NCBI RefSeq assembly: GCF_000365025.1
Contig: NZ_KB823011.1
Span: 826,621 to 890,620, forward strand
DNA: 64,000 nucleotides
Source: Robiginitomaculum antarcticum DSM 21748
GTDB lineage: Bacteria > Pseudomonadota > Alphaproteobacteria > Caulobacterales > Maricaulaceae
Direction of reading: 5' to 3'
Positions 1 through 64,000 of this stretch are shown here, one piece after another (within the stretch, counting starts at the first letter, position 1; each line of letters opens with the position of its first letter). The notes below the pieces were generated by a model. The model saw nothing but the letters and a program-made list of their open reading frames with translations, did no database searches and had not been told where the DNA came from. The position numbers and the translations under genes were made by a program.

Positions 1-18
1 GCAGTAGCTGTACGCGCG

Positions 19-798
19 ATGAGCAAGCCCTATCGTCACATCCGGTTTCTCGCCAGCAATAAGCCCGACGCGCAAGCTGCGCTTTCGCGGCTGATCGCGC
101 GCTATGGTCAGGCGGATGCGGGCGATGCCGACGTCTTTGTCGCTGTCGGCGGAGACGGGTTTTTGCTGGGCACATTGCACCGCCATATTGATTATGTGCG
201 CGCCGGAACGCCGATTTACGGCATGAATTACGGCACAATCGGGTTTTTGATGAACGCTTTTGAAGAAGATAATTTGCACGAACGCCTCGACAAGGCTGAA
301 GCGGCCATTGTCAGGCCGCTCCTTATGCGCGCAAGCGGTGAGCACGGTGACGTTCAAGCGCTCGCCATAAATGAAGTCTCACTTATTCGCCAGACGCGTC
401 AGACAGCGCATTTAAAAATTAAAGTCGACGGGCGCAGCCGTTTGGAACGGCTGATAGCCGATGGCGTATTGGTGGCTACTGCGGCCGGGTCAACGGCCTA
501 TAATTTATCCGCTCATGGCCCTGTTCTCCCTCTCGGCGCAGATATATTGGCCCTAACTCCCATTAGCGCCTTTCGCCCCCGGCGCTGGCGCGGGGCGCTG
601 CTGGATATCGATGCCCATGTTGAATTTGAGATTTTAAATCCTGAAAAGCGCCCCGTTAGCGTTACAGCGGATGATCAGGAATTTCGCGATATTCATCATG
701 TTAGCGTCAAAACCGCCCATGATATTGAGCTCAAATTGCTGTTTGACGAGGGTCATGAACTGGACGAGAAAATCCTGCGCGAGCAGTTTTCGACCTAA
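19..798 (+). CDS. nadK: NAD kinase
   Basis: This enzyme phosphorylates NAD to NADP in the cytoplasm. The 259-residue protein has the family's GGDG motif at residues 44-47, an Asn-Glu pair at 118-119 (AINEVSL), and a glycine-rich stretch around 148-162 that includes TAAGSTAYN. Its length fits the short bacterial NadK form. The ATG lies only 18 bases into the window, so its promoter and any upstream partner are not visible. The 3' end overlaps the convergent DUF2336 gene by 4 bases. The assignment is firm on motifs. Confidence 0.95.
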   Translation: MSKPYRHIRFLASNKPDAQAALSRLIARYGQADAGDADVFVAVGGDGFLLGTLHRHIDYVRAGTPIYGMNYGTIGFLMNAFEEDNLHERLDKAEAAIVRPLLMRASGEHGDVQALAINEVSLIRQTRQTAHLKIKVDGRSRLERLIADGVLVATAAGSTAYNLSAHGPVLPLGADILALTPISAFRPRRWRGALLDIDAHVEFEILNPEKRPVSVTADDQEFRDIHHVSVKTAHDIELKLLFDEGHELDEKILREQFST

Positions 799-1943
799 GC
801 CTCCAAATCAAAAGCGTAATCCGTCAATCCATCCAGCTTTTCCAGCAAATAATCAGCATCATCTTCATCCATGCCGTAAGGCAGGGTCAAGACGCGCTGG
901 ATCATCAAATTTTGGAAATAGGCGCGGTCATATTGAACCGAAGCGGTCTCTAGATCGCGAAATATCGCCGCCGCGCCGCGCAGAGTCTGCACGCTGAGGT
1001 GAGAGAGCCGCGCGCGTACGCCGAGCGCCTGCATACCAAATGTACCGGATTCATGTAGCATCAACGCCGCTTTGGCATGACTGATCCCGGCCCGCGCCGC
1101 GAGACCGTATTCGGTGAAGCGCATTTGGCCGCAACAGGCTGCGCGCACCATCAGGCTATCGGTCAGACGGCCTTCATCCATCAGGCGGCGGGTCATCAAT
1201 TTTAAATCTTTGGCGACCCAGCTCTGATCGATAAAATCGATTGTCGCGCGTTCGCGCGTGCGCTGCCCCAGCGTAATGGCCAGCTGCACAGGCAAGTCAT
1301 GACGCTGTGAGATACGAATGGCAATTTCTTCGCTCGCCTGCGCAATAAGCTTTTCGACGACAAGCGGCGGCAGGTCACGCCGCGCAATCAGGCTTTCTTC
1401 GATAAGATCATCGCTTTTGGACAGGCGAATCATATCCTCATAGGCCGCCTCATCCAGCGGTGCGCCGTCATTGGCCGCCAGATTGGCCAGAGCGGGGCCG
1501 TCACCAAAGCGGATCACGGCGCGCACTATCGAGCCCGTTAATGTCGGTCGCCGGGCAATGGCCATGACCTTAGCCGCCGCTTTGGAGCGCAAAATATCAA
1601 GCAGGTCATCATCAGTCAAAACCGGTGAGAACTCCAGGATGGGTACAGCAATAGAATTAATGTCGCGGATCAATATTTTGGCGACGTTATGGGGCAGTTC
1701 CGGCGAATTTCGAAGCGTTATGGCCAGCGCGCGGCGTACTATGGCGGCCACATCGCCGGCAATATGCTGCAGGACTGCCGCGGCTTTTACCCGGTCAGCG
1801 GCGCTGAGATCACCTCTGCGCACGCTGTGGCACAAGCGCTGCGTCGCGGCGCTGCGCTGCTCGGCATCAGGGTGACTGACCGCCGCGCGGATATCGTCGA
1901 TTGAGAGAGGTGATTTACCGGAGTCTGACGCAGCTATGTCCAT
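795..1943 (-). CDS. DUF2336 family protein
   Basis: The 382-residue protein has no signal peptide or membrane segment. It consists almost entirely of short alpha-helical, Ala/Leu/Arg-rich units, like the HEAT-type DUF2336 proteins that are common in Alphaproteobacteria and have no established enzymatic role. The N-terminal part reads as consecutive helical pairs (for example AVSHPDAEQRSAATQRL). No catalytic motif is apparent. The gene is monocistronic as far as can be seen, lies downstream of tRNA-His on the same strand, and converges on nadK with a 4-base overlap. The family call rests on overall resemblance. The function is unknown. Confidence 0.75.
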   Translation of the reverse strand: MDIAASDSGKSPLSIDDIRAAVSHPDAEQRSAATQRLCHSVRRGDLSAADRVKAAAVLQHIAGDVAAIVRRALAITLRNSPELPHNVAKILIRDINSIAVPILEFSPVLTDDDLLDILRSKAAAKVMAIARRPTLTGSIVRAVIRFGDGPALANLAANDGAPLDEAAYEDMIRLSKSDDLIEESLIARRDLPPLVVEKLIAQASEEIAIRISQRHDLPVQLAITLGQRTRERATIDFIDQSWVAKDLKLMTRRLMDEGRLTDSLMVRAACCGQMRFTEYGLAARAGISHAKAALMLHESGTFGMQALGVRARLSHLSVQTLRGAAAIFRDLETASVQYDRAYFQNLMIQRVLTLPYGMDEDDADYLLEKLDGLTDYAFDLEA

Positions 1944-1987
1944 GACACAGCATTAGGTGATTATGGTAAATGAGGGTTTAAGGAAAA

Positions 1988-2064
1988 TGGTACCGCCTCT
2001 CAGGTTTGAACTGAGGACCTCTGGTTCCACAAACCAGCGCTCTAACCAGCTGAGCTAAGGCGGC
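1988..2064 (-). tRNA. tRNA-His (GTG)
   Basis: The minus strand folds into a full 77-base cloverleaf with a genomically encoded CCA. The anticodon arm is CTGGT/ACCAG with GTG in the loop. The acceptor stem pairs GCCGCCT with AGGCGGT, so the first pair is G1:U72, and the discriminator is A73. The base before G1 is T, so the G-1 found in most tRNA-His genes is not encoded. This matches the known alphaproteobacterial departure from the usual histidine identity rule. Confidence 0.96.
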
Positions 2065-2105
2065 ATATTAATTTTCTATGGCGCGGGTCTTACACACCCA
2101 AGGAA

Positions 2106-2141
2106 AAGCGCGCAAGGCGGCATTGCCCCTCTTGCGCGCTT
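2106..2141. terminator. Bidirectional intrinsic terminator
   Basis: An 11-base inverted repeat (AAGCGCGCAAG / CTTGCGCGCTT) encloses a 14-base loop. It is flanked by T-rich ends on both strands, with the longer T run on the plus strand. It lies between the end of the M48 peptidase gene and the tRNA-His gene, so it most likely ends the peptidase transcript. Confidence 0.7.
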
Positions 2142-2171
2142 TTTAACAGATAAAGCGGTCAGATCGCGGCG

Positions 2172-3092
2172 TTACGCCCAGCCTTGCGCCTTGATATAAT
2201 CATTGAGTTTTTGAGCCCGGCTAGCCGGATCCGGATGCGTTGACATGAATTCCGGTTGGCGGGACGGATTGGCTTCGGCCATTTTCTCCCAGAGGCGGAC
2301 AGATTCCATAACGTCATATCCCGCCTTATGCATATATTGCGCGCCGAGCAGATCGGCTTGCAGCTCATGCTTGCGGCTATAGGGGAGAATGATGCCGTAC
2401 ATCAGGCCCATGCCCAGACCGGCTGTCACGAGCTGTGAGTTGCTCTGTGCGTCTTGCGCGCATTTTTGGACTTCATTTTGGCGGGCGCGGGTATAATTTC
2501 CTGATTGGCGATATTGGAGGTCCATCTCTTTACAGCGTTCCATCAATTTCGCGCCACCATAAGCGCCGCCCAGCTGCACGGCGAGACCGCCGGCCATTTG
2601 TTGGCTCACGCGCTCTGCTGCGTGACGGCCTGTGACGTGACCGACCTCATGGCCCATAATCGCAGCGACTTGGCTGTCATTATCGGTAAAATCCATCATG
2701 CCTTTGTAAAATCCGACGCGGTTACCCGGCAGAACGAAAGCATTTTTAGTATCGTCATCAAATACGGCGTAATCCCAAGGCTGGTCAGCACGACCGGCGC
2801 CTTGTGAGATGCGCGACCCGACACGGGCCAGACGCTGAGTATAACGCGGATCGGTCATAACGGGCTGTTTTTGCTTGGCTTCGGCCCAGCTTGCTGCGGC
2901 CATTTCGCTAAGCTGCGCGTCGGAAACCAGAATAAATTGTGATTCGCCTGTTTCCGGATTGGTTGCGCAACCCGAATTAACTGTGGTTATGCCAATAACA
3001 GATCCCGCTGCGATACCTTGTATAAGTCGCCGCTTGGTCAGCATATCGCTCAGTTTCGGGTCTTCGCTTACAATGTCATGAGTATCGCACAT
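2172..3092 (-). CDS. M48 family metallopeptidase, probable lipoprotein
   Basis: Zinc-dependent peptidase of the M48 (Ste24/BepA/LoiP-like) class, probably a periplasmic envelope quality-control protease. The active-site HEVGH lies at residues 148-152 and the third zinc-ligand region ELQAD near 244-248. The N-terminus has a KRR-containing basic patch, a hydrophobic stretch and Cys42 after VNSG, which suggests a lipoprotein signal, possibly Tat-exported. An ATG exists upstream at 3185, but GGAG sits 6 bases before the ATG at 3092, which gives 306 residues. I prefer that start; an internal Met near residue 17 would also leave the signal intact. A terminator follows the gene. The natural substrate cannot be told from sequence. 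Confidence 0.85.
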   Translation of the reverse strand: MCDTHDIVSEDPKLSDMLTKRRLIQGIAAGSVIGITTVNSGCATNPETGESQFILVSDAQLSEMAAASWAEAKQKQPVMTDPRYTQRLARVGSRISQGAGRADQPWDYAVFDDDTKNAFVLPGNRVGFYKGMMDFTDNDSQVAAIMGHEVGHVTGRHAAERVSQQMAGGLAVQLGGAYGGAKLMERCKEMDLQYRQSGNYTRARQNEVQKCAQDAQSNSQLVTAGLGMGLMYGIILPYSRKHELQADLLGAQYMHKAGYDVMESVRLWEKMAEANPSRQPEFMSTHPDPASRAQKLNDYIKAQGWA

Positions 3093-3269
3093 AATGTTCT
3101 CCAGCAGTTTAACCATATCGGTATTTGATATTATCATATCATATCTGAACGTTAGCCAAATGAAAGGCGACGCGCAAATGTACATTTAATACGTCTGAGA
3201 GGAGGCATGGTTGCAATTTCACGCCCATCACCCCTGCCCTATGCCGCAAGGACATGGTAGAGATAGCCA

Positions 3270-4295
3270 ATGACTTTCACGATAGGTATATTCGGTGCAG
3301 GCGCAATTGGCAGTTATATCGGGGGCTATTTGGCCGCGTCAGGAGAGGATATTATCTTTCTTGGGCGCCCGCGCGGCGCGCAAAGCTTTGCCCAATATGG
3401 CCTTACCCTGACCCATTTTAGCAAGCCCGATATAAGGGTAACACCGGAGATGGCGCGCTATACTGACGAGGTGGGGGAGCTTCGCGCCTGCGACGTTATT
3501 TTTATCACCGTTAAAAGTCAGGATACAGCGCAGGCCGCCGCGCAGCTGGCTCCCGTCATCGCCCCTCAGACACTTATCATCAGCCTGCAAAACGGTGTCG
3601 GAAATACGGATATCCTGGCGGCTACCCTTGGCGGGGACCGTGTTTTCAAAGCTATGATCCCCAATAATGTACTGGCGCTGGATGCTGGCCGGTTTCACAT
3701 GGGAACAGAAGGCGAGATCGCAATTGAGGATACCCCGTCCCTCGCCGCGCTTATTGATCGCATGAAGGCGGCTAATCTGGATGTTGAGGCGCGGCCGGAT
3801 ATGGCGGCGGCGCAATGGACTAAATTACTCATGAACCTGTCTAATGCAGGCAATACCCTGGCGGGACTGACTATTTATGAGCATTTGCGAAGCCGCGATC
3901 ACCGCCGCGTTTTGGCGCTCAGCATTGACGAAACCCTTGCCGTACTCGGCGCAGCCAATATCGCGCCGCCGCGTTTGGGCAAAGTCAATCCGAAGATACT
4001 CGCTCCGCTGCTCCGCCTGCCCGATTTTATCTATCACCGGCTCATGCCCTTTATCATTAAAATCGATCCTCAGGCGCGCTCATCCATGGCGCAGGATCTG
4101 ATCGCCGGTAAAGACAAAAGCGAGATTGACGCGCTCAACGGCGCGGTCATCGCTCTGGGACACGATGTCGGTCTCGCCACTCCGGTGAATGATTATATTA
4201 CCGCCCGGATCAAAGCCGCCTTTGCGGCGGGGGAAAGCCCGAAGCTTTCAGGCGCGCATATGCTAGCGCAAATCAAGGCTTTGACGCGCGGATAG
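3270..4295 (+). CDS. panE: 2-dehydropantoate 2-reductase (ketopantoate reductase)
   Basis: NADPH-dependent reductase of the ketopantoate reductase family, which reduces ketopantoate to pantoate for CoA synthesis. The 341-residue protein opens with a Rossmann GAGAIG motif at residues 9-14. It keeps the middle Lys-containing WTKLLMN segment and the C-terminal SEIDALNG segment, whose acidic residue contributes to binding in characterised members. The family also contains lactate- and other keto-acid reductases, so the exact substrate is inferred. It stands alone on the plus strand, and its 3' end overlaps the convergent methyltransferase gene by 23 bases. Confidence 0.85.
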   Translation: MTFTIGIFGAGAIGSYIGGYLAASGEDIIFLGRPRGAQSFAQYGLTLTHFSKPDIRVTPEMARYTDEVGELRACDVIFITVKSQDTAQAAAQLAPVIAPQTLIISLQNGVGNTDILAATLGGDRVFKAMIPNNVLALDAGRFHMGTEGEIAIEDTPSLAALIDRMKAANLDVEARPDMAAAQWTKLLMNLSNAGNTLAGLTIYEHLRSRDHRRVLALSIDETLAVLGAANIAPPRLGKVNPKILAPLLRLPDFIYHRLMPFIIKIDPQARSSMAQDLIAGKDKSEIDALNGAVIALGHDVGLATPVNDYITARIKAAFAAGESPKLSGAHMLAQIKALTRG

Positions 4296-5187
4296 TCCAG
4301 GCAATGGGTTTGGCGTCACCGTCGGGCGCAAATACGTCAGGCTCGAGCGGGGCCATGCCGCCCTTGCGCAGAGCCGCCCCAATCTTTGCGACATCATCTG
4401 CGGACAGCGCCGCGTTCTGCATCGCCTCCATGCGCGATAAATAGGCTGTGACCTCAGCGGCATTACCGTCCAGCCATCCTATAACATCCGGCAGGGCGTA
4501 ATTTTGTAGCCGCCCAAACATCTGCGCCGTTCCGGCTTGTATATGTTTGGCCAAAGCCATACCGCTGCGCGCGAGTTCGTCCAGCGTTTTTCTCGGCTCA
4601 CTTAAAGCGGTAATCGCGGCGTTATAACTGACCTGATCCTGGGCATTGGCCGCCGCGAACACATCTTTGGCCACATCCAGATACCGGCTGTCTATTAAAA
4701 CGTGCGCCTTGGCTGATTTGGCCGCGCATTCTTTATCAATTGCCCCGCCCTTGTAATGGGCGAGCGCCGCAAATTGGCCGCCCGGCGCGATGATACGGGC
4801 AATCTCAGTCGCCGCATCATATGCGCCTGCATATTCAAATCCAAATTGGCTGACCGCAATATCGAATTGCCCGTTTGTGAACGGCGTTTTCGGGAGCGCG
4901 CAAACCACGCCTTGAACATCCTGCATATTGGTTTGAAGCGCAGTAATCGCGCCGCTTGAAATATCTGCCCCGGTCAGATCGCTTATCCCCGCCGCCTGCG
5001 CGCGGCGCAACACCGTCCCGGCCCCGCAGGCCAAGTCCACGAGTTTGGATGTTGGCGTCAACGGCGTAAATATATCGTCCCAAAACCCGGCAATTCCGGT
5101 ATGGGTTTCAACGCCAACACCGTCCAGCGCAGCGCCGGCCCGCACGCCGCTGCGCCCTTGCCAATAATTGTCCCACTCAGTGCTCAT
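4273..5187 (-). CDS. Class I SAM-dependent methyltransferase
   Basis: Cytoplasmic methyltransferase of 304 residues. Motif I, LVDLACGAGT, lies at about residues 49-58. A downstream acidic residue in TGADIS follows it, and the D-I-A-V-S-Q-F-G-F motif-IV-like segment is visible near the middle. This is the UbiE/Methyltransf_11 style of fold. The substrate is unknown and no pathway partners are adjacent. AAGGAA lies 5 bases before the ATG, supporting the start. The C-terminus overlaps panE by 23 bases in a convergent arrangement. Confidence 0.8.
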   Translation of the reverse strand: MSTEWDNYWQGRSGVRAGAALDGVGVETHTGIAGFWDDIFTPLTPTSKLVDLACGAGTVLRRAQAAGISDLTGADISSGAITALQTNMQDVQGVVCALPKTPFTNGQFDIAVSQFGFEYAGAYDAATEIARIIAPGGQFAALAHYKGGAIDKECAAKSAKAHVLIDSRYLDVAKDVFAAANAQDQVSYNAAITALSEPRKTLDELARSGMALAKHIQAGTAQMFGRLQNYALPDVIGWLDGNAAEVTAYLSRMEAMQNAALSADDVAKIGAALRKGGMAPLEPDVFAPDGDAKPIAWTIRASKP

Positions 5188-5323
5188 AGCCGTTCCTTGG
5201 CAGAGTTTTGCGTCTCTGGCCAGTCACGCGGCCTTTTGCGGGATACAATTTTAATGACGGCCTGAAACGCCTCTTTTAATTGAGCGCGGCGCCCTTACAT
5301 TTGAATTGAACCCGGAGATGCCC

Positions 5324-6202
5324 ATGCCGCTAAATGACGCCGTTATAAAAAGACAGACCCCGCGTGATGATTTTACCATTGATCAATGCTGGGACGAATA
5401 TTCGCGGAGCGAACACGCTGTCTGGTCCATGCTGTATGAACGGCAAGCGCAAGCTCTAAAAGGCCGGGCCTGTGATGAGTTTTTTGAAGGTCTGGATCAT
5501 CTAGACCTCAATGATGGCGGCATTCCCGATCTCGAAAAATTAAATAAAAAACTTCACGCCCTAACGGGATGGGAAGTTGTTATGGTGCCTCATCTTGTGC
5601 CTGATGATGTGTTCTTTACCCATTTGGCCAATCGCCGCTTTCCGGCGGGCCGGTTCATCCGGGGCGCAGACCAGATGGACTATCTTGAAGAGCCGGATAT
5701 CTTCCATGATGTCTATGGTCATGTGCCGATGCTGACCCAGCCTGTCTTTGCCGATTATATGCAGGCCTATGGTAAGGGCGGATTGCGCGCACTGAAACAT
5801 GACTGCCTTAAAAATCTGGCGCGGCTCTATTGGTACACGGTCGAATTCGGCCTGATTAAAACCGATGCCGGCATGCGCATTTACGGGGCGGGTATTGTCT
5901 CCTCGCGGACGGAGTCCGTATTCAGTCTTGAATCAGGCAGTCCTAACCGCCTCCATTTTGATCTCGAGCGGGTCATGCACACGGATTACCGTATTGACGA
6001 TTTCCAGCAGGTTTATTTTGCGATTGATAGTTTTGACGAGCTATTCGCCGCCACGCAGCAGGACTTCGGCCCGCTCTATGAACGGATGAGCACGGATAAG
6101 CAGATGCACAGCGTGACAGATATATTGCCGGCCGACAAAGTCTATAATCGCGGCACTCAAGATTATGCGAAGAGCGGCGGGCGCAAGGCTAATCAGAAAT
6201 AA
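5324..6202 (+). CDS. phhA: Phenylalanine 4-hydroxylase
   Basis: Tetrahydropterin- and non-heme-iron-dependent conversion of phenylalanine to tyrosine. The iron ligands are visible as HDVYGH (His128 and His133) and Glu174 in YWYTVEFG. At about 292 residues the protein matches monomeric bacterial enzymes that lack a regulatory ACT domain. ATG codons occur at 5318 and 5324. GGAG at 5314-5317 abuts the first but stands 6 bases from the second, so I chose 5324. No pterin carbinolamine dehydratase (phhB) is adjacent. The gene converges with the HNH gene, overlapping it by 14 bases. Confidence 0.94.
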   Translation: MPLNDAVIKRQTPRDDFTIDQCWDEYSRSEHAVWSMLYERQAQALKGRACDEFFEGLDHLDLNDGGIPDLEKLNKKLHALTGWEVVMVPHLVPDDVFFTHLANRRFPAGRFIRGADQMDYLEEPDIFHDVYGHVPMLTQPVFADYMQAYGKGGLRALKHDCLKNLARLYWYTVEFGLIKTDAGMRIYGAGIVSSRTESVFSLESGSPNRLHFDLERVMHTDYRIDDFQQVYFAIDSFDELFAATQQDFGPLYERMSTDKQMHSVTDILPADKVYNRGTQDYAKSGGRKANQK

Positions 6203-7073
6203 TGTGCTCTGAATTGTCTAATAGGTTATGTGTATAGACTGTTTTTACGGTCAATATCTCTAAATTTGGTATAAAAACTTTGTATGCGATACTCCCGAAC
6301 AATCTAATTTGGAAAGTAGCGAACGGTGTATTTCCCTCAAATGCAATCCCATGGAATGGTAAAGAAACTAACCCGTCGAATTGCTTTATATTTGAAGAAC
6401 AAAATTGATCTTTCCCTCCTAATAAAAAAGTTCGTATTAAGTTAAATTGAGGTGAAGCCTCAATAACTCGCTCCCCAAATCTGGCACAAGCGAATTCATA
6501 AACGATTTTTAAAATTAAGTTTTTGGGTAATGGTTTTCCCGTTAATTTAGGAGTAGAATGAATATTCTGTCGTTTTTTAATGCTGTATTGATTTGATATA
6601 TCTACAATATGTTCAAAAGGGGCATTACTGACTAAGTCTAAAGCCTTTGCTATTTCTGCCTTCGATAGCCCATCTTTTTTCAAATGCTGAGTTAATATGT
6701 TTTTGGTTTCGGCTTCATCCACTAAAAGAGAACCATCATTAAGCCTTTTAGCCGAAAAAATACCAGAATTGCGGTAGATTTGAGAAAAATCTTGCCCATC
6801 AATTGTAGTTGAATATTCGCTATTTCGATTAATACTTTCGTAGAGATTCGGCAGTGCTTCAGCTAAGTTAGAAATTGCGATTCGAACAGGGTCAGAATTT
6901 TTTGCCTCATTTTCAAATTGATGCCCCATATGGTTATTGCAATTTTCACATACGCACCTGCAAGTTAAAACGCCCCCCAACGACTTAGGTATGATGTGTT
7001 CGCTAGAGAGTTCTTTGCTCTCCAAACAAATAATACAGTAGTTATGTTTCCAAGGGAAGGTTCCCAAAATCAC
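6189..7073 (-). CDS. HNH endonuclease domain protein (AT-rich insertion)
   Basis: The 294-residue protein carries an N-terminal HNH module of the HNH_5 style: Cys13/Cys16, then SSEHIIPKSLGG (Glu25-His26), then CENCNNH at 42-48. The remaining 240 residues match nothing I recognise. The gene is clearly richer in A+T than its neighbours, which suggests lateral gain. It starts with GTG, overlapping the astB stop as GTGA, so it may be co-translated with the AST operon. Its 3' end overlaps phhA by 14 bases. It may be a nuclease in defence or a selfish element, but no partner methylase or integrase is visible. Confidence 0.75.
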   Translation of the reverse strand: MILGTFPWKHNYCIICLESKELSSEHIIPKSLGGVLTCRCVCENCNNHMGHQFENEAKNSDPVRIAISNLAEALPNLYESINRNSEYSTTIDGQDFSQIYRNSGIFSAKRLNDGSLLVDEAETKNILTQHLKKDGLSKAEIAKALDLVSNAPFEHIVDISNQYSIKKRQNIHSTPKLTGKPLPKNLILKIVYEFACARFGERVIEASPQFNLIRTFLLGGKDQFCSSNIKQFDGLVSLPFHGIAFEGNTPFATFQIRLFGSIAYKVFIPNLEILTVKTVYTHNLLDNSEHIISD

Positions 7074-8401
7074 CCCCGCTGGAACGGATAAAAATCATCA
7101 CCTAAATCCATAATTTTGGTCAGCGCATCGAGCGCGGCGAAGCTCTCGGTCATGATGGCGGGGTCGCGAATATCATCAGGCGCGAGGCTCTCGCGGTAAT
7201 GCGTGTTCACCCATGCCTTCAGATCGCGATGCAGCGCAGGCGTGAACCGGTTGCCGTCATGGACATCCGCCCACTCAGCCTCGGTCAGGGTCACGCGCAG
7301 GCGCAGGCACGCCGGGCCGCCGCCATTTTGCATAGACTGGCGTACATCGACAAATTTCACCGTCCCGATGGGGCCGTTCCCCGCTGTCAAAACATCGCAG
7401 AATTGACGTGTCGCTACATTCTCCTGTGTTTCCAGCGGCGCAATTAAAGTCAGGCGATCTTCGCCGGGCATTTGCACCAACATGGAATTAAACAGATAGG
7501 CTTTGATGGCGTCGGCCATCGGCACCTCAGCGCTCGCGACTTCAACAAATATCGGCTCGAAAACGCCCTTGGCCGCGGCGCGAATATCGGTTTTCATCAC
7601 CTCCGTGTCGGCAAAGGCCAGTTCGTGATAAAACAATGTCTGCATCGCGCCGACGCAGACCACATCATTATGGAACGCGCCTGCGTCAATCGCAGCGTCG
7701 CTTTGCAGAGCAAAGACGGTGCGCGCCGGATCTAGGCCATGGCTGCGCGCAATGGCGCGGCTAGCCTGCACGGTCTGGCGGGCCGGATAGCCGGCCCGCG
7801 CGCTATCATATCCGTCGCGGCCATAGACCAGTAGCTCGACGCCTTGATCTCCCCGCGCGCCGCACAGGCGCACATGATTGGCCGCGCCTTCATCGGCAAA
7901 GACGCTCTGCTCCGGTAGGGCGCGGTGAACGGCCGCAAAAGGGAAAGCGCGCGACAAAGACCGGCCTGTTTGCTCGTGCTCGATAGAGCGGTGCAGCATG
8001 GTTGAGAGGTTTGCGGGCGTAAAATGCAGTTTTCCGTCTGCGCAATCCGCTGACGGGCTGATCGTCGCGGCATTAGCGGCCCACATCGAACTGGCTGACA
8101 TGAGATTACGCATTAATCGAGGCGCTTTCTCCCATGCGGCGGCGAAAATCTGCGCGTCGCTACCGGTAAACCCCATCTGGTGCAGAGCGGGCAGATAGGG
8201 ACGCTGCTGCGGCGGGAGAATGCCCTGCCACAAGCCAGCCGCGTGCATCGCCGCCATTTTTTCCAGGCCCTGAAGCGCTGCGCCGCGCGGGCTGGAGATC
8301 AGGCCGGCGTGACGCGATGAGGCCAGATTGCCTTGCGACAGACCGCCATAATTATGGGTCGGCCCGATCAGGCCATCGAAATTAGCCTCCCGCGCGCCCA
8401 T
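7070..8401 (-). CDS. astB: N-succinylarginine dihydrolase
   Basis: Second step of the AST pathway: hydrolyses N2-succinylarginine to succinylornithine, ammonia and CO2. The 443-residue protein has the family N-terminus (NFDGLIGPTHNYGG), the HNDVVCVG segment carrying a catalytic His, and the nucleophile Cys in NGGGPACLRL near the C-terminus. Its ATG overlaps the astD stop by one base (TAATG). Its own stop is overlapped by the GTG of the HNH gene. It is the last AST enzyme in a minus-strand operon. Confidence 0.96.
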   Translation of the reverse strand: MGAREANFDGLIGPTHNYGGLSQGNLASSRHAGLISSPRGAALQGLEKMAAMHAAGLWQGILPPQQRPYLPALHQMGFTGSDAQIFAAAWEKAPRLMRNLMSASSMWAANAATISPSADCADGKLHFTPANLSTMLHRSIEHEQTGRSLSRAFPFAAVHRALPEQSVFADEGAANHVRLCGARGDQGVELLVYGRDGYDSARAGYPARQTVQASRAIARSHGLDPARTVFALQSDAAIDAGAFHNDVVCVGAMQTLFYHELAFADTEVMKTDIRAAAKGVFEPIFVEVASAEVPMADAIKAYLFNSMLVQMPGEDRLTLIAPLETQENVATRQFCDVLTAGNGPIGTVKFVDVRQSMQNGGGPACLRLRVTLTEAEWADVHDGNRFTPALHRDLKAWVNTHYRESLAPDDIRDPAIMTESFAALDALTKIMDLGDDFYPFQRG

Positions 8402-9852
8402 TATGACGCCTTAAACGGCAGGCCCTGCGCCGTCACTGTTTCGACCTTGGCCGAGATTTGGCTGGACATAGGCCACGCGCAAAAATCAGCGGAATAATAA
8501 GCGCCGGGATTGTGATTGCCGGACAGTCCGGGTCCGCCAAAGGGCAGCGCGCCGGACGCGCCTGTTGTCGGGCGGTTAAAGTTGACCACGCCCGCATGGA
8601 TGCGCGATTTGAAGATATCCCAGTTATTGTGATCGTCAGATATTAGTCCTGCAGACAGACCGAATTTTGTCGCGTTGGCGCGGGTGATCGCGGCGTCGAA
8701 ATTATCGACACGGATGATTTGCATATTGGGCGCGAAAATTTCTTCATCTTTCACGCTCTGCCCGGTCACGTCTACGATTCCGGGAGACAAATACGCGCCG
8801 CCGCGATCCATACGCTGCATGGATTTTAGCGTTTTGCCCGGCAGATCTTTCGCCATGCCGGCCACTTTTCCGGCAATATCTGCGCTGATGAGAGGGCCCA
8901 TAAAGATGCCGTCATCATCCCACGCGCCGATCTTGATCTGCTCTGTGGCGGCAATAATCGCGTCCACAATCGCATCACCGGACTTACCCGTCGGCAAAAT
9001 AATACGTCGCGCACAGGTGCAGCGCTGCCCCGTTGTGATAAAGGCGGATTGCACGATATGGCTCGCTGCCGCCTGCGGGTCGCTGACATCCCAGGCGATG
9101 AGCGGATTATTGCCGCCCATTTCCAGCGCCAGTAAAATATCCGGACGGCCGCCAAATTGTTTATGAATGGCCGCGCCCGTCGGCGCAGATCCGACAAACA
9201 GCACGCCCGCCAAAGCCTCATGCGCTAAAAGCGCTTCGCCTGTCGCGCGGCTACCCTGCACCAGATTTATAACGCCGGGCGGAAATCCTGCCGCGTGATA
9301 TAAATCCATTAAGAACGCGCCGGTCTTCGGGGTCAGTTCGCTGGGTTTAAACACGACCGTATTACCCGCCAGCAGCGCCGGTAATATCTGCCCATTGGGT
9401 AAATGCGCCGGAAAATTATACGGCCCTAAAACGGCCATGACCCCATGCGGGCGGTGAACCAGCTCTGCGCGGCCAAAACCTGTCTCAAGCGTGCGCGTGC
9501 CTGTGCGCTCTTCATAGGCGGTAAGGGTGACGCCCGCTTTGGCGCCGACAACGCCCGCCTCGCCTGTCGCGTCCCATAATGCCTTACCTGTTTCCAGCGC
9601 AATGAGACGGCCCAACTCATCGTTCTTAGAGGCCGCAATCTCGGCAAAGCGTTTCAAAATCGCGATGCGCTCAGATAATGGGGTTTGCGACCAGCCCTCA
9701 AAGGCTGCTTCGGCCGCGCGCATGGCTTTATCCACATCGGAGCGATCCGCGCTCCGGCCAGTCCAGATTGTTTGCCCATATGACGGGTCGATGCTGTCCA
9801 TGGCCTCGCCGGATGCGGCGACCCACTGTCCTGAAATAAACATATCGCTCAT
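8401..9852 (-). CDS. astD: N-succinylglutamate 5-semialdehyde dehydrogenase
   Basis: NAD-dependent aldehyde dehydrogenase for the fourth AST step, oxidising succinylglutamate semialdehyde to succinylglutamate. ALDH landmarks are present: FKPSELTP, the catalytic Glu in LALEMGGNN and the catalytic Cys in TTGQRCTCARR. An ATG lies at 9867, but the ATG at 9852 overlaps the astA stop as ATGA and has GGAT upstream. I therefore prefer 9852, which gives 483 residues. The TAATG junction couples it to astB. Confidence 0.95.
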   Translation of the reverse strand: MSDMFISGQWVAASGEAMDSIDPSYGQTIWTGRSADRSDVDKAMRAAEAAFEGWSQTPLSERIAILKRFAEIAASKNDELGRLIALETGKALWDATGEAGVVGAKAGVTLTAYEERTGTRTLETGFGRAELVHRPHGVMAVLGPYNFPAHLPNGQILPALLAGNTVVFKPSELTPKTGAFLMDLYHAAGFPPGVINLVQGSRATGEALLAHEALAGVLFVGSAPTGAAIHKQFGGRPDILLALEMGGNNPLIAWDVSDPQAAASHIVQSAFITTGQRCTCARRIILPTGKSGDAIVDAIIAATEQIKIGAWDDDGIFMGPLISADIAGKVAGMAKDLPGKTLKSMQRMDRGGAYLSPGIVDVTGQSVKDEEIFAPNMQIIRVDNFDAAITRANATKFGLSAGLISDDHNNWDIFKSRIHAGVVNFNRPTTGASGALPFGGPGLSGNHNPGAYYSADFCAWPMSSQISAKVETVTAQGLPFKAS

Positions 9853-10880
9853 GATCGTTTTATCCATAGTCTCGCGGGCTCGCCGCGGTTTAAGTTTAAA
9901 GCGGTGCAGTCACTATCCGACACACCTACGCCATTATCATTTATAGAAACTGATGTAAGAATAACGCGTAAGCCGTTGATTTTATTGTTTGATACGAGTG
10001 CAGTTATAGTGCGGCTCTCCGGCTTGATTATCGTCATCACCCGGCTATCGCGTACCGTACGAAGACTGTCGCGATGGCCTGTCAGACACGGCCCGCCATC
10101 GAAAATATCGACGACGCGGTCATAACGAAACCCTTCGGCCTCCAGATAATGGCGCGCGCCTGCGCCGTCTTTATGGGTCTGGCCTATGACGGCGCGGGCG
10201 GGCTCCGGCAATAAATCAACATAAATCGGGTAGCGCGGCATCAGATCGACGATAAATTCATTTTTCGACGCGGCGCTAATCGCGTCGGCTTCGTCAAAAT
10301 TCATCCGGAAAAACGGCCGTCCGACAGCGTCCCAGAACAGGCTGGCCCCTGTCTCATCGACAACCCCGCGCAGTTCAGAAATAACCGTCCGGTCAAAGCG
10401 CTGCGGCGCAATAGCCATCATCATATATCGGGCCTGACTGATCAGGCGGCCCGCCCCCCGTTTTTTCGCGGTCTTGCCGCGATAATCCGGATGAACAAAT
10501 AAGGTCCCGACTTCACTGGCCCCCGTATATTCATTGACCAACATCAAAATATCAATACCGAAGGTTTCTTTCAGCGCGGACGAAGCCTGTGTCAGGCGCA
10601 GGAGTTTATAATTAAAATACGGCGCATTATTACCCACCCGCGATTTCACCGCGCTCATCCCCGCGATCGTTCCATCATCGCTGTCTTCTAATATTAGCAG
10701 ATATTTTTCATTTTCAGGCGCGTCCAGAACGGCGCTAAACGCTGCTTCGCTATCGGTAATCTTTGCCGCCAAGCGCTCCCGGCCAACCGATAGCGAGGTA
10801 AATCCCGGTCCGGCCAGCTCGGCCAAATGACATATAGCGTCAAGATCACCGGCGCGGGCGGGGCGGACAAATAAGCTCAC
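9849..10880 (-). CDS. astA: Arginine N-succinyltransferase
   Basis: First AST step: transfers succinyl from succinyl-CoA to the alpha-amino group of arginine. The 343-residue sequence has the GNAT-like N-terminus with FVRPARAGDLDAI, FVHPDYRGK and a GRLISQARY segment typical of AstA. Only one subunit-type gene is present; some pseudomonads carry two. Its ATG overlaps the M20 hydrolase stop as ATGA, and its stop overlaps the preferred astD start as ATGA, so the whole cluster is tightly coupled. Confidence 0.95.
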   Translation of the reverse strand: MSLFVRPARAGDLDAICHLAELAGPGFTSLSVGRERLAAKITDSEAAFSAVLDAPENEKYLLILEDSDDGTIAGMSAVKSRVGNNAPYFNYKLLRLTQASSALKETFGIDILMLVNEYTGASEVGTLFVHPDYRGKTAKKRGAGRLISQARYMMMAIAPQRFDRTVISELRGVVDETGASLFWDAVGRPFFRMNFDEADAISAASKNEFIVDLMPRYPIYVDLLPEPARAVIGQTHKDGAGARHYLEAEGFRYDRVVDIFDGGPCLTGHRDSLRTVRDSRVMTIIKPESRTITALVSNNKINGLRVILTSVSINDNGVGVSDSDCTALNLNRGEPARLWIKRS

Positions 10881-12166
10881 TGTGCTGCCGCTGTCGATGA
10901 CGCAAGATCGGCCATAGCCATCTCTTTGACGGTGGCGGCATTAAATTCGCCGCCCGCAATTTTCATCAGAATCAACGCCGCTAGCTGCGCGCGTTCAGTA
11001 AAACTGGCGACTTTGACATATTCACGGTCAGAATGGATATCGCCGCCGCGCACGCCGAGCGTATCGACATTCGGACATCCGCTCGCCCACAGGTTATTGC
11101 CTTCACAGACGCCGCCGCTCATTGACCATTTAATCGATTGCCCCAACAGGGCCCCGGCCTGTTTGACCCAATCAAATATCTGAGCATTTGCGGGCGCCAT
11201 AGGCTTTGGCGGACGGGAAAATCCGCCCGTGAGTTCGGCGCTAATTCCGTCTTCGGTATTTACATCCGCCACCAGATTATCAATTTGCGCTGTGATCCAC
11301 GCCAAATCCTCGGTTTCAATCATCCGAACATTAAAGCGCCCCACGGCTAGCTCGGGGACGATATTGGTTGCGCCGCCCCCGTCAATTTTGGCCATATTGA
11401 AGGTGACGCCCTCGCGCTGTCCGTTCAGCGCGTCCACTGCCGCAGCGAATCGCGCCATGGCAGTGATCGCATTACGGCCCAGATGGTGCTCCCGTCCTGC
11501 ATGTGCGGCGCGGCCTTTGATGATCAGAGCAAAATTGCCACTGCCTTTTCGGGCACCGGCCAGTGAGCCATCGGCCAGCGCAGGCTCAAATGTTAGCCCG
11601 ACATGGCTGCGGCGTCCTAGCTCGGCAAGGCGCGGCGCGCTGCCGGGCGAGCCGATTTCCTCATCCGGGCTAAGCAGAACGGTATATCCTACCTTATGGG
11701 CTGCACTATACTGTTCCAGAGCTTTGAGGGCTTCAATCATGACGATAATGCCGCCCTTCATATCCGCAACGCCGGGGCCGTTCAGGGTTTCATCATCCGT
11801 CCATGTTGCGGACTGAAAGTGAAAGTCTGCCGGGAAAACAGTATCATAATGTCCGGTCAGCACAATCTGAACCGGCGCGTCCGGGCGGACTGTAATTTCA
11901 AGCGCTGGAGCGTATTCGACATGGGTTTGTTCGCCCGCAGCGGTCACATATGTGCCTTGAGCTAAATCGGGCTCAGCGATCTGCCCGCCCAGCGACGCAA
12001 AGGCATCGCGAAGATTAGCCCGCATCGCGTCGAGACCGGCGCGGTTATGGCTTCCGCTATTAATGGCCGACCATGTCTGGACACGCTCAACCATATCATT
12101 TTGATGGGACGCGATAATATTTAACAGAGCGCGTTCTTCGTCGGAAATCGTAATTTTAATGGACAT
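10877..12166 (-). CDS. M20 family metallohydrolase, first gene of the AST operon
   Basis: Di-zinc amidohydrolase/peptidase of the ArgE/DapE/CPG2 superfamily, 429 residues. The metal-binding motifs are intact: TGHYDTVFP (His, Asp), GVADMKGG (bridging Asp), SPDEEIGS (catalytic and ligand Glu) and a late His in GGDIHSD. It is the promoter-proximal gene of the AST operon and is joined to astA by ATGA. The operon shows no astE (succinylglutamate desuccinylase) or astC (aminotransferase). Amide hydrolysis of succinylglutamate is chemically within reach of this family, so it could replace AstE. That is inference. Confidence 0.85.
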   Translation of the reverse strand: MSIKITISDEERALLNIIASHQNDMVERVQTWSAINSGSHNRAGLDAMRANLRDAFASLGGQIAEPDLAQGTYVTAAGEQTHVEYAPALEITVRPDAPVQIVLTGHYDTVFPADFHFQSATWTDDETLNGPGVADMKGGIIVMIEALKALEQYSAAHKVGYTVLLSPDEEIGSPGSAPRLAELGRRSHVGLTFEPALADGSLAGARKGSGNFALIIKGRAAHAGREHHLGRNAITAMARFAAAVDALNGQREGVTFNMAKIDGGGATNIVPELAVGRFNVRMIETEDLAWITAQIDNLVADVNTEDGISAELTGGFSRPPKPMAPANAQIFDWVKQAGALLGQSIKWSMSGGVCEGNNLWASGCPNVDTLGVRGGDIHSDREYVKVASFTERAQLAALILMKIAGGEFNAATVKEMAMADLASSTAAAQ

Positions 12167-12265
12167 GGCCGCAGCCTAAAGCAGCCATGCGTCGGGATAA
12201 AGCCCCGCATTGCAGGGTTTAAGAACCAATTTTAGACAGAATCCCGCCGGACCGCTCATAAGCAT

Positions 12266-12292
12266 AAAAAAAGCCCGGCCTAAGCCGGGCTT
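12266..12292 (-). terminator. Intrinsic terminator of the OmpA-like gene
   Basis: A 9-base stem (AAGCCCGGC / GCCGGGCTT) with a CTAA loop. On the minus strand it is followed by seven T residues. It lies 22 bases past the stop codon of the OmpA-like gene. Confidence 0.9.
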
Positions 12293-12313
12293 TCTAAGTC
12301 TATTTGAGACGCT

Positions 12314-13654
12314 CTACTGAATAATCATTCCAGTGTCTGATCCTGGGATCAGGCGGATGACAACTTCAGTACGGCGGTTCAGAGGTTCGCGTACGCCGTC
12401 ACCGGTCGCTACGGCGACTTCTGATTCGCCTTTAGCTTGTGTCGTGATGTTTGTAGACTGGAAGCCGCGGCTAACCAGAGCACTTTTCACTGTATTCGCA
12501 CGACGGCTGGACAGACCCATATTGTAGCTGGCAGAACCGGAGGTATCGGTATGACCCTCTAGAACAACGCCGCTAATGCCACAGGCTTGAGCGATTGATG
12601 ACGCTTGGTCAACAACAGCAGCCGCTTCGTTAGTCAGGCGGGATTTGTCCCACTCGAAGTAAACAACGAATTGTGTATCACCTTGGTCACAGAAAGAATC
12701 TACAACAACAGGAGGAAGGGGCGGAGCCGGGCAAAGCGCCAGATCTTCAACAACCGTCAGGCCATCCCAACATGTATATGTTGTTACAGGGCAACGATCA
12801 GATGCAAGGATCTCGGATCCATCAGCACAGATTTTAGTTGCAGGGGGCTGAACAGAACACTGGCTGGCATTAAATACCATATTACCATCCCAACAGCGGT
12901 AATCAGCAACGGGAGTCATAACAACCGGAGCCGCACCAAAGCTATAACGGAAACCTGTCATAAGCATATGCGCCCCGACATCTTCCATTTGTGTTGAAAT
13001 CTCAGCGCCTGCGCCGCCGCCTGGAGCCCGGCGTATGCCGTTAAAGTCCAGATCGGTCAGACCCATATATTTATAATGTGTGTCCCATGTCAGGTTTTCT
13101 GTGATGTCATAACCCAGACCCGCAATCAGCTGATAGCCAATTCCAGAATCATTATCAGAGAACTCACATATTGGTGAGCAAGCTGCATTGGTTACATTAA
13201 CAGCGCCTGTACCCGGACCAAATGGGATTGCGGACGGGAAGTCAGAGGTTTGAGCGGAAAGATGACCGCGAACAAAACCAATACCGGCACCGACATAAGG
13301 TTCCCAACGACCAAAGTCGTTAAAATCATAAATCGCGTTCAGCATTGCGGAATATGTACGGAAATCAGCAGACGTGCTCGGAATAGAGCTGATCGCGCCG
13401 AGATCATTGTAAATATACGTGCCGTCCAGTTCCAGACGCCAGTTATTACCAAACTCATAGCCAAGACCAATAGACGGAGCCAAATTGGCTTCACCTTGAA
13501 CTTCGCCGACCAAATCGCCAGTGAATGTGGCTTCGTCAAAGACGCCCGCACCAACATTACCGCGCAGATACCAACCGGTATCCTGTGCAGAAGCAACGCT
13601 AGGCGCTGCCATCAAAGCAGCCAAAGCAGCTGCAGCTAATAAACTTTTTTTCAT
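12314..13654 (-). CDS. OmpA-family outer membrane protein with Cys-rich linker modules
   Basis: Outer membrane beta-barrel anchored to peptidoglycan. A signal peptide ends at about residue 23 (VASA-Q). Residues 24-240 read as an eight-stranded OmpA/OmpW-like barrel ending in GFRYSFG. Residues 253-322 are a linker with seven Cys, arranged as three CxDG modules (CWDG at 254, CADG at 276, CWDG at 295), each with a second Cys 12-13 residues on. Residues 327-435 form the OmpA peptidoglycan-binding domain (VYFEWDKS, LEGHTDTSG, NRRTEV). GGAGG lies 6 bases before the ATG. It is probably an abundant structural protein. Confidence 0.92.
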   Translation of the reverse strand: MKKSLLAAAALAALMAAPSVASAQDTGWYLRGNVGAGVFDEATFTGDLVGEVQGEANLAPSIGLGYEFGNNWRLELDGTYIYNDLGAISSIPSTSADFRTYSAMLNAIYDFNDFGRWEPYVGAGIGFVRGHLSAQTSDFPSAIPFGPGTGAVNVTNAACSPICEFSDNDSGIGYQLIAGLGYDITENLTWDTHYKYMGLTDLDFNGIRRAPGGGAGAEISTQMEDVGAHMLMTGFRYSFGAAPVVMTPVADYRCWDGNMVFNASQCSVQPPATKICADGSEILASDRCPVTTYTCWDGLTVVEDLALCPAPPLPPVVVDSFCDQGDTQFVVYFEWDKSRLTNEAAAVVDQASSIAQACGISGVVLEGHTDTSGSASYNMGLSSRRANTVKSALVSRGFQSTNITTQAKGESEVAVATGDGVREPLNRRTEVVIRLIPGSDTGMIIQ

Positions 13655-14165
13655 GGTTTTCCTCCAGTATCGTGACCACAGAGGTCTCGAAGATTATAGC
13701 ACTTATAAAGCGCAGATATCAAATTTGTTCCATTTAAAATAAAATTATAAATCAAAATGGCAAAATTTAGGCAATTTACCTAACTCTCAACCGTTTTAAC
13801 CGTGAAACTTGAAGTAATGGTACCTTCAAACTCACAAAATCTCAATAGGCTTCTCCAATTTTCCGACCGCGGCGGCATTCACTCGAATCATAAATGCACA
13901 CGCATTGGCTCAGAGTTCTCTAATCTTTCTCCTCGAAATTCCACAAATCGGTAAAATCCGAAGGAAAAGAATTAAAAACACACCCTAAGGTGACGAGTCA
14001 CATTGCTTTGCACGTAACGCAATCAAGTTGATTTGGCTAGAGTTCAACACGCTCGACAGCCCTGTTTTTAATAATTAATCTTCGATTGTGTCTTTTTTGC
14101 ATCAATACTGACCGGCACTCCCTTAGCGGAGGGAGACGGCCGCATGCAAAATCAGTGGAGAAATT
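13655..14165. other. AT-rich intergenic region upstream of the OmpA-like gene
   Basis: About 510 bases without a convincing ORF. It must hold the promoter of the OmpA-like gene. Visible structure: a GTGAC-GA-GTCAC palindrome at 13990-14001, and a hairpin CTCCCT/AGGGAG at 14118-14135 with no T run. I see no RNA gene here apart from tRNA-Lys immediately after it. Confidence 0.5.
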
Positions 14166-14241
14166 TGGTGAGCTGTCAGGGATTCGAACCCTGGACCTAC
14201 TGATTAAAAGTCAGTTGCTCTACCAACTGAGCTAACAGCTC
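14166..14241 (-). tRNA. tRNA-Lys (TTT)
   Basis: A 76-base cloverleaf on the minus strand. Acceptor GAGCTGT pairs with ACAGCTC, the discriminator is A73, and CCA is encoded. The anticodon stem is ACTGA/TCAGT with a CTTTTAA loop, which gives anticodon TTT. The D and T arms carry the usual AGCTCAGTTGG and GGTTCGAATCC. Confidence 0.97.
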
Positions 14242-14339
14242 CCAATTCGCGGCTAGATAGGCAGGCAGCGGCATTGGGTCAAGGCTATAAAACACCAGAG
14301 TGCTTGTTTTTTCGTCGCATGTGAGGCTAGTTAGCCCGC

Positions 14340-15029
14340 ATGTCCTATTGGCCGGCTAAATTGATGAAGATTTTCGCGGTAATGACCGTGGTAGTTCTTC
14401 TCTGCGCCTGCGTCACACATCCGGCCCCAACCCGGACTCCTGACAGCCCTCCCACATATATGTCTCTTGCCAAGAAATCGGTCTCTGACACGCGGCGCGG
14501 TATTCCCGACGCTCTTAGGGCGCCTTTTCGTGATTTTAATTTAATGAAACGGTCTATTCCTGCTGTTCTTCAGCGCATCACCTATCCCTATGCGATTAAT
14601 GGACCTGTCCATTGCACTGCGTTGATTATTGAGATCAACGCACTTAACTCTGTACTGGGCAATAGCGCAGATGTGTCCGCGCTAGAAAATTCCCGGCCAG
14701 AACAGATTGCAGAAGCGGCCAGTAATGCGGCGACCAATGCTATAGAGGATGCGGCGACAGGATGGATACCTTACCGCTCCATCATACGGCGAATCACAGG
14801 CGCGCATCAATATGAACGCGAGATTCGCAAAGCCTATGAACGGGGACGCATCAGGCGGGCCTTTCTTAAAGGCGTCGGCGGGGCCTATGGCTGCGCTTAT
14901 CCCGCGCGGCCCAGTTCCGTGAAAGAACCGATGCGGATTATCGTGCCGCCTGAAAGCCCGATCAGACCTGTTGACCGGGAACCGCCTCCGACGCGAGTTC
15001 TGCCCGAAAAGTATCGACAAAAGCGTTAA
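14340..15029 (+). CDS. Putative small lipoprotein of unknown function
   Basis: I do not recognise this protein. The ORF has 229 residues, with a hydrophobic N-terminus ending in LLCAC, which is compatible with a lipobox at the second Cys. The mature part is basic and helical, with a short Ala-rich stretch and a Pro/Arg-rich tail ([18 protein letters not shown]). A second possible start, the Met at 14364, would give a tighter signal peptide (MKIFAVMTV). No ribosome binding site clearly decides between them. The last 68 bases overlap the convergent tgt gene, which is long for this window and leaves some doubt about the true 3' coding extent. Confidence 0.55.
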
Positions 15030-16113
15030 ATTCGCCCTCAGCTATCGCCGCGCGCATGCGGGCCATCAGCCCCTGAAAATAGGCAATATTATGCCAGCTG
15101 AGCAGCATGGCTCCTAGAAGTTCTCCCGAACGGATCAGGTGATGGATATAGGCTTTACTATAATCCCGACTGGCCGCGCAGGGCAGGCTTTCGTCAAGCG
15201 CCGTATCATCTTCGGCAAAGCGGGCATTTTTAATGTTGTAAGGACCTTTGTCAGTCCAGACCTGTCCGTGACGGCCGGAGCGCGTCGGGATAACGCAATC
15301 AAACATATCCACGCCGCGCGCGACAGCCTCAACCAGATCAATCGGCTTGCCCACGCCCATAAGATAACGCGGGCGGTCTTTAGGGAGATGCGGCACAGTA
15401 TAGTCCAGCACATTACACATCGCCTCATGGCCTTCGCCAACCGCCAGCCCGCCAATGGCAAAGCCGCCATAGCGCGCCCCGCCGGCTTCGGCTTGCACGC
15501 TGGCCTGCGCGCTATGAATGCGTAAATCCTCAAAGGTGCTGCCCTGCACGATGGCGAACAGGTTTTGCGCCTCGCGCTGTCCAAATGCCGCGAGCGAACG
15601 CTGCCCCCAACGCAGGGATAGTTCCATAGAGCTGGCTGCCTCTTCGCGTGTGGCCGGGAAATTCGTGCATTCATCCAGCTGCATGGAAATATCGGCGCCC
15701 AGTAAATCGGCCTGTATTTCGATAGAGCGTTCGGGGCTCAGCATATGTTTACTGCCGTCCAGATGGCTTTGGAACTCGACGCCCTTTTCGCTCATCTTGC
15801 GCAGCTTGGACAATGACCAGACCTGAAACCCGCCGCTATCGGTCAGGATCGGCCCGCTCCAGCCGCCAAATTTATGAAGCCCGCCCAGTTTGGCGACGCG
15901 CTCTGCGCCGGGCCGCAGCATGAGGTGATAGGTATTGCCAAGAATAATGTCTGACCCGGCGCGGCGCACCTGATCCATATAGACGCCTTTAACCGTGCCC
16001 GCCGTGCCGACCGGCATAAAGGCCGGCGTTCGGATCTCACCGCGCGGCGTGACCAGCTTACCCGTGCGCGCAGTGCCGTCTGTGGCGTCGATCTTAAAGG
16101 GGAAATTACTCAT
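14962..16113 (-). CDS. tgt: Queuine tRNA-ribosyltransferase (TGT) with altered zinc site
   Basis: Exchanges guanine-34 of GUN anticodons for preQ1 in the queuosine pathway. The 383-residue protein has the nucleophile-region [27 protein letters not shown] and [12 protein letters not shown]. The usual zinc site is Cys-x-Cys-x2-Cys...His. Here the matching positions are Leu310, Cys312, Ser315 and His341, so two ligands are changed. Spacing to His341 and the following SKAYIHHL are normal. It ends the minus-strand operon coaD-ppi-ppi-queA-orf-tgt, and its 3' end overlaps a lipoprotein gene by 68 bases. Confidence 0.93.
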
Positions 16114-16120
16114 AGGACGC

Positions 16121-16633
16121 CTAACTCTTATTCCAATTTAATGCCCAGTCACCAAAAACATGTATTCGAAGTTGGTTCAGTAGATCACCTGTTCCTGTTC
16201 GATCCCCATCAAAGATAATTGCTTTTTTGAAATCGAGTGAACAAATTTTCATCTCATCATCGCAGAGATATAAAATCTCATTCAAGTGAGCAGACACTTT
16301 GGCCATTATTGTAGAAAAGGCCCCAACAGATGACCAATTATACGGAAAAACAAATACCTCTTCAGATGTAAGGTCCCCAATATTCGCTGAAACAAAAGGC
16401 AGCACTTCAGCTATGCTCATGATATATTCTTCAGTGTGATCAGCTCTGTAAGGATTGAAATGTGTTGTGGAGTCTCTTAACGCAAGAGTCTCCTCTAAAT
16501 TGAATGGTACTAGGGTTTCATTGACCAAGGCAGTCCAATCAAGCGATAGTTTTTCTACGGCAACCTTATTCTTCAAACGAGCTTTTAACGCGGTTCGACG
16601 AGCAATCTTATATGTTTTATTTTTGTGGCTCAT
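16121..16633 (-). CDS. Unknown AT-rich gene between queA and tgt
   Basis: I do not recognise this protein. It has 170 residues from the ATG at 16633, which starts one base after the queA stop (TGA-A-ATG), so it is probably translationally coupled. A longer reading from 16690 would overlap queA by more than 50 bases and looks unlikely. The N-terminus is very basic ([20 protein letters not shown]). The rest is acidic to neutral and soluble, without signal peptide or membrane segment. Base composition is visibly more AT-rich than queA and tgt. It interrupts an otherwise conserved queuosine gene pair and looks like an acquired gene. Confidence 0.6.
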
Positions 16634-16634
16634 T

Positions 16635-17687
16635 TCATTTGACGCGCCATAACAAAGATGAGTCGCCATAGGAATAAAAACGGTAATCATGAGTAATGGC
16701 GTGGCCGTAGGCGCGCTGCATGACCTCGCGTCCGGCCAGCGCGCTGACCAGCATAAATAATGTCGATTTGGGCAGGTGAAAATTCGTCATCACGCCATCA
16801 ACTATCTGGAATTTATAACCCGGAGTGATGAAAATATCTGTCTCGCGCGCCTGCGCTCTCAGCAGGCCATCAACGCTAGCGCTTTCCAGCGCTCTCAGCG
16901 CAGTAGTGCCAACAGCAATCACGCGTCCGCCCGCGATGCGGGCCGCATTAATCGTCGCAGCGGCATTCGCGCTAATATCGAAATATTCACTATGCATGAT
17001 ATGATCGTCGGTATTGTCGGATTTAACCGGGAGAAATGTGCCTGCCCCGACATGGAGCGTCAGTTTGGCGAATTTAACGCCTTTGGACGTAAGTAAAGCT
17101 AAAAGCTCAGGCGTGAAATGCAGCCCGGCTGTCGGCGCCGCGACAGATCCCATGTCGCGCGCAAATACGGTCTGGTAATCCTCGAAATCGGCGGCATCGG
17201 CGGCGCGTTTGCGGGCAATATAAGGCGGCAGAGGCGCCGCGCCGCACGCTTGTATAGCACGCTCCAGCGCATCGCCGGATTTGGAGAATTCCAAAGTCAC
17301 TTCGGCGTCAGCTTTAGCCGTGATCTTTGCTGTCAGATCACCGGAAAACCTGACCACATCGCCGACCTTCAGACGCTTAGCCGGACGCGCAAACGCAAGC
17401 CAAGTCGTAGCCGAGACATGTTTGTGAAGGTTAATATCGACGGTAACATCACCGCCGCCGCCATGGGCGCGTGCGGGCCGTATGGCCGTCAGCGCGGCGC
17501 GCAAAACCTTTGTCTCATTTAAGACAAGAATGTCCCCTGCCCGTAATAAATCAGGCAGATCGGACACATGGTGATCGGTTATGTGCCTGCCCTCAACATG
17601 AAGCATCTTTGCGCTGTCACGCGGGCTGACCGGCCGGAGCGCAATCGCGCGCTCCGGCAAATCGAAGTCAAATAAGGAGACGTCCAT
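16635..17687 (-). CDS. queA: tRNA preQ1(34) S-adenosylmethionine ribosyltransferase-isomerase
   Basis: Converts preQ1-34 in tRNA to epoxyqueuosine using the ribosyl part of SAM. The 350-residue protein shows the family hallmarks: LPERAIALRPVSPRDSAKML near the start, GDILVLNETKV, PLPPYIARK, TAGLHFTPELL, HVGAGTFLPV and NFHLPKSTLFMLVSAL. Its length is typical. It is co-directional with two cyclophilins upstream and tgt downstream, as in other Alphaproteobacteria, except for one extra AT-rich gene inserted before tgt. Confidence 0.96.
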   Translation of the reverse strand: MDVSLFDFDLPERAIALRPVSPRDSAKMLHVEGRHITDHHVSDLPDLLRAGDILVLNETKVLRAALTAIRPARAHGGGGDVTVDINLHKHVSATTWLAFARPAKRLKVGDVVRFSGDLTAKITAKADAEVTLEFSKSGDALERAIQACGAAPLPPYIARKRAADAADFEDYQTVFARDMGSVAAPTAGLHFTPELLALLTSKGVKFAKLTLHVGAGTFLPVKSDNTDDHIMHSEYFDISANAAATINAARIAGGRVIAVGTTALRALESASVDGLLRAQARETDIFITPGYKFQIVDGVMTNFHLPKSTLFMLVSALAGREVMQRAYGHAITHDYRFYSYGDSSLLWRVK

Positions 17688-17720
17688 AACCGGACCTCTT
17701 ATAAATACGAGGTGGTAGGC

Positions 17721-18179
17721 TTAGCTCACCGCCGCTTTGACGATCTTGCCGGGCATACGCGGCGGCTCACCTGTGGGCAGGCCGTCGACAAATTCCATAC
17801 CGGACGTCACTTCACCCCAAACAGTATATTGACCGTCAAGGAATGTGGCGTCGTCAAAACAGATAAAGAACTGGCTGGACGCACTGTTCGGGTTTTGCGA
17901 GCGCGCCATAGAGCAAACGCCGCGCGTATGCGGCTTGCTGGAAAACTCGGCGTCAACTTTTTGCTTGGCGCCGCCCATGCCGGTGCCGTCAGGGCACCCG
18001 CCCTGCGCCATAAAGCCGGGAATAACGCGGTGAAAGGTCAGGCCGTCATAAAAGCCGTCGCCTACCAATTTAGAAATTTGCGCCACATGTTTTGGTGCCA
18101 AATCAGGCCGCATTTTGATAATAACATCACCAATATCGTCCTTATTATTATCCAGAGTCAGTGTAAGTGTATCAGACAT
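17721..18179 (-). CDS. Cyclophilin-type peptidyl-prolyl isomerase (cytoplasmic)
   Basis: Catalyses proline cis-trans isomerisation. The 152-residue protein has the cyclophilin core FHRVIPGFMAQGG, GVCSMARS and NSASSQFFICF, including the catalytic Arg of FHRV. No signal peptide is present, so it acts in the cytoplasm. AGGA lies 6 bases before the ATG. It lies between a lipoprotein paralogue upstream and queA downstream in the coaD-queA operon. Confidence 0.93.
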   Translation of the reverse strand: MSDTLTLTLDNNKDDIGDVIIKMRPDLAPKHVAQISKLVGDGFYDGLTFHRVIPGFMAQGGCPDGTGMGGAKQKVDAEFSSKPHTRGVCSMARSQNPNSASSQFFICFDDATFLDGQYTVWGEVTSGMEFVDGLPTGEPPRMPGKIVKAAVS

Positions 18180-18197
18180 ATTAAATCCTATTGTGTC

Positions 18198-19142
18198 TTA
18201 AGGTTTGATGCGGGTCGGAATAACGATCTCGCAAATATCGGGGTAAGTGCCGTCAGCAAGTTTTTGATTTGCAATAAACCGGCGATAATCGGGGCCATCA
18301 GTTTTAAGCACCTGAATAGCAAGCTGCTCATTTTCAGGCAAATCAGATCCCAGACGCACAGTTTCCATTTGATCCGGCACGAAGCCGGCGTCTTCACCGG
18401 CTACTCCGACATTGAACTCAGTCAAATGCTGGCGGCCATAAACCGTATTGCCCCACACACTATATTGTTGATCAAGCCATGGTGCCGTGCCGCGCAAGAG
18501 GAAAAACTGACTGTTTGCGCTATTCGGCTCAGCGCTCCGCGCCATAGAGGTTACGCCGGAGCAGTGCAGCCCCCAGGCGTCCACCTTGCCGTCCGTATTG
18601 CCATCCAGTGACCATCCGGCATCGGATATCGGGCGGGTTGCAACCGGAAAGCTCTTGTAAAACCCAACATCGACAATGCCGGCATTCGGATCGCGCGGAT
18701 TAACCTGGCGGCGGTTGAGAAGGGAAACCGGCATTGAAGAATCGCGGCGGAAGGTAAATTCGCCCGGAATATCCGGCAGATCACTATCGCCCATGCCTGT
18801 TCCTGTCGGATCGCCCGTTTGGTTCATGAAGCCGTCAATAACGCGGTGAAACACGATCATGTCGTAGAACTTTTTTTGCGCCAGCGCTTTGATCTGCGTG
18901 ACATGATTTGGCGCAATTTCAGGGATCAGCTCGACAACAATCAGGCCTTTATTCGTTGTGACATAAAGTAGGTTGTCCTGCGCGGGCGTACGCCAAGCAC
19001 TGTCCGGAGCGCAAAACCCGCCATCGGCGCAGGTGTCTGCGGCTGCGGCAGTAGTTTGCGACGCGGGCTCGGCCTCTTTTGCACAAGCAGAACCAAATAA
19101 AGTTGCGCCCAATATGGCGCTGATAACAAAACGTGAAATCAT
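18198..19142 (-). CDS. Cyclophilin-type peptidyl-prolyl isomerase lipoprotein
   Basis: Envelope-located cyclophilin of 314 residues. The N-terminus is a signal peptide ending in GSAC with Cys20, followed by an Ala/Thr/Glu-rich spacer. The cyclophilin domain runs from about residue 55 (GLIVVELIPE) through FHRVIDGFMNQTG and NSANSQFFLLRG. It contains an insertion of roughly 50 residues compared with the short cytoplasmic paralogue just downstream, and a C-terminal extension with DICEIV. Its ATG overlaps the coaD stop by 4 bases. It probably aids periplasmic or outer membrane protein folding. Confidence 0.88.
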   Translation of the reverse strand: MISRFVISAILGATLFGSACAKEAEPASQTTAAAADTCADGGFCAPDSAWRTPAQDNLLYVTTNKGLIVVELIPEIAPNHVTQIKALAQKKFYDMIVFHRVIDGFMNQTGDPTGTGMGDSDLPDIPGEFTFRRDSSMPVSLLNRRQVNPRDPNAGIVDVGFYKSFPVATRPISDAGWSLDGNTDGKVDAWGLHCSGVTSMARSAEPNSANSQFFLLRGTAPWLDQQYSVWGNTVYGRQHLTEFNVGVAGEDAGFVPDQMETVRLGSDLPENEQLAIQVLKTDGPDYRRFIANQKLADGTYPDICEIVIPTRIKP

Positions 19143-19630
19143 GAGAATTTATCTTTCAGTCTGAACTCCACCTCCGGCGGAACAAAGTGTGAGATATCGC
19201 CGCCGAGGCGGGCGATTTGCTTAACCAGCCGCGAGGCAATTGCCTGATGCTGCGGGTCGGCCATCAGGAACACAGTTTCGATAGTCGGGTCAAGCTTGTC
19301 ATTCATACAGGCCATCTGGAATTCATATTCAAAATCAGACACAGCGCGCAGGCCGCGCACAATCATTTGCGCCTTATTCGCCTGCGCAAAATGCATGAGA
19401 AGGCCTTCAAACGGCACGACTTGAACCGGCGTATGGCCGTCCATCTGTTTTACGGCGGTCGTGACCATATCAACACGTTCGTCGAGACTAAATAAAGGTT
19501 CTTTTTCTCGGTTTATCGCAACCCCGATCACCAGCTTGTCGCACAGCTTTCGCGCGCGTTGGATGATATCGGCATGGCCGTTGGTCAGGGGGTCAAATGT
19601 TCCGGGATAAAGCGCAATACGTTGAGTCAT
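19139..19630 (-). CDS. coaD: Pantetheine-phosphate adenylyltransferase
   Basis: Fourth step of CoA synthesis: adenylates 4'-phosphopantetheine to dephospho-CoA. The 163-residue protein has the nucleotidyltransferase motif YPGTFDPLTNGH near the start, the VRGLRAVSDFEYE segment and the SSRLVK-like ASRLVKQIA motif. Length and motifs are standard. It appears to be the first gene of the coaD-ppi-ppi-queA-orf-tgt operon, since about 320 bases without genes lie upstream. Confidence 0.96.
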   Translation of the reverse strand: MTQRIALYPGTFDPLTNGHADIIQRARKLCDKLVIGVAINREKEPLFSLDERVDMVTTAVKQMDGHTPVQVVPFEGLLMHFAQANKAQMIVRGLRAVSDFEYEFQMACMNDKLDPTIETVFLMADPQHQAIASRLVKQIARLGGDISHFVPPEVEFRLKDKFS

Positions 19631-19947
19631 AACGGGCTTATAGCCGAGCGCGCTATGATTTCCAGTAAAACCCTAAATCATTAAGCGGTTTAAATGATAT
19701 GACTGTAAAGCCTGCTTCTATCGTTTTTAGGCCGCTTATTTATGTCGGATAGCTCCACATTTGCACCAGAACCGTTATAAAATAAGTCTTTCGAAAGCGG
19801 GGCTACTCATAATCCAGTATAACCCTTAATAGTTATAAATAACAACGGCTTAGTGAATAAACATAATCTAATTTATCTTCGAGCATGTGATTTTATAATT
19901 GTAGTTTTAATGTCTATTTATGACATCGACATTGAATTATTTCAGAT
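19631..19947. other. AT-rich intergenic region upstream of coaD
   Basis: About 317 bases with no credible ORF. It should contain the coaD operon promoter. An imperfect dyad ATCATTAA-GCGGT-TTAAATGAT lies at 19677-19698, about 50 bases before coaD, and could be an operator. No terminator with a clear T run was seen for the secreted-protein gene at 19948. Confidence 0.4.
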
Positions 19948-20421
19948 CTATCGCGGTGCGTCGGAGTCCATCTGGGCCACGGAGATTGCATGAAGTCTCC
20001 ATCCGCCGTCTATATTGCGGTAGATGAGATCAAACCGCAACGCTTGCGGACGGTACTCGAAAGCGCCGCGAAGACGCAGATCGCCGCTGGGAATGATGGC
20101 CGGTGAAATATAGTAAGTCGGCTTGATCATAATGGCGCGGCCCACATCCACGCGCTGCGTGCGCAGGTTTGAAAAGCTCTGGCTTAATTGACCAATAGGG
20201 TATTTTTGCTGGAAGCTGGGCGACCCGAGAGCGTATAAAACGGAGTAATTGCCTGTGCGGTTGGCATTATCCAGCGCGATCATCGTCGACCAAACCAGGC
20301 GTGCGAAGACATTTTCATCCGGCACAGCGCGTTGCGCCTGTAACGGTAATGCGGAAAAAAGAAATATCGTAACGAGAGTAAGGGCCGCCCGAAGGCGGCC
20401 CGTAAATGATATAAAATACAT
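19948..20421 (-). CDS. Small secreted protein downstream of the adhesin
   Basis: I do not recognise the family. The likely start is the ATG at 20421, 4 bases after the adhesin stop, which gives 157 residues. A signal peptide is evident (hydrophobic run, then LPLQAQ). The mature part is about 125 residues with an alpha/beta pattern like an NTF2- or DUF4864-style fold: an N-terminal helical half (NVFARLVWSTMIALDNANRTG) and beta strands toward the C-terminus (LRFDLIYRNIDGGWRLHAI). It is coupled to the trimeric autotransporter gene, so it may help in its export or assembly. That is inference. Confidence 0.65.
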   Translation of the reverse strand: MYFISFTGRLRAALTLVTIFLFSALPLQAQRAVPDENVFARLVWSTMIALDNANRTGNYSVLYALGSPSFQQKYPIGQLSQSFSNLRTQRVDVGRAIMIKPTYYISPAIIPSGDLRLRGAFEYRPQALRFDLIYRNIDGGWRLHAISVAQMDSDAPR

Positions 20422-20425
20422 AGAC

Positions 20426-22069
20426 TTACCAGCTGGCTTTAAAGCCGGCGCGACCGCCTGTGCTGCCATTGTCAGTACCGGTTGTGACGCCGAGATTAAG
20501 CTGCCAGTTTTGGTTTACCCGAACCGCAGCCGAGCCGGAGACAGCGCCTTCACTGTCATAAAAGCCGTATCCTCCGGAGATCGCAAATTTTTGTCCGACA
20601 GGGACGTAAGCGGTATCCAGAGCGATTGCAGCAGCAATGCCGGCACGGTTGTCAAGAATATCGCGGCTGTTCTGATCAATCAGAGAGCTGTTGGCGGAGA
20701 GGCCTGCGCCTAATGTGTAATCTGTTGCCAGATTACCGGCCTGGTCGGTTGTCACAACGCCTATAGCGCCGGACTGGGCCGCTAAACTGGCCGCACTGTT
20801 TAGACCCGACAAACGTGTGGTCGAGTTTGCACCGCCGATTGCGACTTGGTTAGCCCCTGTAGCGACAGCGCCGTTACCAATGGCTATTGAATTCATGCCT
20901 GATGCATTGGCCATGTTACCTATAGCCACAGAGCCGGAACCGGACGCGTTGGACGCTTCGCCAATGGCCAAAGAGCGAACCCCGGAGGCTTGGGCCAGGT
21001 GACCGAAAGCATGGGCGCGTTCGGCAGTGGCATTGGCCTGCCACCCGAATGCAGTTGCGCCCGGACCGGCTGCACTGGCTTCACCGCCGACAACAGTCGT
21101 CGAATTGCCGTTTGCGCTTGCCATAGTGCCTATAGAAATCGCGTCATTACCTGTGGCGCTGGACTGGTTACCCATAGCAATACTTTCCAGACCACCCGCC
21201 TGCGCGGCTTCACCGACAGCCAAAGACCGGATTCCCGATGCATTGGCCAAATGGCCCAGAGCCGTCGCGCGTTCTGCGCCGGCAGAAGACTGCCATCCGA
21301 AAGAGGATGCGCCCGGCCCCATCGCCATAGCTTCGCCGCCGACAACCGTCGTGGAATTGCCTTGTGCATTCGCCATGGTTCCGATTGCAACGGCGTCTAT
21401 GCCATTTGCTGTCGACATATTGCCTTGCGCAATAGATTCAAGTCCCATGGCTGTTGCGGCTTCGCCGACCGCTAATGAGCGAACGCCGGAGGCATCGGCC
21501 AAGTGACCAAAGGCTTGCGCGCGCTCTGCACTGGCTGATGATTGCCAGCCAATAGCTGTTGCGCCTGCGCCATTAGCCGACGCTTCGCCGCCCAAGACTG
21601 TCGTCGAATTACCCGTAGCGGTTGCCATTGTGCCGATTGCGATGGCATCAATGCCTTCTGCGACAGCCATATTACCCGCTGCAATGGATTCCAGACCCAT
21701 GGCCATAGCGGCTTCACCGACCGCGAGAGAGCGAACGCCTGTTGCTTGCGCCAAGTGACCAAAAGCTTGCGCGCGTTCAGCCGTCGCCGCAGAACGCCAG
21801 CCAATAGCCGTGGCCCCCGCGCCTGTTGCATTAGCTTCGCCGCCAACAGCTGTGGTCGAATTACCATTTGCCGTCGCATCTGTACCGACAGCCGTGGCAT
21901 CAACGCCCGTCGCTGTTGCGCCTACGCCGCATTCCAGAGCGGTTGGCTCACCTGCATTCGCATTACAGTCCGGCGTTGCGTCGGCTTGTGCCGTGACTGC
22001 CAGCATAAAACCGCCGGCGCTGAGCGCCGTACCTGCAATAAGTGTTTTAAGTAAAGAGTAGTGAGACAT
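20426..22069 (-). CDS. YadA-type trimeric autotransporter adhesin
   Basis: Surface adhesin of 547 residues. A signal peptide ends around residue 29 (TAQADA). Residues about 45-430 are YadA-like head repeats with the 14-residue spacing of left-handed beta-roll heads (pattern SxAxG). Residues about 67-402 are grouped in four 84-residue super-repeats. After a neck segment (NSTTRLSGLNSA) comes the YadA membrane anchor, about residues 460-547, ending in Trp as outer membrane barrels do. There is essentially no coiled-coil stalk, so the head sits close to the membrane. It is followed by a coupled small secreted-protein gene. Confidence 0.9.
   Translation of the reverse strand: MSHYSLLKTLIAGTALSAGGFMLAVTAQADATPDCNANAGEPTALECGVGATATGVDATAVGTDATANGNSTTAVGGEANATGAGATAIGWRSAATAERAQAFGHLAQATGVRSLAVGEAAMAMGLESIAAGNMAVAEGIDAIAIGTMATATGNSTTVLGGEASANGAGATAIGWQSSASAERAQAFGHLADASGVRSLAVGEAATAMGLESIAQGNMSTANGIDAVAIGTMANAQGNSTTVVGGEAMAMGPGASSFGWQSSAGAERATALGHLANASGIRSLAVGEAAQAGGLESIAMGNQSSATGNDAISIGTMASANGNSTTVVGGEASAAGPGATAFGWQANATAERAHAFGHLAQASGVRSLAIGEASNASGSGSVAIGNMANASGMNSIAIGNGAVATGANQVAIGGANSTTRLSGLNSAASLAAQSGAIGVVTTDQAGNLATDYTLGAGLSANSSLIDQNSRDILDNRAGIAAAIALDTAYVPVGQKFAISGGYGFYDSEGAVSGSAAVRVNQNWQLNLGVTTGTDNGSTGGRAGFKASW
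20864..21871 (-). repeat. Four tandem 252-bp coding super-repeats in the adhesin head
   Basis: Four consecutive 84-residue units (six 14-residue head repeats each) lie in the adhesin. Each opens with GNSTT and contains GW, AERA, GHLA, RSLA, GEA and, in the first three, GLESIA and IGTMA at the same register. The fourth diverges in its last third. Repeat units like this can gain or lose copies by recombination. Confidence 0.85.
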
Positions 22070-22292
22070 GTGTTCGCCCTATTATTGACCAGCCCACCCG
22101 GCTGGCGACTTATGCATAATTGCTGAACGGGATACGGAGCACATAAGCGAAAAGGTGCACAAAATATTATTTTACATAATCATAATAGAGCATGAGGGGC
22201 GGAAATTTACAGGTGACACTATTCAACCCTTAGCGAATAAAGGCTCGCCAATTATTAACAAAAATACCGGATAAGCGGGCGGCGTGGATGTC

Positions 22293-25127
22293 TTATTCGT
22301 CGGTTGGGCCGGCTGTATCTTCCCCGCCTTCATTCGGAGCTTCCACGCCGTCTTCGACGATCTCTTCATCCTCATCACTGTCCTCAATGCGTTCAACAGA
22401 GACAACGCGTTCTCCGTCTTTCACATTAATCACGCGTACGCCGATTGAGCTGCGAGAGACAATTCGGATATTGCGGATCGGGCAGCGGATTAATTGTCCG
22501 CCATCCGTGACCATCATAATCTGATCGTCTTCCTCAATTGAGAAACTGCGTACAAGCCGCGCATCATTGCCGTCTTTGCGCGACAGGTTTTGCGCCGTCA
22601 CGCCCTGCCCGCCGCGGTTCATGCAGCGGTAATCATAAGAGCTGCTGCGTTTGCCCATACCGTCTTCGGCCAAGGTCAGCAAATATTGCTCATTGGCCTG
22701 CAAGAAGCCCAGGCGCTCTTCGCCCAGAGATGTTTCGACTTCGATATCGTCTTCGGCGTCATCGTCGGTGTCTTCACCCAACGCGCGACGCATGGCATTG
22801 GCGTGCTTCATAAAGGCGCGCGCCTCGTCCGTTTCGATATCGACATGGCGCAATATGGCCATTGAAATGACTTCGTCATTCTCGGCCAGTCTAATGCCGC
22901 GAACGCCCGAACTGGTCCGCCCGACAAAACGGCGCACATCCGTGGCCTTGAACCGGATAGCCTTACCCAGCGCGGTTGTCAGCAGCACATCATCGTCTTC
23001 AGTGCAGATGCGCACATCGACAATGCCGTCGCCCTCATCGGGTTTCATCGCGATTTTGCCATTGCGGTTCACCCGCGTGAAATCGGCAAGGCTGTTACGG
23101 CGAACGCCGCCGCTGCGTGCGGCGAACATTATATCCAGATCCGCCCAGCTCTCTTCATCTTCAGGCAATGCCATAATCGAATTGACATGTTCGCCTGCCT
23201 CAAGCGGCAAAATATTAGCCAGAGCGCGTCCGCGTGTGGCGGGGCCGCCGACCGGAAGCTTCCAGACTTTCAGTTTATAGGCCATGCCTGTGGAGGAGAA
23301 AAACAGCACGGGCGTATGGGTCGAGGCCACGAAAACGGTGGTGACGTAATCTTCGTCCTTCATCGCCATGCCGGAGCGGCCGCGGCCGCCCCGGCGCTGG
23401 GCGCGGTAGGTATCCAGCGGCGTGCGTTTGACATAGCCTGACGATGTGACCGTCACGACCATATCTTCGACCGCAATCAAATCCTCATCGTCAAAATCAA
23501 TACCGCCTTCGGTAAAGATACTGCGGCGCGGCGTCGCGAATTTTTCACGCATTTCAGTCAACTCTTCACCAATGATTGTGCGGACGCGGTCGCGGCTGCG
23601 CAGTATATCCAGGAGATCCGTAATCTGCGCCGCAAGTTTCTCGGCTTCGTCCGTAATTTCGTCCATGCCCAGCGCGGTCAGTTTCACCAGACGTAAATCA
23701 AGGATGGCTTTGGCTTGTTCTTCGGTCAGCTGGATCGTGCCGTCATCGAGGAGTTTGGAGCGCGGATCAGCAATCAATTGGATCAGCGCGCCCATATCGC
23801 GGGCATCCCATGTGCGTGACAACAGGTTTTCGCGCGCAGCCTTAGGATTGGCCGAGCTACGGATAATGCGGATAATCTCGTCAATATTGGCCACGGCCGT
23901 TGCCATGCCAACTAGAATATGAGCGCGGTCACGCGCTTTCGCCAGATCATACTTACTGCGACGGGCAATCACTTCTTCGCGGAAAGCGAGGAAAGCCTGC
24001 AACATGACTTTTACGCTCATCTGCTCCGGCCGCCCGCCATTGAGAGCTAACATATTGGAGCTGAAATTCTGCTGTAATTGTGAGAAACGGAACAGCTGGT
24101 TGAGGACAACTTCGGCGACGGCGTCACGCTTAAGCTCGATCACGACGCGCATTCCGACTCGATCAGATTCGTCCTGAATATGCGAAATGCCTTCAACGCG
24201 CTTTTCACGCACCAAATCGCTGATCTTTTTGATCATATTGGCTTTATTCACCTGATAGGGAATTTCAGTCACAATAATAGCGAAGCGGTCTTTGCGAATT
24301 TCCTCAATCTCGGTTTTGGCGCGCATAATGATCGAGCCGCGTCCCGTCAGAACACTGGATTTAGATCCGGCGCGGCCCATAATCAGTCCGCCGGTCGGGA
24401 AATCCGGCCCCGGGATCATCTCAAGGATTTCCTCATCGGAAAGCGTGCCGTTTTCGAGTAAGGCGATGGCCCCGTCGAGAATCTCGCCTAAATTATGCGG
24501 CGGAATATTGGTGGCCATGCCGACAGCAATACCGCCCGCTCCGTTGACCAGAAGATTAGGAAATTTTGCCGGGAGAACGACGGGTTCACTCTCCTTGCCG
24601 TCATAATTATCCTGAAAATCGACAGTGTTTTTGTCTATATCCTGAAGGAGTGCCCCTGCAGCCCGGTCCATGCGGACCTCGGTATAGCGCATTGCCGCCG
24701 GATTATCGCCGTCAACAGAACCGAAATTACCCTGCCCTTCGAGCAGCGGCAGGCGCATGGAGAAATCCTGCGCCAAACGCACAAGGGCGTCATAAATCGC
24801 GCTGTCGCCATGAGGGTGATATTTACCCATAACGTCACCAACGACGCGGGCCGATTTCATAAACGGCTTGTCACGGGTAAAGCCGTTCTCATGCATGGAA
24901 TAGATAATGCGGCGGTGAACAGGTTTCAGCCCGTCACGCACATCAGGAATGGCGCGCGATACAATCACGCTCATCGCATAATCCAAATAAGAGCGGCTCA
25001 TCTCGTCTTCAATGAACACCGGAGAGACGTCTTCATGGGGCGGCGTCACTGGCGGATCGCCGGGCGGTCCTTTAGGCGGTTTGATCGGCGGCTGTTCGCT
25101 CTCAGGACTATCTGTATCGTCGCTCAA
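22293..25127 (-). CDS. gyrA: DNA gyrase subunit A
   Basis: Breakage-reunion subunit of DNA gyrase, 944 residues. The catalytic Tyr is Tyr148 in AAMRYTEVRM. The quinolone-determining positions are Ser109 and Asp113 in HPHGDSAIYD, the sensitive-type residues. The C-terminal pinwheel begins with the GyrA box QRRGGRG. Oddities: a Pro-rich N-terminal extension of about 25 residues, and an acidic insertion (GEDTDDDAEDDIEVE) in the C-terminal domain, of a kind seen in alphaproteobacterial GyrA. It is monocistronic as far as visible. Confidence 0.97.
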   Translation of the reverse strand: MSDDTDSPESEQPPIKPPKGPPGDPPVTPPHEDVSPVFIEDEMSRSYLDYAMSVIVSRAIPDVRDGLKPVHRRIIYSMHENGFTRDKPFMKSARVVGDVMGKYHPHGDSAIYDALVRLAQDFSMRLPLLEGQGNFGSVDGDNPAAMRYTEVRMDRAAGALLQDIDKNTVDFQDNYDGKESEPVVLPAKFPNLLVNGAGGIAVGMATNIPPHNLGEILDGAIALLENGTLSDEEILEMIPGPDFPTGGLIMGRAGSKSSVLTGRGSIIMRAKTEIEEIRKDRFAIIVTEIPYQVNKANMIKKISDLVREKRVEGISHIQDESDRVGMRVVIELKRDAVAEVVLNQLFRFSQLQQNFSSNMLALNGGRPEQMSVKVMLQAFLAFREEVIARRSKYDLAKARDRAHILVGMATAVANIDEIIRIIRSSANPKAARENLLSRTWDARDMGALIQLIADPRSKLLDDGTIQLTEEQAKAILDLRLVKLTALGMDEITDEAEKLAAQITDLLDILRSRDRVRTIIGEELTEMREKFATPRRSIFTEGGIDFDDEDLIAVEDMVVTVTSSGYVKRTPLDTYRAQRRGGRGRSGMAMKDEDYVTTVFVASTHTPVLFFSSTGMAYKLKVWKLPVGGPATRGRALANILPLEAGEHVNSIMALPEDEESWADLDIMFAARSGGVRRNSLADFTRVNRNGKIAMKPDEGDGIVDVRICTEDDDVLLTTALGKAIRFKATDVRRFVGRTSSGVRGIRLAENDEVISMAILRHVDIETDEARAFMKHANAMRRALGEDTDDDAEDDIEVETSLGEERLGFLQANEQYLLTLAEDGMGKRSSSYDYRCMNRGGQGVTAQNLSRKDGNDARLVRSFSIEEDDQIMMVTDGGQLIRCPIRNIRIVSRSSIGVRVINVKDGERVVSVERIEDSDEDEEIVEDGVEAPNEGGEDTAGPTDE

Positions 25128-25288
25128 AATATTATCCCGGAATTGCTGATGACGACCCGAATCGGGCCGTGCGTATTATCCAGACAGGCCTAGCATTAGG
25201 CTATGGCAGGCGCAAACTTTTGAACGTTTTTCATATTTGTGCGTTGCACTAGTAATGTTCAATTTTTTTAAATATTGAAAGGCCAAAT

Positions 25289-25903
25289 ATGACTAAGATA
25301 ACAGCCCTTGCGCTTTCGCTTTTAACCGCCACCGCAATGACGGCGTGCGGCGATAAAACACCCGATAATCAGATTATCGCACCGAAAGCAGATACGCCCA
25401 CGGCCACATCCACACAAACCCAGCCTGTAGCGCCGGATCCGGCAAAAATGATGTCGCGCAGCTTTCCTCTTATGAATGCCAGCGGCAATCAAATCGGTAA
25501 TGTCATTATCAAAGATGTCGCAAATGGCGTAGACTTTACAGTCAAGTCATCATCCCTCATCGAAGGTACCTCCGCAATCCACTTCCATGAAACCGGATCA
25601 TGTGAGGGCCCCGCCTTCACCTCTGCCGGCGGTCATTATAACCCGACCGGTGTTATGCACGGCAAAGACACGTCTACTGGCCCGCATGCCGGAGATATGG
25701 AAAATATTGACGTCCCCGTCTCAGGCATGGTTGACGTTACCCGTACAAACACCAAAGTCAGTCTTGTTGGACGCGACGGCCTCCCGGCTTTGCTAGACAC
25801 CAATGGCTCGGCCTTCATTATACATGCAGGCGCAGATGATTATAAAAGCCAGCCTAGCGGCGCAGCAGGCAGCCGTATTGCCTGTGCGGTTATTGCCGAC
25901 TAA
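25289..25903 (+). CDS. sodC: Cu/Zn superoxide dismutase lipoprotein
   Basis: Periplasmic superoxide dismutase of 204 residues. The signal peptide ends in the lipobox MTAC with Cys20, followed by a Thr/Pro-rich spacer to about residue 55. Copper and zinc ligand regions are present: AIHFHETGSC, GGHYNPTG, PHAGDMENI, FIIHAGADDY and a second disulfide Cys in SRIACAV. It lies alone between gyrA (divergent) and a convergent gene, and is followed by a strong terminator. Superoxide protection at the cell envelope is the expected role. Confidence 0.93.
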   Translation: MTKITALALSLLTATAMTACGDKTPDNQIIAPKADTPTATSTQTQPVAPDPAKMMSRSFPLMNASGNQIGNVIIKDVANGVDFTVKSSSLIEGTSAIHFHETGSCEGPAFTSAGGHYNPTGVMHGKDTSTGPHAGDMENIDVPVSGMVDVTRTNTKVSLVGRDGLPALLDTNGSAFIIHAGADDYKSQPSGAAGSRIACAVIAD

Positions 25904-25921
25904 ACGAGAGTCCAGACACCA

Positions 25922-25951
25922 AAAAGCCGCGCGAGGAGCGCGGCTTTTTTT
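25922..25951. terminator. Bidirectional intrinsic terminator after sodC
   Basis: Stem AAAAGCCGCGC / GCGCGGCTTTT with a short GAGGA loop, with A and T runs on either side. It serves sodC on the plus strand and also the convergent DUF2330 gene on the minus strand. Confidence 0.9.
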
Positions 25952-25978
25952 GCGACAATATTGCTGTTGAAAAAACGG

Positions 25979-27364
25979 CTATTTTTTATTGCCCCAGATA
26001 TCGTCCCACCAGCGCTCACCCGAACCGCTGTCGATATCGAACTTCTTGCCCTTGCCGGACGCGTCGATCTTTCCGCGAATTTCGGTTTTGCTCCACCCCG
26101 TCAAATTCGCCAGTGTAGAAATTTCTGTCTCTTGGCGCCTATTGACTGTTTTTTTGTAACGGTCTGCGGCTTTGCAATCCATAGAGCCGTCATAAGGTTT
26201 CTGCATGACGTAGCGGCCTTGGAAATTCTCCTTATTTCCCGTTGTCTGAAATTTTAGATCTTCCGGGAAGCTCTGTGCGTCATAACGCACGTGCAGACGG
26301 GTCACGAAAACGTCGCGGGCCTGTCCTTTAACGCCGCCGCGCTGCATGTCGCCGTCATCGCCAACCCAAAACGCGCCGAGTTCACGAAGTTGCGCCACAG
26401 AAAGCGGATCAGCCGCGCAAGGGTCGCACCAATTCATATCCCATGCATATTCCATAACCACACCCGAGCCGCCTTCGCGGTCAATGGCTTTGGTAAACAT
26501 GGCCGGATAGACGCTGTCAAAATCATCTTCGACAAAGACAGGAAGATTGACGTCCGTCGGGATTTTGGTTGTGCGGTAATTGGTGGTCTCGACGCGGCCA
26601 TTACGGGTCAGCGCATAGACAAACATATCCTGTGAGCCTTTGGAATTCACTGTGCCGAGGCGGATAGGTAGCATGAATTTCGGAGACTCGAACGCCACGG
26701 CAATCGGGCGCAGCATTTCGCCGCCGGACTTGGCTTGTTCTTCGAGATTAATTTTCGCGACGAAAAATTTCATGTCCTGTTTGATATAACTATCAAGAAT
26801 GCGGTTCGCAGCAGGCGGGATTTTATAGCCATTGCTAGTCAGCCAAGTTTGCAGACCGGAGGATTCGCGCGCGGAGAGGATCAAGATGTCATATTCGCCG
26901 ACCGTAAAACTCTCTTCAATGGTGACGCCCAGATAAGCGGCTTCGGATTCTATGGAACTGCCCATAGCGACGACGGGTGGGGCCATGTCCAGCCTATCCC
27001 TTTTCATATATTCGTCGGACACACAGGGATTACCGTCGTGATATTCAACCAAGCGCGGCGCGGTATAGGCGTCCAGATGATCCAGAAGTGTCACATCAGA
27101 GACATGAACCTGATCTTTGGTGACAATGGTCGGCACCGGAATCACCATCGCAAATTCGGTCGGATCGCCTTCATAATCGCTGGCCATGGTGATGACCGTG
27201 CGGTCGCCGTCACGCGTCATCACAACGCGGGAGCTATCGTTAAACATATCTGTATCGGCCTTGGCGACATAAAAGCCGCAAAATGCCGCTGCGGGCGCAC
27301 CGACCGCGAGCATGGACATGGCGACGCCTCCGGTCAGGGCGGTTTTAAGTTTGGACAGTATCAT
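25979..27364 (-). CDS. DUF2330 secreted protein
   Basis: The 461-residue protein has a clear signal peptide ending near APAAA-F. The mature protein resembles DUF2330: it starts with a FCGFYVAKAD segment and contains FAMVIPVPT, YDILILSA and a C-terminal YVMQKPYDG segment. These proteins are exported and uncharacterised. GGAG lies 6 bases before the ATG. The start overlaps the 3' end of an RnfD-like membrane gene by 20 bases, so the two are probably one operon and may work together at the outer face of the membrane. Confidence 0.78.
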   Translation of the reverse strand: MILSKLKTALTGGVAMSMLAVGAPAAAFCGFYVAKADTDMFNDSSRVVMTRDGDRTVITMASDYEGDPTEFAMVIPVPTIVTKDQVHVSDVTLLDHLDAYTAPRLVEYHDGNPCVSDEYMKRDRLDMAPPVVAMGSSIESEAAYLGVTIEESFTVGEYDILILSARESSGLQTWLTSNGYKIPPAANRILDSYIKQDMKFFVAKINLEEQAKSGGEMLRPIAVAFESPKFMLPIRLGTVNSKGSQDMFVYALTRNGRVETTNYRTTKIPTDVNLPVFVEDDFDSVYPAMFTKAIDREGGSGVVMEYAWDMNWCDPCAADPLSVAQLRELGAFWVGDDGDMQRGGVKGQARDVFVTRLHVRYDAQSFPEDLKFQTTGNKENFQGRYVMQKPYDGSMDCKAADRYKKTVNRRQETEISTLANLTGWSKTEIRGKIDASGKGKKFDIDSGSGERWWDDIWGNKK

Positions 27365-28295
27365 GAGACACTCCTTCAGGTTGGGCTACGGGGGATTGGG
27401 AGACAGGTTTGCGGATTTGGTTGGGCCAATAATAGCGGCTGGCCGGAAAGAGATTATCAAAGAACGGAACAAGTGGCGCGGTCAGGACAAGCGCGAATAT
27501 AACGCCCGCCGATTTGAACAGCGCAAATTGTATGGTGAAGCCCACTATGGCTACTAATGCCGCGTAGATCACGCGGGCGAGACGGGCATTGGGCGTCGTT
27601 TTAGGATCAGAAATCATAAAGAATGCAAAGACGAGGAGCGCGCCGCTCTGAAGCTGATGCACCGGAATAGAGAGCGGATCACCCAACCACAGAGCGCGGG
27701 CGAGGACCAGTGCGGCGTAGCTGGCGAGGAAAGCGAGACTGACATCCCAGCGGCTGGCTTTCTTTGTCACCGCGCCGCCAACCCCGAACAGTGCAATGGC
27801 CAGCCACGGGGCTGCGCCCCATTGCCCTGGCGAGACCCAGGCGGAGTCGAACGCCAGAGCGAGAATAACGAGGGCGACATTAGCGGGATTGAAGATATGC
27901 TTGCCGCGCCAGCGCACGACATATTTACTGCCGATTGCGATGATGCCCGCCGCCAGAGACAGCCAGATTGAGCCCGTGCGCAGTAACAGCGTTATCGACA
28001 AGGCGCTAATTAGCGGGCTGCGCGCATCAAAGCGGCGACCCGTAATCTTGTCGCCGACAAATTGCGTCGCCACTGTGCTGCCGACGCAGCTCAGAACGTG
28101 CCAGAGCGGTAAGCCAAAGGCATAGTAAAATGCGCCGAGCAGAACGAGGGTGGACAGGGCGGTAATCTGGAAATGTCGGGGGTCGCGAAACAGCGCGGAA
28201 ATAATTTTTGATACCGGCATTGACCGAAAGCGCGAAAGCCCCCGCGGCGAAACGGCCACTTGCGCGCCGCGCTCATATTCAATCAGATCGACCAC
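27345..28295 (-). CDS. RnfD/NqrB-like membrane protein (orphan)
   Basis: Polytopic membrane protein of 316 residues with eight to ten hydrophobic segments. Family landmarks are GKHIFNPANVAL in the middle and FMISDPKTTP toward the C-terminus, as in RnfD/NqrB subunits of flavin-based ion-pumping complexes. No other rnf or nqr genes are nearby, so this is a stand-alone member. It starts at GTG, with AGGA 5 bases upstream. It is coupled to the exported DUF2330 protein. It could pass electrons or handle flavin across the membrane, but no partner shows which. Confidence 0.8.
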   Translation of the reverse strand: MVDLIEYERGAQVAVSPRGLSRFRSMPVSKIISALFRDPRHFQITALSTLVLLGAFYYAFGLPLWHVLSCVGSTVATQFVGDKITGRRFDARSPLISALSITLLLRTGSIWLSLAAGIIAIGSKYVVRWRGKHIFNPANVALVILALAFDSAWVSPGQWGAAPWLAIALFGVGGAVTKKASRWDVSLAFLASYAALVLARALWLGDPLSIPVHQLQSGALLVFAFFMISDPKTTPNARLARVIYAALVAIVGFTIQFALFKSAGVIFALVLTAPLVPFFDNLFPASRYYWPNQIRKPVSQSPVAQPEGVSHDTVQT

Positions 28296-28360
28296 ACTAC
28301 CATCCTATGATGTTAGTCTATAACACATAGGAATGGGGCAAGAAAAGGGCAGGACTGTTT

Positions 28361-28681
28361 TTAAGCCGCGCCCTCTTCCGAAAGAGATTTAAATGCATCC
28401 AAATCGGTAAAGTGCCGTTGGCGTAAGGTGCGCACGCCCTGCGTATAAATTTCAGCCAAGACGGGACGTACATCGACCACGTTTACGACCTCACGGTTTA
28501 GCATAGCGCCAGCACGATTAGCCGCAATTTGCGGACGTTCACGCGCCATATTGGCCATAGCGTCCCGCGCGGCGTCAACGTCATACGCCTTCACCTCAAG
28601 CGTCAACTCCTCATAGACAGGCGCGTCTTGCGGATTGCCCGATGTAATTTTGCTGAGCACTGTGCCGATAAAGATGGTCAC
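28361..28681 (-). CDS. Small DUF4288-like protein
   Basis: A 106-residue soluble protein, probably starting at GTG 28681, ten bases after the ssb stop, with TAGG upstream. The sequence opens with beta strands (TIFIGTVLSKI, EELTLEVKA) followed by helices, loosely like DUF4288 proteins. The function is unknown. It is likely co-transcribed with ssb and so possibly under the LexA box upstream of that gene. Confidence 0.5.
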   Translation of the reverse strand: MTIFIGTVLSKITSGNPQDAPVYEELTLEVKAYDVDAARDAMANMARERPQIAANRAGAMLNREVVNVVDVRPVLAEIYTQGVRTLRQRHFTDLDAFKSLSEEGAA

Positions 28682-28690
28682 ATTATCAGC

Positions 28691-29212
28691 CTAGAACGGG
28701 ATTTCGTCGTCCAGTTCAAAGTCCTGCTTCGGACCGTCCATCGTCGAGGCGCTGCGTGAGCCGCCTTGTGACGCGCCGCCGCCATAATCGCCGCGGCCTT
28801 GGTCACGGTCGCCGCCATAATTTCCACCACCGCCTGAACGGCTGCCCCCGCCGCCGCTGTCGCGACTGTCGAGCATGGTCAGATTGCCATCATAGCCTTG
28901 CAGCACGACCTCGGTCGTATATTTGTCATTGCCGTCGCGATCCGTCCATTTACGGGTCTGGAGCTTGCCTTCAATATAAAGCTTGGAGCCCTTTTTGACA
29001 TAGCGCTCAACCACGCCGACCAGACCTTCATTGAAAATCGATATGCGGTGCCATTCCGTTTTCTCGCGGCGCTCCCCGCTATTTTTATCTTTCCAGCTCT
29101 CTGACGTGGCCAGAGAGAAATTGGCGACCTTACCGCCATTGTTAAATGACCGGATTTCCGGATCATTGCCGACATTGCCGACCAGAATTACTTTGTTTAT
29201 TGAACCCGCCAT
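28691..29212 (-). CDS. ssb: Single-stranded DNA-binding protein
   Basis: Essential SSB of 173 residues. The OB fold occupies residues 1 to about 110 ([47 protein letters not shown]). A Gly/Arg/Ser/Asp-rich disordered linker follows, ending in the acidic tip DDEIPF that recruits repair and replication proteins. A LexA-type box lies 32 bases upstream of the ATG, so SOS induction is likely. It is divergent from uvrA. Confidence 0.97.
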
Positions 29213-29587
29213 TTGGACCTCGCATTAATGTTTTGCTCTATATGTTCGATTTTTGTTCTAATTTCAAGAGCCTGAATGATTTGAGGTGAAATTGACGCGT
29301 ATCGGCTAATCTGTCCACCGTATCGGCAACCCCGCAAGCTTAAAGCTGTGGATGACCGTGAGATAACGCATTGGAGTCGAATTATCATTCAATCCTCACG
29401 GAACAAAAACCTTAACAGCTATGCTAAAAATTGCTGCGCGGTAATACAACGCAATTTGAGCGTTATTTTGTGTGAGAGAGAATAAAGAATGATGCCGCGG
29501 CAATTGCAGCTTATCTCACATACATCTATTGAACTCATGCTGTGGCCTTGCCATCTAGCGCTCAAACCACCAAACTTTCGGCTATCT
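29213..29587. other. ssb-uvrA divergent intergenic region
   Basis: About 375 AT-rich bases hold the promoters of ssb and uvrA and the LexA box at 29244-29258. An ATG in frame with uvrA at 29489 is too far upstream to be the uvrA start. Its codons give no UvrA homology, so I treat that part as untranslated. Confidence 0.6.
29244..29258. promoter_or_regulatory. LexA (SOS) box
   Basis: GTTC-N7-GTTC is seen exactly (GTTCGATTTTTGTTC). This is the direct-repeat LexA operator established for Alphaproteobacteria. It is 32 bases from the ssb start and about 330 bases from the uvrA start, between the two divergent SOS genes. Control of ssb is likely; control of uvrA depends on where its promoter lies. 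Confidence 0.85.
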
Positions 29588-32458
29588 ATGTCCTCTCTAA
29601 AATCTATTCAGGTGCGCGGCGCACGCGAGCACAACCTCAAAGGCGTCAATGTTGATCTGCCGCGCGATAAGCTTATCGTGATTACGGGTTTATCGGGCTC
29701 CGGCAAATCCTCGCTGGCCTTTGACACAATCTATGCCGAGGGGCAGCGGCGTTATGTCGAGAGCTTGTCCGCCTATGCGCGCCAGTTCCTCGAGCTGCAA
29801 AGCAAGCCCGATGTAGACAGCATTGAAGGCCTGTCACCGGCTATCTCAATTGAGCAGAAAACCACATCGCGCAATCCGCGCTCGACCGTCGGCACTGTCA
29901 CTGAGATTTACGATTATATGCGCCTACTTTGGGCGCGTATCGGTGTCCCCTATTCCCCCGCCACCGGTCTGCCCATTGAAAGCCAGAGCGTCGCGCAAAT
30001 GGTTGACCGCACCATGACGCTGCCCAAAGGGACGAAGCTTTACATTCTGGCGCCCATTGTGCGGGGCCGTAAAGGTGAGTACCGCAAAGAGCTCGCGCAA
30101 TTGATGAAAGACGGTTTTCAACGCGCCAAAATTGACGGCGAGTTTTACCGTATCGAAGACGCGCCCGAACTGGATAAGAAATTCAAACATGATATCGACG
30201 TCGTCGTCGACCGCGTCGTTATCAAGGCGGATTTGGAAACGCGCCTTGCCGACAGTTTTGAAACTGCCCTTCGCCTCGCCGACGGTCTGGCCATTGCAGA
30301 ATATGCCGATGACGAATCGCAGCGCATTTTGTTTTCACAAAAATTTGCCTGTCCCGTTTCAGGGTTTACGATTAGCGAGATTGAGCCTCGCCTATTTTCT
30401 TTTAACAATCCGCATGGCGCCTGCCCTGTCTGTGACGGCCTCGGCGTCGAAATGCGTTTTGATCCGGAACTCATCGTTCCCTCCGGTGATATTACCTTGT
30501 CCCAAGGCGCAATTGCAGCATGGGGCAATAAACGCACGGGTCTGTATATGCAGACTTTGTCTGCGCTGGGTAGCACATATGATTTTTCGATAGATACGAA
30601 ATGGAACAACCTTCCAGCCAAAGCGCAGAAAGCGGTGCTATACGGCACAGGCGGCAAACGTATTAAATTCGTCTATCAAGATGGCGGGCGGCGTTACGAA
30701 ACCACCAAAGCCTTTGAGGGCGTTATCCCGAACTTAGAGCGTCGGTTTCGCGACACGGATAGTAGCTGGATGCGTGACGAGCTTGGCAAATACCAGTCCA
30801 ATGTTCCCTGCGATAGCTGTAATGCAAAGCGTCTACGCGCCGAAGCTTTGGCTGTTAAAATTGACGGCATGGATATTAGTGAAACAGGCGAAATGTCTAT
30901 TCGCGATGCCCTGGCACGTTTTGAAAAACTGGGTGAGGATTTGTCCCTGCGGGATTTAGAAATCGCGGAACGGATTTTAAAAGAAATCCGTGACCGTCTT
31001 GTCTTTCTGAATGCAGTCGGCCTGGATTATTTAACGCTGGGACGCGGATCCGGCTCGCTATCCGGCGGCGAGTCACAGCGCATCCGTCTGGCCAGCCAGA
31101 TCGGCTCCGGTCTGACCGGTGTCCTGTATGTTTTGGACGAACCCAGCATCGGGCTGCATCAGCGCGATAATGCCCGCCTGCTCGAGACACTACAAAATCT
31201 GCGGGATCTGGGCAATACAGTCATCGTTGTCGAGCATGACGAGGACGCTATTTTAACCGCGGATTATGTTGTCGATATGGGGCCTCTGGCGGGCGTCCAT
31301 GGCGGCGAAGTTGTTGCGTCCGGAACGCCGGATAAGATCAAGAAAAGCCGTAAATCCCTGACCGCCAAATATCTGACCGGTAAAAAAGAAATCGGCAGCG
31401 GCGTTCCGAAACGCGACCGCGACCCTAAGAAATCTCTGATTATTCGAGGTGCGCGCGGCAATAATCTTAAAAATGTCACGGCGGAGTTCCCGGTCGGGCT
31501 TTTGACCTGCGTCACAGGCGTCTCCGGCGGCGGTAAATCCACCCTGACCATTGAGACACTCTACAAAGCGGCCGCGCGCAAGCTCAACAGAAATTCCTCC
31601 GCCCGGCCCATGCCCCATGACAGCGCCGAAGGCTTTGAGCGCTTGGACAAAGTCATCGACATTGACCAGAGTCCGATCGGACGCACGCCTCGATCCAACC
31701 CTGCGACCTATACCGGCGCCTTCACGCCGATACGCGACTGGTTTTCCGGCCTGCCCGAAGCCAAGACGCGCGGCTATAAACCCGGACGCTTTTCGTTTAA
31801 TGTCAAAGGCGGACGGTGCGAGACGTGCCAGGGCGGCGGCGTAATAAAAATCGAAATGCACTTCCTGCCCGATATTTATGTCACCTGCGACACCTGCAAG
31901 GGCGCGCGCTATAACCGCGAAACGCTGGAGATTAAATTTAAGGGTAAATCCATCGCTGATGTGCTGGATATGACCGTCGAAGAAGCCTCACAATTCTTCA
32001 AGGCTGTGCCGACCATACGCGATAAAATGGTGACGCTAGAACGCGTCGGTCTGGGCTATCTGAAGGTCGGGCAACAGGCGACGACCCTGTCAGGCGGCGA
32101 AGCGCAGCGCGTTAAGCTGGCCAAAGAACTGGCCAAACGCGCCACGGGGCGAACGCTTTATATTCTCGATGAACCGACGACAGGTCTGCATTTCGAGGAC
32201 GTCAATAAACTCCTTGAAGTGCTGCAGGAACTGGTCAGTAGCGGCAATACCATGATCGTGATTGAGCACAATCTGGATGTGGTGAAATGCGCCGACTGGA
32301 TCATTGATATCGGGCCCGAAGGCGGCGATGGCGGCGGAGAAATTGTCGCGGTCGGCACGCCGCAAGATGTCGCCAAAGTCAAAGACAGCTGGACAGGACG
32401 TTATCTTAAACCGCTTTTGAAACGCGACGCTGACCGCGCTAAAGCGCGGCTGAGATAA
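29588..32458 (+). CDS. uvrA: Excinuclease ABC subunit A
   Basis: Damage-recognition ATPase of nucleotide excision repair, 956 residues from the ATG at 29588. The usual family length supports this start over the upstream in-frame ATG at 29489. There are two ABC halves: Walker [11 protein letters not shown] near the N-terminus and [10 protein letters not shown] at mid-protein; signatures [12 protein letters not shown] and [12 protein letters not shown]; Walker [10 protein letters not shown] and LDEPTTGLH. Zinc modules show CPVCDG...CDSC and CETCQGGG...CDTCKG. It is divergent from ssb. Confidence 0.97.
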
Positions 32459-32470
32459 ACGTGGGGCAAT

Positions 32471-33580
32471 CTATTCGGGAATAATTCTCCCTCCGCTTGT
32501 TGCCAAACGGTATGTGATTTTCACCGGGATGTCCTTCCGACTTTCAGGGTCGGTATTTTCATCGGCTGCCGTGTACACCCACTGCTCGACTGCACGTTCT
32601 GACGGCCTTGAAAAGATAGCCGAAGTGGATCGAATGACTCTGATATTCGTTGGTTGACCGTCTGTATTTAAATCGAATAGGAGATTACTATGCCCGCTCC
32701 GATTGGCATTGCGCGGCATAACGGGTGGCACACGTTTTAGCGGCTGTATTTCCCCTTTTAGTTCGTTGAAAGGCCAACACTCGCACACGCCCGCCTGCTC
32801 GGCCTCTTCCAATGTGCCGTCTTCTTCAAATTCGAACCTTAAACTCATCCAATCACCAAAAGCGCGTTTGACATAAGGATGATCAGCTGGAACAGCTCCT
32901 TCTACATTCTGCATAACCTTTTGATATTGTAATGCCGCGTCGATTTTTTTGTTTTGCGCCAGCAGGATATCGCCGCGGTCTAATTTTGCTAAATACGGAA
33001 ATACGGAGAATATGCCGTCATCAGCCGCGTCAAACATCGCGATAGCTTTATCAATCAATTTCAGAGCCGATGAATTATTTCTGCGTGCATACTCAGCCCG
33101 ACCACGCAGAAAAATCACTTCGGCGTGAAACGTGCTGTTTTCCAGTCCATACTCTTCAATCATTTTATCAGCTTCAGATAAATCACGCATGTGACGAACT
33201 TTAGTTTTAGTTCCCCCATATAAGCTGGTTTGCGTCTTTTTTATTTGCCGCTCCATAGCAATTAATTTGGCATCCTCCTCGTAGTAGTGAGCGAGTTCGA
33301 TTGCGCGTTCATAAGCTTTACGTTGATCTTCTGAATAATCCATCACAAGTGAATCGGCATAATTTTGGGCCAAATCTCCAGTTGTTTTATGATCCCCCAA
33401 ATGTTTCTCTGCGGCTTGCCATGCTTGCTTTGCATATCGTATTGTCGCTTTTGCATCACCATTTTCAAGAGCCACAGTATAAGCTTTGTAAGGCTTAAGA
33501 ACGTCAGCAGGAATTTTCGCGTGCGCCGATAAGGACAAAACAAATGCAAAAATTGCGGTGTATAACACTCTTAAGAACAT
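32471..33580 (-). CDS. Exported TPR-like protein with TonB C-terminal domain
   Basis: 369 residues. A cleavable signal peptide is visible (hydrophobic run ending SAHA-K). Residues about 25-270 are alpha-helical, TPR-like pairs (for example AEYARRNNSSALKLIDKAIAMF). Residues about 280-369 resemble the TonB C-terminal fold: PLKRVPPVMPRNA, LLFDLNTDG, IRVIRSTS, ERAVEQWVY. Canonical TonB is anchored in the inner membrane by an uncleaved helix, whereas this protein appears to be released into the periplasm. GGAG lies 5 bases before the ATG. It ends 12 bases from the convergent uvrA stop. Confidence 0.75.
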   Translation of the reverse strand: MFLRVLYTAIFAFVLSLSAHAKIPADVLKPYKAYTVALENGDAKATIRYAKQAWQAAEKHLGDHKTTGDLAQNYADSLVMDYSEDQRKAYERAIELAHYYEEDAKLIAMERQIKKTQTSLYGGTKTKVRHMRDLSEADKMIEEYGLENSTFHAEVIFLRGRAEYARRNNSSALKLIDKAIAMFDAADDGIFSVFPYLAKLDRGDILLAQNKKIDAALQYQKVMQNVEGAVPADHPYVKRAFGDWMSLRFEFEEDGTLEEAEQAGVCECWPFNELKGEIQPLKRVPPVMPRNANRSGHSNLLFDLNTDGQPTNIRVIRSTSAIFSRPSERAVEQWVYTAADENTDPESRKDIPVKITYRLATSGGRIIPE

Positions 33581-33633
33581 AATATCTCCAAAATTATATA
33601 GGCTTCACTATACGCATTTAACTAAAAACATAA

Positions 33634-33654
33634 AGCCCCGCACGGGGCGGGGCT
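33634..33654 (-). terminator. GC-rich hairpin, probable terminator
   Basis: An 8-base stem (AGCCCCGC / GCGGGGCT) with a 5-base loop, 17 bases past the stop of the minus-strand membrane protein. Only a short TTTA follows on that strand, so strength is uncertain. Confidence 0.55.
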
Positions 33655-33671
33655 ATGGAGTTTTACTAATC

Positions 33672-34640
33672 TTATATATTGGCCATAGTTTCAGGGCGCA
33701 ATATTTCATCATCCCGAACAATATAAGCTGTTACACCCTGTCCGAAGAAATTCGTAACATAGCTTATAAATTGAAAGAACACCGCGAAAATAAACGCTAC
33801 AATCCAAAACAAAGGTGATTTCATCAAATCCATAAATGCTGAAAAATCACCGGCCTCCATGGCGGTCTGATCCATGCCGCTTGCGAACATGCCAAGCAAA
33901 CTGAGGTGTAGACTAATTTGAACAACTTGATTGATGATGAATCCAATAACCCCCAAGACTAAAAATGATAGGAACATCCACCAAAAGTAACCTCTTGACG
34001 CCTTCCACCCTTCTAAGAGTGCAAAACGGTCATATTTTACCGTGGCGGCAACAGTCGCTGATAACCTGATACACAGATAGATTAAAATACAGATCAATGC
34101 GATTGCGGCAAGAAAGAACAAAAGGATGAGTGCGCCGGAGGGCTGCGCATTTGCCTGTACGCCGGGGATGCCCAAGCCCGTAATGATAGCTAAAACGATT
34201 AAGACGATATAAAATACAATAACCACACCAAAAATAATCAACGCTGTGACAAATTGCATGAGCATAACAGAGAACTCGCTTCGGCCAAATCTAAGCGGAA
34301 ATCCAGACCGTATCTCACCAAATATAGCGCGGCGGTGAAAGGCGACAAGAAGCGACGCCGACACAGCCCATATAAGCAGCAAAACGGGGATCATTTTTAA
34401 AAACATCTTTCCCATCAGACCAAAAGCTTGAAATATGATTTGGGGATCATTAGATGCATCCGCTGCCGAAACCCATCCCAGAAAAGCTTTGAAATCGCCT
34501 GCAAGAAACGGGATCATCAAAACTGATAGTAATATTGTGACCAAAGCGCCCCATGCCATAAGCCGCCAGAAATACACGCCCATTTCAAACGGCAAAAACG
34601 TTGCTTTTGCAAAATCGTAAGGCTTCCGAATGACAGCCAT
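33672..34640 (-). CDS. Polytopic membrane protein of unknown function
   Basis: 322 residues with six strongly hydrophobic segments, the first near 26-48 (ALVTILLSVLMIPF) and the last near 280-305. The overall look is of the uncharacterised stomatin/YciC-like integral membrane proteins, with a soluble loop around residues 50-75 and another near 110-125. No catalytic motif is visible. GGGAGG lies just upstream of the ATG, indicating good translation. It appears monocistronic, with a hairpin after it. Confidence 0.7.
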   Translation of the reverse strand: MAVIRKPYDFAKATFLPFEMGVYFWRLMAWGALVTILLSVLMIPFLAGDFKAFLGWVSAADASNDPQIIFQAFGLMGKMFLKMIPVLLLIWAVSASLLVAFHRRAIFGEIRSGFPLRFGRSEFSVMLMQFVTALIIFGVVIVFYIVLIVLAIITGLGIPGVQANAQPSGALILLFFLAAIALICILIYLCIRLSATVAATVKYDRFALLEGWKASRGYFWWMFLSFLVLGVIGFIINQVVQISLHLSLLGMFASGMDQTAMEAGDFSAFMDLMKSPLFWIVAFIFAVFFQFISYVTNFFGQGVTAYIVRDDEILRPETMANI

Positions 34641-34759
34641 AAATTCCTCCCAGAACTGTAGTCACCTGACAGTAGCGGATATGCCGCCGCCGTCAAAGAA
34701 AATCCGGAACGTCCGTTCCTGCGCTTGACAAATCACCCCCATACAATCAGCAAGCTGTC

Positions 34760-35542
34760 ATGGATATTGCAACATTTAATGTGAACTCGATCAAAGCCCG
34801 GCTGCATGCTGTCACGCAATGGCTGGATGACAAATCTCCGGATATTGCCTGCCTGCAAGAGCTCAAGACTGTTGATGGGAGCTTTCCGCGCGAAGAGATT
34901 GAAGCGCGCGGCTATAATATTATTACTCATGGCCAGAAGAGCTATAACGGCGTTGCGATACTTTCAAAATTTCCAATTGAAGAGCACATTAGCGGACTGC
35001 CCGGCGACGAGAGCGATGAACAGGCCCGCTATATTGAGGCCGTGATCTCCGCGCCGCAGGGCGCCGTCAGGGTGGCGTCGATATATCTGCCGAATGGCAA
35101 TCCTGCGCCCGGCCCCAAATATGACTACAAATTGGCATGGATGGCCCGGCTTAAATCACATATTCAGCGGCTTCTGGGCTATGAAGAACCGCTCATTCTG
35201 GCCGGAGACTATAACGTTATTCCACGTCCGGAAGACTGTTTTGATCCGGCAGCATGGATAGATGACGCGCTGTTTCGTCCTGACACGCGGGCGGCCTTTC
35301 GCGAAATTATCTTTACCGGATTAACGTCGGCTTTCATGCAAAAAGACGGACGCGGCGGCGAGTATACATTTTGGGATTATCAGGCGGGGGCATGGCCGCG
35401 CGGTAATGGCATACGCATTGACCATCTCCTACTATCACCTCAAGCGGCCGATAAACTCCAGTCTGTCCGCATCGATAAATATGTCCGGGACAAGGACAGG
35501 CCGTCAGATCACGTACCCTTTGTCGGGAGCTTTGATTTATAA
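34760..35542 (+). CDS. xthA: Exodeoxyribonuclease III
   Basis: AP endonuclease/3'-5' exonuclease of base excision repair. The 260-residue EEP-fold protein has the characteristic DIATFNVNSIKAR start, the catalytic Glu in CLQELKT, SIYLPNGNP, LAGDYNVIP, RIDHLLLSP and the C-terminal PSDHVPF with the catalytic His. The ATG follows closely on a short intergenic region divergent from the membrane protein. The 3' end overlaps the convergent DUF3137 gene by 34 bases. Confidence 0.95.
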   Translation: MDIATFNVNSIKARLHAVTQWLDDKSPDIACLQELKTVDGSFPREEIEARGYNIITHGQKSYNGVAILSKFPIEEHISGLPGDESDEQARYIEAVISAPQGAVRVASIYLPNGNPAPGPKYDYKLAWMARLKSHIQRLLGYEEPLILAGDYNVIPRPEDCFDPAAWIDDALFRPDTRAAFREIIFTGLTSAFMQKDGRGGEYTFWDYQAGAWPRGNGIRIDHLLLSPQAADKLQSVRIDKYVRDKDRPSDHVPFVGSFDL

Positions 35543-36483
35543 TCAATTCTATTAGCGGCGGGTTTGAGAACCGTATCAACAATATCAAAAATAAGGCCGA
35601 TTTCTTCGATGAGTTTGTCCGTGCGTTTGCGCTGCATGAGCGTTTTAAACATCGAGCCGACTTCAAACTGATTACCTGCTTCAATGATAATCATAAGTTG
35701 CCCGCCATCAAATGCCGCGCGTAAATTCTTGCCTGAAAATATGGTTTCGAGATCAATGAGCCGCTCCATAAATGTAGGCGTTAGCAAATAACGCGCTTCG
35801 ACCTGATCGCTGCCATAGGCTTCGAATGCCTTTTCAAACACAGGATCCGCCAAACCCACCCGTTTGAGCTTGCCCTTGCGTTTCGTCTGTAAAAACCGTT
35901 CGCGCAATATGAGTGTTGTGCCGGAAAAATCACTCGGAAAGTCCAGAGTCATCAAAATGCCGCGAAAAACGGTTACATAATTGTTATTTTTGTTGTTCCG
36001 GCTTTTACGCTCAAGATGCGCCTCATGGAGTATAAAGTCCGCGCCATGCGCCTTGCCCGATATTTGGTCTTCAAACTTTTGTCGGGTGGCGCCGGGTAAA
36101 AGCTTAAGCTCGCGCATCCGGCTTAGATCAAGCGGCGTGAACACTTCGGCCTCAAATGCCAGACCAACATAATTACAAATCCCGCCAACCAGATGCGTTT
36201 TGGTTTTAACCCGAACTTTGGCCATGCCTTTATCGGCCATGAATAAGCCGAAGACGACACCTATAAAGCCCACAAAAAATCCAGCTTCCCCATAGCCCAT
36301 ATATCGGGTGATCAAAAACCCGCCTAAGCCGATAGCAAATCCGATGACCACCCATTTGAAAAATGTTTTGACGGCCGCGCGGCGCTCCATATCCAGTCCC
36401 AAAAGCCCGGCATGTAGGCTGTCATGATAATATTGGCTAAATCCAAGAAAGGCTTCCCGGCTCTCATCAAATTGATCCATCAT
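35509..36483 (-). CDS. DUF3137 membrane protein
   Basis: 324 residues with two adjacent transmembrane segments at about 44-85 (FKWVVIGFAIGLGGF and FFVGFIGVVFGLF), followed by a large soluble domain resembling DUF3137 (GADFILHEAHLE, VFRGILMTLDF). A second ATG three bases downstream (36480) has better spacing to the GGGG ribosome binding site and may be the real start. It is last in a minus-strand run with the glycosyltransferase block, 7 bases after the upstream stop. Its role is unknown. Confidence 0.78.
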   Translation of the reverse strand: MMDQFDESREAFLGFSQYYHDSLHAGLLGLDMERRAAVKTFFKWVVIGFAIGLGGFLITRYMGYGEAGFFVGFIGVVFGLFMADKGMAKVRVKTKTHLVGGICNYVGLAFEAEVFTPLDLSRMRELKLLPGATRQKFEDQISGKAHGADFILHEAHLERKSRNNKNNNYVTVFRGILMTLDFPSDFSGTTLILRERFLQTKRKGKLKRVGLADPVFEKAFEAYGSDQVEARYLLTPTFMERLIDLETIFSGKNLRAAFDGGQLMIIIEAGNQFEVGSMFKTLMQRKRTDKLIEEIGLIFDIVDTVLKPAANRIDYKSKLPTKGT

Positions 36484-36489
36484 GCCCCA

Positions 36490-37995
36490 CTATTTTAAGA
36501 CGAAGTAACGATAATCTTCTATAGCGTTGCCTTCTTCGTAGCGCATAAACAATGCCAGGGCCTGGTCGGGATAGTGTTCGGACAAATATTTTACATAGTC
36601 AAAGTCTTGATTGTTAAATCCTAATTTACGACCGGCATTATCTATAAATATAATTTGCGGGGGATCTGCAAGAAGTCTGTCCATCACCGCGTCAAGCTGG
36701 GCCCCTGCTACGCGGTCATGCTCCGCCGTTGGATACCGAACGGATGACGGTAGGAAATGCAAGACAGCCGCCTCGTCTACCCAAACCCCGCGGCCTGCGA
36801 TCACAGCCGGATGGACATTACGCGGCGAGGTGACGAAGGCATAAACCCGGCGCGGCTCCCGCGAGGCCTTAATAGTTTGCGTCATAGCGGCCACAGTACG
36901 AATATCTTTTTCAGACCGGTGAATTTGATCTAAATGCACTTGTGTCGGGGAGATCGATACGATCATAAAGATAATTCCCAATATTACAGGATGCCATGAT
37001 CTTTCCCGGCGCGCGGTAATATCGACGATAAGAATACCGCTCGCGATCAGAAGAAGCATATTTCCGGATAATATGTGATACATCCATCCTTTGGACTGCC
37101 ATAGCGCGGCCAGATATGCGCCGATTGCGGCGATGACAAATGCCTTTACAAAGTCGTGAATGACGACGTTTCTTGTTCGTGCGAGAAGCACAGTAATGAG
37201 GGTAAGGATTACGGGCCCCGACATCCGGACCAAGCCCTTAATCGACACCTCGAATATCGGTACATTATATGCGGCGTAATTTGAAAGTACGCCGGGTAAA
37301 ACGTGCGTCAAATAAGGGCGCGCAAACACCCATACTCCGGCTACATATGTCAGCCCGCAGATAAGCAGGATTATCATTTCTAAACGGAAGAGTTTTAACA
37401 TTCCAATCCGCCGGGATTGTAGCCACAACTCCATACACAGCGGGATCGTAATAAAAAATGGTTTTTGAAACAGCCCAAAAGCCGCGAAAATAGCGGCGCT
37501 CACAATCAATTCGGTGGGTAGAGAGCGCCGTCCGGCCCGCGCAGCGCAAAGCAAAATATACGGCACTATAAGTATCACCATTATATGTTCGCGCTGTCCG
37601 AAATGATACCCCGCACCAAGAAGACCCACATAGGCCATCACCACAATCAGCCAATGAAGCAAATCTGCGCGATAGCCCTCAATACGCATAACGCGGCAAC
37701 TAAGGTATAGGCTGATCGCCGTAAGAGTTAACACGAGCACGTTAAAAGCGCTGGCCAGCGATAGTCCCGCTTTGTGAAGCCAGATGGCGGGCTGATTGAT
37801 AAGCCACGGCAGAGGCGGATTGACGTCGACAACGTCGCGTCCGAAAACGCCGCCGTCAAAAAGGCGCTCTGCACCGGTCAAAATCCATGCGACATCGTGA
37901 TTGAGCGGCACATTAAAGCGGTACGCAGCACAAGCTGCAAAGATCAGACTTAAAAGCAATAGAGGCGTCAGCTTGTAGTCCAAAAATTTTGTCAC
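36490..37995 (-). CDS. GT-C-like polytopic membrane protein, putative glycosyltransferase
   Basis: 501 residues with ten or more membrane segments and a soluble C-terminal domain of about 130 residues. The first loop carries PLNHDVAWILTGAERLFDGG, in the position of the acidic catalytic motif of GT-C enzymes (Asp after a membrane helix), followed by DVVDVNPPLPW, which recalls ArnT/PMT-type transferases. It starts at GTG overlapping the GtrA stop (GTGA). With GtrA, a GtrB-like GT2 and a methyltransferase upstream, it likely transfers a polyprenyl-phosphate-linked sugar to an envelope acceptor. The substrate is unknown. Confidence 0.7.
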   Translation of the reverse strand: MTKFLDYKLTPLLLLSLIFAACAAYRFNVPLNHDVAWILTGAERLFDGGVFGRDVVDVNPPLPWLINQPAIWLHKAGLSLASAFNVLVLTLTAISLYLSCRVMRIEGYRADLLHWLIVVMAYVGLLGAGYHFGQREHIMVILIVPYILLCAARAGRRSLPTELIVSAAIFAAFGLFQKPFFITIPLCMELWLQSRRIGMLKLFRLEMIILLICGLTYVAGVWVFARPYLTHVLPGVLSNYAAYNVPIFEVSIKGLVRMSGPVILTLITVLLARTRNVVIHDFVKAFVIAAIGAYLAALWQSKGWMYHILSGNMLLLIASGILIVDITARRERSWHPVILGIIFMIVSISPTQVHLDQIHRSEKDIRTVAAMTQTIKASREPRRVYAFVTSPRNVHPAVIAGRGVWVDEAAVLHFLPSSVRYPTAEHDRVAGAQLDAVMDRLLADPPQIIFIDNAGRKLGFNNQDFDYVKYLSEHYPDQALALFMRYEEGNAIEDYRYFVLK

Positions 37996-38390
37996 GCGCG
38001 GCGAAAAACCCAGAATTTGGACAGAGTATAAGTGACCAAAGGGACTGAAAACACAACGACGAAGACCGCGATATAGAAAGGCAGCTCTAACCGCTCGGCA
38101 ATAAGCCAGACAATGACTTGATTGAGAATGAGGCTCAGGATCGAGACCAATAAAAATTTAGGCGCAGCTTTCTTATGGGCGGCTCCGCTATCTTTAAATG
38201 TCCACATAAATTGACCCGCATAGGACGCGCACCACGCCACGCTAAACGCAAACAAATTGGCATTAAAGGGCGATACTAAAAACCCATAATGAAGCGAAAA
38301 TGCCACGCCCATATGCACAATTGTGGCTATCACACCAACAATAATAAATTGAATAAGCTCAACGGTATGAGAATTGGAAGAGCCGCGCAT
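37992..38390 (-). CDS. GtrA family protein
   Basis: 132 residues with four membrane helices covering most of the protein. GtrA landmarks include QFIIVGVIATIVH at the start and YTLSKFWVFRR at the end. GtrA proteins are proposed to flip polyprenyl-phosphate sugars made by GtrB-type GT2 enzymes. The ORF is open upstream to 38486, but the ATG at 38390 lies five bases after the methyltransferase stop and gives the standard length, so I chose it. It is coupled to the GT-C-like gene. Confidence 0.85.
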   Translation of the reverse strand: MRGSSNSHTVELIQFIIVGVIATIVHMGVAFSLHYGFLVSPFNANLFAFSVAWCASYAGQFMWTFKDSGAAHKKAAPKFLLVSILSLILNQVIVWLIAERLELPFYIAVFVVVFSVPLVTYTLSKFWVFRRA

Positions 38391-38394
38391 TACA

Positions 38395-39135
38395 TTACCC
38401 CGCATATGGTGAGGCTTTGGCAACCGCGACAAGAGAGACACCAAAAGGCATAGACACTTTGCCGACCCAATGGCGTTCACTGGCAAAAACCTTCTGCAAA
38501 ATGGAATTTACGGCTTTTGTCGGCATCGTATCATCGGCACTGCCCGTCATACCAAATATTTTTTTAAGTGTGCGTATGCCGGCAATGACCGGAAACAACA
38601 TGGTGTTGAAATAAGACATATAGGCCACATTATATCCGGCCTCTTCTAACACAGTCCTTAGGTTTTTACGCGTGTATCGCCGGAAATGATGGTGTGTTTC
38701 GTCATGCTTGCTCCACAAAAAGGGAAAGGCAGGAACTGTGATCACAATCGAGCCGTCCGGCCGCAAAGATTGGCGTAATGTTTTGAGGCTTTCAATATCT
38801 TCTTCAATATGCTCGACAACATCAAAGGCGACAATCAAATCAAACGGCTCGGCATAGTGGGGTGATTTTTGCGGCAATGTGCCCTGAGCAAGCGTATAGC
38901 TGCCTTTTTGGCGAGCCATAATGAGGGCGTCATCATCATGCTCAAAAGCTGTCACCTCACCGAATTGCGACAACATATGCAAGTTTCCGCCTGTCCCGCA
39001 TCCCGCTTCTAATATCCGGGCATTGTCACCTAGTTTTAGCGTTGAAATCAGCGTCGTTAAAATATTACGCCGTGCGGCAAACCACCAATGTTTATCCTGC
39101 AATTCATCCATGCGGATATATACATCTTTATTCAT
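38395..39135 (-). CDS. Class I SAM-dependent methyltransferase
   Basis: 246 residues from the ATG at 39135, which overlaps the end of the GT2 gene by 8 bases. Motif I is ILEAGCGTGGNL, then the acidic EHDDDA, then FDLIVAFDVVEHIEED as motif IV/post. This is the Methyltransf_11/23 type common in glycan and lipid clusters. A WWFAARR segment at the N-terminus also recurs in such cluster methyltransferases. The substrate may be a lipid-linked sugar. An ORF start further upstream would lie inside the GT2 gene. Confidence 0.82.
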   Translation of the reverse strand: MNKDVYIRMDELQDKHWWFAARRNILTTLISTLKLGDNARILEAGCGTGGNLHMLSQFGEVTAFEHDDDALIMARQKGSYTLAQGTLPQKSPHYAEPFDLIVAFDVVEHIEEDIESLKTLRQSLRPDGSIVITVPAFPFLWSKHDETHHHFRRYTRKNLRTVLEEAGYNVAYMSYFNTMLFPVIAGIRTLKKIFGMTGSADDTMPTKAVNSILQKVFASERHWVGKVSMPFGVSLVAVAKASPYAG

Positions 39136-40150
39136 GATGATCGCCTGCAATTCCGTGTGTTTCGCGCACGACATAAAGTGGCCGGTTGCGCACTTCGACA
39201 TGAACCCGCCCCAGATATTCACCCAAAATTCCGGTCGCCATGATATTAACACCGCCTAAAAACAGAACAGCAACCATAAGCGACGGATAACCCGGCACAT
39301 CCGGCCCTCCTATCAAGGTCTTCGCTACCATAAAGGCGGCATAGGCAAAGGAGCCCAGCGCAACTATAACGCCTAAATATGTCCAGATGCGCAGCGGCAA
39401 TGTTGAACTGGCGGTAATGCCGTCCAAAGCGAAATTCCAGAGCTTCCAGTATTTCCATTTAGTCTGTCCGGCCGCGCGGGGCTGGCGCTCATATTCGATC
39501 TCGCTATGGGTAAAACCGACCCATGCAAACAAGCCTTTCATAAAACGCGTCCGTTCAGGGAGGCGGTTTATGACGTCGATCACCTTGTGGTCCAGCATAC
39601 GAAAATCCCCGGTATTGTCGGGGATCGAAATGTCAGCCACCTTGTTATGAAGTCGGTAAAACATACCGGCTGTCTGGCGCTTAAACCAACTATCCGATTG
39701 GCGTGAGCTGCGCTTGGCTAGAACGACGTCATAGCCCTCCTGCTTTCGCGCCCACATAGCAGGAATAAGCTCCGGCGGATCCTGAAGATCAACATCCATC
39801 GGAACTACCGACTTACCAAGAGTGTGTTTCAGCCCTGCAGAGAGGGCGACATCCTTACCGAAATTTCGTGACAAACTCAAAACTTTGATACGCGGATTTT
39901 CGATCCGCCTTTTCATTATACTCGCCATCGTCATATCGGTTGACCCGTCATCGACGAAGATGATTTCGTAGTCTTGTGAAATGGTTTGCAGGACAGGCTC
40001 GACGCGATCGAGAAATAGCGTGATAGAGTCTTCTTCGTTCAGAACCGGAACAACGAGCGACAGATCGACCATCGGCACATCATCTTTGCGCCGTCCGGCA
40101 GTAATAACCGGCCCATTTTCGACCGGATGCAAATATTTCGTCTGTGTCAT
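39128..40150 (-). CDS. GtrB/DPM1-like family 2 glycosyltransferase
   Basis: 340 residues. A cytosolic GT2 domain (LSLVVPVLNEED, FVDDGSTD, PMDVDLQDPPELI) transfers a sugar from its nucleotide to polyprenyl phosphate. Two C-terminal membrane helices follow (near IWTYLGVIVALGSF and LMVAVLFLGGVNIMATG), with GEYLGRVHVEVRNRP as in GtrB/ArnC/YfdH. The open frame extends to 40273, but GGTGAG just before the ATG at 40150 and homology beginning later favour 40150. It heads the methyltransferase-GtrA-GT-C operon and diverges from the PAP2_3 genes. Confidence 0.9.
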   Translation of the reverse strand: MTQTKYLHPVENGPVITAGRRKDDVPMVDLSLVVPVLNEEDSITLFLDRVEPVLQTISQDYEIIFVDDGSTDMTMASIMKRRIENPRIKVLSLSRNFGKDVALSAGLKHTLGKSVVPMDVDLQDPPELIPAMWARKQEGYDVVLAKRSSRQSDSWFKRQTAGMFYRLHNKVADISIPDNTGDFRMLDHKVIDVINRLPERTRFMKGLFAWVGFTHSEIEYERQPRAAGQTKWKYWKLWNFALDGITASSTLPLRIWTYLGVIVALGSFAYAAFMVAKTLIGGPDVPGYPSLMVAVLFLGGVNIMATGILGEYLGRVHVEVRNRPLYVVRETHGIAGDHHE

Positions 40151-40304
40151 CTCACCCTCACCTGATTTCGGGCCTCTGTAAACGAACAGGGTTAAAACGG
40201 CGTTTATCGGAAAAATTAATTGAACATCCCCATCAGCATTATTTTTACCCTTTTCGTTTACCACTCCATGCAAACGCTGAGACGTTCAAACAAATGGATA
40301 GATA

Positions 40305-41426
40305 ATGGTGAATATTGTACAGGCCGAATCACGGGGCGATATAAACAAATTTATACGCACCTTGCTCACCCGGCAGGACGCGCGCGGCATGGCGCTCGTG
40401 CTCAGCCTTCTCGGCATATGGTTAATACTTGCGCAAGGCATGGTTATTGCGTTTCCAGATGCCTACCGCGAAGGGCATTCTGCTTTCCCGTCTTATGCCA
40501 GTCACGCGGCGCGTAATGGCGGGCTGTTTATGGCGATATGCGGCCTGATCTGGCTCTGGCGGCAAGCCCAGCAAAGCGGCGAGATATCGCTAGTCAATCA
40601 TATGAAACTTAAGTGGCATAGCCGCCAAGCCAGTCCCTATGCCTTCCCCATCAAGCTGGTCATTGCGCTTTTCAGTTTTGCGACGTTCATATTTGTCTAC
40701 TCTACCGTTAAGACGCGTATCCCTGCGGTTCAGCCTTATGTGTGGGACGAGTTTTTTATGCGCCTCGACCGCGCATTCTTTCTAGGCAATGACCCGTGGA
40801 CACTGTTTCGCTGGGTTTATGACGTTCCAATTGTCCTGCGTGTTATGGACTTTATTTACGATATTTGGGCAGTTATTCTGGTGGGGATCTGGGCGCTGTC
40901 ATTCGTCACACGCCGCGCAGATGCCAGAGACCGTTACCGCGTACCGCTCGCGCTCATGCTGACATGGTTCATCGGCGGCAATGTGCTGGCCGTGATCTTT
41001 TCCTCGGCGGGACCATGTTATTATGGCGCCATTACGGGCCTGCCCGACCCTTATTCCGCCCAAATGGGCGCGTTGACCCTAATTGATGAGGTTTCGCCGC
41101 TTCGCGCGGTCAATTACCAGGATATTCTGTGGTCAGTCTATGAGAGCCCGTCTCTGGGTCTGGGCGGCATATCAGCCTTCCCCAGTATGCATTGCGCCAC
41201 GTCGTTCCTCTTAGTGTTAATGGCGTGGAATAAACCGGTCTGGCGCGCCGCCGCACTTACCTTTTTCGGATTTATTTTTATCTCCAGTTTTGTTCTGGCC
41301 TGGCATTACGCCGTTGACGGTATTTTCGCCATCCCGATTGCGCTTCTGGGCTGGTGGCTTGCCGGCAAATTATCAGGCCTTATCGGCGCTACAGAGCCCG
41401 TCCGGCATAAGCTTATGGCATCATGA
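40305..41426 (+). CDS. PAP2_3 (Aur1/Ipt1-like) membrane phosphotransferase, copy A
   Basis: 373 residues, polytopic. The PAP2-superfamily catalytic residues are in GGISAFPSMHCATS and WHYAVDG (His and Asp), as in fungal inositol-phosphorylceramide synthase and its bacterial relatives. Helical segments surround these, with a soluble stretch around 90-115. It probably moves a phospho-headgroup or phosphosugar between lipids at the membrane. GGAT lies 7 bases before the ATG. The stop overlaps the start of a paralogue (ATGA). Confidence 0.8.
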   Translation: MVNIVQAESRGDINKFIRTLLTRQDARGMALVLSLLGIWLILAQGMVIAFPDAYREGHSAFPSYASHAARNGGLFMAICGLIWLWRQAQQSGEISLVNHMKLKWHSRQASPYAFPIKLVIALFSFATFIFVYSTVKTRIPAVQPYVWDEFFMRLDRAFFLGNDPWTLFRWVYDVPIVLRVMDFIYDIWAVILVGIWALSFVTRRADARDRYRVPLALMLTWFIGGNVLAVIFSSAGPCYYGAITGLPDPYSAQMGALTLIDEVSPLRAVNYQDILWSVYESPSLGLGGISAFPSMHCATSFLLVLMAWNKPVWRAAALTFFGFIFISSFVLAWHYAVDGIFAIPIALLGWWLAGKLSGLIGATEPVRHKLMAS

Positions 41427-42517
41427 CCAATCTCATCTATAGTCATGACCGCTCTATACGGGGCAAATGGCTATCGCCAATAACAGCCCCGTGGAAACTT
41501 ATCTTATTTATGGTTTGCCTATTGGCATTATGGCATATTGGCGTGCAAATTCTTTACGGAACTGTGACGACGCCGACGGTCGAGGGCAGCGTAAGGGCCA
41601 AAAGCCTGGCCCTCAAAATGGCTATGCGCGCCGGTCTGTTTATGATGTTTTTCCTGTGCCTGCGGCTGATGCAATTTGCGCTGGGTTCCGGCGAAGGCAG
41701 CGTATTTATCAAGTTGCATGGTAAAGTCAAAGCCGATCCGGCGCGCCTGCTGCGGGCGCTCATAATGCTGGCCATCGGCGCGGCCACATTTGTCTGGTTA
41801 CAAACAAATTTTATGGCGTCCAAAGTAATGATCCCGGAAATTCAGCCCTTCTATCTGGACACGCCGCTTCGCAATATCGACAAAGCACTGTTTTTCGGAC
41901 ACGATCCATACCGCGCTTTTCAATGGCTTTTTGACGTTCCGAATATCCTTAAACGCATTGACCAAGTCTATACATATTGGGCCGCTTTGATCGCAGGGAC
42001 ATGGGTTTATTGTTTTGTCAGCGAGCGTATGGAGCCGTCACGTCGCTATCAATATCTGCTTGCCATGATTTTGTTATGGCTTTTCGCCGGAACGATCGGG
42101 GCAATTCTGCTCTCTTCTGCTGGGCCGGTTTACTATGGTGAATTTACCGGCGATTACGCCGCTTATGCCCCGCTCATTGATCAGCTTTATGATTTCCATG
42201 GACAATATTATCTAGACGCGGTCAACACGCAGCAAATATTGCTGGAGATGTATTACACACCTCAAATGCGGTTTGGCGGGATTAGCGCCGCGCCGAGTTT
42301 GCATATCGCCTCCAGCCTGATGCTTCTGATTTTGTTTTGGAAGACCGCTATCGCCAGAGACCTTCTTATTCTCTTTAATATCGTGATTTATATCGGGTCA
42401 ATTATTCTGGGCTGGCATTATGCTGTAGACGGATTAATCAGCATTCCAATCGTATTGGCCTGCTGGTACGTCTCCGCGTTCATCGTCAAAAAATTTATTA
42501 AGCCTGCTTATCTTTAA
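41423..42517 (+). CDS. PAP2_3 (Aur1/Ipt1-like) membrane phosphotransferase, copy B
   Basis: 364 residues, clearly a paralogue of the preceding gene. It has the same architecture, the equivalent PEIQPFYLDTPLRNIDKALFFGHDP region, and catalytic motifs GGISAAPSLHIASS and WHYAVDG. Differences near the motif (Ala-Ala-Pro-Ser-Leu in place of Ala-Phe-Pro-Ser-Met) suggest a different specificity. It is translated from an ATGA overlap with copy A. The two may form a heteromer or act on consecutive substrates; neither is shown by the sequence. Confidence 0.8.
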   Translation: MTNLIYSHDRSIRGKWLSPITAPWKLILFMVCLLALWHIGVQILYGTVTTPTVEGSVRAKSLALKMAMRAGLFMMFFLCLRLMQFALGSGEGSVFIKLHGKVKADPARLLRALIMLAIGAATFVWLQTNFMASKVMIPEIQPFYLDTPLRNIDKALFFGHDPYRAFQWLFDVPNILKRIDQVYTYWAALIAGTWVYCFVSERMEPSRRYQYLLAMILLWLFAGTIGAILLSSAGPVYYGEFTGDYAAYAPLIDQLYDFHGQYYLDAVNTQQILLEMYYTPQMRFGGISAAPSLHIASSLMLLILFWKTAIARDLLILFNIVIYIGSIILGWHYAVDGLISIPIVLACWYVSAFIVKKFIKPAYL

Positions 42518-42553
42518 GCTAGGCGCTTTAACCGGACTGCCAAGGGGGCAATA

Positions 42554-44061
42554 ATGGGCGCTGTCCGAAAACATTCATCCCAACCGATTATATTCGGATT
42601 GTTTACGCTCATCGCAGCGATATGGATAGCCATTCCGTTCTGGGGTATCACTAACCTGCCCCTAGCCGATTACGTCAACCATCTCGCCCGCTTTCATATC
42701 GTCTAAAATCTGGAGAGCAGCGCTTATCTCCAGCAATTCTACGAACGCCGTAGCGACGGGTATCAATATTGGGGTATTGCCACATTCGTTAAGATATTCG
42801 GCCCGTTAATAGGTCTGGAGGCCGCCGGTCGCGTCTTTGCTCTGGTTGCACTGATCACCTTCGCTATCGGCGGACTGTCCGTTGCCCGCGCCGCGCATGG
42901 CCGCCTTATTGCAGTCCATCTCGGCATTTTACTGTTCGTTTATTCAGCGATGGCCGGCTGGGGATTTGTAAATTTTATATTTTCAATGGGCCTGACTTTA
43001 ATAGTTTTGGCGCTTTGGATACGTAGCGCGCACATGGACTGGAAAAAGCGCGTGCCGCTTTTTTGTCTTTAGCCTTAGCGCTAACCCCTTTGCATTTAAT
43101 CGCCGTAACAATTTTGGGACTCCTGCTGGGGTTTTGGGAATTATTTCCGCTGATTAAAGCCCGTAAAATTGAACTCAAAGATGTCCGTACATTTCTGAGT
43201 ATCGCGCTCATATTTATTTTGCCGGGCATTTATGTTTTCATGCAAGTCAGCGATACGCCCGGACTTACACTGACAGAATATGGGCTGCCGGGTCGAAAGA
43301 TCAGTACGATTTGGGGCGCGATGTCTCTCTATCCGGACTTTACCATGCTGCGCCTGACGCTCGTTCCGCTCATTATATTGCTGATCATGTCGATATTGCG
43401 CTTGGTAGAATCTGACCCCAGGCTTATTTTTCTAGGACTTGTCATGATCGCCATTGGCGTTTTCATTCCAAAAACAATTCGCGGTATCGCCTTAGTAGAT
43501 ATCCGTTTTGCACCGATCGGGTTCATGTTGTTATTTGCCGCGATAAAATCCATTAAACGTCCGGTTTACATACCGTTTTTGATAATATTATTTATATCTC
43601 TCGGCGTTAAGGTGGGGATGACAAGGCAAATATTTACCCAAAACGACGCCCATATAGCCGAATTGCGCGCAGCCACAGACGTCGTGCCAATGGGCTCAAA
43701 AATATTTCCTGTCATGAATTATAATACAAATCCTAAAGTCCGCCTGCTTCCCTATCGCGGATATTACCATACCGCAGGATATTTTGTGACGGATCGCGAC
43801 GGTCTTTTTCCGTCTTTATTTCCGATCATGGAAATCAAAGTCAAACCGGAGCATTCAGCCTATACCGTCGAGCACGGCAAGCCGGAACGCTTGGCCAATC
43901 TCGATACAGATCGACGCGCATCCTTTGCAAAAAATTGGCGTGAAGATTTTGATTATGTGCTGTTCATTCATTTTGGCAATGCTGACAAACCCATTACCGG
44001 AACGACAACGGTTCATTCCGGGAGTTGGTTCGACATTCGCAAAATTGACAAAGCCAATTAG
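42554..44061 (+). pseudogene. Broken polytopic membrane protein gene
   Basis: The reading frame starts at ATG 42554 with a good AGGGGG ribosome binding site. It is interrupted by TAA at codon 51 (42704-42706, in RFHIV-stop-NLESS), then loses frame at a run of six T at 43059-43064. Adding one T there would join it smoothly to the remaining 330 or so codons that end at 44061. Restored, it would be roughly 500 residues with many membrane helices and an extracytoplasmic C-terminal domain. Motifs such as LADYVNHLARFHI and FAPIGFMLL recall uncharacterised GT-C-like membrane proteins. It is third in the PAP2_3 cluster and overlaps valS by 4 bases. Confidence 0.8.
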
Positions 44062-47048
44062 CGCGGTAGCGCATCGCGCGCTGAGATCAGGCTCTCCATT
44101 TCTGCGGCGTATGCCGCCTTTCGGGACTTTTGCTCGGCCACCACAGCATCCGGCGCTTTGGCGAGAAAGCCTTCATTGGACAATTTGCGGTCAATTTTAG
44201 ACAGCTCGCCTTCGATCTTGGCAATTTCCTTATCCATACGCGCGCGCTCGGCGTCAAAATCAACCAAACCTTCCAGCGGTATGGCAAAGGTTACGCCGTC
44301 GACAACGGTCTGCAATGCGGCCTGAGGCGCGCTTGCCGCAAGCTCGACGCGCTCAACGCGCGCCATGGGCGAGAGCTGCGGCGCATAGACGGATAAACGC
44401 GGATCAAGTTTACCCGACAGCATCAGAAGCGGCGCTTTCTTGGACGGCGGGATGTTCATATCCGCGCGCACAGAGCGGATATTGGTGATCAGAGTTTGCA
44501 GCCAGTCGAGTTCTTTGACAGCTTTTTTGTCGATTAAATCATTACTCAGTTTTGGCCACGACGCCATGATAAGCATGGTGTCACGATCTTTCGTGATTTC
44601 GCTCCATAGCTCCTCAGTAATAAAGGGCATGAAGGGATGCAGCAGTTTCAGAATTTGGTCTAGCACCCAGGCAAATGTCGCTTGCGTTTCAGTCTTCGCC
44701 GCGCCCGCATCCCTGGATAGGATCGGCTTGGACAATTCCAGATACCAGCTACAGAATGTGTCCCACGCAAATTTATAAATCGCATCGGAGGCATCGTTAA
44801 ATCGGTAGGCTTCGATACAGCGCGAGACTTCTTTGGTGGTTTTTACCGTCTCAGAAATAATCCAATTATTGAGCGTAAGTGTCACCTCGGCCGGATCGAA
44901 ACCAACTTGCGGAACGCAGCCATTCATCTGGCCGAAGGTGGCGGCAGACCATAATTTGGTACCAAAATTGCGGTAGCCAGCTATGCGCTCAACCGAGAGA
45001 CGGATATTGCGCCCCTGCCCTGCCATGGCCGCGAGCGTGAAACGCAGCGCGTCCGCGCCGTAAGGCTCAAACCCGTCCGGATATTGTTTACGGGTGGACT
45101 TTTCTATTTGCGGCGCTTTGCGGGGATCTTTGAGGCCGCGCGTGCGCTTGGCAACCAGCTCGTCAATCGTCACGCCGTCAATAAGGTCGAGCGGGTCGAG
45201 CGTGTTACCGACGGATTTGGACATTTTCTTGCCCTGCTCGTCCAGTACCAGCGCGTGAATATAGACATCCTTGAACGGTACATCTTTCATGAAATACAGG
45301 CCCTGCATCATCATGCGCGCGACCCAAAAGAAGATAATATCAAAGGCGGTAATGAGCACGCTACCCGGATAAAAGCGCGCGAGTTCATCCGTTTTGTCCG
45401 GCCACCCCATTGTTGAGAATGGCCACAGGCCGGATGAAAACCATGTGTCGAGAACGTCGGGGTCTCGAGCAAGCTCAACATATTTTTTCAAGCCTTCATT
45501 ATCGCCTGAAATACCGCACCGTACATATGAAGGTTGATCATTACTTAGGCGAACTTCTACGTCTTTACCGTAAAATTCCTTGGCCATTTCGAGAATAGTA
45601 AACTCATCTTTACCAACAAAGATTGGCAGATCAGAATGGATTACATCCGATCCACTTCCCCCTAAAAAAATATCAGCGGAACTACGCTTCAAATTCTCGA
45701 CAGATTTAACTTCAGGCCCGTACCATGCCGGAATCTGGTGCCCCCACAAGAGTTGGCGTGAGATGCACCAGGGCTGAATATTATTCATCCAGTGATCGTA
45801 GGTCTTTTTCCAATTCTCCGGCACGAATTTGGTGCGGCCGTCATCAACCGCTTTTTGCGCGTCGACGGCGAGTTTTTCGGCGTCAACAAACCATTGATCC
45901 GTCAGCATCGGCTCGATGACCACGCCCGAGCGGTCGCCAAAAGGCTGCATAACTTTCTTGTCTTCAACCCTAATCAGCAAACCTTCAGCGTCAATATCAG
46001 CGACGACGGCTTTGCGCGCGACGAACCGATCCATGCCGACATATTTGGCGGGCATAATCTCGGATTCAATCATCTCGCCGCGCGTCCCCATGAGCGAATA
46101 CATCGGAATATTATTACGCTTAGCCACGTCATAATCGTTAAAGTCATGCGCGCCGGTGATTTTCACGGCGCCGGAGCCGAAATCCATATCCGGATATTCG
46201 TCGGTAATAATCGGGATCAAGCGATGTGATAAGGGCAGACGCACCATCTTGCCAATAATCGGGGCGTAGCGTTCATCATCGGGATGCACCGCGACCGCGC
46301 CATCGCCCAGCATGGTCTCCGGGCGCGTTGTCGCAATAGAAATATAATCACGCTCTTCGGACAGAGTAATGTTCCCGTCCTCATCTTTTTCAACATAAGT
46401 GTAGGTTTGATCACCATCCAAAGGATATTTGAAATGCCAGAAAAAGCCGTCTTTTTCGATATTTTCGACTTCCAGATCGGAGATCGCGGTTTGGAAATGC
46501 GGGTCCCAATTGACGAGGCGCTTATCGCGGTAGATCAGTCCATCATTATACATGTCGACAAAAGCTTTAGTCACGGCCTCCGCCATTTTATCGCTTTTGT
46601 CTTCAGGATTGCCCAGCGTAAAGCGCTCTCGTGACCAGTCGCAACTCGCGCCAAGACGGCGAAGCTGCTGCGTGATATTCCCGCCGGACTCAGCCTTCCA
46701 CGCCCAGACATGCTCTAAAAACTCATCGCGGCTCATATCTTTGCGGGCTTTGCCCTGCGCGGCGAGTTTACGCTCGACCACCATTTGAGTTGCAATACCG
46801 GCATGATCCGTGCCGGGCTGCCACAAAACATCTTTGCCCAACATACGGTTATAACGGATTAAAATATCCTGCAGCGTATTATTGACTGCGTGGCCCATAT
46901 GCAGATTGCCCGTCACATTGGGCGGCGGGATAACAATCGAGAACGCCTCGCGCGATGTGTCCATACGCGGTTTGAACGCGCCGCTATCTTCCCAGATTTG
47001 ATACAGCCGAGGCTCGGCAGTTTTCGGGGCAAAGGCTTTATCAAGCAT
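44058..47048 (-). CDS. valS: Valyl-tRNA synthetase
   Basis: Class I aminoacyl-tRNA synthetase of 996 residues. The HIGH signature is GNLHMGHA near residue 50, the KMSKS signature is GKKMSKSVGNTLDP, and the editing domain lies between. The C-terminal coiled-coil arm typical of ValS is present (MDKEIAKIEGELSKIDRK). The ORF opens at a GTG (47054), but the ATG at 47048, with GGA upstream, is the better start. It ends against the broken membrane gene and has a terminator from the popZ gene just upstream. Confidence 0.97.
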   Translation of the reverse strand: MLDKAFAPKTAEPRLYQIWEDSGAFKPRMDTSREAFSIVIPPPNVTGNLHMGHAVNNTLQDILIRYNRMLGKDVLWQPGTDHAGIATQMVVERKLAAQGKARKDMSRDEFLEHVWAWKAESGGNITQQLRRLGASCDWSRERFTLGNPEDKSDKMAEAVTKAFVDMYNDGLIYRDKRLVNWDPHFQTAISDLEVENIEKDGFFWHFKYPLDGDQTYTYVEKDEDGNITLSEERDYISIATTRPETMLGDGAVAVHPDDERYAPIIGKMVRLPLSHRLIPIITDEYPDMDFGSGAVKITGAHDFNDYDVAKRNNIPMYSLMGTRGEMIESEIMPAKYVGMDRFVARKAVVADIDAEGLLIRVEDKKVMQPFGDRSGVVIEPMLTDQWFVDAEKLAVDAQKAVDDGRTKFVPENWKKTYDHWMNNIQPWCISRQLLWGHQIPAWYGPEVKSVENLKRSSADIFLGGSGSDVIHSDLPIFVGKDEFTILEMAKEFYGKDVEVRLSNDQPSYVRCGISGDNEGLKKYVELARDPDVLDTWFSSGLWPFSTMGWPDKTDELARFYPGSVLITAFDIIFFWVARMMMQGLYFMKDVPFKDVYIHALVLDEQGKKMSKSVGNTLDPLDLIDGVTIDELVAKRTRGLKDPRKAPQIEKSTRKQYPDGFEPYGADALRFTLAAMAGQGRNIRLSVERIAGYRNFGTKLWSAATFGQMNGCVPQVGFDPAEVTLTLNNWIISETVKTTKEVSRCIEAYRFNDASDAIYKFAWDTFCSWYLELSKPILSRDAGAAKTETQATFAWVLDQILKLLHPFMPFITEELWSEITKDRDTMLIMASWPKLSNDLIDKKAVKELDWLQTLITNIRSVRADMNIPPSKKAPLLMLSGKLDPRLSVYAPQLSPMARVERVELAASAPQAALQTVVDGVTFAIPLEGLVDFDAERARMDKEIAKIEGELSKIDRKLSNEGFLAKAPDAVVAEQKSRKAAYAAEMESLISARDALPR

Positions 47049-47072
47049 AGTCACGTCCAGACATTAAATACG

Positions 47073-47098
47073 AAAAACCCCGCTGCGGTGAGCGGGGC
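47073..47098 (-). terminator. Intrinsic terminator of the PopZ-like gene
   Basis: Stem CCCCGCT / AGCGGGG around a 6-base loop. On the minus strand it is followed by five T residues. It lies about 45 bases after the PopZ-like stop and just ahead of valS. Confidence 0.85.
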
Positions 47099-47143
47099 CA
47101 AATTTGAGCTATATGTAATCCCGTAATTCGGGATTGAAAAGTC

Positions 47144-48796
47144 TTATTTCCCGCCTGAAATCCGTTTGATTTCTTTCGCCACAGCGCGGTCCACTATGGT
47201 TTTTAAATTCGCGTCGAGCCATTCCTGAAGCATGGGGCGCAGCGCCTCTTGCACCAAATCGCCAATGCGCGGACCGCGTTCGGCAAACACAGCTTTTTCT
47301 TCGACCACTTTGCCTAGAGAGGCAAAGGCGCTGGAGGTGTCTTCATATGTATCGCGGGAAGAAATGGCCTCACGGCCTTTGGCTGCGGACATATCGTCCT
47401 CCTGTTCATCATGAGTAGTCTGGTTATCCGATTCGCCATGCTTTGACGAGGTCGTCTCCGACGCAGAGTGAGAATCACGCTGGGTATCATTATCAATATC
47501 CTCAGCGTCATCCATGACAATTTCGTCAATCAAGGTGTCGAATACCTCATCGGCGGCGGAGTCGTCCGTATCGTAAAAATCGTCAGCAATATCTCCGGCT
47601 GCGGGTGCGACGGCGATGGCTGTGGCCAGAGGCGCGGTTCCGGTAACGTCACTGGCTGTCTGCGTCTCATCAGCCGCCTCCACATCGTCAGAGATGTCCA
47701 ATACAGGCGCGCTTTGAACGCTTTGGGCGCGGGCCTGCGCCTCGCGTGTATCGGCCTGCAAGTCCGCAATCAGATCAGACAGTTCGTCAAAACCGACTTC
47801 GGTCCGTATCGGCTCCGGGCGAGAGTCTAGGGCGGCATCCGCATCAGATATTGCGGAAATGCCCGCCAAATCATCGTCTTCACCGTCCAGAATCGTATCC
47901 AGCAAGACCGTATCAATGTCATCATCACTTTTGGCGTGAACACTGTCATCATCGCGTTGGTCATGGTCATTGTCTTCGGTCAGATCCGCCATGAGCGATT
48001 TAACCAAATCGATATCGTCATCCTGAGACACGGCGGAGCCTGCCATATCCCGCTTACCCGATACTGTATCGGACGTTTCCATATCATCAGCATCAAAAAT
48101 ATCTAAAATATCGTGACCGTCATCAGACGCCGTATCTTCAAAGGTTACCGGCGGTGCTGACGGTTCAGAGACTGTGGACATTCCTGTGTCTTCTGCGGCC
48201 ACGGAGTCTTCCATAATCAAGTCATTCAGCAAAGCGTCTAGATCATCATCTTCAGATTCTGAGAGTGCGTCCTTAGGCGCTTCGACAGGGTCGTCATCTT
48301 GTGCAGGCTCCGGCGCAGGCGTGATCGGCGCGTAGGCGTCCAAGGCGTCACTGATATCGGCATCGGCATCTTCGCCATCCATATCCAATATGTCGGTTAG
48401 ATCCAATATATCCGTGGAGCCGGGTAGATCGGCCGTCGGTGTATCGCCCGCGCGCTGTATATCCGGTATTTCAAGCGCGGAGCGGAACTCAACATTGCCA
48501 TCAGTCCCGGACTCGGCCAGATCATCAGTCAAATCAAACTCGACCATATCAAGAAGATCCTGGGTTGAATCATCATCGATTTCGATATCCATGATTCCCG
48601 TAAGGTCAAAAGGCTCAGGCTCAGAGAGAGCAGAGGGCGTTTCACTCACCACCAATTTGGGGGTGGCAGATGTCTGATCGCCTGCGGGACTTGATTCCCC
48701 CGGACTGTCATCGGCAATAATCTTGCGAATAGACGCAAGAATATCTTCCATAGACGGTTCACGCTCGCTTAGGTTTTCAGGCGTTTGCTCTGACAT
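47144..48796 (-). CDS. popZ: PopZ-like polar organising protein (DUF2497) with giant acidic linker
   Basis: 550 residues from ATG 48796. The N-terminal helix EPSMEDILASIRKIIADD (about 13-30) and the C-terminal region from RIGDLVQEALRPMLQEWLD through VAKEIKRI match the two conserved parts of PopZ, the condensate-forming hub that anchors the ParB/parS origin and other proteins at the cell pole in Caulobacter. Between them lie about 450 residues rich in Asp, Glu, Ala, Ser and Thr, probably disordered. In Caulobacter PopZ the whole protein is under 200 residues. Location beside valS and a tolC gene supports the identity. A longer ORF from 48853 has no better start signals. Confidence 0.85.
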   Translation of the reverse strand: MSEQTPENLSEREPSMEDILASIRKIIADDSPGESSPAGDQTSATPKLVVSETPSALSEPEPFDLTGIMDIEIDDDSTQDLLDMVEFDLTDDLAESGTDGNVEFRSALEIPDIQRAGDTPTADLPGSTDILDLTDILDMDGEDADADISDALDAYAPITPAPEPAQDDDPVEAPKDALSESEDDDLDALLNDLIMEDSVAAEDTGMSTVSEPSAPPVTFEDTASDDGHDILDIFDADDMETSDTVSGKRDMAGSAVSQDDDIDLVKSLMADLTEDNDHDQRDDDSVHAKSDDDIDTVLLDTILDGEDDDLAGISAISDADAALDSRPEPIRTEVGFDELSDLIADLQADTREAQARAQSVQSAPVLDISDDVEAADETQTASDVTGTAPLATAIAVAPAAGDIADDFYDTDDSAADEVFDTLIDEIVMDDAEDIDNDTQRDSHSASETTSSKHGESDNQTTHDEQEDDMSAAKGREAISSRDTYEDTSSAFASLGKVVEEKAVFAERGPRIGDLVQEALRPMLQEWLDANLKTIVDRAVAKEIKRISGGK

Positions 48797-48922
48797 TTTG
48801 CTTTTAAGTCCCCGCTTGGCCACCCATCCCCGAGTCGGCCATTCGTAATTCATTAAGAATTAGAAGAACCCTTGCAGATTGTCCAGCGATTGCACGAATC
48901 AATTCACAGGAGAATCAGATGC

Positions 48923-50353
48923 TTACTCGTCTGTGGACGATTTGAAGACTGTTGGCAGCTTTATAGGGAAGGTGTCAAAGGCATCCTGAAGAGGTTTTAA
49001 AGGCTTATATGTCGAAACGTCTTCGAAATTTGCGGCCGGGTCATAGATAATGACCGGAAGAGATAAGGACAGCGCGTCAAAGCCGCCCATTAAATTTAAA
49101 AGCTGAAATTTTATAACCGACAAATTGCGCTCGGCTTGGGCGACAGACAGACGCGCATTAAGAACTTCTTGCTCCGCATTGAGAACATCCAGCGCGTCGC
49201 GCGTGCCAACCTCAAGTTCAATTTCCACGCCCTCAAATGCCACCTCTGCGGCTTCGACCTGCCGCCGCGCCGCGTTGAGAGACTGCTCGGCCGCAATTTT
49301 CTGTGCCCACAACGCCGTGACTTGCTCCCGCAGAGCGTCTTCGACATTGCGAAGCTCAAACTTGGCGCGGGTTTCGGAGGCGCTCGCCTGCCGGATACGC
49401 GAGCTAGTCAGACCGCCTGTGAATATCGGCACGGTAAGATTAAGCGTAAATCCTATTGCGTCCTGTCCGAGTATTGAAGAGTTTTGATCCACAGAGGTTT
49501 GGATAAAGGTTTGCGCAGATATGGTCGGCTTACCCGTCGCAGCAGCGACATCAATCCCGAAGCGCGCCGCGTCCTGCGTGTAGCGCGCCGCTTCTATCTG
49601 AGGATTATAGATCAGGGCTGTCTGTTCTGCCTGCTCCACCGTATCCGGCATAACGAAATCCGGTACAGGCTGGAGCTGCTCGGGCGGATGTCCGGTGGCG
49701 CGGATATAAGCTGCGCGGCTGGCTTGCAACTGGGCTTCAGCCTGAGCCAGTCCGATCTCGGCATTGGCCAGACGGGCGTCGGCCTGAGCAATATCAGTGC
49801 GGGTGCCGACTCCAACATCAAAGCGATCGCGCGCGGCGTCACTTTGGCGGGCGATAACCCGCACATTGTTCCGGCGAATAGCCGCAACTTTCTCGTCGCG
49901 GATTACATCTGCATAGGCGGTTGCGGCCTGTAACAATACGCTTTGCTCTGCATTGCGAAGTCCCTCGCGCGCAGCAAGAATCCCGTATTTAGCCTGCCCC
50001 TTCAGGCTACGAACGCGTCCACCCTGATAGAGCGGCTGCTGTCCGGTAATGGCAAAACTGCGCGGGACAAAAGCGTCTTTCGTCTCGCTGGAGCCGCCAA
50101 AAAAATTAGTTGAGCGGATAATAGATGATGTTGCGCCGACACTGGCTTGTGCGCTGGCCTGAAAACGCCCCTGGGCTTGCGCTTGAACAAAATTTTCGTC
50201 TGTTTCGCGGACGCGCGCGCGCTCGGCTTTAAGCTGTGGATGCTGTTGATAGGCCGAAGCCAGCGCCTCTTGAAGCGTCTCTGCGCCTGCCGGCAGAGCC
50301 GCAGCAACACTCAGTAGCGTTAGGGCCGAAAGACATGTCGCGTAGAACCGCAC
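48923..50353 (-). CDS. tolC: TolC family outer membrane protein
   Basis: 476 residues. A signal peptide ends at PAGA-E, followed by two homologous TolC halves of long helices (ETLQEALASAYQQHPQLKAERARVRE; GTRTDIAQADARLANAEIGLAQAEAQ; GTRDALDVLNAEQEVLNARLS) and the beta-barrel strands. As the outer membrane exit duct it would serve efflux pumps or type I secretion. Three bases separate it from the upstream Pcm-like gene, so they are one operon. Confidence 0.92.
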   Translation of the reverse strand: MRFYATCLSALTLLSVAAALPAGAETLQEALASAYQQHPQLKAERARVRETDENFVQAQAQGRFQASAQASVGATSSIIRSTNFFGGSSETKDAFVPRSFAITGQQPLYQGGRVRSLKGQAKYGILAAREGLRNAEQSVLLQAATAYADVIRDEKVAAIRRNNVRVIARQSDAARDRFDVGVGTRTDIAQADARLANAEIGLAQAEAQLQASRAAYIRATGHPPEQLQPVPDFVMPDTVEQAEQTALIYNPQIEAARYTQDAARFGIDVAAATGKPTISAQTFIQTSVDQNSSILGQDAIGFTLNLTVPIFTGGLTSSRIRQASASETRAKFELRNVEDALREQVTALWAQKIAAEQSLNAARRQVEAAEVAFEGVEIELEVGTRDALDVLNAEQEVLNARLSVAQAERNLSVIKFQLLNLMGGFDALSLSLPVIIYDPAANFEDVSTYKPLKPLQDAFDTFPIKLPTVFKSSTDE

Positions 50354-50356
50354 AAT

Positions 50357-51010
50357 CTAAAGAACGAATTCCATGGCCGGTTCAAACCCGGGCAGAAGTG
50401 GAACGCTGGCATCAAAGGCGATGCGGTCGCCGATAGCATTTCCGGTCTTGGTATATAGCCGCGCCTGACCGACCGGGCCATAGGGCTGCACGACAACGAG
50501 ACGGCCCCCGCTGGCCAGTTGGTCCAGCCAGGTTTTGGGAACCTCGTCTACGGCGCCGCCGACAAATATAACATTGAACGGCCCGTGTTCCGGCGCTCCG
50601 GATTTCAGATCACTTTGCACTACAGCAGCGTTAACGACATTTTGAGCCATAAGAAGATCGCTGGCGCGGTCAGCCATCTCTTCGGTTTCTTCAACTCCGA
50701 CAACTGTATCAGCCAGATGGGATAGAACCGCCGCAGCGTAACCTCTGCCTGCCGCAATATTAAGCACAACATCCGTAGGTTTTATGTCGGCGAGGTGAAC
50801 AAGCTTGGCAAAATCACGTGGACGCATCATAACCCGGCCCTCATCGGTGACGACATTCGTATCGCTATAGGCTAAAGCCTGTTTGGACGCCGGTAAAAAG
50901 GCCTCGCGCGGCACACGCCGCAACGCATTATGGATATCGGGGTCCGTTACATCATTAGTACGAACCTGCGAGTCGATCATATGTTCACGGGCCGCCGCAT
51001 AATCGAACAT
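50357..51010 (-). CDS. Protein-L-isoaspartate O-methyltransferase family protein
   Basis: 217 residues from ATG 51010, chosen because GGAG is 7 bases upstream; a longer frame begins at 51061. The Pcm-type layout is seen: ARVPREAFLP-like region (LRRVPREAFLP), MMRPRDFAKLVHLAD, a degraded SAM motif I (VLNIAAGRGYAAAVL in place of the usual VLEIGTGSGYQ), and VGVEETEEMADRA. The changed motif I suggests a divergent paralogue whose activity on isoaspartate is not assured. It is co-transcribed with tolC, an arrangement seen in other Alphaproteobacteria. Confidence 0.82.
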   Translation of the reverse strand: MFDYAAAREHMIDSQVRTNDVTDPDIHNALRRVPREAFLPASKQALAYSDTNVVTDEGRVMMRPRDFAKLVHLADIKPTDVVLNIAAGRGYAAAVLSHLADTVVGVEETEEMADRASDLLMAQNVVNAAVVQSDLKSGAPEHGPFNVIFVGGAVDEVPKTWLDQLASGGRLVVVQPYGPVGQARLYTKTGNAIGDRIAFDASVPLLPGFEPAMEFVL

Positions 51011-51237
51011 TGTAAAGCTCCGGTCTGGCGCAGAATGCGCGGGGTCAATGGCGCGAGTCACGCCGATCTTGGCGGTCTATACCCCCGCAGGCGCGCAGCT
51101 TCAAACGATTTAGCCTGTGAATGGACAATATGCAGCGCCGTAATAACCGTGCGCCGCCGCTGTAATCACGTCGGAATTGGCCTAAAAAACCATTGTCGCG
51201 CCACGCAGCCTGCACTATACCGCGCCTCTTATGTGAC

Positions 51238-51311
51238 GGCACCATGGCGGAGTGGTTACGCAGCGGATTGCAAATCCGTCCACCCCGGTTCGATTCCGGG
51301 TGGTGCCTCCA
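51238..51311 (+). tRNA. tRNA-Cys (GCA)
   Basis: A 74-base cloverleaf. Acceptor GGCACCA pairs with TGGTGCC, the discriminator is U73 as expected for cysteine, and CCA is encoded. The anticodon arm GGATT-GCA-AATCC gives GCA. A partial copy of its 3' half follows 70 bases downstream. Confidence 0.97.
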
Positions 51312-51381
51312 TAAGTTTCTATAAAACTTAATTCAGTAACTAAGGTGCAAACTGCGGCATTAACAGCCTCTTAGGAGCGGG

Positions 51382-51427
51382 GGATTGCAAATCCGTCCAC
51401 CCCGGTTCAATTCCGGGTGGTGCCTCC
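51382..51427 (+). repeat. Duplicated 3' part of tRNA-Cys (att-like remnant)
   Basis: 46 bases repeat positions 51265-51310 of tRNA-Cys with a single mismatch (G to A in the T loop). The copy covers the anticodon arm through the acceptor 3' strand but lacks the 5' acceptor and D arm and the final CCA, so it cannot be a tRNA. A direct repeat of a tRNA 3' half is the usual trace of site-specific integration. No integrase is present between or beside the copies. Confidence 0.85.
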
Positions 51428-51479
51428 TTAAAATCCCCAGATATTCCATTGCGCTCAACTGTTACAAAATATTAATTAC

Positions 51480-51520
51480 GACATTTGTCTTTTTTATGTT
51501 GACGTTACGACATCTGTCGT
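51480..51520. promoter_or_regulatory. Paired BlaI-type operators
   Basis: Two dyads lie just upstream of the BlaI gene: GACATTTGTC at 51480-51489 and the perfect palindrome ACGACA-TC-TGTCGT at 51507-51520. Both share TTACGACAT-TGTC and are 29 bases apart. They resemble the xACAnnTGTx sites bound by BlaI/MecI/CopY repressors. The second ends 13 bases before the ATG, so binding would block the promoter. A TTGACG hexamer at 51499-51504 may be the -35. Confidence 0.75.
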
Positions 51521-51533
51521 TTAAGCGAATGAT

Positions 51534-51920
51534 ATGAAAAAGAATAGAAAACCTTCCGCAGCCGAATCCGCCATATTAAATGTCTTATGGGCCAAGCAGC
51601 CCTGTAGCGTGAAAGAGATACATGATATCCTCAGCGCCACCAAAGATGTGGGTTACACGACGACCTTAAAACAGGTACAGCGGCTTCATAGCAAAGGTAT
51701 GGTTGCGCGCAAGCCGGGCGAAGGCAAATCCTTCCTCTACAGCGCCGCCGTCAAAGAGGACGTAACCAAATCAGATTTGTTTGATCAATTCGTGGAAACC
51801 GCATTTAGCAATTCCGTATCCGAACTTGTGATGCATGCCTTAGGGAATGAAAAAACATCAGAAGCCGAGATCAATAAAATCAGAGCTTTTATCGCAAAAT
51901 TGGATGAGCCCCAGACCTAA
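51534..51920 (+). CDS. BlaI/MecI-family transcriptional repressor
   Basis: 128 residues. The N-terminal winged helix carries the family pattern (SAAESAILNVLWAKQPCSVKEIHDIL, then TTTLKQVQRLHSKGMVARKPGEGKSFLYSA). The C-terminal half is the dimerisation/cleavage region. In BlaR1-BlaI systems this protein is inactivated by proteolysis triggered by the membrane partner. The next gene, 14 bases downstream, encodes an M56 peptidase, so that relation is likely kept. It probably represses its own three-gene unit through the operators upstream. Confidence 0.92.
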   Translation: MKKNRKPSAAESAILNVLWAKQPCSVKEIHDILSATKDVGYTTTLKQVQRLHSKGMVARKPGEGKSFLYSAAVKEDVTKSDLFDQFVETAFSNSVSELVMHALGNEKTSEAEINKIRAFIAKLDEPQT

Positions 51921-51934
51921 GCCGGGAGAGCCTT

Positions 51935-54523
51935 ATGTCACTATATACACATGAAATTTTAAATAGCCTGGGATGGGCTTTACTGCATAGCTTATGGCAA
52001 GGCGGCATAGCCTGCGCGGCGGTTATAGTAATGCGCGCTGTGTGGCGCGGTGACAATCCATCGGCCCGGTATTTAGCGCAATGCGCAATATTGCTAAGCT
52101 GTTTCGCCGCTTTTATTGTGACGTTTTGGATTTACCTTCAAAATCCCGTCACGCAGATGGCTCAAGATATCGTCGTCGCGTCTTCAGGCTATACACTCAC
52201 AATCTCCTCAGCGCCTGATGAGGCGGCAGGTTTAATTAACGGCGCACAAAGTCTGGCCGCGGCTACTTTAAATTTGAATGCTGTATTGCCAATTTTAGGT
52301 CTTCTCTGGTGTTTAGGGTTTGTATTTATGGCTCTGCGCTATGCCGGGGGGGTATATCTTGTCCGCACTTTGCGCCGCAAAGGACTGACTCGGCCAAACG
52401 CGCAATGGTGCGCCGCCTTTGCACGTCTTGCCATTCAGTCGCGCATATCGCGAGACGTGAAATTATTTATCTCTGACCGCGTCACAGGACCGATTACGCT
52501 GGGCGTATTAAAACCGATCGTTCTTGTTCCGGTCGGATTTCTGACGGCCCTGCCCCAAGATCAAGTCGAAGCCATTCTGCTTCATGAACTGGCCCATATC
52601 CGCCGCTATGATTATGCCTTCAATCTTGTTCAAAATGCCATAAAAGCCGTCTTTTTCTACCATCCTGCCATTCACTATATCTCGCGCTGTATTGATACGG
52701 ATCGCGAACAGGCCTGTGATGATTTGGCGGTCAAAAAATCCGCAGGCCCGAACGCTTTGATACGCGCATTAGCGGCATTGCCGGACGCCCTGCACAGCCA
52801 GAAACTGAGCCTGGCTGCGACAGGACCGCGTCATACCCCCATCCTTGACCGCATGACCCGATTGGTTGACCCAAAACTCAAAAACAGTAATCCCAGCGCG
52901 AGTGGTATATTTGCAATGGCATTAGTGCTTACCGGCGCAGCTTATTTTAGCGCAACCTCGCAGGCCAATGCTGCGTCTACGCCCAAAGATGCAGATGTAT
53001 CAGAAAGCCAGCTCGCCGGTGACGTCCCGCAAGCAGATTCTAACTCCCTGAAAATCGAAGTGTCGCCAATGGTCCCGCTGCAAGTCGACGTGCCATCCAT
53101 GGCTCCTATAAAAGTCCAAGTCGCGCCGATTGCGGTGCCCACCCTGCCTGCAGCTCCGGTTTTTCCGGTCTTCTCAGAGGGCGGCCCGATTGAGAATGGT
53201 GAATTTGCCCGCCGTATTGACAAAATCAGCAGCACTTGGGGTGATTTCCGTGCGGAGATGGCCCAATTTTACATCGACTTTAGCCGCTTTGAAACCGAAA
53301 ATTCATCTTGGGACGGACGGGTTGAAAAGCTTCGAAGTCAAGCCGAACGTTTGGACGAGCAAGTCAGCGAAGATTTTGAAACACACATCGAAGCCGCCAA
53401 TGATCACTATCACGATTATATAGACGCCGAAAATGAGGCCAGAGAAGCCGCGTATGAGGCGAGAGAAGACGCACGTGAGATGTACAATGATACTGTTCGC
53501 GATGAGATCGAAGCCGCAGCGGAGCGCCGCGCAGACGCCAAGCGCGTGTCTATAGAAGCTCGTCATAGGGTCGAAGCCGCGCAAGAGCGCCGCACAGAAG
53601 CGCGCGCCGAAGCCAGAGCACAAGCCATAAGTGCCAGAGCTGAAGCTTCCGCCAGTAGAGCAGAGGCGAAAGCCGAAGCGTATAAAGCGAATAAGACACA
53701 TACAAAATTTGATGATCTTCGCGGTGAACTAACCCAACAGCTCAAAGCCGACGGTTATTATAATGGAGGGTTGAAAAAGAATTCCATAGTGAAAAATAAT
53801 ACTATCTGGTCAATCAACGGCACAGCTCTAACTCCAGACCAAGCCAAACCCTATAAAAAGATTATTGGAAAGATCGTTTCAGATTTGGACAAATTCATCT
53901 TTGCCGATATTAGTAAAGACGGCCTTCATATCTCGTCTCACTCGCGAAATGGTGATGAGCGTCAAACGCGCGATATTACAATTGGTAAATTTGAACATAC
54001 AGACTTTACATCGACCAAAGCGTCTGTTGCTACGCCGGTTCCGCCAATCTCGCCTGCGTCAATATCGCTTAAAACTCACCACGCTCACTCCAGTGAAGAC
54101 CTTCCATATTACACAAAATCCGGCATCAAAATAACGCCTCAATTTCTTGCGCCCCTAACAAGCACCAGCGTCATGGCCAGTCATGGCGAATATATCAAAG
54201 ACAAAGACGAGTATCATTCCGGTACCGATTATAATGCCGCGATTGGGACGCCCGTCAGAGCGAGCCTGGGCGGCACTGTAATATTTGCCAATAAATACGG
54301 CAATTGGGGCGGGTTGATTAAAATCAAACATATTGGCGGACTTGAAACCCGATACGCCAGCCTTGGCGCGTTCAAAGTCAAAGTCGGTGACAAAGTTAAA
54401 GCCGGACAAATTATAGGAACAGTCGGTACAATCAATAAAGTTTGGGCGCCCCACCTTCATTTTGAAATCCGACATGACGGACACAATTATGACCCCGTTT
54501 ATGTTCTGTCCAAGACCCGGTAA
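51935..54523 (+). CDS. Fused M56 (BlaR1-like) and M23 (LytM) membrane metallopeptidase
   Basis: 862 residues. N-terminal membrane helices near 12-37, 46-68 and 117-140 are followed by the M56 zinc motif HELAHIRRYD (217-226) and Glu258 in TDREQACDD, then another helix near 322-340. An exported part follows: a Pro/Val-rich linker (about 375-412), a long charged, Ala/Glu/Arg-rich coiled coil (about 425-590), and a C-terminal M23 domain with intact HxxxD (His761-Asp765) and HxH (840-842). BlaR1 instead ends in a penicillin-sensing domain. It is co-transcribed with blaI and a TonB receptor. Probably an envelope-stress or cell-wall sensor-protease. Confidence 0.88.
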   Translation: MSLYTHEILNSLGWALLHSLWQGGIACAAVIVMRAVWRGDNPSARYLAQCAILLSCFAAFIVTFWIYLQNPVTQMAQDIVVASSGYTLTISSAPDEAAGLINGAQSLAAATLNLNAVLPILGLLWCLGFVFMALRYAGGVYLVRTLRRKGLTRPNAQWCAAFARLAIQSRISRDVKLFISDRVTGPITLGVLKPIVLVPVGFLTALPQDQVEAILLHELAHIRRYDYAFNLVQNAIKAVFFYHPAIHYISRCIDTDREQACDDLAVKKSAGPNALIRALAALPDALHSQKLSLAATGPRHTPILDRMTRLVDPKLKNSNPSASGIFAMALVLTGAAYFSATSQANAASTPKDADVSESQLAGDVPQADSNSLKIEVSPMVPLQVDVPSMAPIKVQVAPIAVPTLPAAPVFPVFSEGGPIENGEFARRIDKISSTWGDFRAEMAQFYIDFSRFETENSSWDGRVEKLRSQAERLDEQVSEDFETHIEAANDHYHDYIDAENEAREAAYEAREDAREMYNDTVRDEIEAAAERRADAKRVSIEARHRVEAAQERRTEARAEARAQAISARAEASASRAEAKAEAYKANKTHTKFDDLRGELTQQLKADGYYNGGLKKNSIVKNNTIWSINGTALTPDQAKPYKKIIGKIVSDLDKFIFADISKDGLHISSHSRNGDERQTRDITIGKFEHTDFTSTKASVATPVPPISPASISLKTHHAHSSEDLPYYTKSGIKITPQFLAPLTSTSVMASHGEYIKDKDEYHSGTDYNAAIGTPVRASLGGTVIFANKYGNWGGLIKIKHIGGLETRYASLGAFKVKVGDKVKAGQIIGTVGTINKVWAPHLHFEIRHDGHNYDPVYVLSKTR

Positions 54524-54554
54524 ATAACCACCCCCTCAAACCCAGAGACTTATT

Positions 54555-56603
54555 ATGTTAAAAATCAGAAAACCGCTTCTCGCGGTCGCGTCATCGCTCA
54601 CCCTCATGACAGCTGCGCTACCGGCTTTTGCGCAGACAGCAAACCAGCAGAGCTTTGATCAGGAGTATTTCAAGCAATATGCACCGCGCACTGCGCTGGA
54701 TATGATCGCTCAGGTTCCGGGGTTCTCCCTCGAGGGGGCATCAGATCGGCGCGGCTTGGGACAAGGCGGGGCCAATGTTCTGATTAACGGTGAGCGTTTG
54801 ACCGGCAAAACAGATGTCGGCAGCCAGCTAAACCGTATTCCGGCTACAAATGTTGTGCGGGTTGAGATCAAAGACGGCGCATCTTTGAGCATTCCTGGTC
54901 TGTCAGGACAGGTGGCCAATATCGTCACATCCAAAGGCAAGGGCCTATCCGGAACATGGAGCTGGGAGAGCACTCTACGTGACCGTAATGAACCGAATTT
55001 CAGTCATATTCATTTCACAGTATCCGGAGAGAAAGGCCCCTTATCATACACAGCAGAGCTACGCAGCGAGGCGTTCCGCCAAGCCGGATATGGCCGTGAA
55101 GACTTAATCGACGCCAGTGGAACAGTGTTCGAGACTCGCGATGAAATTGGATATGATATCGGGCAAACTCCCGGCGTGACGCTTGATCTAGCGTGGAAGC
55201 CCAAGGAGGAACATGTCGGTAATCTCAATCTTGAATACAACCATTCTAATTATGGCGGCAGCGAAACCTCACAACGTACTGCCGGGACGAGCAGAGGTAA
55301 TGATGTCTTTACGCTCGCGCGGTTTTCCGAAGATGAGTGGAACGCTAAAATCGGTGCAGATTACGAATTTCCGTTTTTAAACGGTAAACTCAAAACCATC
55401 GCTTATAACCGCTTTGAGCATTCCCCAACGCAGTCTCAATTTGAGGTCTTTACCAGCCCGGATAACCGCGCGGACGGGTCAATCTTTAACCGCGTAGCTG
55501 ATGAGAGCGAAAGTATTTTACGCACGGAATATTCATGGATACCCAGTGAGGGACGCGATTGGCAAATAAGTTTGGAAGGGGCGCTCAATACACTCGACAT
55601 CGATGCGGATTTGCAGGTTCTGGACGGCGGCGCATACCGCCCGGAACCGCTGAAAGGCGCGTCATCCAAAGTCGAAGAAATTCGAACTGAGGCGAGCATT
55701 ACCCATAGCCGTAAAATGTCGGAGAAGTGGAACTTGCAGGCCTCCCTTGGCGCCGAATATTCAGAAATATCGCAGTCTAATGGCGGCCTCACCCGTGATT
55801 TCTTCCGGCCTAAAGGGTTTATTGCCTCGACATATAAACCCTCAGACTCTTTCTCAATCAGGACGAAAGTCGAGCGCGAAGTCGGACAGCTTAACTTCTT
55901 TGATTTTATATCTTCGGTGGACATCAGCGATGATTTCAACACAACGGGCAACATCAACCTTGTTCCGGCGCAAAGCTGGAATCTGGAAACAGAATTTGAT
56001 AAAGACTTTGGTGACGGCAATTCCCTTAAAATCCGGGTTTACGGCGAGCTTATAACCGATCTTGTTGACCGTATTCCAATCGGTAAAAATGGTGATGCCG
56101 TCGGCAATATTGACGAGGCTATGCTTTACGGTCTCGACAGCACATTAACGCTTAAAGGCGAAAAATGGGGCTATAAAGGCACAGAGCTGACCTTGAAGGC
56201 AAATGTCCAGGACTCCGATGTTGACGATCCCCTGACAGGAGGCTCCCGGCGATTGAATAATGCCAGTATCTACAATACCCAATTGAGCTTTCGCCACGAT
56301 ATCGAAAACACGGACTATGCTTATGGTTTTGGTCTGTACCGCTCCGAAGGCAGTCCGGACTTTCGTCTCAGGACAATCAGTGAGGCTAAATTTAACGCGC
56401 CGGATAGCTCAATTTTTGTCGAGCATAAAGATATTATGGGCCTGAAATTACGCCTGACCGCCTTCAATCTTTTCGATTTCACTCAAGAGGCGCAGCGCCA
56501 GATTTTCACGGATCGCCGCGATATCGGCACACTTGATTTTACTGAATTCCGACGCCGCAAATATGGCCGCACATTAAGTCTGGAGCTGAGCGGCACCTAT
56601 TAA
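54555..56603 (+). CDS. TonB-dependent receptor
   Basis: 682 residues. A signal peptide ends in PAFA-Q. The plug domain spans about residues 35-130 (RTALDMIAQVPGFSLEG, GANVLINGERLTGK, ATNVVRVEIKDGAS), followed by a beta-barrel to the C-terminal FRRRKYGRTLSLELSGTY. No N-terminal signalling (secretin/TonB short) domain is seen. The ligand is unknown. It starts 31 bases after the M56/M23 gene with no terminator between, so it belongs to the BlaI-controlled unit, an uncommon partner for a BlaR1-type protease. Confidence 0.88.
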   Translation: MLKIRKPLLAVASSLTLMTAALPAFAQTANQQSFDQEYFKQYAPRTALDMIAQVPGFSLEGASDRRGLGQGGANVLINGERLTGKTDVGSQLNRIPATNVVRVEIKDGASLSIPGLSGQVANIVTSKGKGLSGTWSWESTLRDRNEPNFSHIHFTVSGEKGPLSYTAELRSEAFRQAGYGREDLIDASGTVFETRDEIGYDIGQTPGVTLDLAWKPKEEHVGNLNLEYNHSNYGGSETSQRTAGTSRGNDVFTLARFSEDEWNAKIGADYEFPFLNGKLKTIAYNRFEHSPTQSQFEVFTSPDNRADGSIFNRVADESESILRTEYSWIPSEGRDWQISLEGALNTLDIDADLQVLDGGAYRPEPLKGASSKVEEIRTEASITHSRKMSEKWNLQASLGAEYSEISQSNGGLTRDFFRPKGFIASTYKPSDSFSIRTKVEREVGQLNFFDFISSVDISDDFNTTGNINLVPAQSWNLETEFDKDFGDGNSLKIRVYGELITDLVDRIPIGKNGDAVGNIDEAMLYGLDSTLTLKGEKWGYKGTELTLKANVQDSDVDDPLTGGSRRLNNASIYNTQLSFRHDIENTDYAYGFGLYRSEGSPDFRLRTISEAKFNAPDSSIFVEHKDIMGLKLRLTAFNLFDFTQEAQRQIFTDRRDIGTLDFTEFRRRKYGRTLSLELSGTY

Positions 56604-56625
56604 GTCCCGACTGCCCGTTTGGGAC

Positions 56626-56964
56626 TTAGACTTCGGAAGGCTTAACGCCAGCCTTCCGAAGTTCTTTTCCCATTTGTCCGGTGACAAAGCAAAATAGCAT
56701 TTTGAAATCGCTGAACAACGACCAGAGCGGATAGGTAAATGTGGCGGGCTTGTTACGTTCGATAAAACCGTGGGACATCCAAGCGAAGAAATAACCGATC
56801 ACAAACATCAGCGGAAACGCATACCAATACCCCGATGCAATGGCCCAGACCAGAACGGCAATACCCAAAGCCGTTCCAAAATAGTGAAAAGCGCGCGTCG
56901 CAGGCTTGCTGTGTTCGCGCAAATAATAAGGCCAGAACTCTTGATATGTGGTAATTTCGCGCAT
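56626..56964 (-). CDS. Mpo1-like (DUF962) membrane protein
   Basis: 112 residues from ATG 56964, chosen because AAAGGGG lies 6 bases upstream; an in-frame start at 56997 is less suited. DUF962 features are visible: an N-terminal EHSKPATRAFHYFGT with conserved His residues, two to three membrane helices (LGIAVLVWAIASGYWY; FPLMFVIGYFFAW) and SHGFIERNKPATF. The yeast member is a non-heme-iron dioxygenase in fatty-acid alpha-oxidation; whether bacterial relatives do this is not established. A perfect 7-3-7 dyad (56981-56997) and a CtrA box lie upstream. Confidence 0.85.
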   Translation of the reverse strand: MREITTYQEFWPYYLREHSKPATRAFHYFGTALGIAVLVWAIASGYWYAFPLMFVIGYFFAWMSHGFIERNKPATFTYPLWSLFSDFKMLFCFVTGQMGKELRKAGVKPSEV

Positions 56965-57019
56965 TTTAGTCCCCTTTCTTATGGCTATCATAGCCATATG
57001 GTAAATAAATTGACAAGAC

Positions 57020-57034
57020 TTAACCTCTTCTTAA
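57020..57034. promoter_or_regulatory. CtrA binding site
   Basis: TTAA-CCTCTTC-TTAA followed by CC matches the CtrA consensus TTAA-N7-TTAAC exactly. It lies 56 bases upstream of the Mpo1-like start and ahead of a plus-strand terminator at 57098. A TTGACA hexamer at 57010-57015 abuts its left edge. Which of the two directions it controls is unclear. Confidence 0.65.
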
Positions 57035-57097
57035 CCATGCCCGTTCATACAGGTTAAGTCTTCATTGAAGACATCCCACCATTCACCTAATACCTTC

Positions 57098-57121
57098 GGG
57101 AGCTTCGGCTCCCTTTTTTTT
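57098..57121 (+). terminator. Strong plus-strand terminator without an upstream gene
   Basis: Stem GGGAGC-TTCG-GCTCCC followed by eight T residues on the plus strand. No plus-strand gene ends nearby: the closest protein gene reads the other way, and the TonB receptor ends almost 500 bases upstream. It may end a small RNA transcribed from the CtrA-box region, or protect tRNA-Asn from read-through. Confidence 0.85.
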
Positions 57122-57235
57122 GCCTGTAGATCCCTGCTTGGACGCTACTGCATTTTTGTGTCCGTTTAGACGAAAAAATGGGTTGTCGAACGGGCCGCAA
57201 CGCTGTTATGAGGCGCGCCTACTGAAATGGTCTAT

Positions 57236-57311
57236 TCCGCAATAGCTCAGTTGGTAGAGCAGCTGACTGTTAATCAGCTTGTCGCAGGTTCGAGTCCTGC
57301 TTGCGGAGCCA
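57236..57311 (+). tRNA. tRNA-Asn (GTT)
   Basis: A 76-base cloverleaf. Acceptor TCCGCAA pairs with TTGCGGA, the discriminator is G73, and CCA is encoded. The anticodon arm CTGACT-GTT-AATCAG gives GTT. It is a substrate type for the queuosine pathway encoded by queA/tgt in this window. Confidence 0.97.
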
Positions 57312-57446
57312 TCCTTTCCCCTCAAATTATTGACTAAACCCTTAAAATATGACCTTGGGAACGCTACAAATCTTTTTGTATGACGAAAAGTGCAGTCCAA
57401 TTAAATTTTCATGCCTGCAATTTTAAACACAGCGGTGTGACAGGGC

Positions 57447-57463
57447 ATACCCTATAAGGGTAT
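57447..57463. promoter_or_regulatory. CsoR-like operator before the copper efflux operon
   Basis: A perfect inverted repeat ATACCCT-ATA-AGGGTAT lies 35 bases before the first gene of the efflux operon. The TACCC-N5-GGGTA core resembles operators of CsoR-type copper-sensing repressors. A MerR-type site cannot be ruled out. No regulator gene is visible in the window. Confidence 0.6.
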
Positions 57464-57498
57464 TTACTTCTTTAATCTTTTTAAGCTATTTGTGCCCC

Positions 57499-57915
57499 AT
57501 GAGAGTCATTGCGATAGTGTTTTGCTTTATCGCCGCCATCATTTTGGCGGCGATGCCTGTTATGGCGTGTTGCGTGACAGGTCATGGCGAAGCCGGTATT
57601 AAGTCAGCACAAGCCAGTAAAGTTATGACGCCGCCATGTCATGATGCAAGCGTTAGCCAACCAAATGAGAGTGAAGCGCAAGCACCCGGTCAACATTGCG
57701 CGGACTGTGATGATTGTGCCGTATCTTCATCTCATGCAAAGTTAGGTTCGCACATATCTCTGCCGTCCGATTTAGACTTCGTTGTTTCTGCCTATAAATC
57801 ATCTGCTCTGCCGCAGCCTGAAATTAGGCTGCTCGAAAGCACCGGTCCGCCTTTAGGGTTGGCTTTGCGACCTATCGACAGTCTGCTCTTTCGCATCGAT
57901 AGACTCCTCATTTAG
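57499..57915 (+). CDS. Small Cys/His-rich exported protein leading the copper efflux operon
   Basis: 138 residues, starting at ATG 57499; a TTG further upstream at 57490 is unlikely. A hydrophobic signal segment of about 22 residues is followed by potential metal ligands: ACC (Cys pair), MTPPCHD, and HCADCDDC in the middle. The C-terminal third has no Cys. It is not a family I can name with certainty, though it resembles DUF2946-type small proteins found in copper operons. It lies 70 bases upstream of cusC, behind the CsoR-like operator, so a role in periplasmic copper or silver binding is likely. Confidence 0.65.
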   Translation: MRVIAIVFCFIAAIILAAMPVMACCVTGHGEAGIKSAQASKVMTPPCHDASVSQPNESEAQAPGQHCADCDDCAVSSSHAKLGSHISLPSDLDFVVSAYKSSALPQPEIRLLESTGPPLGLALRPIDSLLFRIDRLLI

Positions 57916-57985
57916 ATTCCAATCAGATTGACTGTTCAGAGCTGACGCTCTGAGCTTACCAGCCTGTCTTATTGGAGATTTTCGG

Positions 57986-59332
57986 ATGCTTATCCGCTAC
58001 ATACCATTTCATCACTACCGGCTACGCGCCGCTATATTTTCGCTAACCTTGAGCAGCATAAGCGCGGTATGCCTGACGCCCTCAGCTTTGGCCCAAGACG
58101 ACATTTATGCGCCGGAGCTTTTAGTTTCGCAAGGGCGCTATAACGCGCCCTTACCGCAAGCTGAGGCGCGACCTATGCGGTTTTCTGAAGTCGAAGCGAA
58201 TCTTCGCCAACATCCCTCATTAGATGCATTAAACCTGAGCGCAGACGCCTATCGACATCGGGCTGAGGCCGCCCTCGGGCTACCCGACCCCGTTATTTCA
58301 CTGCAAATCAATAATGTACCGTTCATTAATCCCTCATTTTCAGAGTATTTGCCTTCCAATAAAGCCATAGGCGTTCGTCAAGCTTTCCCGAGCCGCTCCG
58401 GGCGTAAAGCAAATTCGTTATTATCACTGAGAAACGCTGCTCAACACGAGCTGAAACGCGAGCAGCAATTTGCACGGCTTCGCGGCGATCTGTTAATGTT
58501 ACTGATTGAAGAGCGCAGCATTGACGGTCAGAGAGATTACGCTCTTGCGCGTCAGACAAAATATGACGAACTGGCTGATATTATAGATATCGAGATTAAC
58601 GCCGGACGGCCCATTGTCTTCCGTTTGGCGCAAGTCGATGTTGAGCGCACAGAAGTGTCGCGAACCCTAGCCCGGCTTGACGGGCAAGAGTCAGAAATCG
58701 AGGCCGCGTTCGTTAATCTCCTTGGCTTCATTCCCCAGACAGATTTACCCGACCTGTCCAAGACGGTTTGGACAGGACAGGCTCTGCGGTTTTACGGCGT
58801 GCGGGTCGCCGACGCGCAAGTGGCCATAGCAGATGCAGAAGTGCAAAGAGCCAAAGCGGATTATAAACCGGATTGGGGCGCCAATCTGACCTATCAGCAA
58901 CGTGAGTCCAGTCAGGGGCTACCGCGGTCTAATTTTGATGGAGATGATTGGGTTTCAGGCGGGATCAGCTTTACAATTCCATTATGGGCCCGAGACCGTC
59001 AGGATCCAAATTTACGCGCGGCGAAGATTGACAAAAATGCAAGTCTCGCGCGCCGCATGGCCATCGCCCGGCGATTTCAGTCTGAATGGTCCCGCTATGA
59101 CGCCAAGCGGGAAACTGCGGTTCAGAACATATCGATTCTCAAGCAAAAAATAAGTGCTATTGAGGCTCAAACCGCCTCGGAATTGATTTCTTATGAAGCC
59201 GGAATGGGCGACTACTCCCCGATCCTCGACGGCGAAATCGCGGTTCTCATGCTGAGAGCAGAGATTGTTAAGGAAGAAGCGACGCGCGACCAAATGGTTG
59301 TGGCGATGAATAGCCTTTTGGTGACACCATGA
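57986..59332 (+). CDS. CusC/CzcC-like outer membrane efflux channel
   Basis: 448 residues, TolC fold. A signal peptide ends at ALA-Q (about residue 36). Two helical repeats are seen, including LRQHPSLDALNLSADAYRHRAEAALGLPDP at the start and GEIAVLMLRAEI near the end. The GLPDPVIS segment is typical of heavy-metal RND channels. It forms the outer duct of the tripartite pump with the two following genes. Its stop overlaps the adaptor gene by 4 bases (ATGA). Confidence 0.88.
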   Translation: MLIRYIPFHHYRLRAAIFSLTLSSISAVCLTPSALAQDDIYAPELLVSQGRYNAPLPQAEARPMRFSEVEANLRQHPSLDALNLSADAYRHRAEAALGLPDPVISLQINNVPFINPSFSEYLPSNKAIGVRQAFPSRSGRKANSLLSLRNAAQHELKREQQFARLRGDLLMLLIEERSIDGQRDYALARQTKYDELADIIDIEINAGRPIVFRLAQVDVERTEVSRTLARLDGQESEIEAAFVNLLGFIPQTDLPDLSKTVWTGQALRFYGVRVADAQVAIADAEVQRAKADYKPDWGANLTYQQRESSQGLPRSNFDGDDWVSGGISFTIPLWARDRQDPNLRAAKIDKNASLARRMAIARRFQSEWSRYDAKRETAVQNISILKQKISAIEAQTASELISYEAGMGDYSPILDGEIAVLMLRAEIVKEEATRDQMVVAMNSLLVTP

Positions 59333-61173
59333 TAAATTTCAAACATATTTTCATATCAGCGTCGGCTTTGACCTTAATCGCTTGCCAAGGATCGCATGAC
59401 GAAACCGGATCTGATCACGGCGAGGCGCCATCAGGGCAGCGTTCGGATCCTTCGGCCAACATAGCGTCAAATGAGACTGTGAAATATACGTGCCCGATGC
59501 ATCCGCATTATATTTCCGATGACCCAAATGGCAGCTGTCCTATCTGCGGCATGGACTTGGTTCCCGTTGCGGATAGCGGGCCGTCAACATCTTCAGGCAA
59601 AGGCAAAATTCTATATTACAAAAACCCTATGGGTCTTCCTGATAAATCCTCTGTGCCGAAAAAAGACAGCATGGGCATGGATTATATACCGGTTTATGAA
59701 AATGAAGGCCAAGGCAGCGGCGTGGCAGTCTCGCCGGAAATGATACAGACTATGGGCATTCGCACCGTGACCGTTAATACAGAAGATGTAAGCCGCGACA
59801 TACGGGCTTACGGTACGGTTGAGCCCAATACACGGCTTGAATCCATGTCAGCCTCACGGCTTGAAGGCTGGATCGACGGGCTAACCGTAAGAGCCGAAGG
59901 CGATATTGTACGCCGGGGGCAGCGTTTATACCGCATCTATACGCCTGAGCTTATCGCGGCGCAAAAGGATTACCTCGCCTCTTTGCAGATTGGCAATGCA
60001 CGCCGGATTGCCTCTGTGCGCCAGCGGCTCAAATCCAAAGGTATGCAAGAGGGTCTCATTGACCGCCTAACAACCTCTCGTGAGGTTATAGAGCGCATGC
60101 CGGTTTATGCAGAAAGCGCAGGGGTCGTGACCGAGCTGATGGTTCGCGACGGTGATTATCTCAAACCCGGCGATCCCGTTATGAAGCTGCAATCCTACAC
60201 TAAAGTGTGGGTCATTGCATCAGTGCCTGAATCTGAATTACCGCAAATACAAATAGGTGAAGCGGCATCTTTAAAATTTGAGAGTGCGCCTGACGCGCCA
60301 AAAACAGGTACTGTAGACTATATCTATCCCACTATTGATTCAAATACGCGCACAGCCAAGGTCCGGATCAGTGTCGAAAATGCCTCGGGCTCCCTGCGTC
60401 CCGGAGCTTATGTGGATATTGTTTTCGAAACTCAACAAACCGACGCTCCTTCATCCCAATTGGTCGTCCCAAGTCAGGCCATATTGAGAGATTCACGCGG
60501 AGCCCATGTCATCATGGCTCTTGGTGACGGTCGTTTTGAAAGCCGACATATCACGATTGGATCCAGCATACGTGGTCGCACGGAAATTTTGTCCGGCCTG
60601 ACGGCGGGCGAACGCATTGTCTCCAGCGGTCAATTCATGCTGGACTCCGAGTCCAGTCTTCGCGAAGGACTATCTAAATTAAGCGCGCCTGCTGCAAATT
60701 TTGACGCCGCCACCCCCCTTTCGCAATTGCCTATAGACGGGCAAACATTGAGCGAGATTGACCATATCGTCGATACAGCGCTTTATTTTCATGAAGCGAT
60801 TATAGATGGTTATGCCATTGACCCTTACTTCCTCGACCCGACCCTTGCCTTAATCGATACGCTCAAAGACAGGTTTTCAGGTTCAAGGCTGTCTCCAATT
60901 CTAGACGCGTCCGCGACCGTTATATCCAACGCAAAGAATACGGCCTCAACCGAGCCTCTTGCGTCACACCTCTCCAGGTTAATGACGGCGCTGGATCCAT
61001 GGCTACTCTCAGGCGCGCCGGCGCATTATAAATCTAAAGGCCTGATCCTTTATAAAGATAGGAATACCGGGCGCCTGTGGCTGCAAGAGGCAGGCCTACC
61101 CGCCAATCCTTACTCTTCTTCCGATGCAGCTGTTGTGGCTTGGCCGGATCCCATGGCAGGCACAACCCGATGA
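59329..61173 (+). CDS. cusB: CusB-like RND periplasmic adaptor with heavy-metal binding domain
   Basis: 614 residues. Lipobox LIAC with Cys19 anchors it in the inner membrane. Residues 52-80 form a YTCPMHPHY...CPICGMDL heavy-metal binding module. Residues about 95-124 hold YYKNPMGLP...KKDSMGMDYIPVY, the Met-rich N-terminal segment of CusB that binds Cu+/Ag+. The barrel-sandwich (GDIVRRGQRLY, AGVVTELMVRDGDYLKPGDPV) and beta-barrel domains follow. An extra C-terminal part of about 140 residues, helical and not usual for E. coli CusB, follows the standard fold. It overlaps cusA by 4 bases. Confidence 0.92.
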   Translation: MINFKHIFISASALTLIACQGSHDETGSDHGEAPSGQRSDPSANIASNETVKYTCPMHPHYISDDPNGSCPICGMDLVPVADSGPSTSSGKGKILYYKNPMGLPDKSSVPKKDSMGMDYIPVYENEGQGSGVAVSPEMIQTMGIRTVTVNTEDVSRDIRAYGTVEPNTRLESMSASRLEGWIDGLTVRAEGDIVRRGQRLYRIYTPELIAAQKDYLASLQIGNARRIASVRQRLKSKGMQEGLIDRLTTSREVIERMPVYAESAGVVTELMVRDGDYLKPGDPVMKLQSYTKVWVIASVPESELPQIQIGEAASLKFESAPDAPKTGTVDYIYPTIDSNTRTAKVRISVENASGSLRPGAYVDIVFETQQTDAPSSQLVVPSQAILRDSRGAHVIMALGDGRFESRHITIGSSIRGRTEILSGLTAGERIVSSGQFMLDSESSLREGLSKLSAPAANFDAATPLSQLPIDGQTLSEIDHIVDTALYFHEAIIDGYAIDPYFLDPTLALIDTLKDRFSGSRLSPILDASATVISNAKNTASTEPLASHLSRLMTALDPWLLSGAPAHYKSKGLILYKDRNTGRLWLQEAGLPANPYSSSDAAVVAWPDPMAGTTR

Positions 61174-64000
61174 CGACCGAAAAGCTGGATAATCTGGCCG
61201 GTAAGGACCCGTCAAAATCGGCTATCGCGAAACTGATCGCGTGGTCAGTGGCTAACCAGCTTATAATCATTGTCCTTGCGCTCGCCTTGGCAATGGGAGG
61301 CTGGCTATCGCTTAAAAATATGCCGTTAGATGCCGTGCCGGATTTGACGGATACCCAAGTTATCATCCGTACTGAATTTCCGGGTCAATCGCCCCAAATT
61401 GTTGAAGATCTGGTGACATATCCACTGTCGACAAATTTGTTAGGTTTGCCCAAAACAAAAGACGTTCGCGGCTCCTCTATGTTTGGCACGAGCTTCGTTT
61501 ACGTTATATTTGAAGACGATGTTGATCCCTATTGGGCGCGCTCCCGTGTGGTCGAGGCGCTCTCCCGTTTAGGGTCTGAACTCCCTGAGACCGCTATCCC
61601 GCAAATTGGCCCCGACGCCACAGGCGTGGGCTGGGTCTATCAATATGCTTTGGTGGACAAAACCGGACAAACAGATCTGGCTGAGCTTCGCAGCTTACAA
61701 GATTGGTTCTTAAAGCTTGAGCTCTCCGGTGTGGAGGGCGTGTCCGAAGTGGCCTCTGTAGGCGGTTTTGAACGTGAATATCAGGTTCTCATCGATCCTA
61801 ATAAACTCAAATCCTACGGCGTCTCGATATCTGAGCTTGCGCGGACAATCCGCTCCGCCAGTAGTGAAGTCGGGGGACGCGTTTTAGAGCAAGGAGAGAC
61901 CGAATATGTGATCCGCTCTTCGGGATATGTCAAAAACGCTTTGGATTTGGAACAGGTCGTTGTTCTGGCGAAGAACGGCACGCCGGTTATTTTATCAGAT
62001 ATTGCCCGCATTATTGAAGGCCCCGCCCTTCGCCGCGGCATTGTTGAACTTAACGGCGAAGGCGAAACCGTTGCGGGTATTATTGTAATGCGGGACGGCG
62101 AAAATGCGCTGGACGTCATTGACCGGGTCAAAGAAAAACTGAGCGATCTGCAGCGCGGCCTACCTGAAGGCGTCGAGATCGTTACCGTATATGACCGCGC
62201 CCCGCTCATTGAAGGGGCTGTCTCATATTTGGAAGATAAGCTGATTGAAGAAGGGCTTGTTGTCGCGCTCGTCATTTTGCTTTTTTTGCTTCACTTTCGG
62301 GCCGCCTTTGTCGCTGTTATCACCCTGCCTCTCGGCGTTTTAGGGGCATTTATCATCATGTCTGCCCAAGGCGTTACCGCCAATATTATGTCTCTGGGCG
62401 GCATAGCTATTGCCATTGGCGCAATGGTTGACGCCTCGATTGTCATGGTCGAAAACGGCGTCAGAAAGCTCTCCGACATTAAAGGAAAGCCGGACGAGAC
62501 AACCCGAAAACGCGTTCTTATCCAAGCCGCTCAAGAGGTTGGGCCGGGCTTGTTTTTCTCGCTTTTGATAATTGTCGTGTCTTTCTTGCCGGTCTTTGCC
62601 CTGACAGGCGAAAGCTACCGTCTGTTCTCTCCCCTCGCTTTCACCAAAACCTATGCCATGGCGTTTGGCGCCTTATTATCAGTAACGCTTATACCGGTTC
62701 TTATGATTTGGCTCTTACGCGGCAAGATGCGGCCGGAGACGTCCAATCCGCTCAACCGGTTTTTCATCTGGATATACAAGCCTGTTATATGGGCAGCTTT
62801 AAAGTTCAAATGGATAACGGTTATTGTCGCGCTCTTGATTACTGCCAGCGTTATAATTCCGGCACAAAAATTAGGCACAGAGTTTATGCCGGCTTTATAT
62901 GAAGGCGAGCTGCTGTATATGCCCACAACATTGCCTGGCGTGTCTTCCACAAAAATGCGGGAAATTCTGGGGCAAACCAATCGCGTGATTAAAACCGTGC
63001 CCGAAGTTGAATCCGTCTTTGGCAAAGCGGGGCGGGCAGATACGGCCACAGACCCTGCACCGCTAACGATGATTGAAAGCTGGATAAGACTAAAACCCAA
63101 ATCGGAATGGCGCGAGGGCATGACGGCTGATGGTATCGTCGATGATCTCAATAGCCGCCTTAAAATGCCGGGCCTTGTGAACTCATGGGGCTACCCTATC
63201 AAAATTCGAATGGACATGGTCTCAACAGGCATTCGCACGCCGATCGGCATTAAAGTCACCGGAGATGATCTTACGGTAATCGAATCTATCGGGCGGGATA
63301 TTGAGCGGGTTGTGACAGATATTCCCGGGACGCGCTCCGCCTTTGCCGACCGCGTGTTGGGAGGAAAATATCTGGAAATTACACCGAACCGTTCAGAACT
63401 TGCCCGCCGCAATATTGATATGGGCACATTTCAATCCGTCATCCAAACCGCGCTGGGCGGTATGACCTTGGCTGAATCCGTTCAGGGCCGGGAGCGCTAT
63501 AATATAATGCTGCGATATGAGCGGGCGTTTCGCGAAACCGATGCCGATATTGGAAATATTCTGATTCCGACGCCAAAAGGCGCGCATATTCCGCTTCGCG
63601 AGGTCGCGAGCATTGCCTATACTGAAGGGCCGCCCATGATCCGCTCAGAAAATGCGCGCCTGACAGGCTGGGTTTTTGTCGATATTTCGGGTCGGGATCT
63701 TGGCGGTTATGTCAATGATGCCAGAGAGATTGTCGCTGGCGTAATTACCCTGCCACCGGGATATGCGATAGAATGGTCGGGCCAATATGAACAAATGCAG
63801 CGGGCCAATGCGCGCTTGAAAATTGCCATACCCGCCGCAGTCGGCCTGATATTTTTGCTGCTCATGCTGCATTTCAGCCGCTTGGACCGGACGCTGATTA
63901 TTATGCTGTCCCTGCCTTTTGGACTCGTCGGCGGGCTATGGGCCGTCTATCTGGCGGGCTATAATCTATCCGTAGCTGTGGCCGTTGGCTTTATCGCATT
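61170..64000 (+). CDS. cusA: CusA-like Cu+/Ag+ RND efflux pump (runs off the window)
   Basis: Inner membrane pump, open from ATG 61170 (ATGA overlap with the adaptor) to the window end, with 943 codons visible. HME-RND landmarks include MPLDAVPDLTDTQVII at the start, the proton-relay Asp421 in GAMVDAS, and helices. The methionines that carry Cu+/Ag+ in E. coli CusA (573, 623, 672) map to Met584, Met634 and Met683 with a constant offset of 11, in YMPTTLPG, APLTMIES and RMDMVSTGI. This favours copper/silver over zinc/cobalt (Czc). The C-terminal remainder, roughly 100 residues, is outside the window. Confidence 0.94.
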   Translation, partial: MTTEKLDNLAGKDPSKSAIAKLIAWSVANQLIIIVLALALAMGGWLSLKNMPLDAVPDLTDTQVIIRTEFPGQSPQIVEDLVTYPLSTNLLGLPKTKDVRGSSMFGTSFVYVIFEDDVDPYWARSRVVEALSRLGSELPETAIPQIGPDATGVGWVYQYALVDKTGQTDLAELRSLQDWFLKLELSGVEGVSEVASVGGFEREYQVLIDPNKLKSYGVSISELARTIRSASSEVGGRVLEQGETEYVIRSSGYVKNALDLEQVVVLAKNGTPVILSDIARIIEGPALRRGIVELNGEGETVAGIIVMRDGENALDVIDRVKEKLSDLQRGLPEGVEIVTVYDRAPLIEGAVSYLEDKLIEEGLVVALVILLFLLHFRAAFVAVITLPLGVLGAFIIMSAQGVTANIMSLGGIAIAIGAMVDASIVMVENGVRKLSDIKGKPDETTRKRVLIQAAQEVGPGLFFSLLIIVVSFLPVFALTGESYRLFSPLAFTKTYAMAFGALLSVTLIPVLMIWLLRGKMRPETSNPLNRFFIWIYKPVIWAALKFKWITVIVALLITASVIIPAQKLGTEFMPALYEGELLYMPTTLPGVSSTKMREILGQTNRVIKTVPEVESVFGKAGRADTATDPAPLTMIESWIRLKPKSEWREGMTADGIVDDLNSRLKMPGLVNSWGYPIKIRMDMVSTGIRTPIGIKVTGDDLTVIESIGRDIERVVTDIPGTRSAFADRVLGGKYLEITPNRSELARRNIDMGTFQSVIQTALGGMTLAESVQGRERYNIMLRYERAFRETDADIGNILIPTPKGAHIPLREVASIAYTEGPPMIRSENARLTGWVFVDISGRDLGGYVNDAREIVAGVITLPPGYAIEWSGQYEQMQRANARLKIAIPAAVGLIFLLLMLHFSRLDRTLIIMLSLPFGLVGGLWAVYLAGYNLSVAVAVGFIA

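Follow-up and report, generated by a model that had tools for sequence, protein, structure and literature searches.

A conserved operon of a BlaI-type repressor, an M56 protease and a TonB-dependent receptor in Robiginitomaculum antarcticum, with an accessory and probably non-hydrolytic M23 domain

We analyzed a window of 64,000 nucleotides from Robiginitomaculum antarcticum DSM 21748 (contig NZ_KB823011.1, positions 826,621 to 890,620), in which two BlaI-type operators are followed by three genes on the plus strand: a blaI repressor gene, a gene encoding a fusion of an M56 protease with an M23 domain and a gene encoding a TonB-dependent receptor, or TBDR (Table 1). The gaps between these genes are short (14 bp between blaI and the M56 gene and 31 bp between the M56 and TBDR genes) and neither of them presented a terminator-like hairpin on the plus strand. 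The original prediction, made from the sequence alone, had described operators and genes as one plus-strand run with short gaps, and the coordinates bear this out.

Table 1. Positions of the operon's features in the window.
Feature	Position	Strand	Evidence and description
Operator 1, ACGACATTTGTCTT	51478..51491		BlaI-type; one mismatch to palindrome
Operator 2, ACGACATCTGTCGT	51507..51520		BlaI-type; perfect palindrome, 13 bp 5' of the blaI start codon
blaI, BlaI/MecI/CopY-family repressor, 128 aa	51534..51920	+	PF03965, 90.5 bits
M56-M23 fusion gene, 862 aa	51935..54523	+	PF05569, 108.8 bits; PF01551, 98 bits
M56 part, residues 1-345	51935..52969	+	PF05569, hydropathy, invariant residues, BlaR1 structure match
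Long charged Ala-rich helical region, residues 421-606	53195..53752	+	Model helices 421-455 and 460-606
Small alpha/beta domain, residues 607-685	53753..53989	+	Alignment, C-terminal sequences, model
M23/LytM domain, residues 741-862	54155..54520	+	PF01551, alignments, fold matches
TBDR gene, 682 aa	54555..56603	+	PF07715 plug; model; fold matches

The repressor is a winged-helix protein whose PF03965 score lies far above the cut-off (90.5 and 22.6 bits, respectively) and whose best PDB matches are structures of MecI and BlaI. Its own operon is preceded by a candidate palindromic operator with a ACANNTGT-type core. At least one ACGACANNTGTCGT site with no more than one mismatch was found upstream of every visible blaI orthologue (30/30), and two sites at a spacing of 28-31 bp were present at 19 of the 30 orthologous loci. 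One genus presented shifted half-sites at both operators (e.g., ACGAAACCTGTCGT and ACGACGGCTGTCGT). The operon copy of the exact palindrome is the only one in the 2.77 Mb genome of the window. When sites with up to one mismatch were counted, the genome contained eight, relative to five in the reversed control, and the one-mismatch sites outside the operon were mostly located within reading frames. A wider BlaI regulon was rejected on these grounds. The uniqueness of the palindrome, together with a number of other, mostly intragenic sites close to the control, suggests that BlaI probably acts locally, on its own operon.

The N-terminal part of the fusion presents the hallmarks of a BlaR1-type peptidase. 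The Peptidase_M56 match spans residues 22-268 and carries the HExxH motif (H217-E218-L-A-H221), D226 and the ExxxD motif (E258xxxD262), which correspond to the active site of BlaR1 (PMC9834060) and are invariant or nearly so across 29 orthologues. Hydropathy predicts membrane helices at about residues 15-33, 50-68, 116-134 and 322-340, and BlaR1 was among the structure matches of the M56 part. Hydropathy and the model fit the arrangement of BlaR1, which by analogy would place the C-terminus in the periplasm. The blaR1_generic model matched residues 106-264 only, with 73 bits relative to a cut-off of 400, and scans with Pfam and NCBIfam detected no penicillin-binding, transpeptidase or beta-lactamase domain in the fusion. 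The absence of BlaR1's penicillin-binding sensor had been noted from the sequence and is confirmed by these scans.

After the M56 part, the protein continues with a helix that is charged and rich in Ala, then with a small alpha/beta domain (residues ~607-685) that is also found in orthologues lacking M23, and ends with the M23 domain itself. The helical region had been described as a coiled coil of about 165 residues. A helix is indeed predicted across residues 460-606 and it is charged and Ala-rich, but a coiled coil is not secured because the heptad signals are weak. A straight helix of 147 residues, at 1.5 Å per residue, would extend over about 22 nm, which is on the order of the width of the periplasm.

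We surveyed 137 genomes of the window's family using the M56 domain alone as a query (E ≤ 1e-40 for orthologues). Orthologues were detected in 31 genomes belonging to 5 of the 19 genera, and the surroundings of all 31 were retrieved. At every locus where the contig extends far enough, blaI is located directly upstream (30/30) and a TBDR of the same family directly downstream (30/30). A search based on the receptor alignment recovered the same operon in named members of the Robiginitomaculaceae, including Hellea balneolensis, Litorimonas cladophorae and Algimonas. The M56 proteins of the operon group together in the M56 tree as a single supported set (29 rows; support 97/98). BlaI, the M56 protein and the TBDR thus constitute a truly conserved unit. 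No record in the plasmid collection covered most of the M56-M23 fusion. The window genome also contains a second BlaI-M56 pair (122 and 507 aa; G000:C4, L165 4125-6013) that is devoid of an M23 domain, and no receptor of the operon's TBDR family was found within the 10 kb retrieved around it.

The M23 domain follows a different distribution: it is present in only 5 of the 30 orthologues with a visible C-terminus. Because the 25 others possess the same neighbors without it, the system cannot be built around M23, which is an accessory domain of the conserved unit. At least two changes are needed to account for its presence on the M56 tree, which may reflect a single origin followed by loss. Fusions of M56 and M23 next to BlaI were also observed in another family of the order (L042 7254-10054, L043 7706-10311 and L044 7324-10058). 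In these proteins, M23 comes straight after M56 and ahead of the helix, and the loci adjoin genes that appear to encode an RND-type pump and its HlyD-type adaptor instead of a receptor (these two genes were called from their N-terminal sequences rather than by a family scan). According to the original prediction, fusions lacking a conserved BlaI or receptor neighbor would count against it; within the window's family both neighbors are kept, but in the other family only BlaI is kept and the RND pump takes the place of the receptor. The fusion and the receptor pairing are therefore separable in both directions, since receptor loci without M23 and RND-linked fusions both exist. When the whole class was searched for the fusion of the other family, it was found in 0 of 385 genomes; the known carriers are apparently missing from this sample, such that this number indicates rarity at most.

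We further examined the residues of the M23 domain. The Peptidase_M23 match covers residues 760-854, and the three zinc ligands (H761, D765 and H842) are present; His761/Asp765 and His840/His842 are found exactly where they had been predicted. In LytM, H260 activates the water molecule and H291 stabilizes the transition state, and both are essential (PMC5519744). An alignment to solved M23 peptidases indicates that His840 is the equivalent of H291 and that the position of H260, the general base, is occupied by Ser809, so the window protein possesses only one of the two catalytic histidines. Across an alignment of eight fusions, this serine is shared by both species of the window's genus (YAHL to YASL). 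The loop of the active site ahead of HLH is also altered in the window (GTINKVWA in place of GSTGxSTG). In contrast, all five M23 residues are retained in three orthologues (H. balneolensis and two MAGs). The general-base histidine is kept in 3/5 M23 fusions of the window's family and in 2/3 of those of the other family, where the remaining protein presents a glutamine, and the domain is thus not dead in most fusions. A comparison of the genus's two species indicates purifying selection on M23 (dN ~0.31 and dS ~1.66, a rough estimate since dS is near saturation). The fold matches of the domain include DipM, EnvC and LytM, and the LytM domain of SpoIIQ is also among the closest. The serine and the modified loop make the term hydrolase doubtful for the window's genus; M23 has been kept there, but probably not for cutting.

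The third gene encodes a protein that is modeled with confidence as a TBDR (pLDDT 85.7): the PF07715 match, the model and the fold matches overall are consistent with a plug and a predicted barrel of 22 strands. The plug match starts at residue 27, and the domain scan detected no STN signaling domain in the receptor. The best fold matches are a mixture of haem, siderophore and other receptors, with siderophore and haem receptors being the most common, and the fold search identified no cargo. The gene neighborhood is more informative. A POT oligopeptide:H+ symporter gene, identified by TIGR00924 well above the cut-off, is divergent to the operon at 16 of the 29 visible loci, which represent all the visible loci of two genera. 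Among 17 genomes with a POT match, 13 present POT beside a paralogous receptor, including the window genome and some genomes without the BlaI-M56 operon. In another family of the order, POT adjoins two tandem receptors of the operon's TBDR family, which are convergent with POT and have a PmbA/TldD-like gene upstream (L188 5705-11904 and L191 5517-11821). A PmbA/TldD gene (PF19289) was also observed near POT at another locus (L038). Because receptors of this family adjoin POT symporters across two families, the cargo is probably peptidic, and peptide import is a likely role of the operon's receptor. In the window genome, the second receptor of the family is divergent from POT without BlaI-M56 (G000:C2, L166 2495-6492), and no BlaI operator was found in the promoter of this orphan pair. 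The BlaI regulon would therefore miss part of the presumed peptide uptake, a point that weighs against the explanation we favor below.

The explanation that best fits our results is a BlaI-M56 derepression operon that is autoregulated and has a TBDR, probably for peptides, as its output, with M23 as a probable non-hydrolytic sensor; we assign a probability of about 0.6 to this reading. BlaI would bind the two operators and repress all three genes of the operon, its own included. The M56 protein would be anchored in the inner membrane, its HExxH site oriented toward the cytoplasm, and its periplasmic helix and small domain would represent the ancestral sensor. Upon a periplasmic signal, M56 would cleave or otherwise inactivate BlaI, and the receptor would be produced. 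In the window's genus, the M23 domain would form the tip of the sensor and bind wall or muropeptide-like peptides, or the peptide cargo, without cutting them.

Several of these steps can be explained differently. The original prediction viewed the fusion as a cell-wall hydrolase tethered to the M56 protease, and an active endopeptidase would directly couple wall cutting to the control of the repressor. This is quite improbable: the zinc ligands, His840, the complete set of residues in the three orthologues and purifying selection are all compatible with activity, but the general base is replaced in the window and its congener, where the loop ahead of HLH is also changed, and 25 of the 30 orthologues do without the domain. 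The loss of the general base combined with the retention of the zinc ligands indicates that M23 is most likely a binder and not a cutter. What it would bind is more open to debate. It might be a protein-interaction module resembling the LytM domains found in EnvC and NlpD, whose role would be to bring in an amidase or the receptor/TonB machinery and not to bind wall peptides. EnvC, DipM and SpoIIQ are indeed among the closest folds and the hydrolytic residue is gone; however, the zinc ligands are still in place and the M23-bearing loci have no conserved partner gene beyond those of the M23-less loci, and we consider this role unlikely. Wall sensing by the fusion protein, as originally suggested, is possible. 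In a more specific version that we only put forward tentatively, a LytM domain that holds zinc but does not hydrolyze, carried on a long periplasmic helix, would bind peptidoglycan or released muropeptides, leading M56 to lift the BlaI repression of a (muro)peptide importer. If true, this would parallel the reuse of a beta-lactamase-like fold by BlaR1, for wall peptides rather than antibiotics.

Alternatively, the receptor might carry a non-peptide cargo such as a metallophore or a peptide-metal complex, and its proximity to POT might only reflect a shared history. The haem and siderophore receptors among its best fold matches would agree with such a cargo, as would the observation that several other lineages carry receptors of the same family with no adjacent POT or BlaI-M56. 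Nevertheless, POT is found next to the receptor in several genera and again in a second family of the order, in divergent as well as convergent orientation, which makes a non-peptide cargo somewhat unlikely. The target of M56 must also be considered. The cleavage site of staphylococcal BlaI is N101-F102 (PMC9834060), and these residues are replaced by H101-A102 in all the operon BlaI proteins (alignments to the MecI and BlaI structures and to 30 operon relatives), which speaks against our preferred explanation. M56 could instead process another envelope protein, for instance the receptor, with BlaI answering a cytoplasmic signal. This appears very doubtful, since the active site of M56 is expected to lie on the cytoplasmic side, judging from its homology to BlaR1 (PMC9834060), and since BlaI and M56 invariably occur together. 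In addition, the patch LV(M/L)HALG around the cleavage position is retained in every operon BlaI examined, and this patch may constitute the recognition site of M56.

The derepression operon that we favor shares many properties with the BlaI-BlaR1 and MecI-MecR1 systems of staphylococci: a BlaI-family repressor adjoining an M56 protease with HExxH and ExxxD motifs, paired palindromic operators ahead of the operon and a soluble C-terminal sensor region. However, the penicillin-binding sensor is replaced by a long helix and a small domain, in some cases together with M23, the output gene encodes a TonB receptor rather than a beta-lactamase or PBP2a, and the residues of the cleavage site differ. 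The best-understood BlaI-M56 switches are those of beta-lactam resistance; little is known of the signals recognized by the many M56 proteins that lack a penicillin sensor. The loci of the other family (L042-L044) are similar in that BlaI accompanies an M56-M23 fusion downstream of paired sites with the ACANNTGT core, but they differ by the position of M23 and by the pump and adaptor genes that replace the receptor. As in FecA/FecR/FecI, a TonB receptor gene would be controlled by an inner-membrane protein sensing the periplasm; the window's receptor lacks the STN domain, however, and a repressor and an M56 protease replace the anti-sigma and sigma factors. Finally, degenerate LytM proteins (EnvC, NlpD and SpoIIQ) also combine an M23 fold with the loss of catalytic residues and a non-cutting use, but the window's M23 domain keeps its zinc ligands and is fused to a repressor-type M56 protease.

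We found no description of this operon or of M56-M23 fusions in the literature covered, which includes a minority of subscription journals. All of the component families are known. We encountered in that literature neither the fixed BlaI-M56-receptor unit nor its connection with peptide transport. The operon offers an output gene that stays the same throughout part of a bacterial family and a receptor family with an independent functional clue, its association with POT. Since versions with and without M23 exist among Hellea balneolensis, Litorimonas cladophorae and Algimonas arctica, the sensor and the output are directly testable.

Two other features were observed around the operon. Downstream, the region 57986-61173 encodes an outer membrane efflux protein and a CusB-type adaptor with a heavy-metal-binding domain, and this metal efflux cluster is apparently unrelated to the operon. 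Upstream, the tRNA-Cys gene (51238-51311) has its 3' half repeated at a distance of 117 bp downstream over 55 nt with 93% identity (51260-51314 and 51377-51431), which places a truncated copy immediately ahead of the operon. Only one copy of this 3' half is present in the congener (G002), and the partial repeat could have arisen by local duplication or been left behind by an integrated element.
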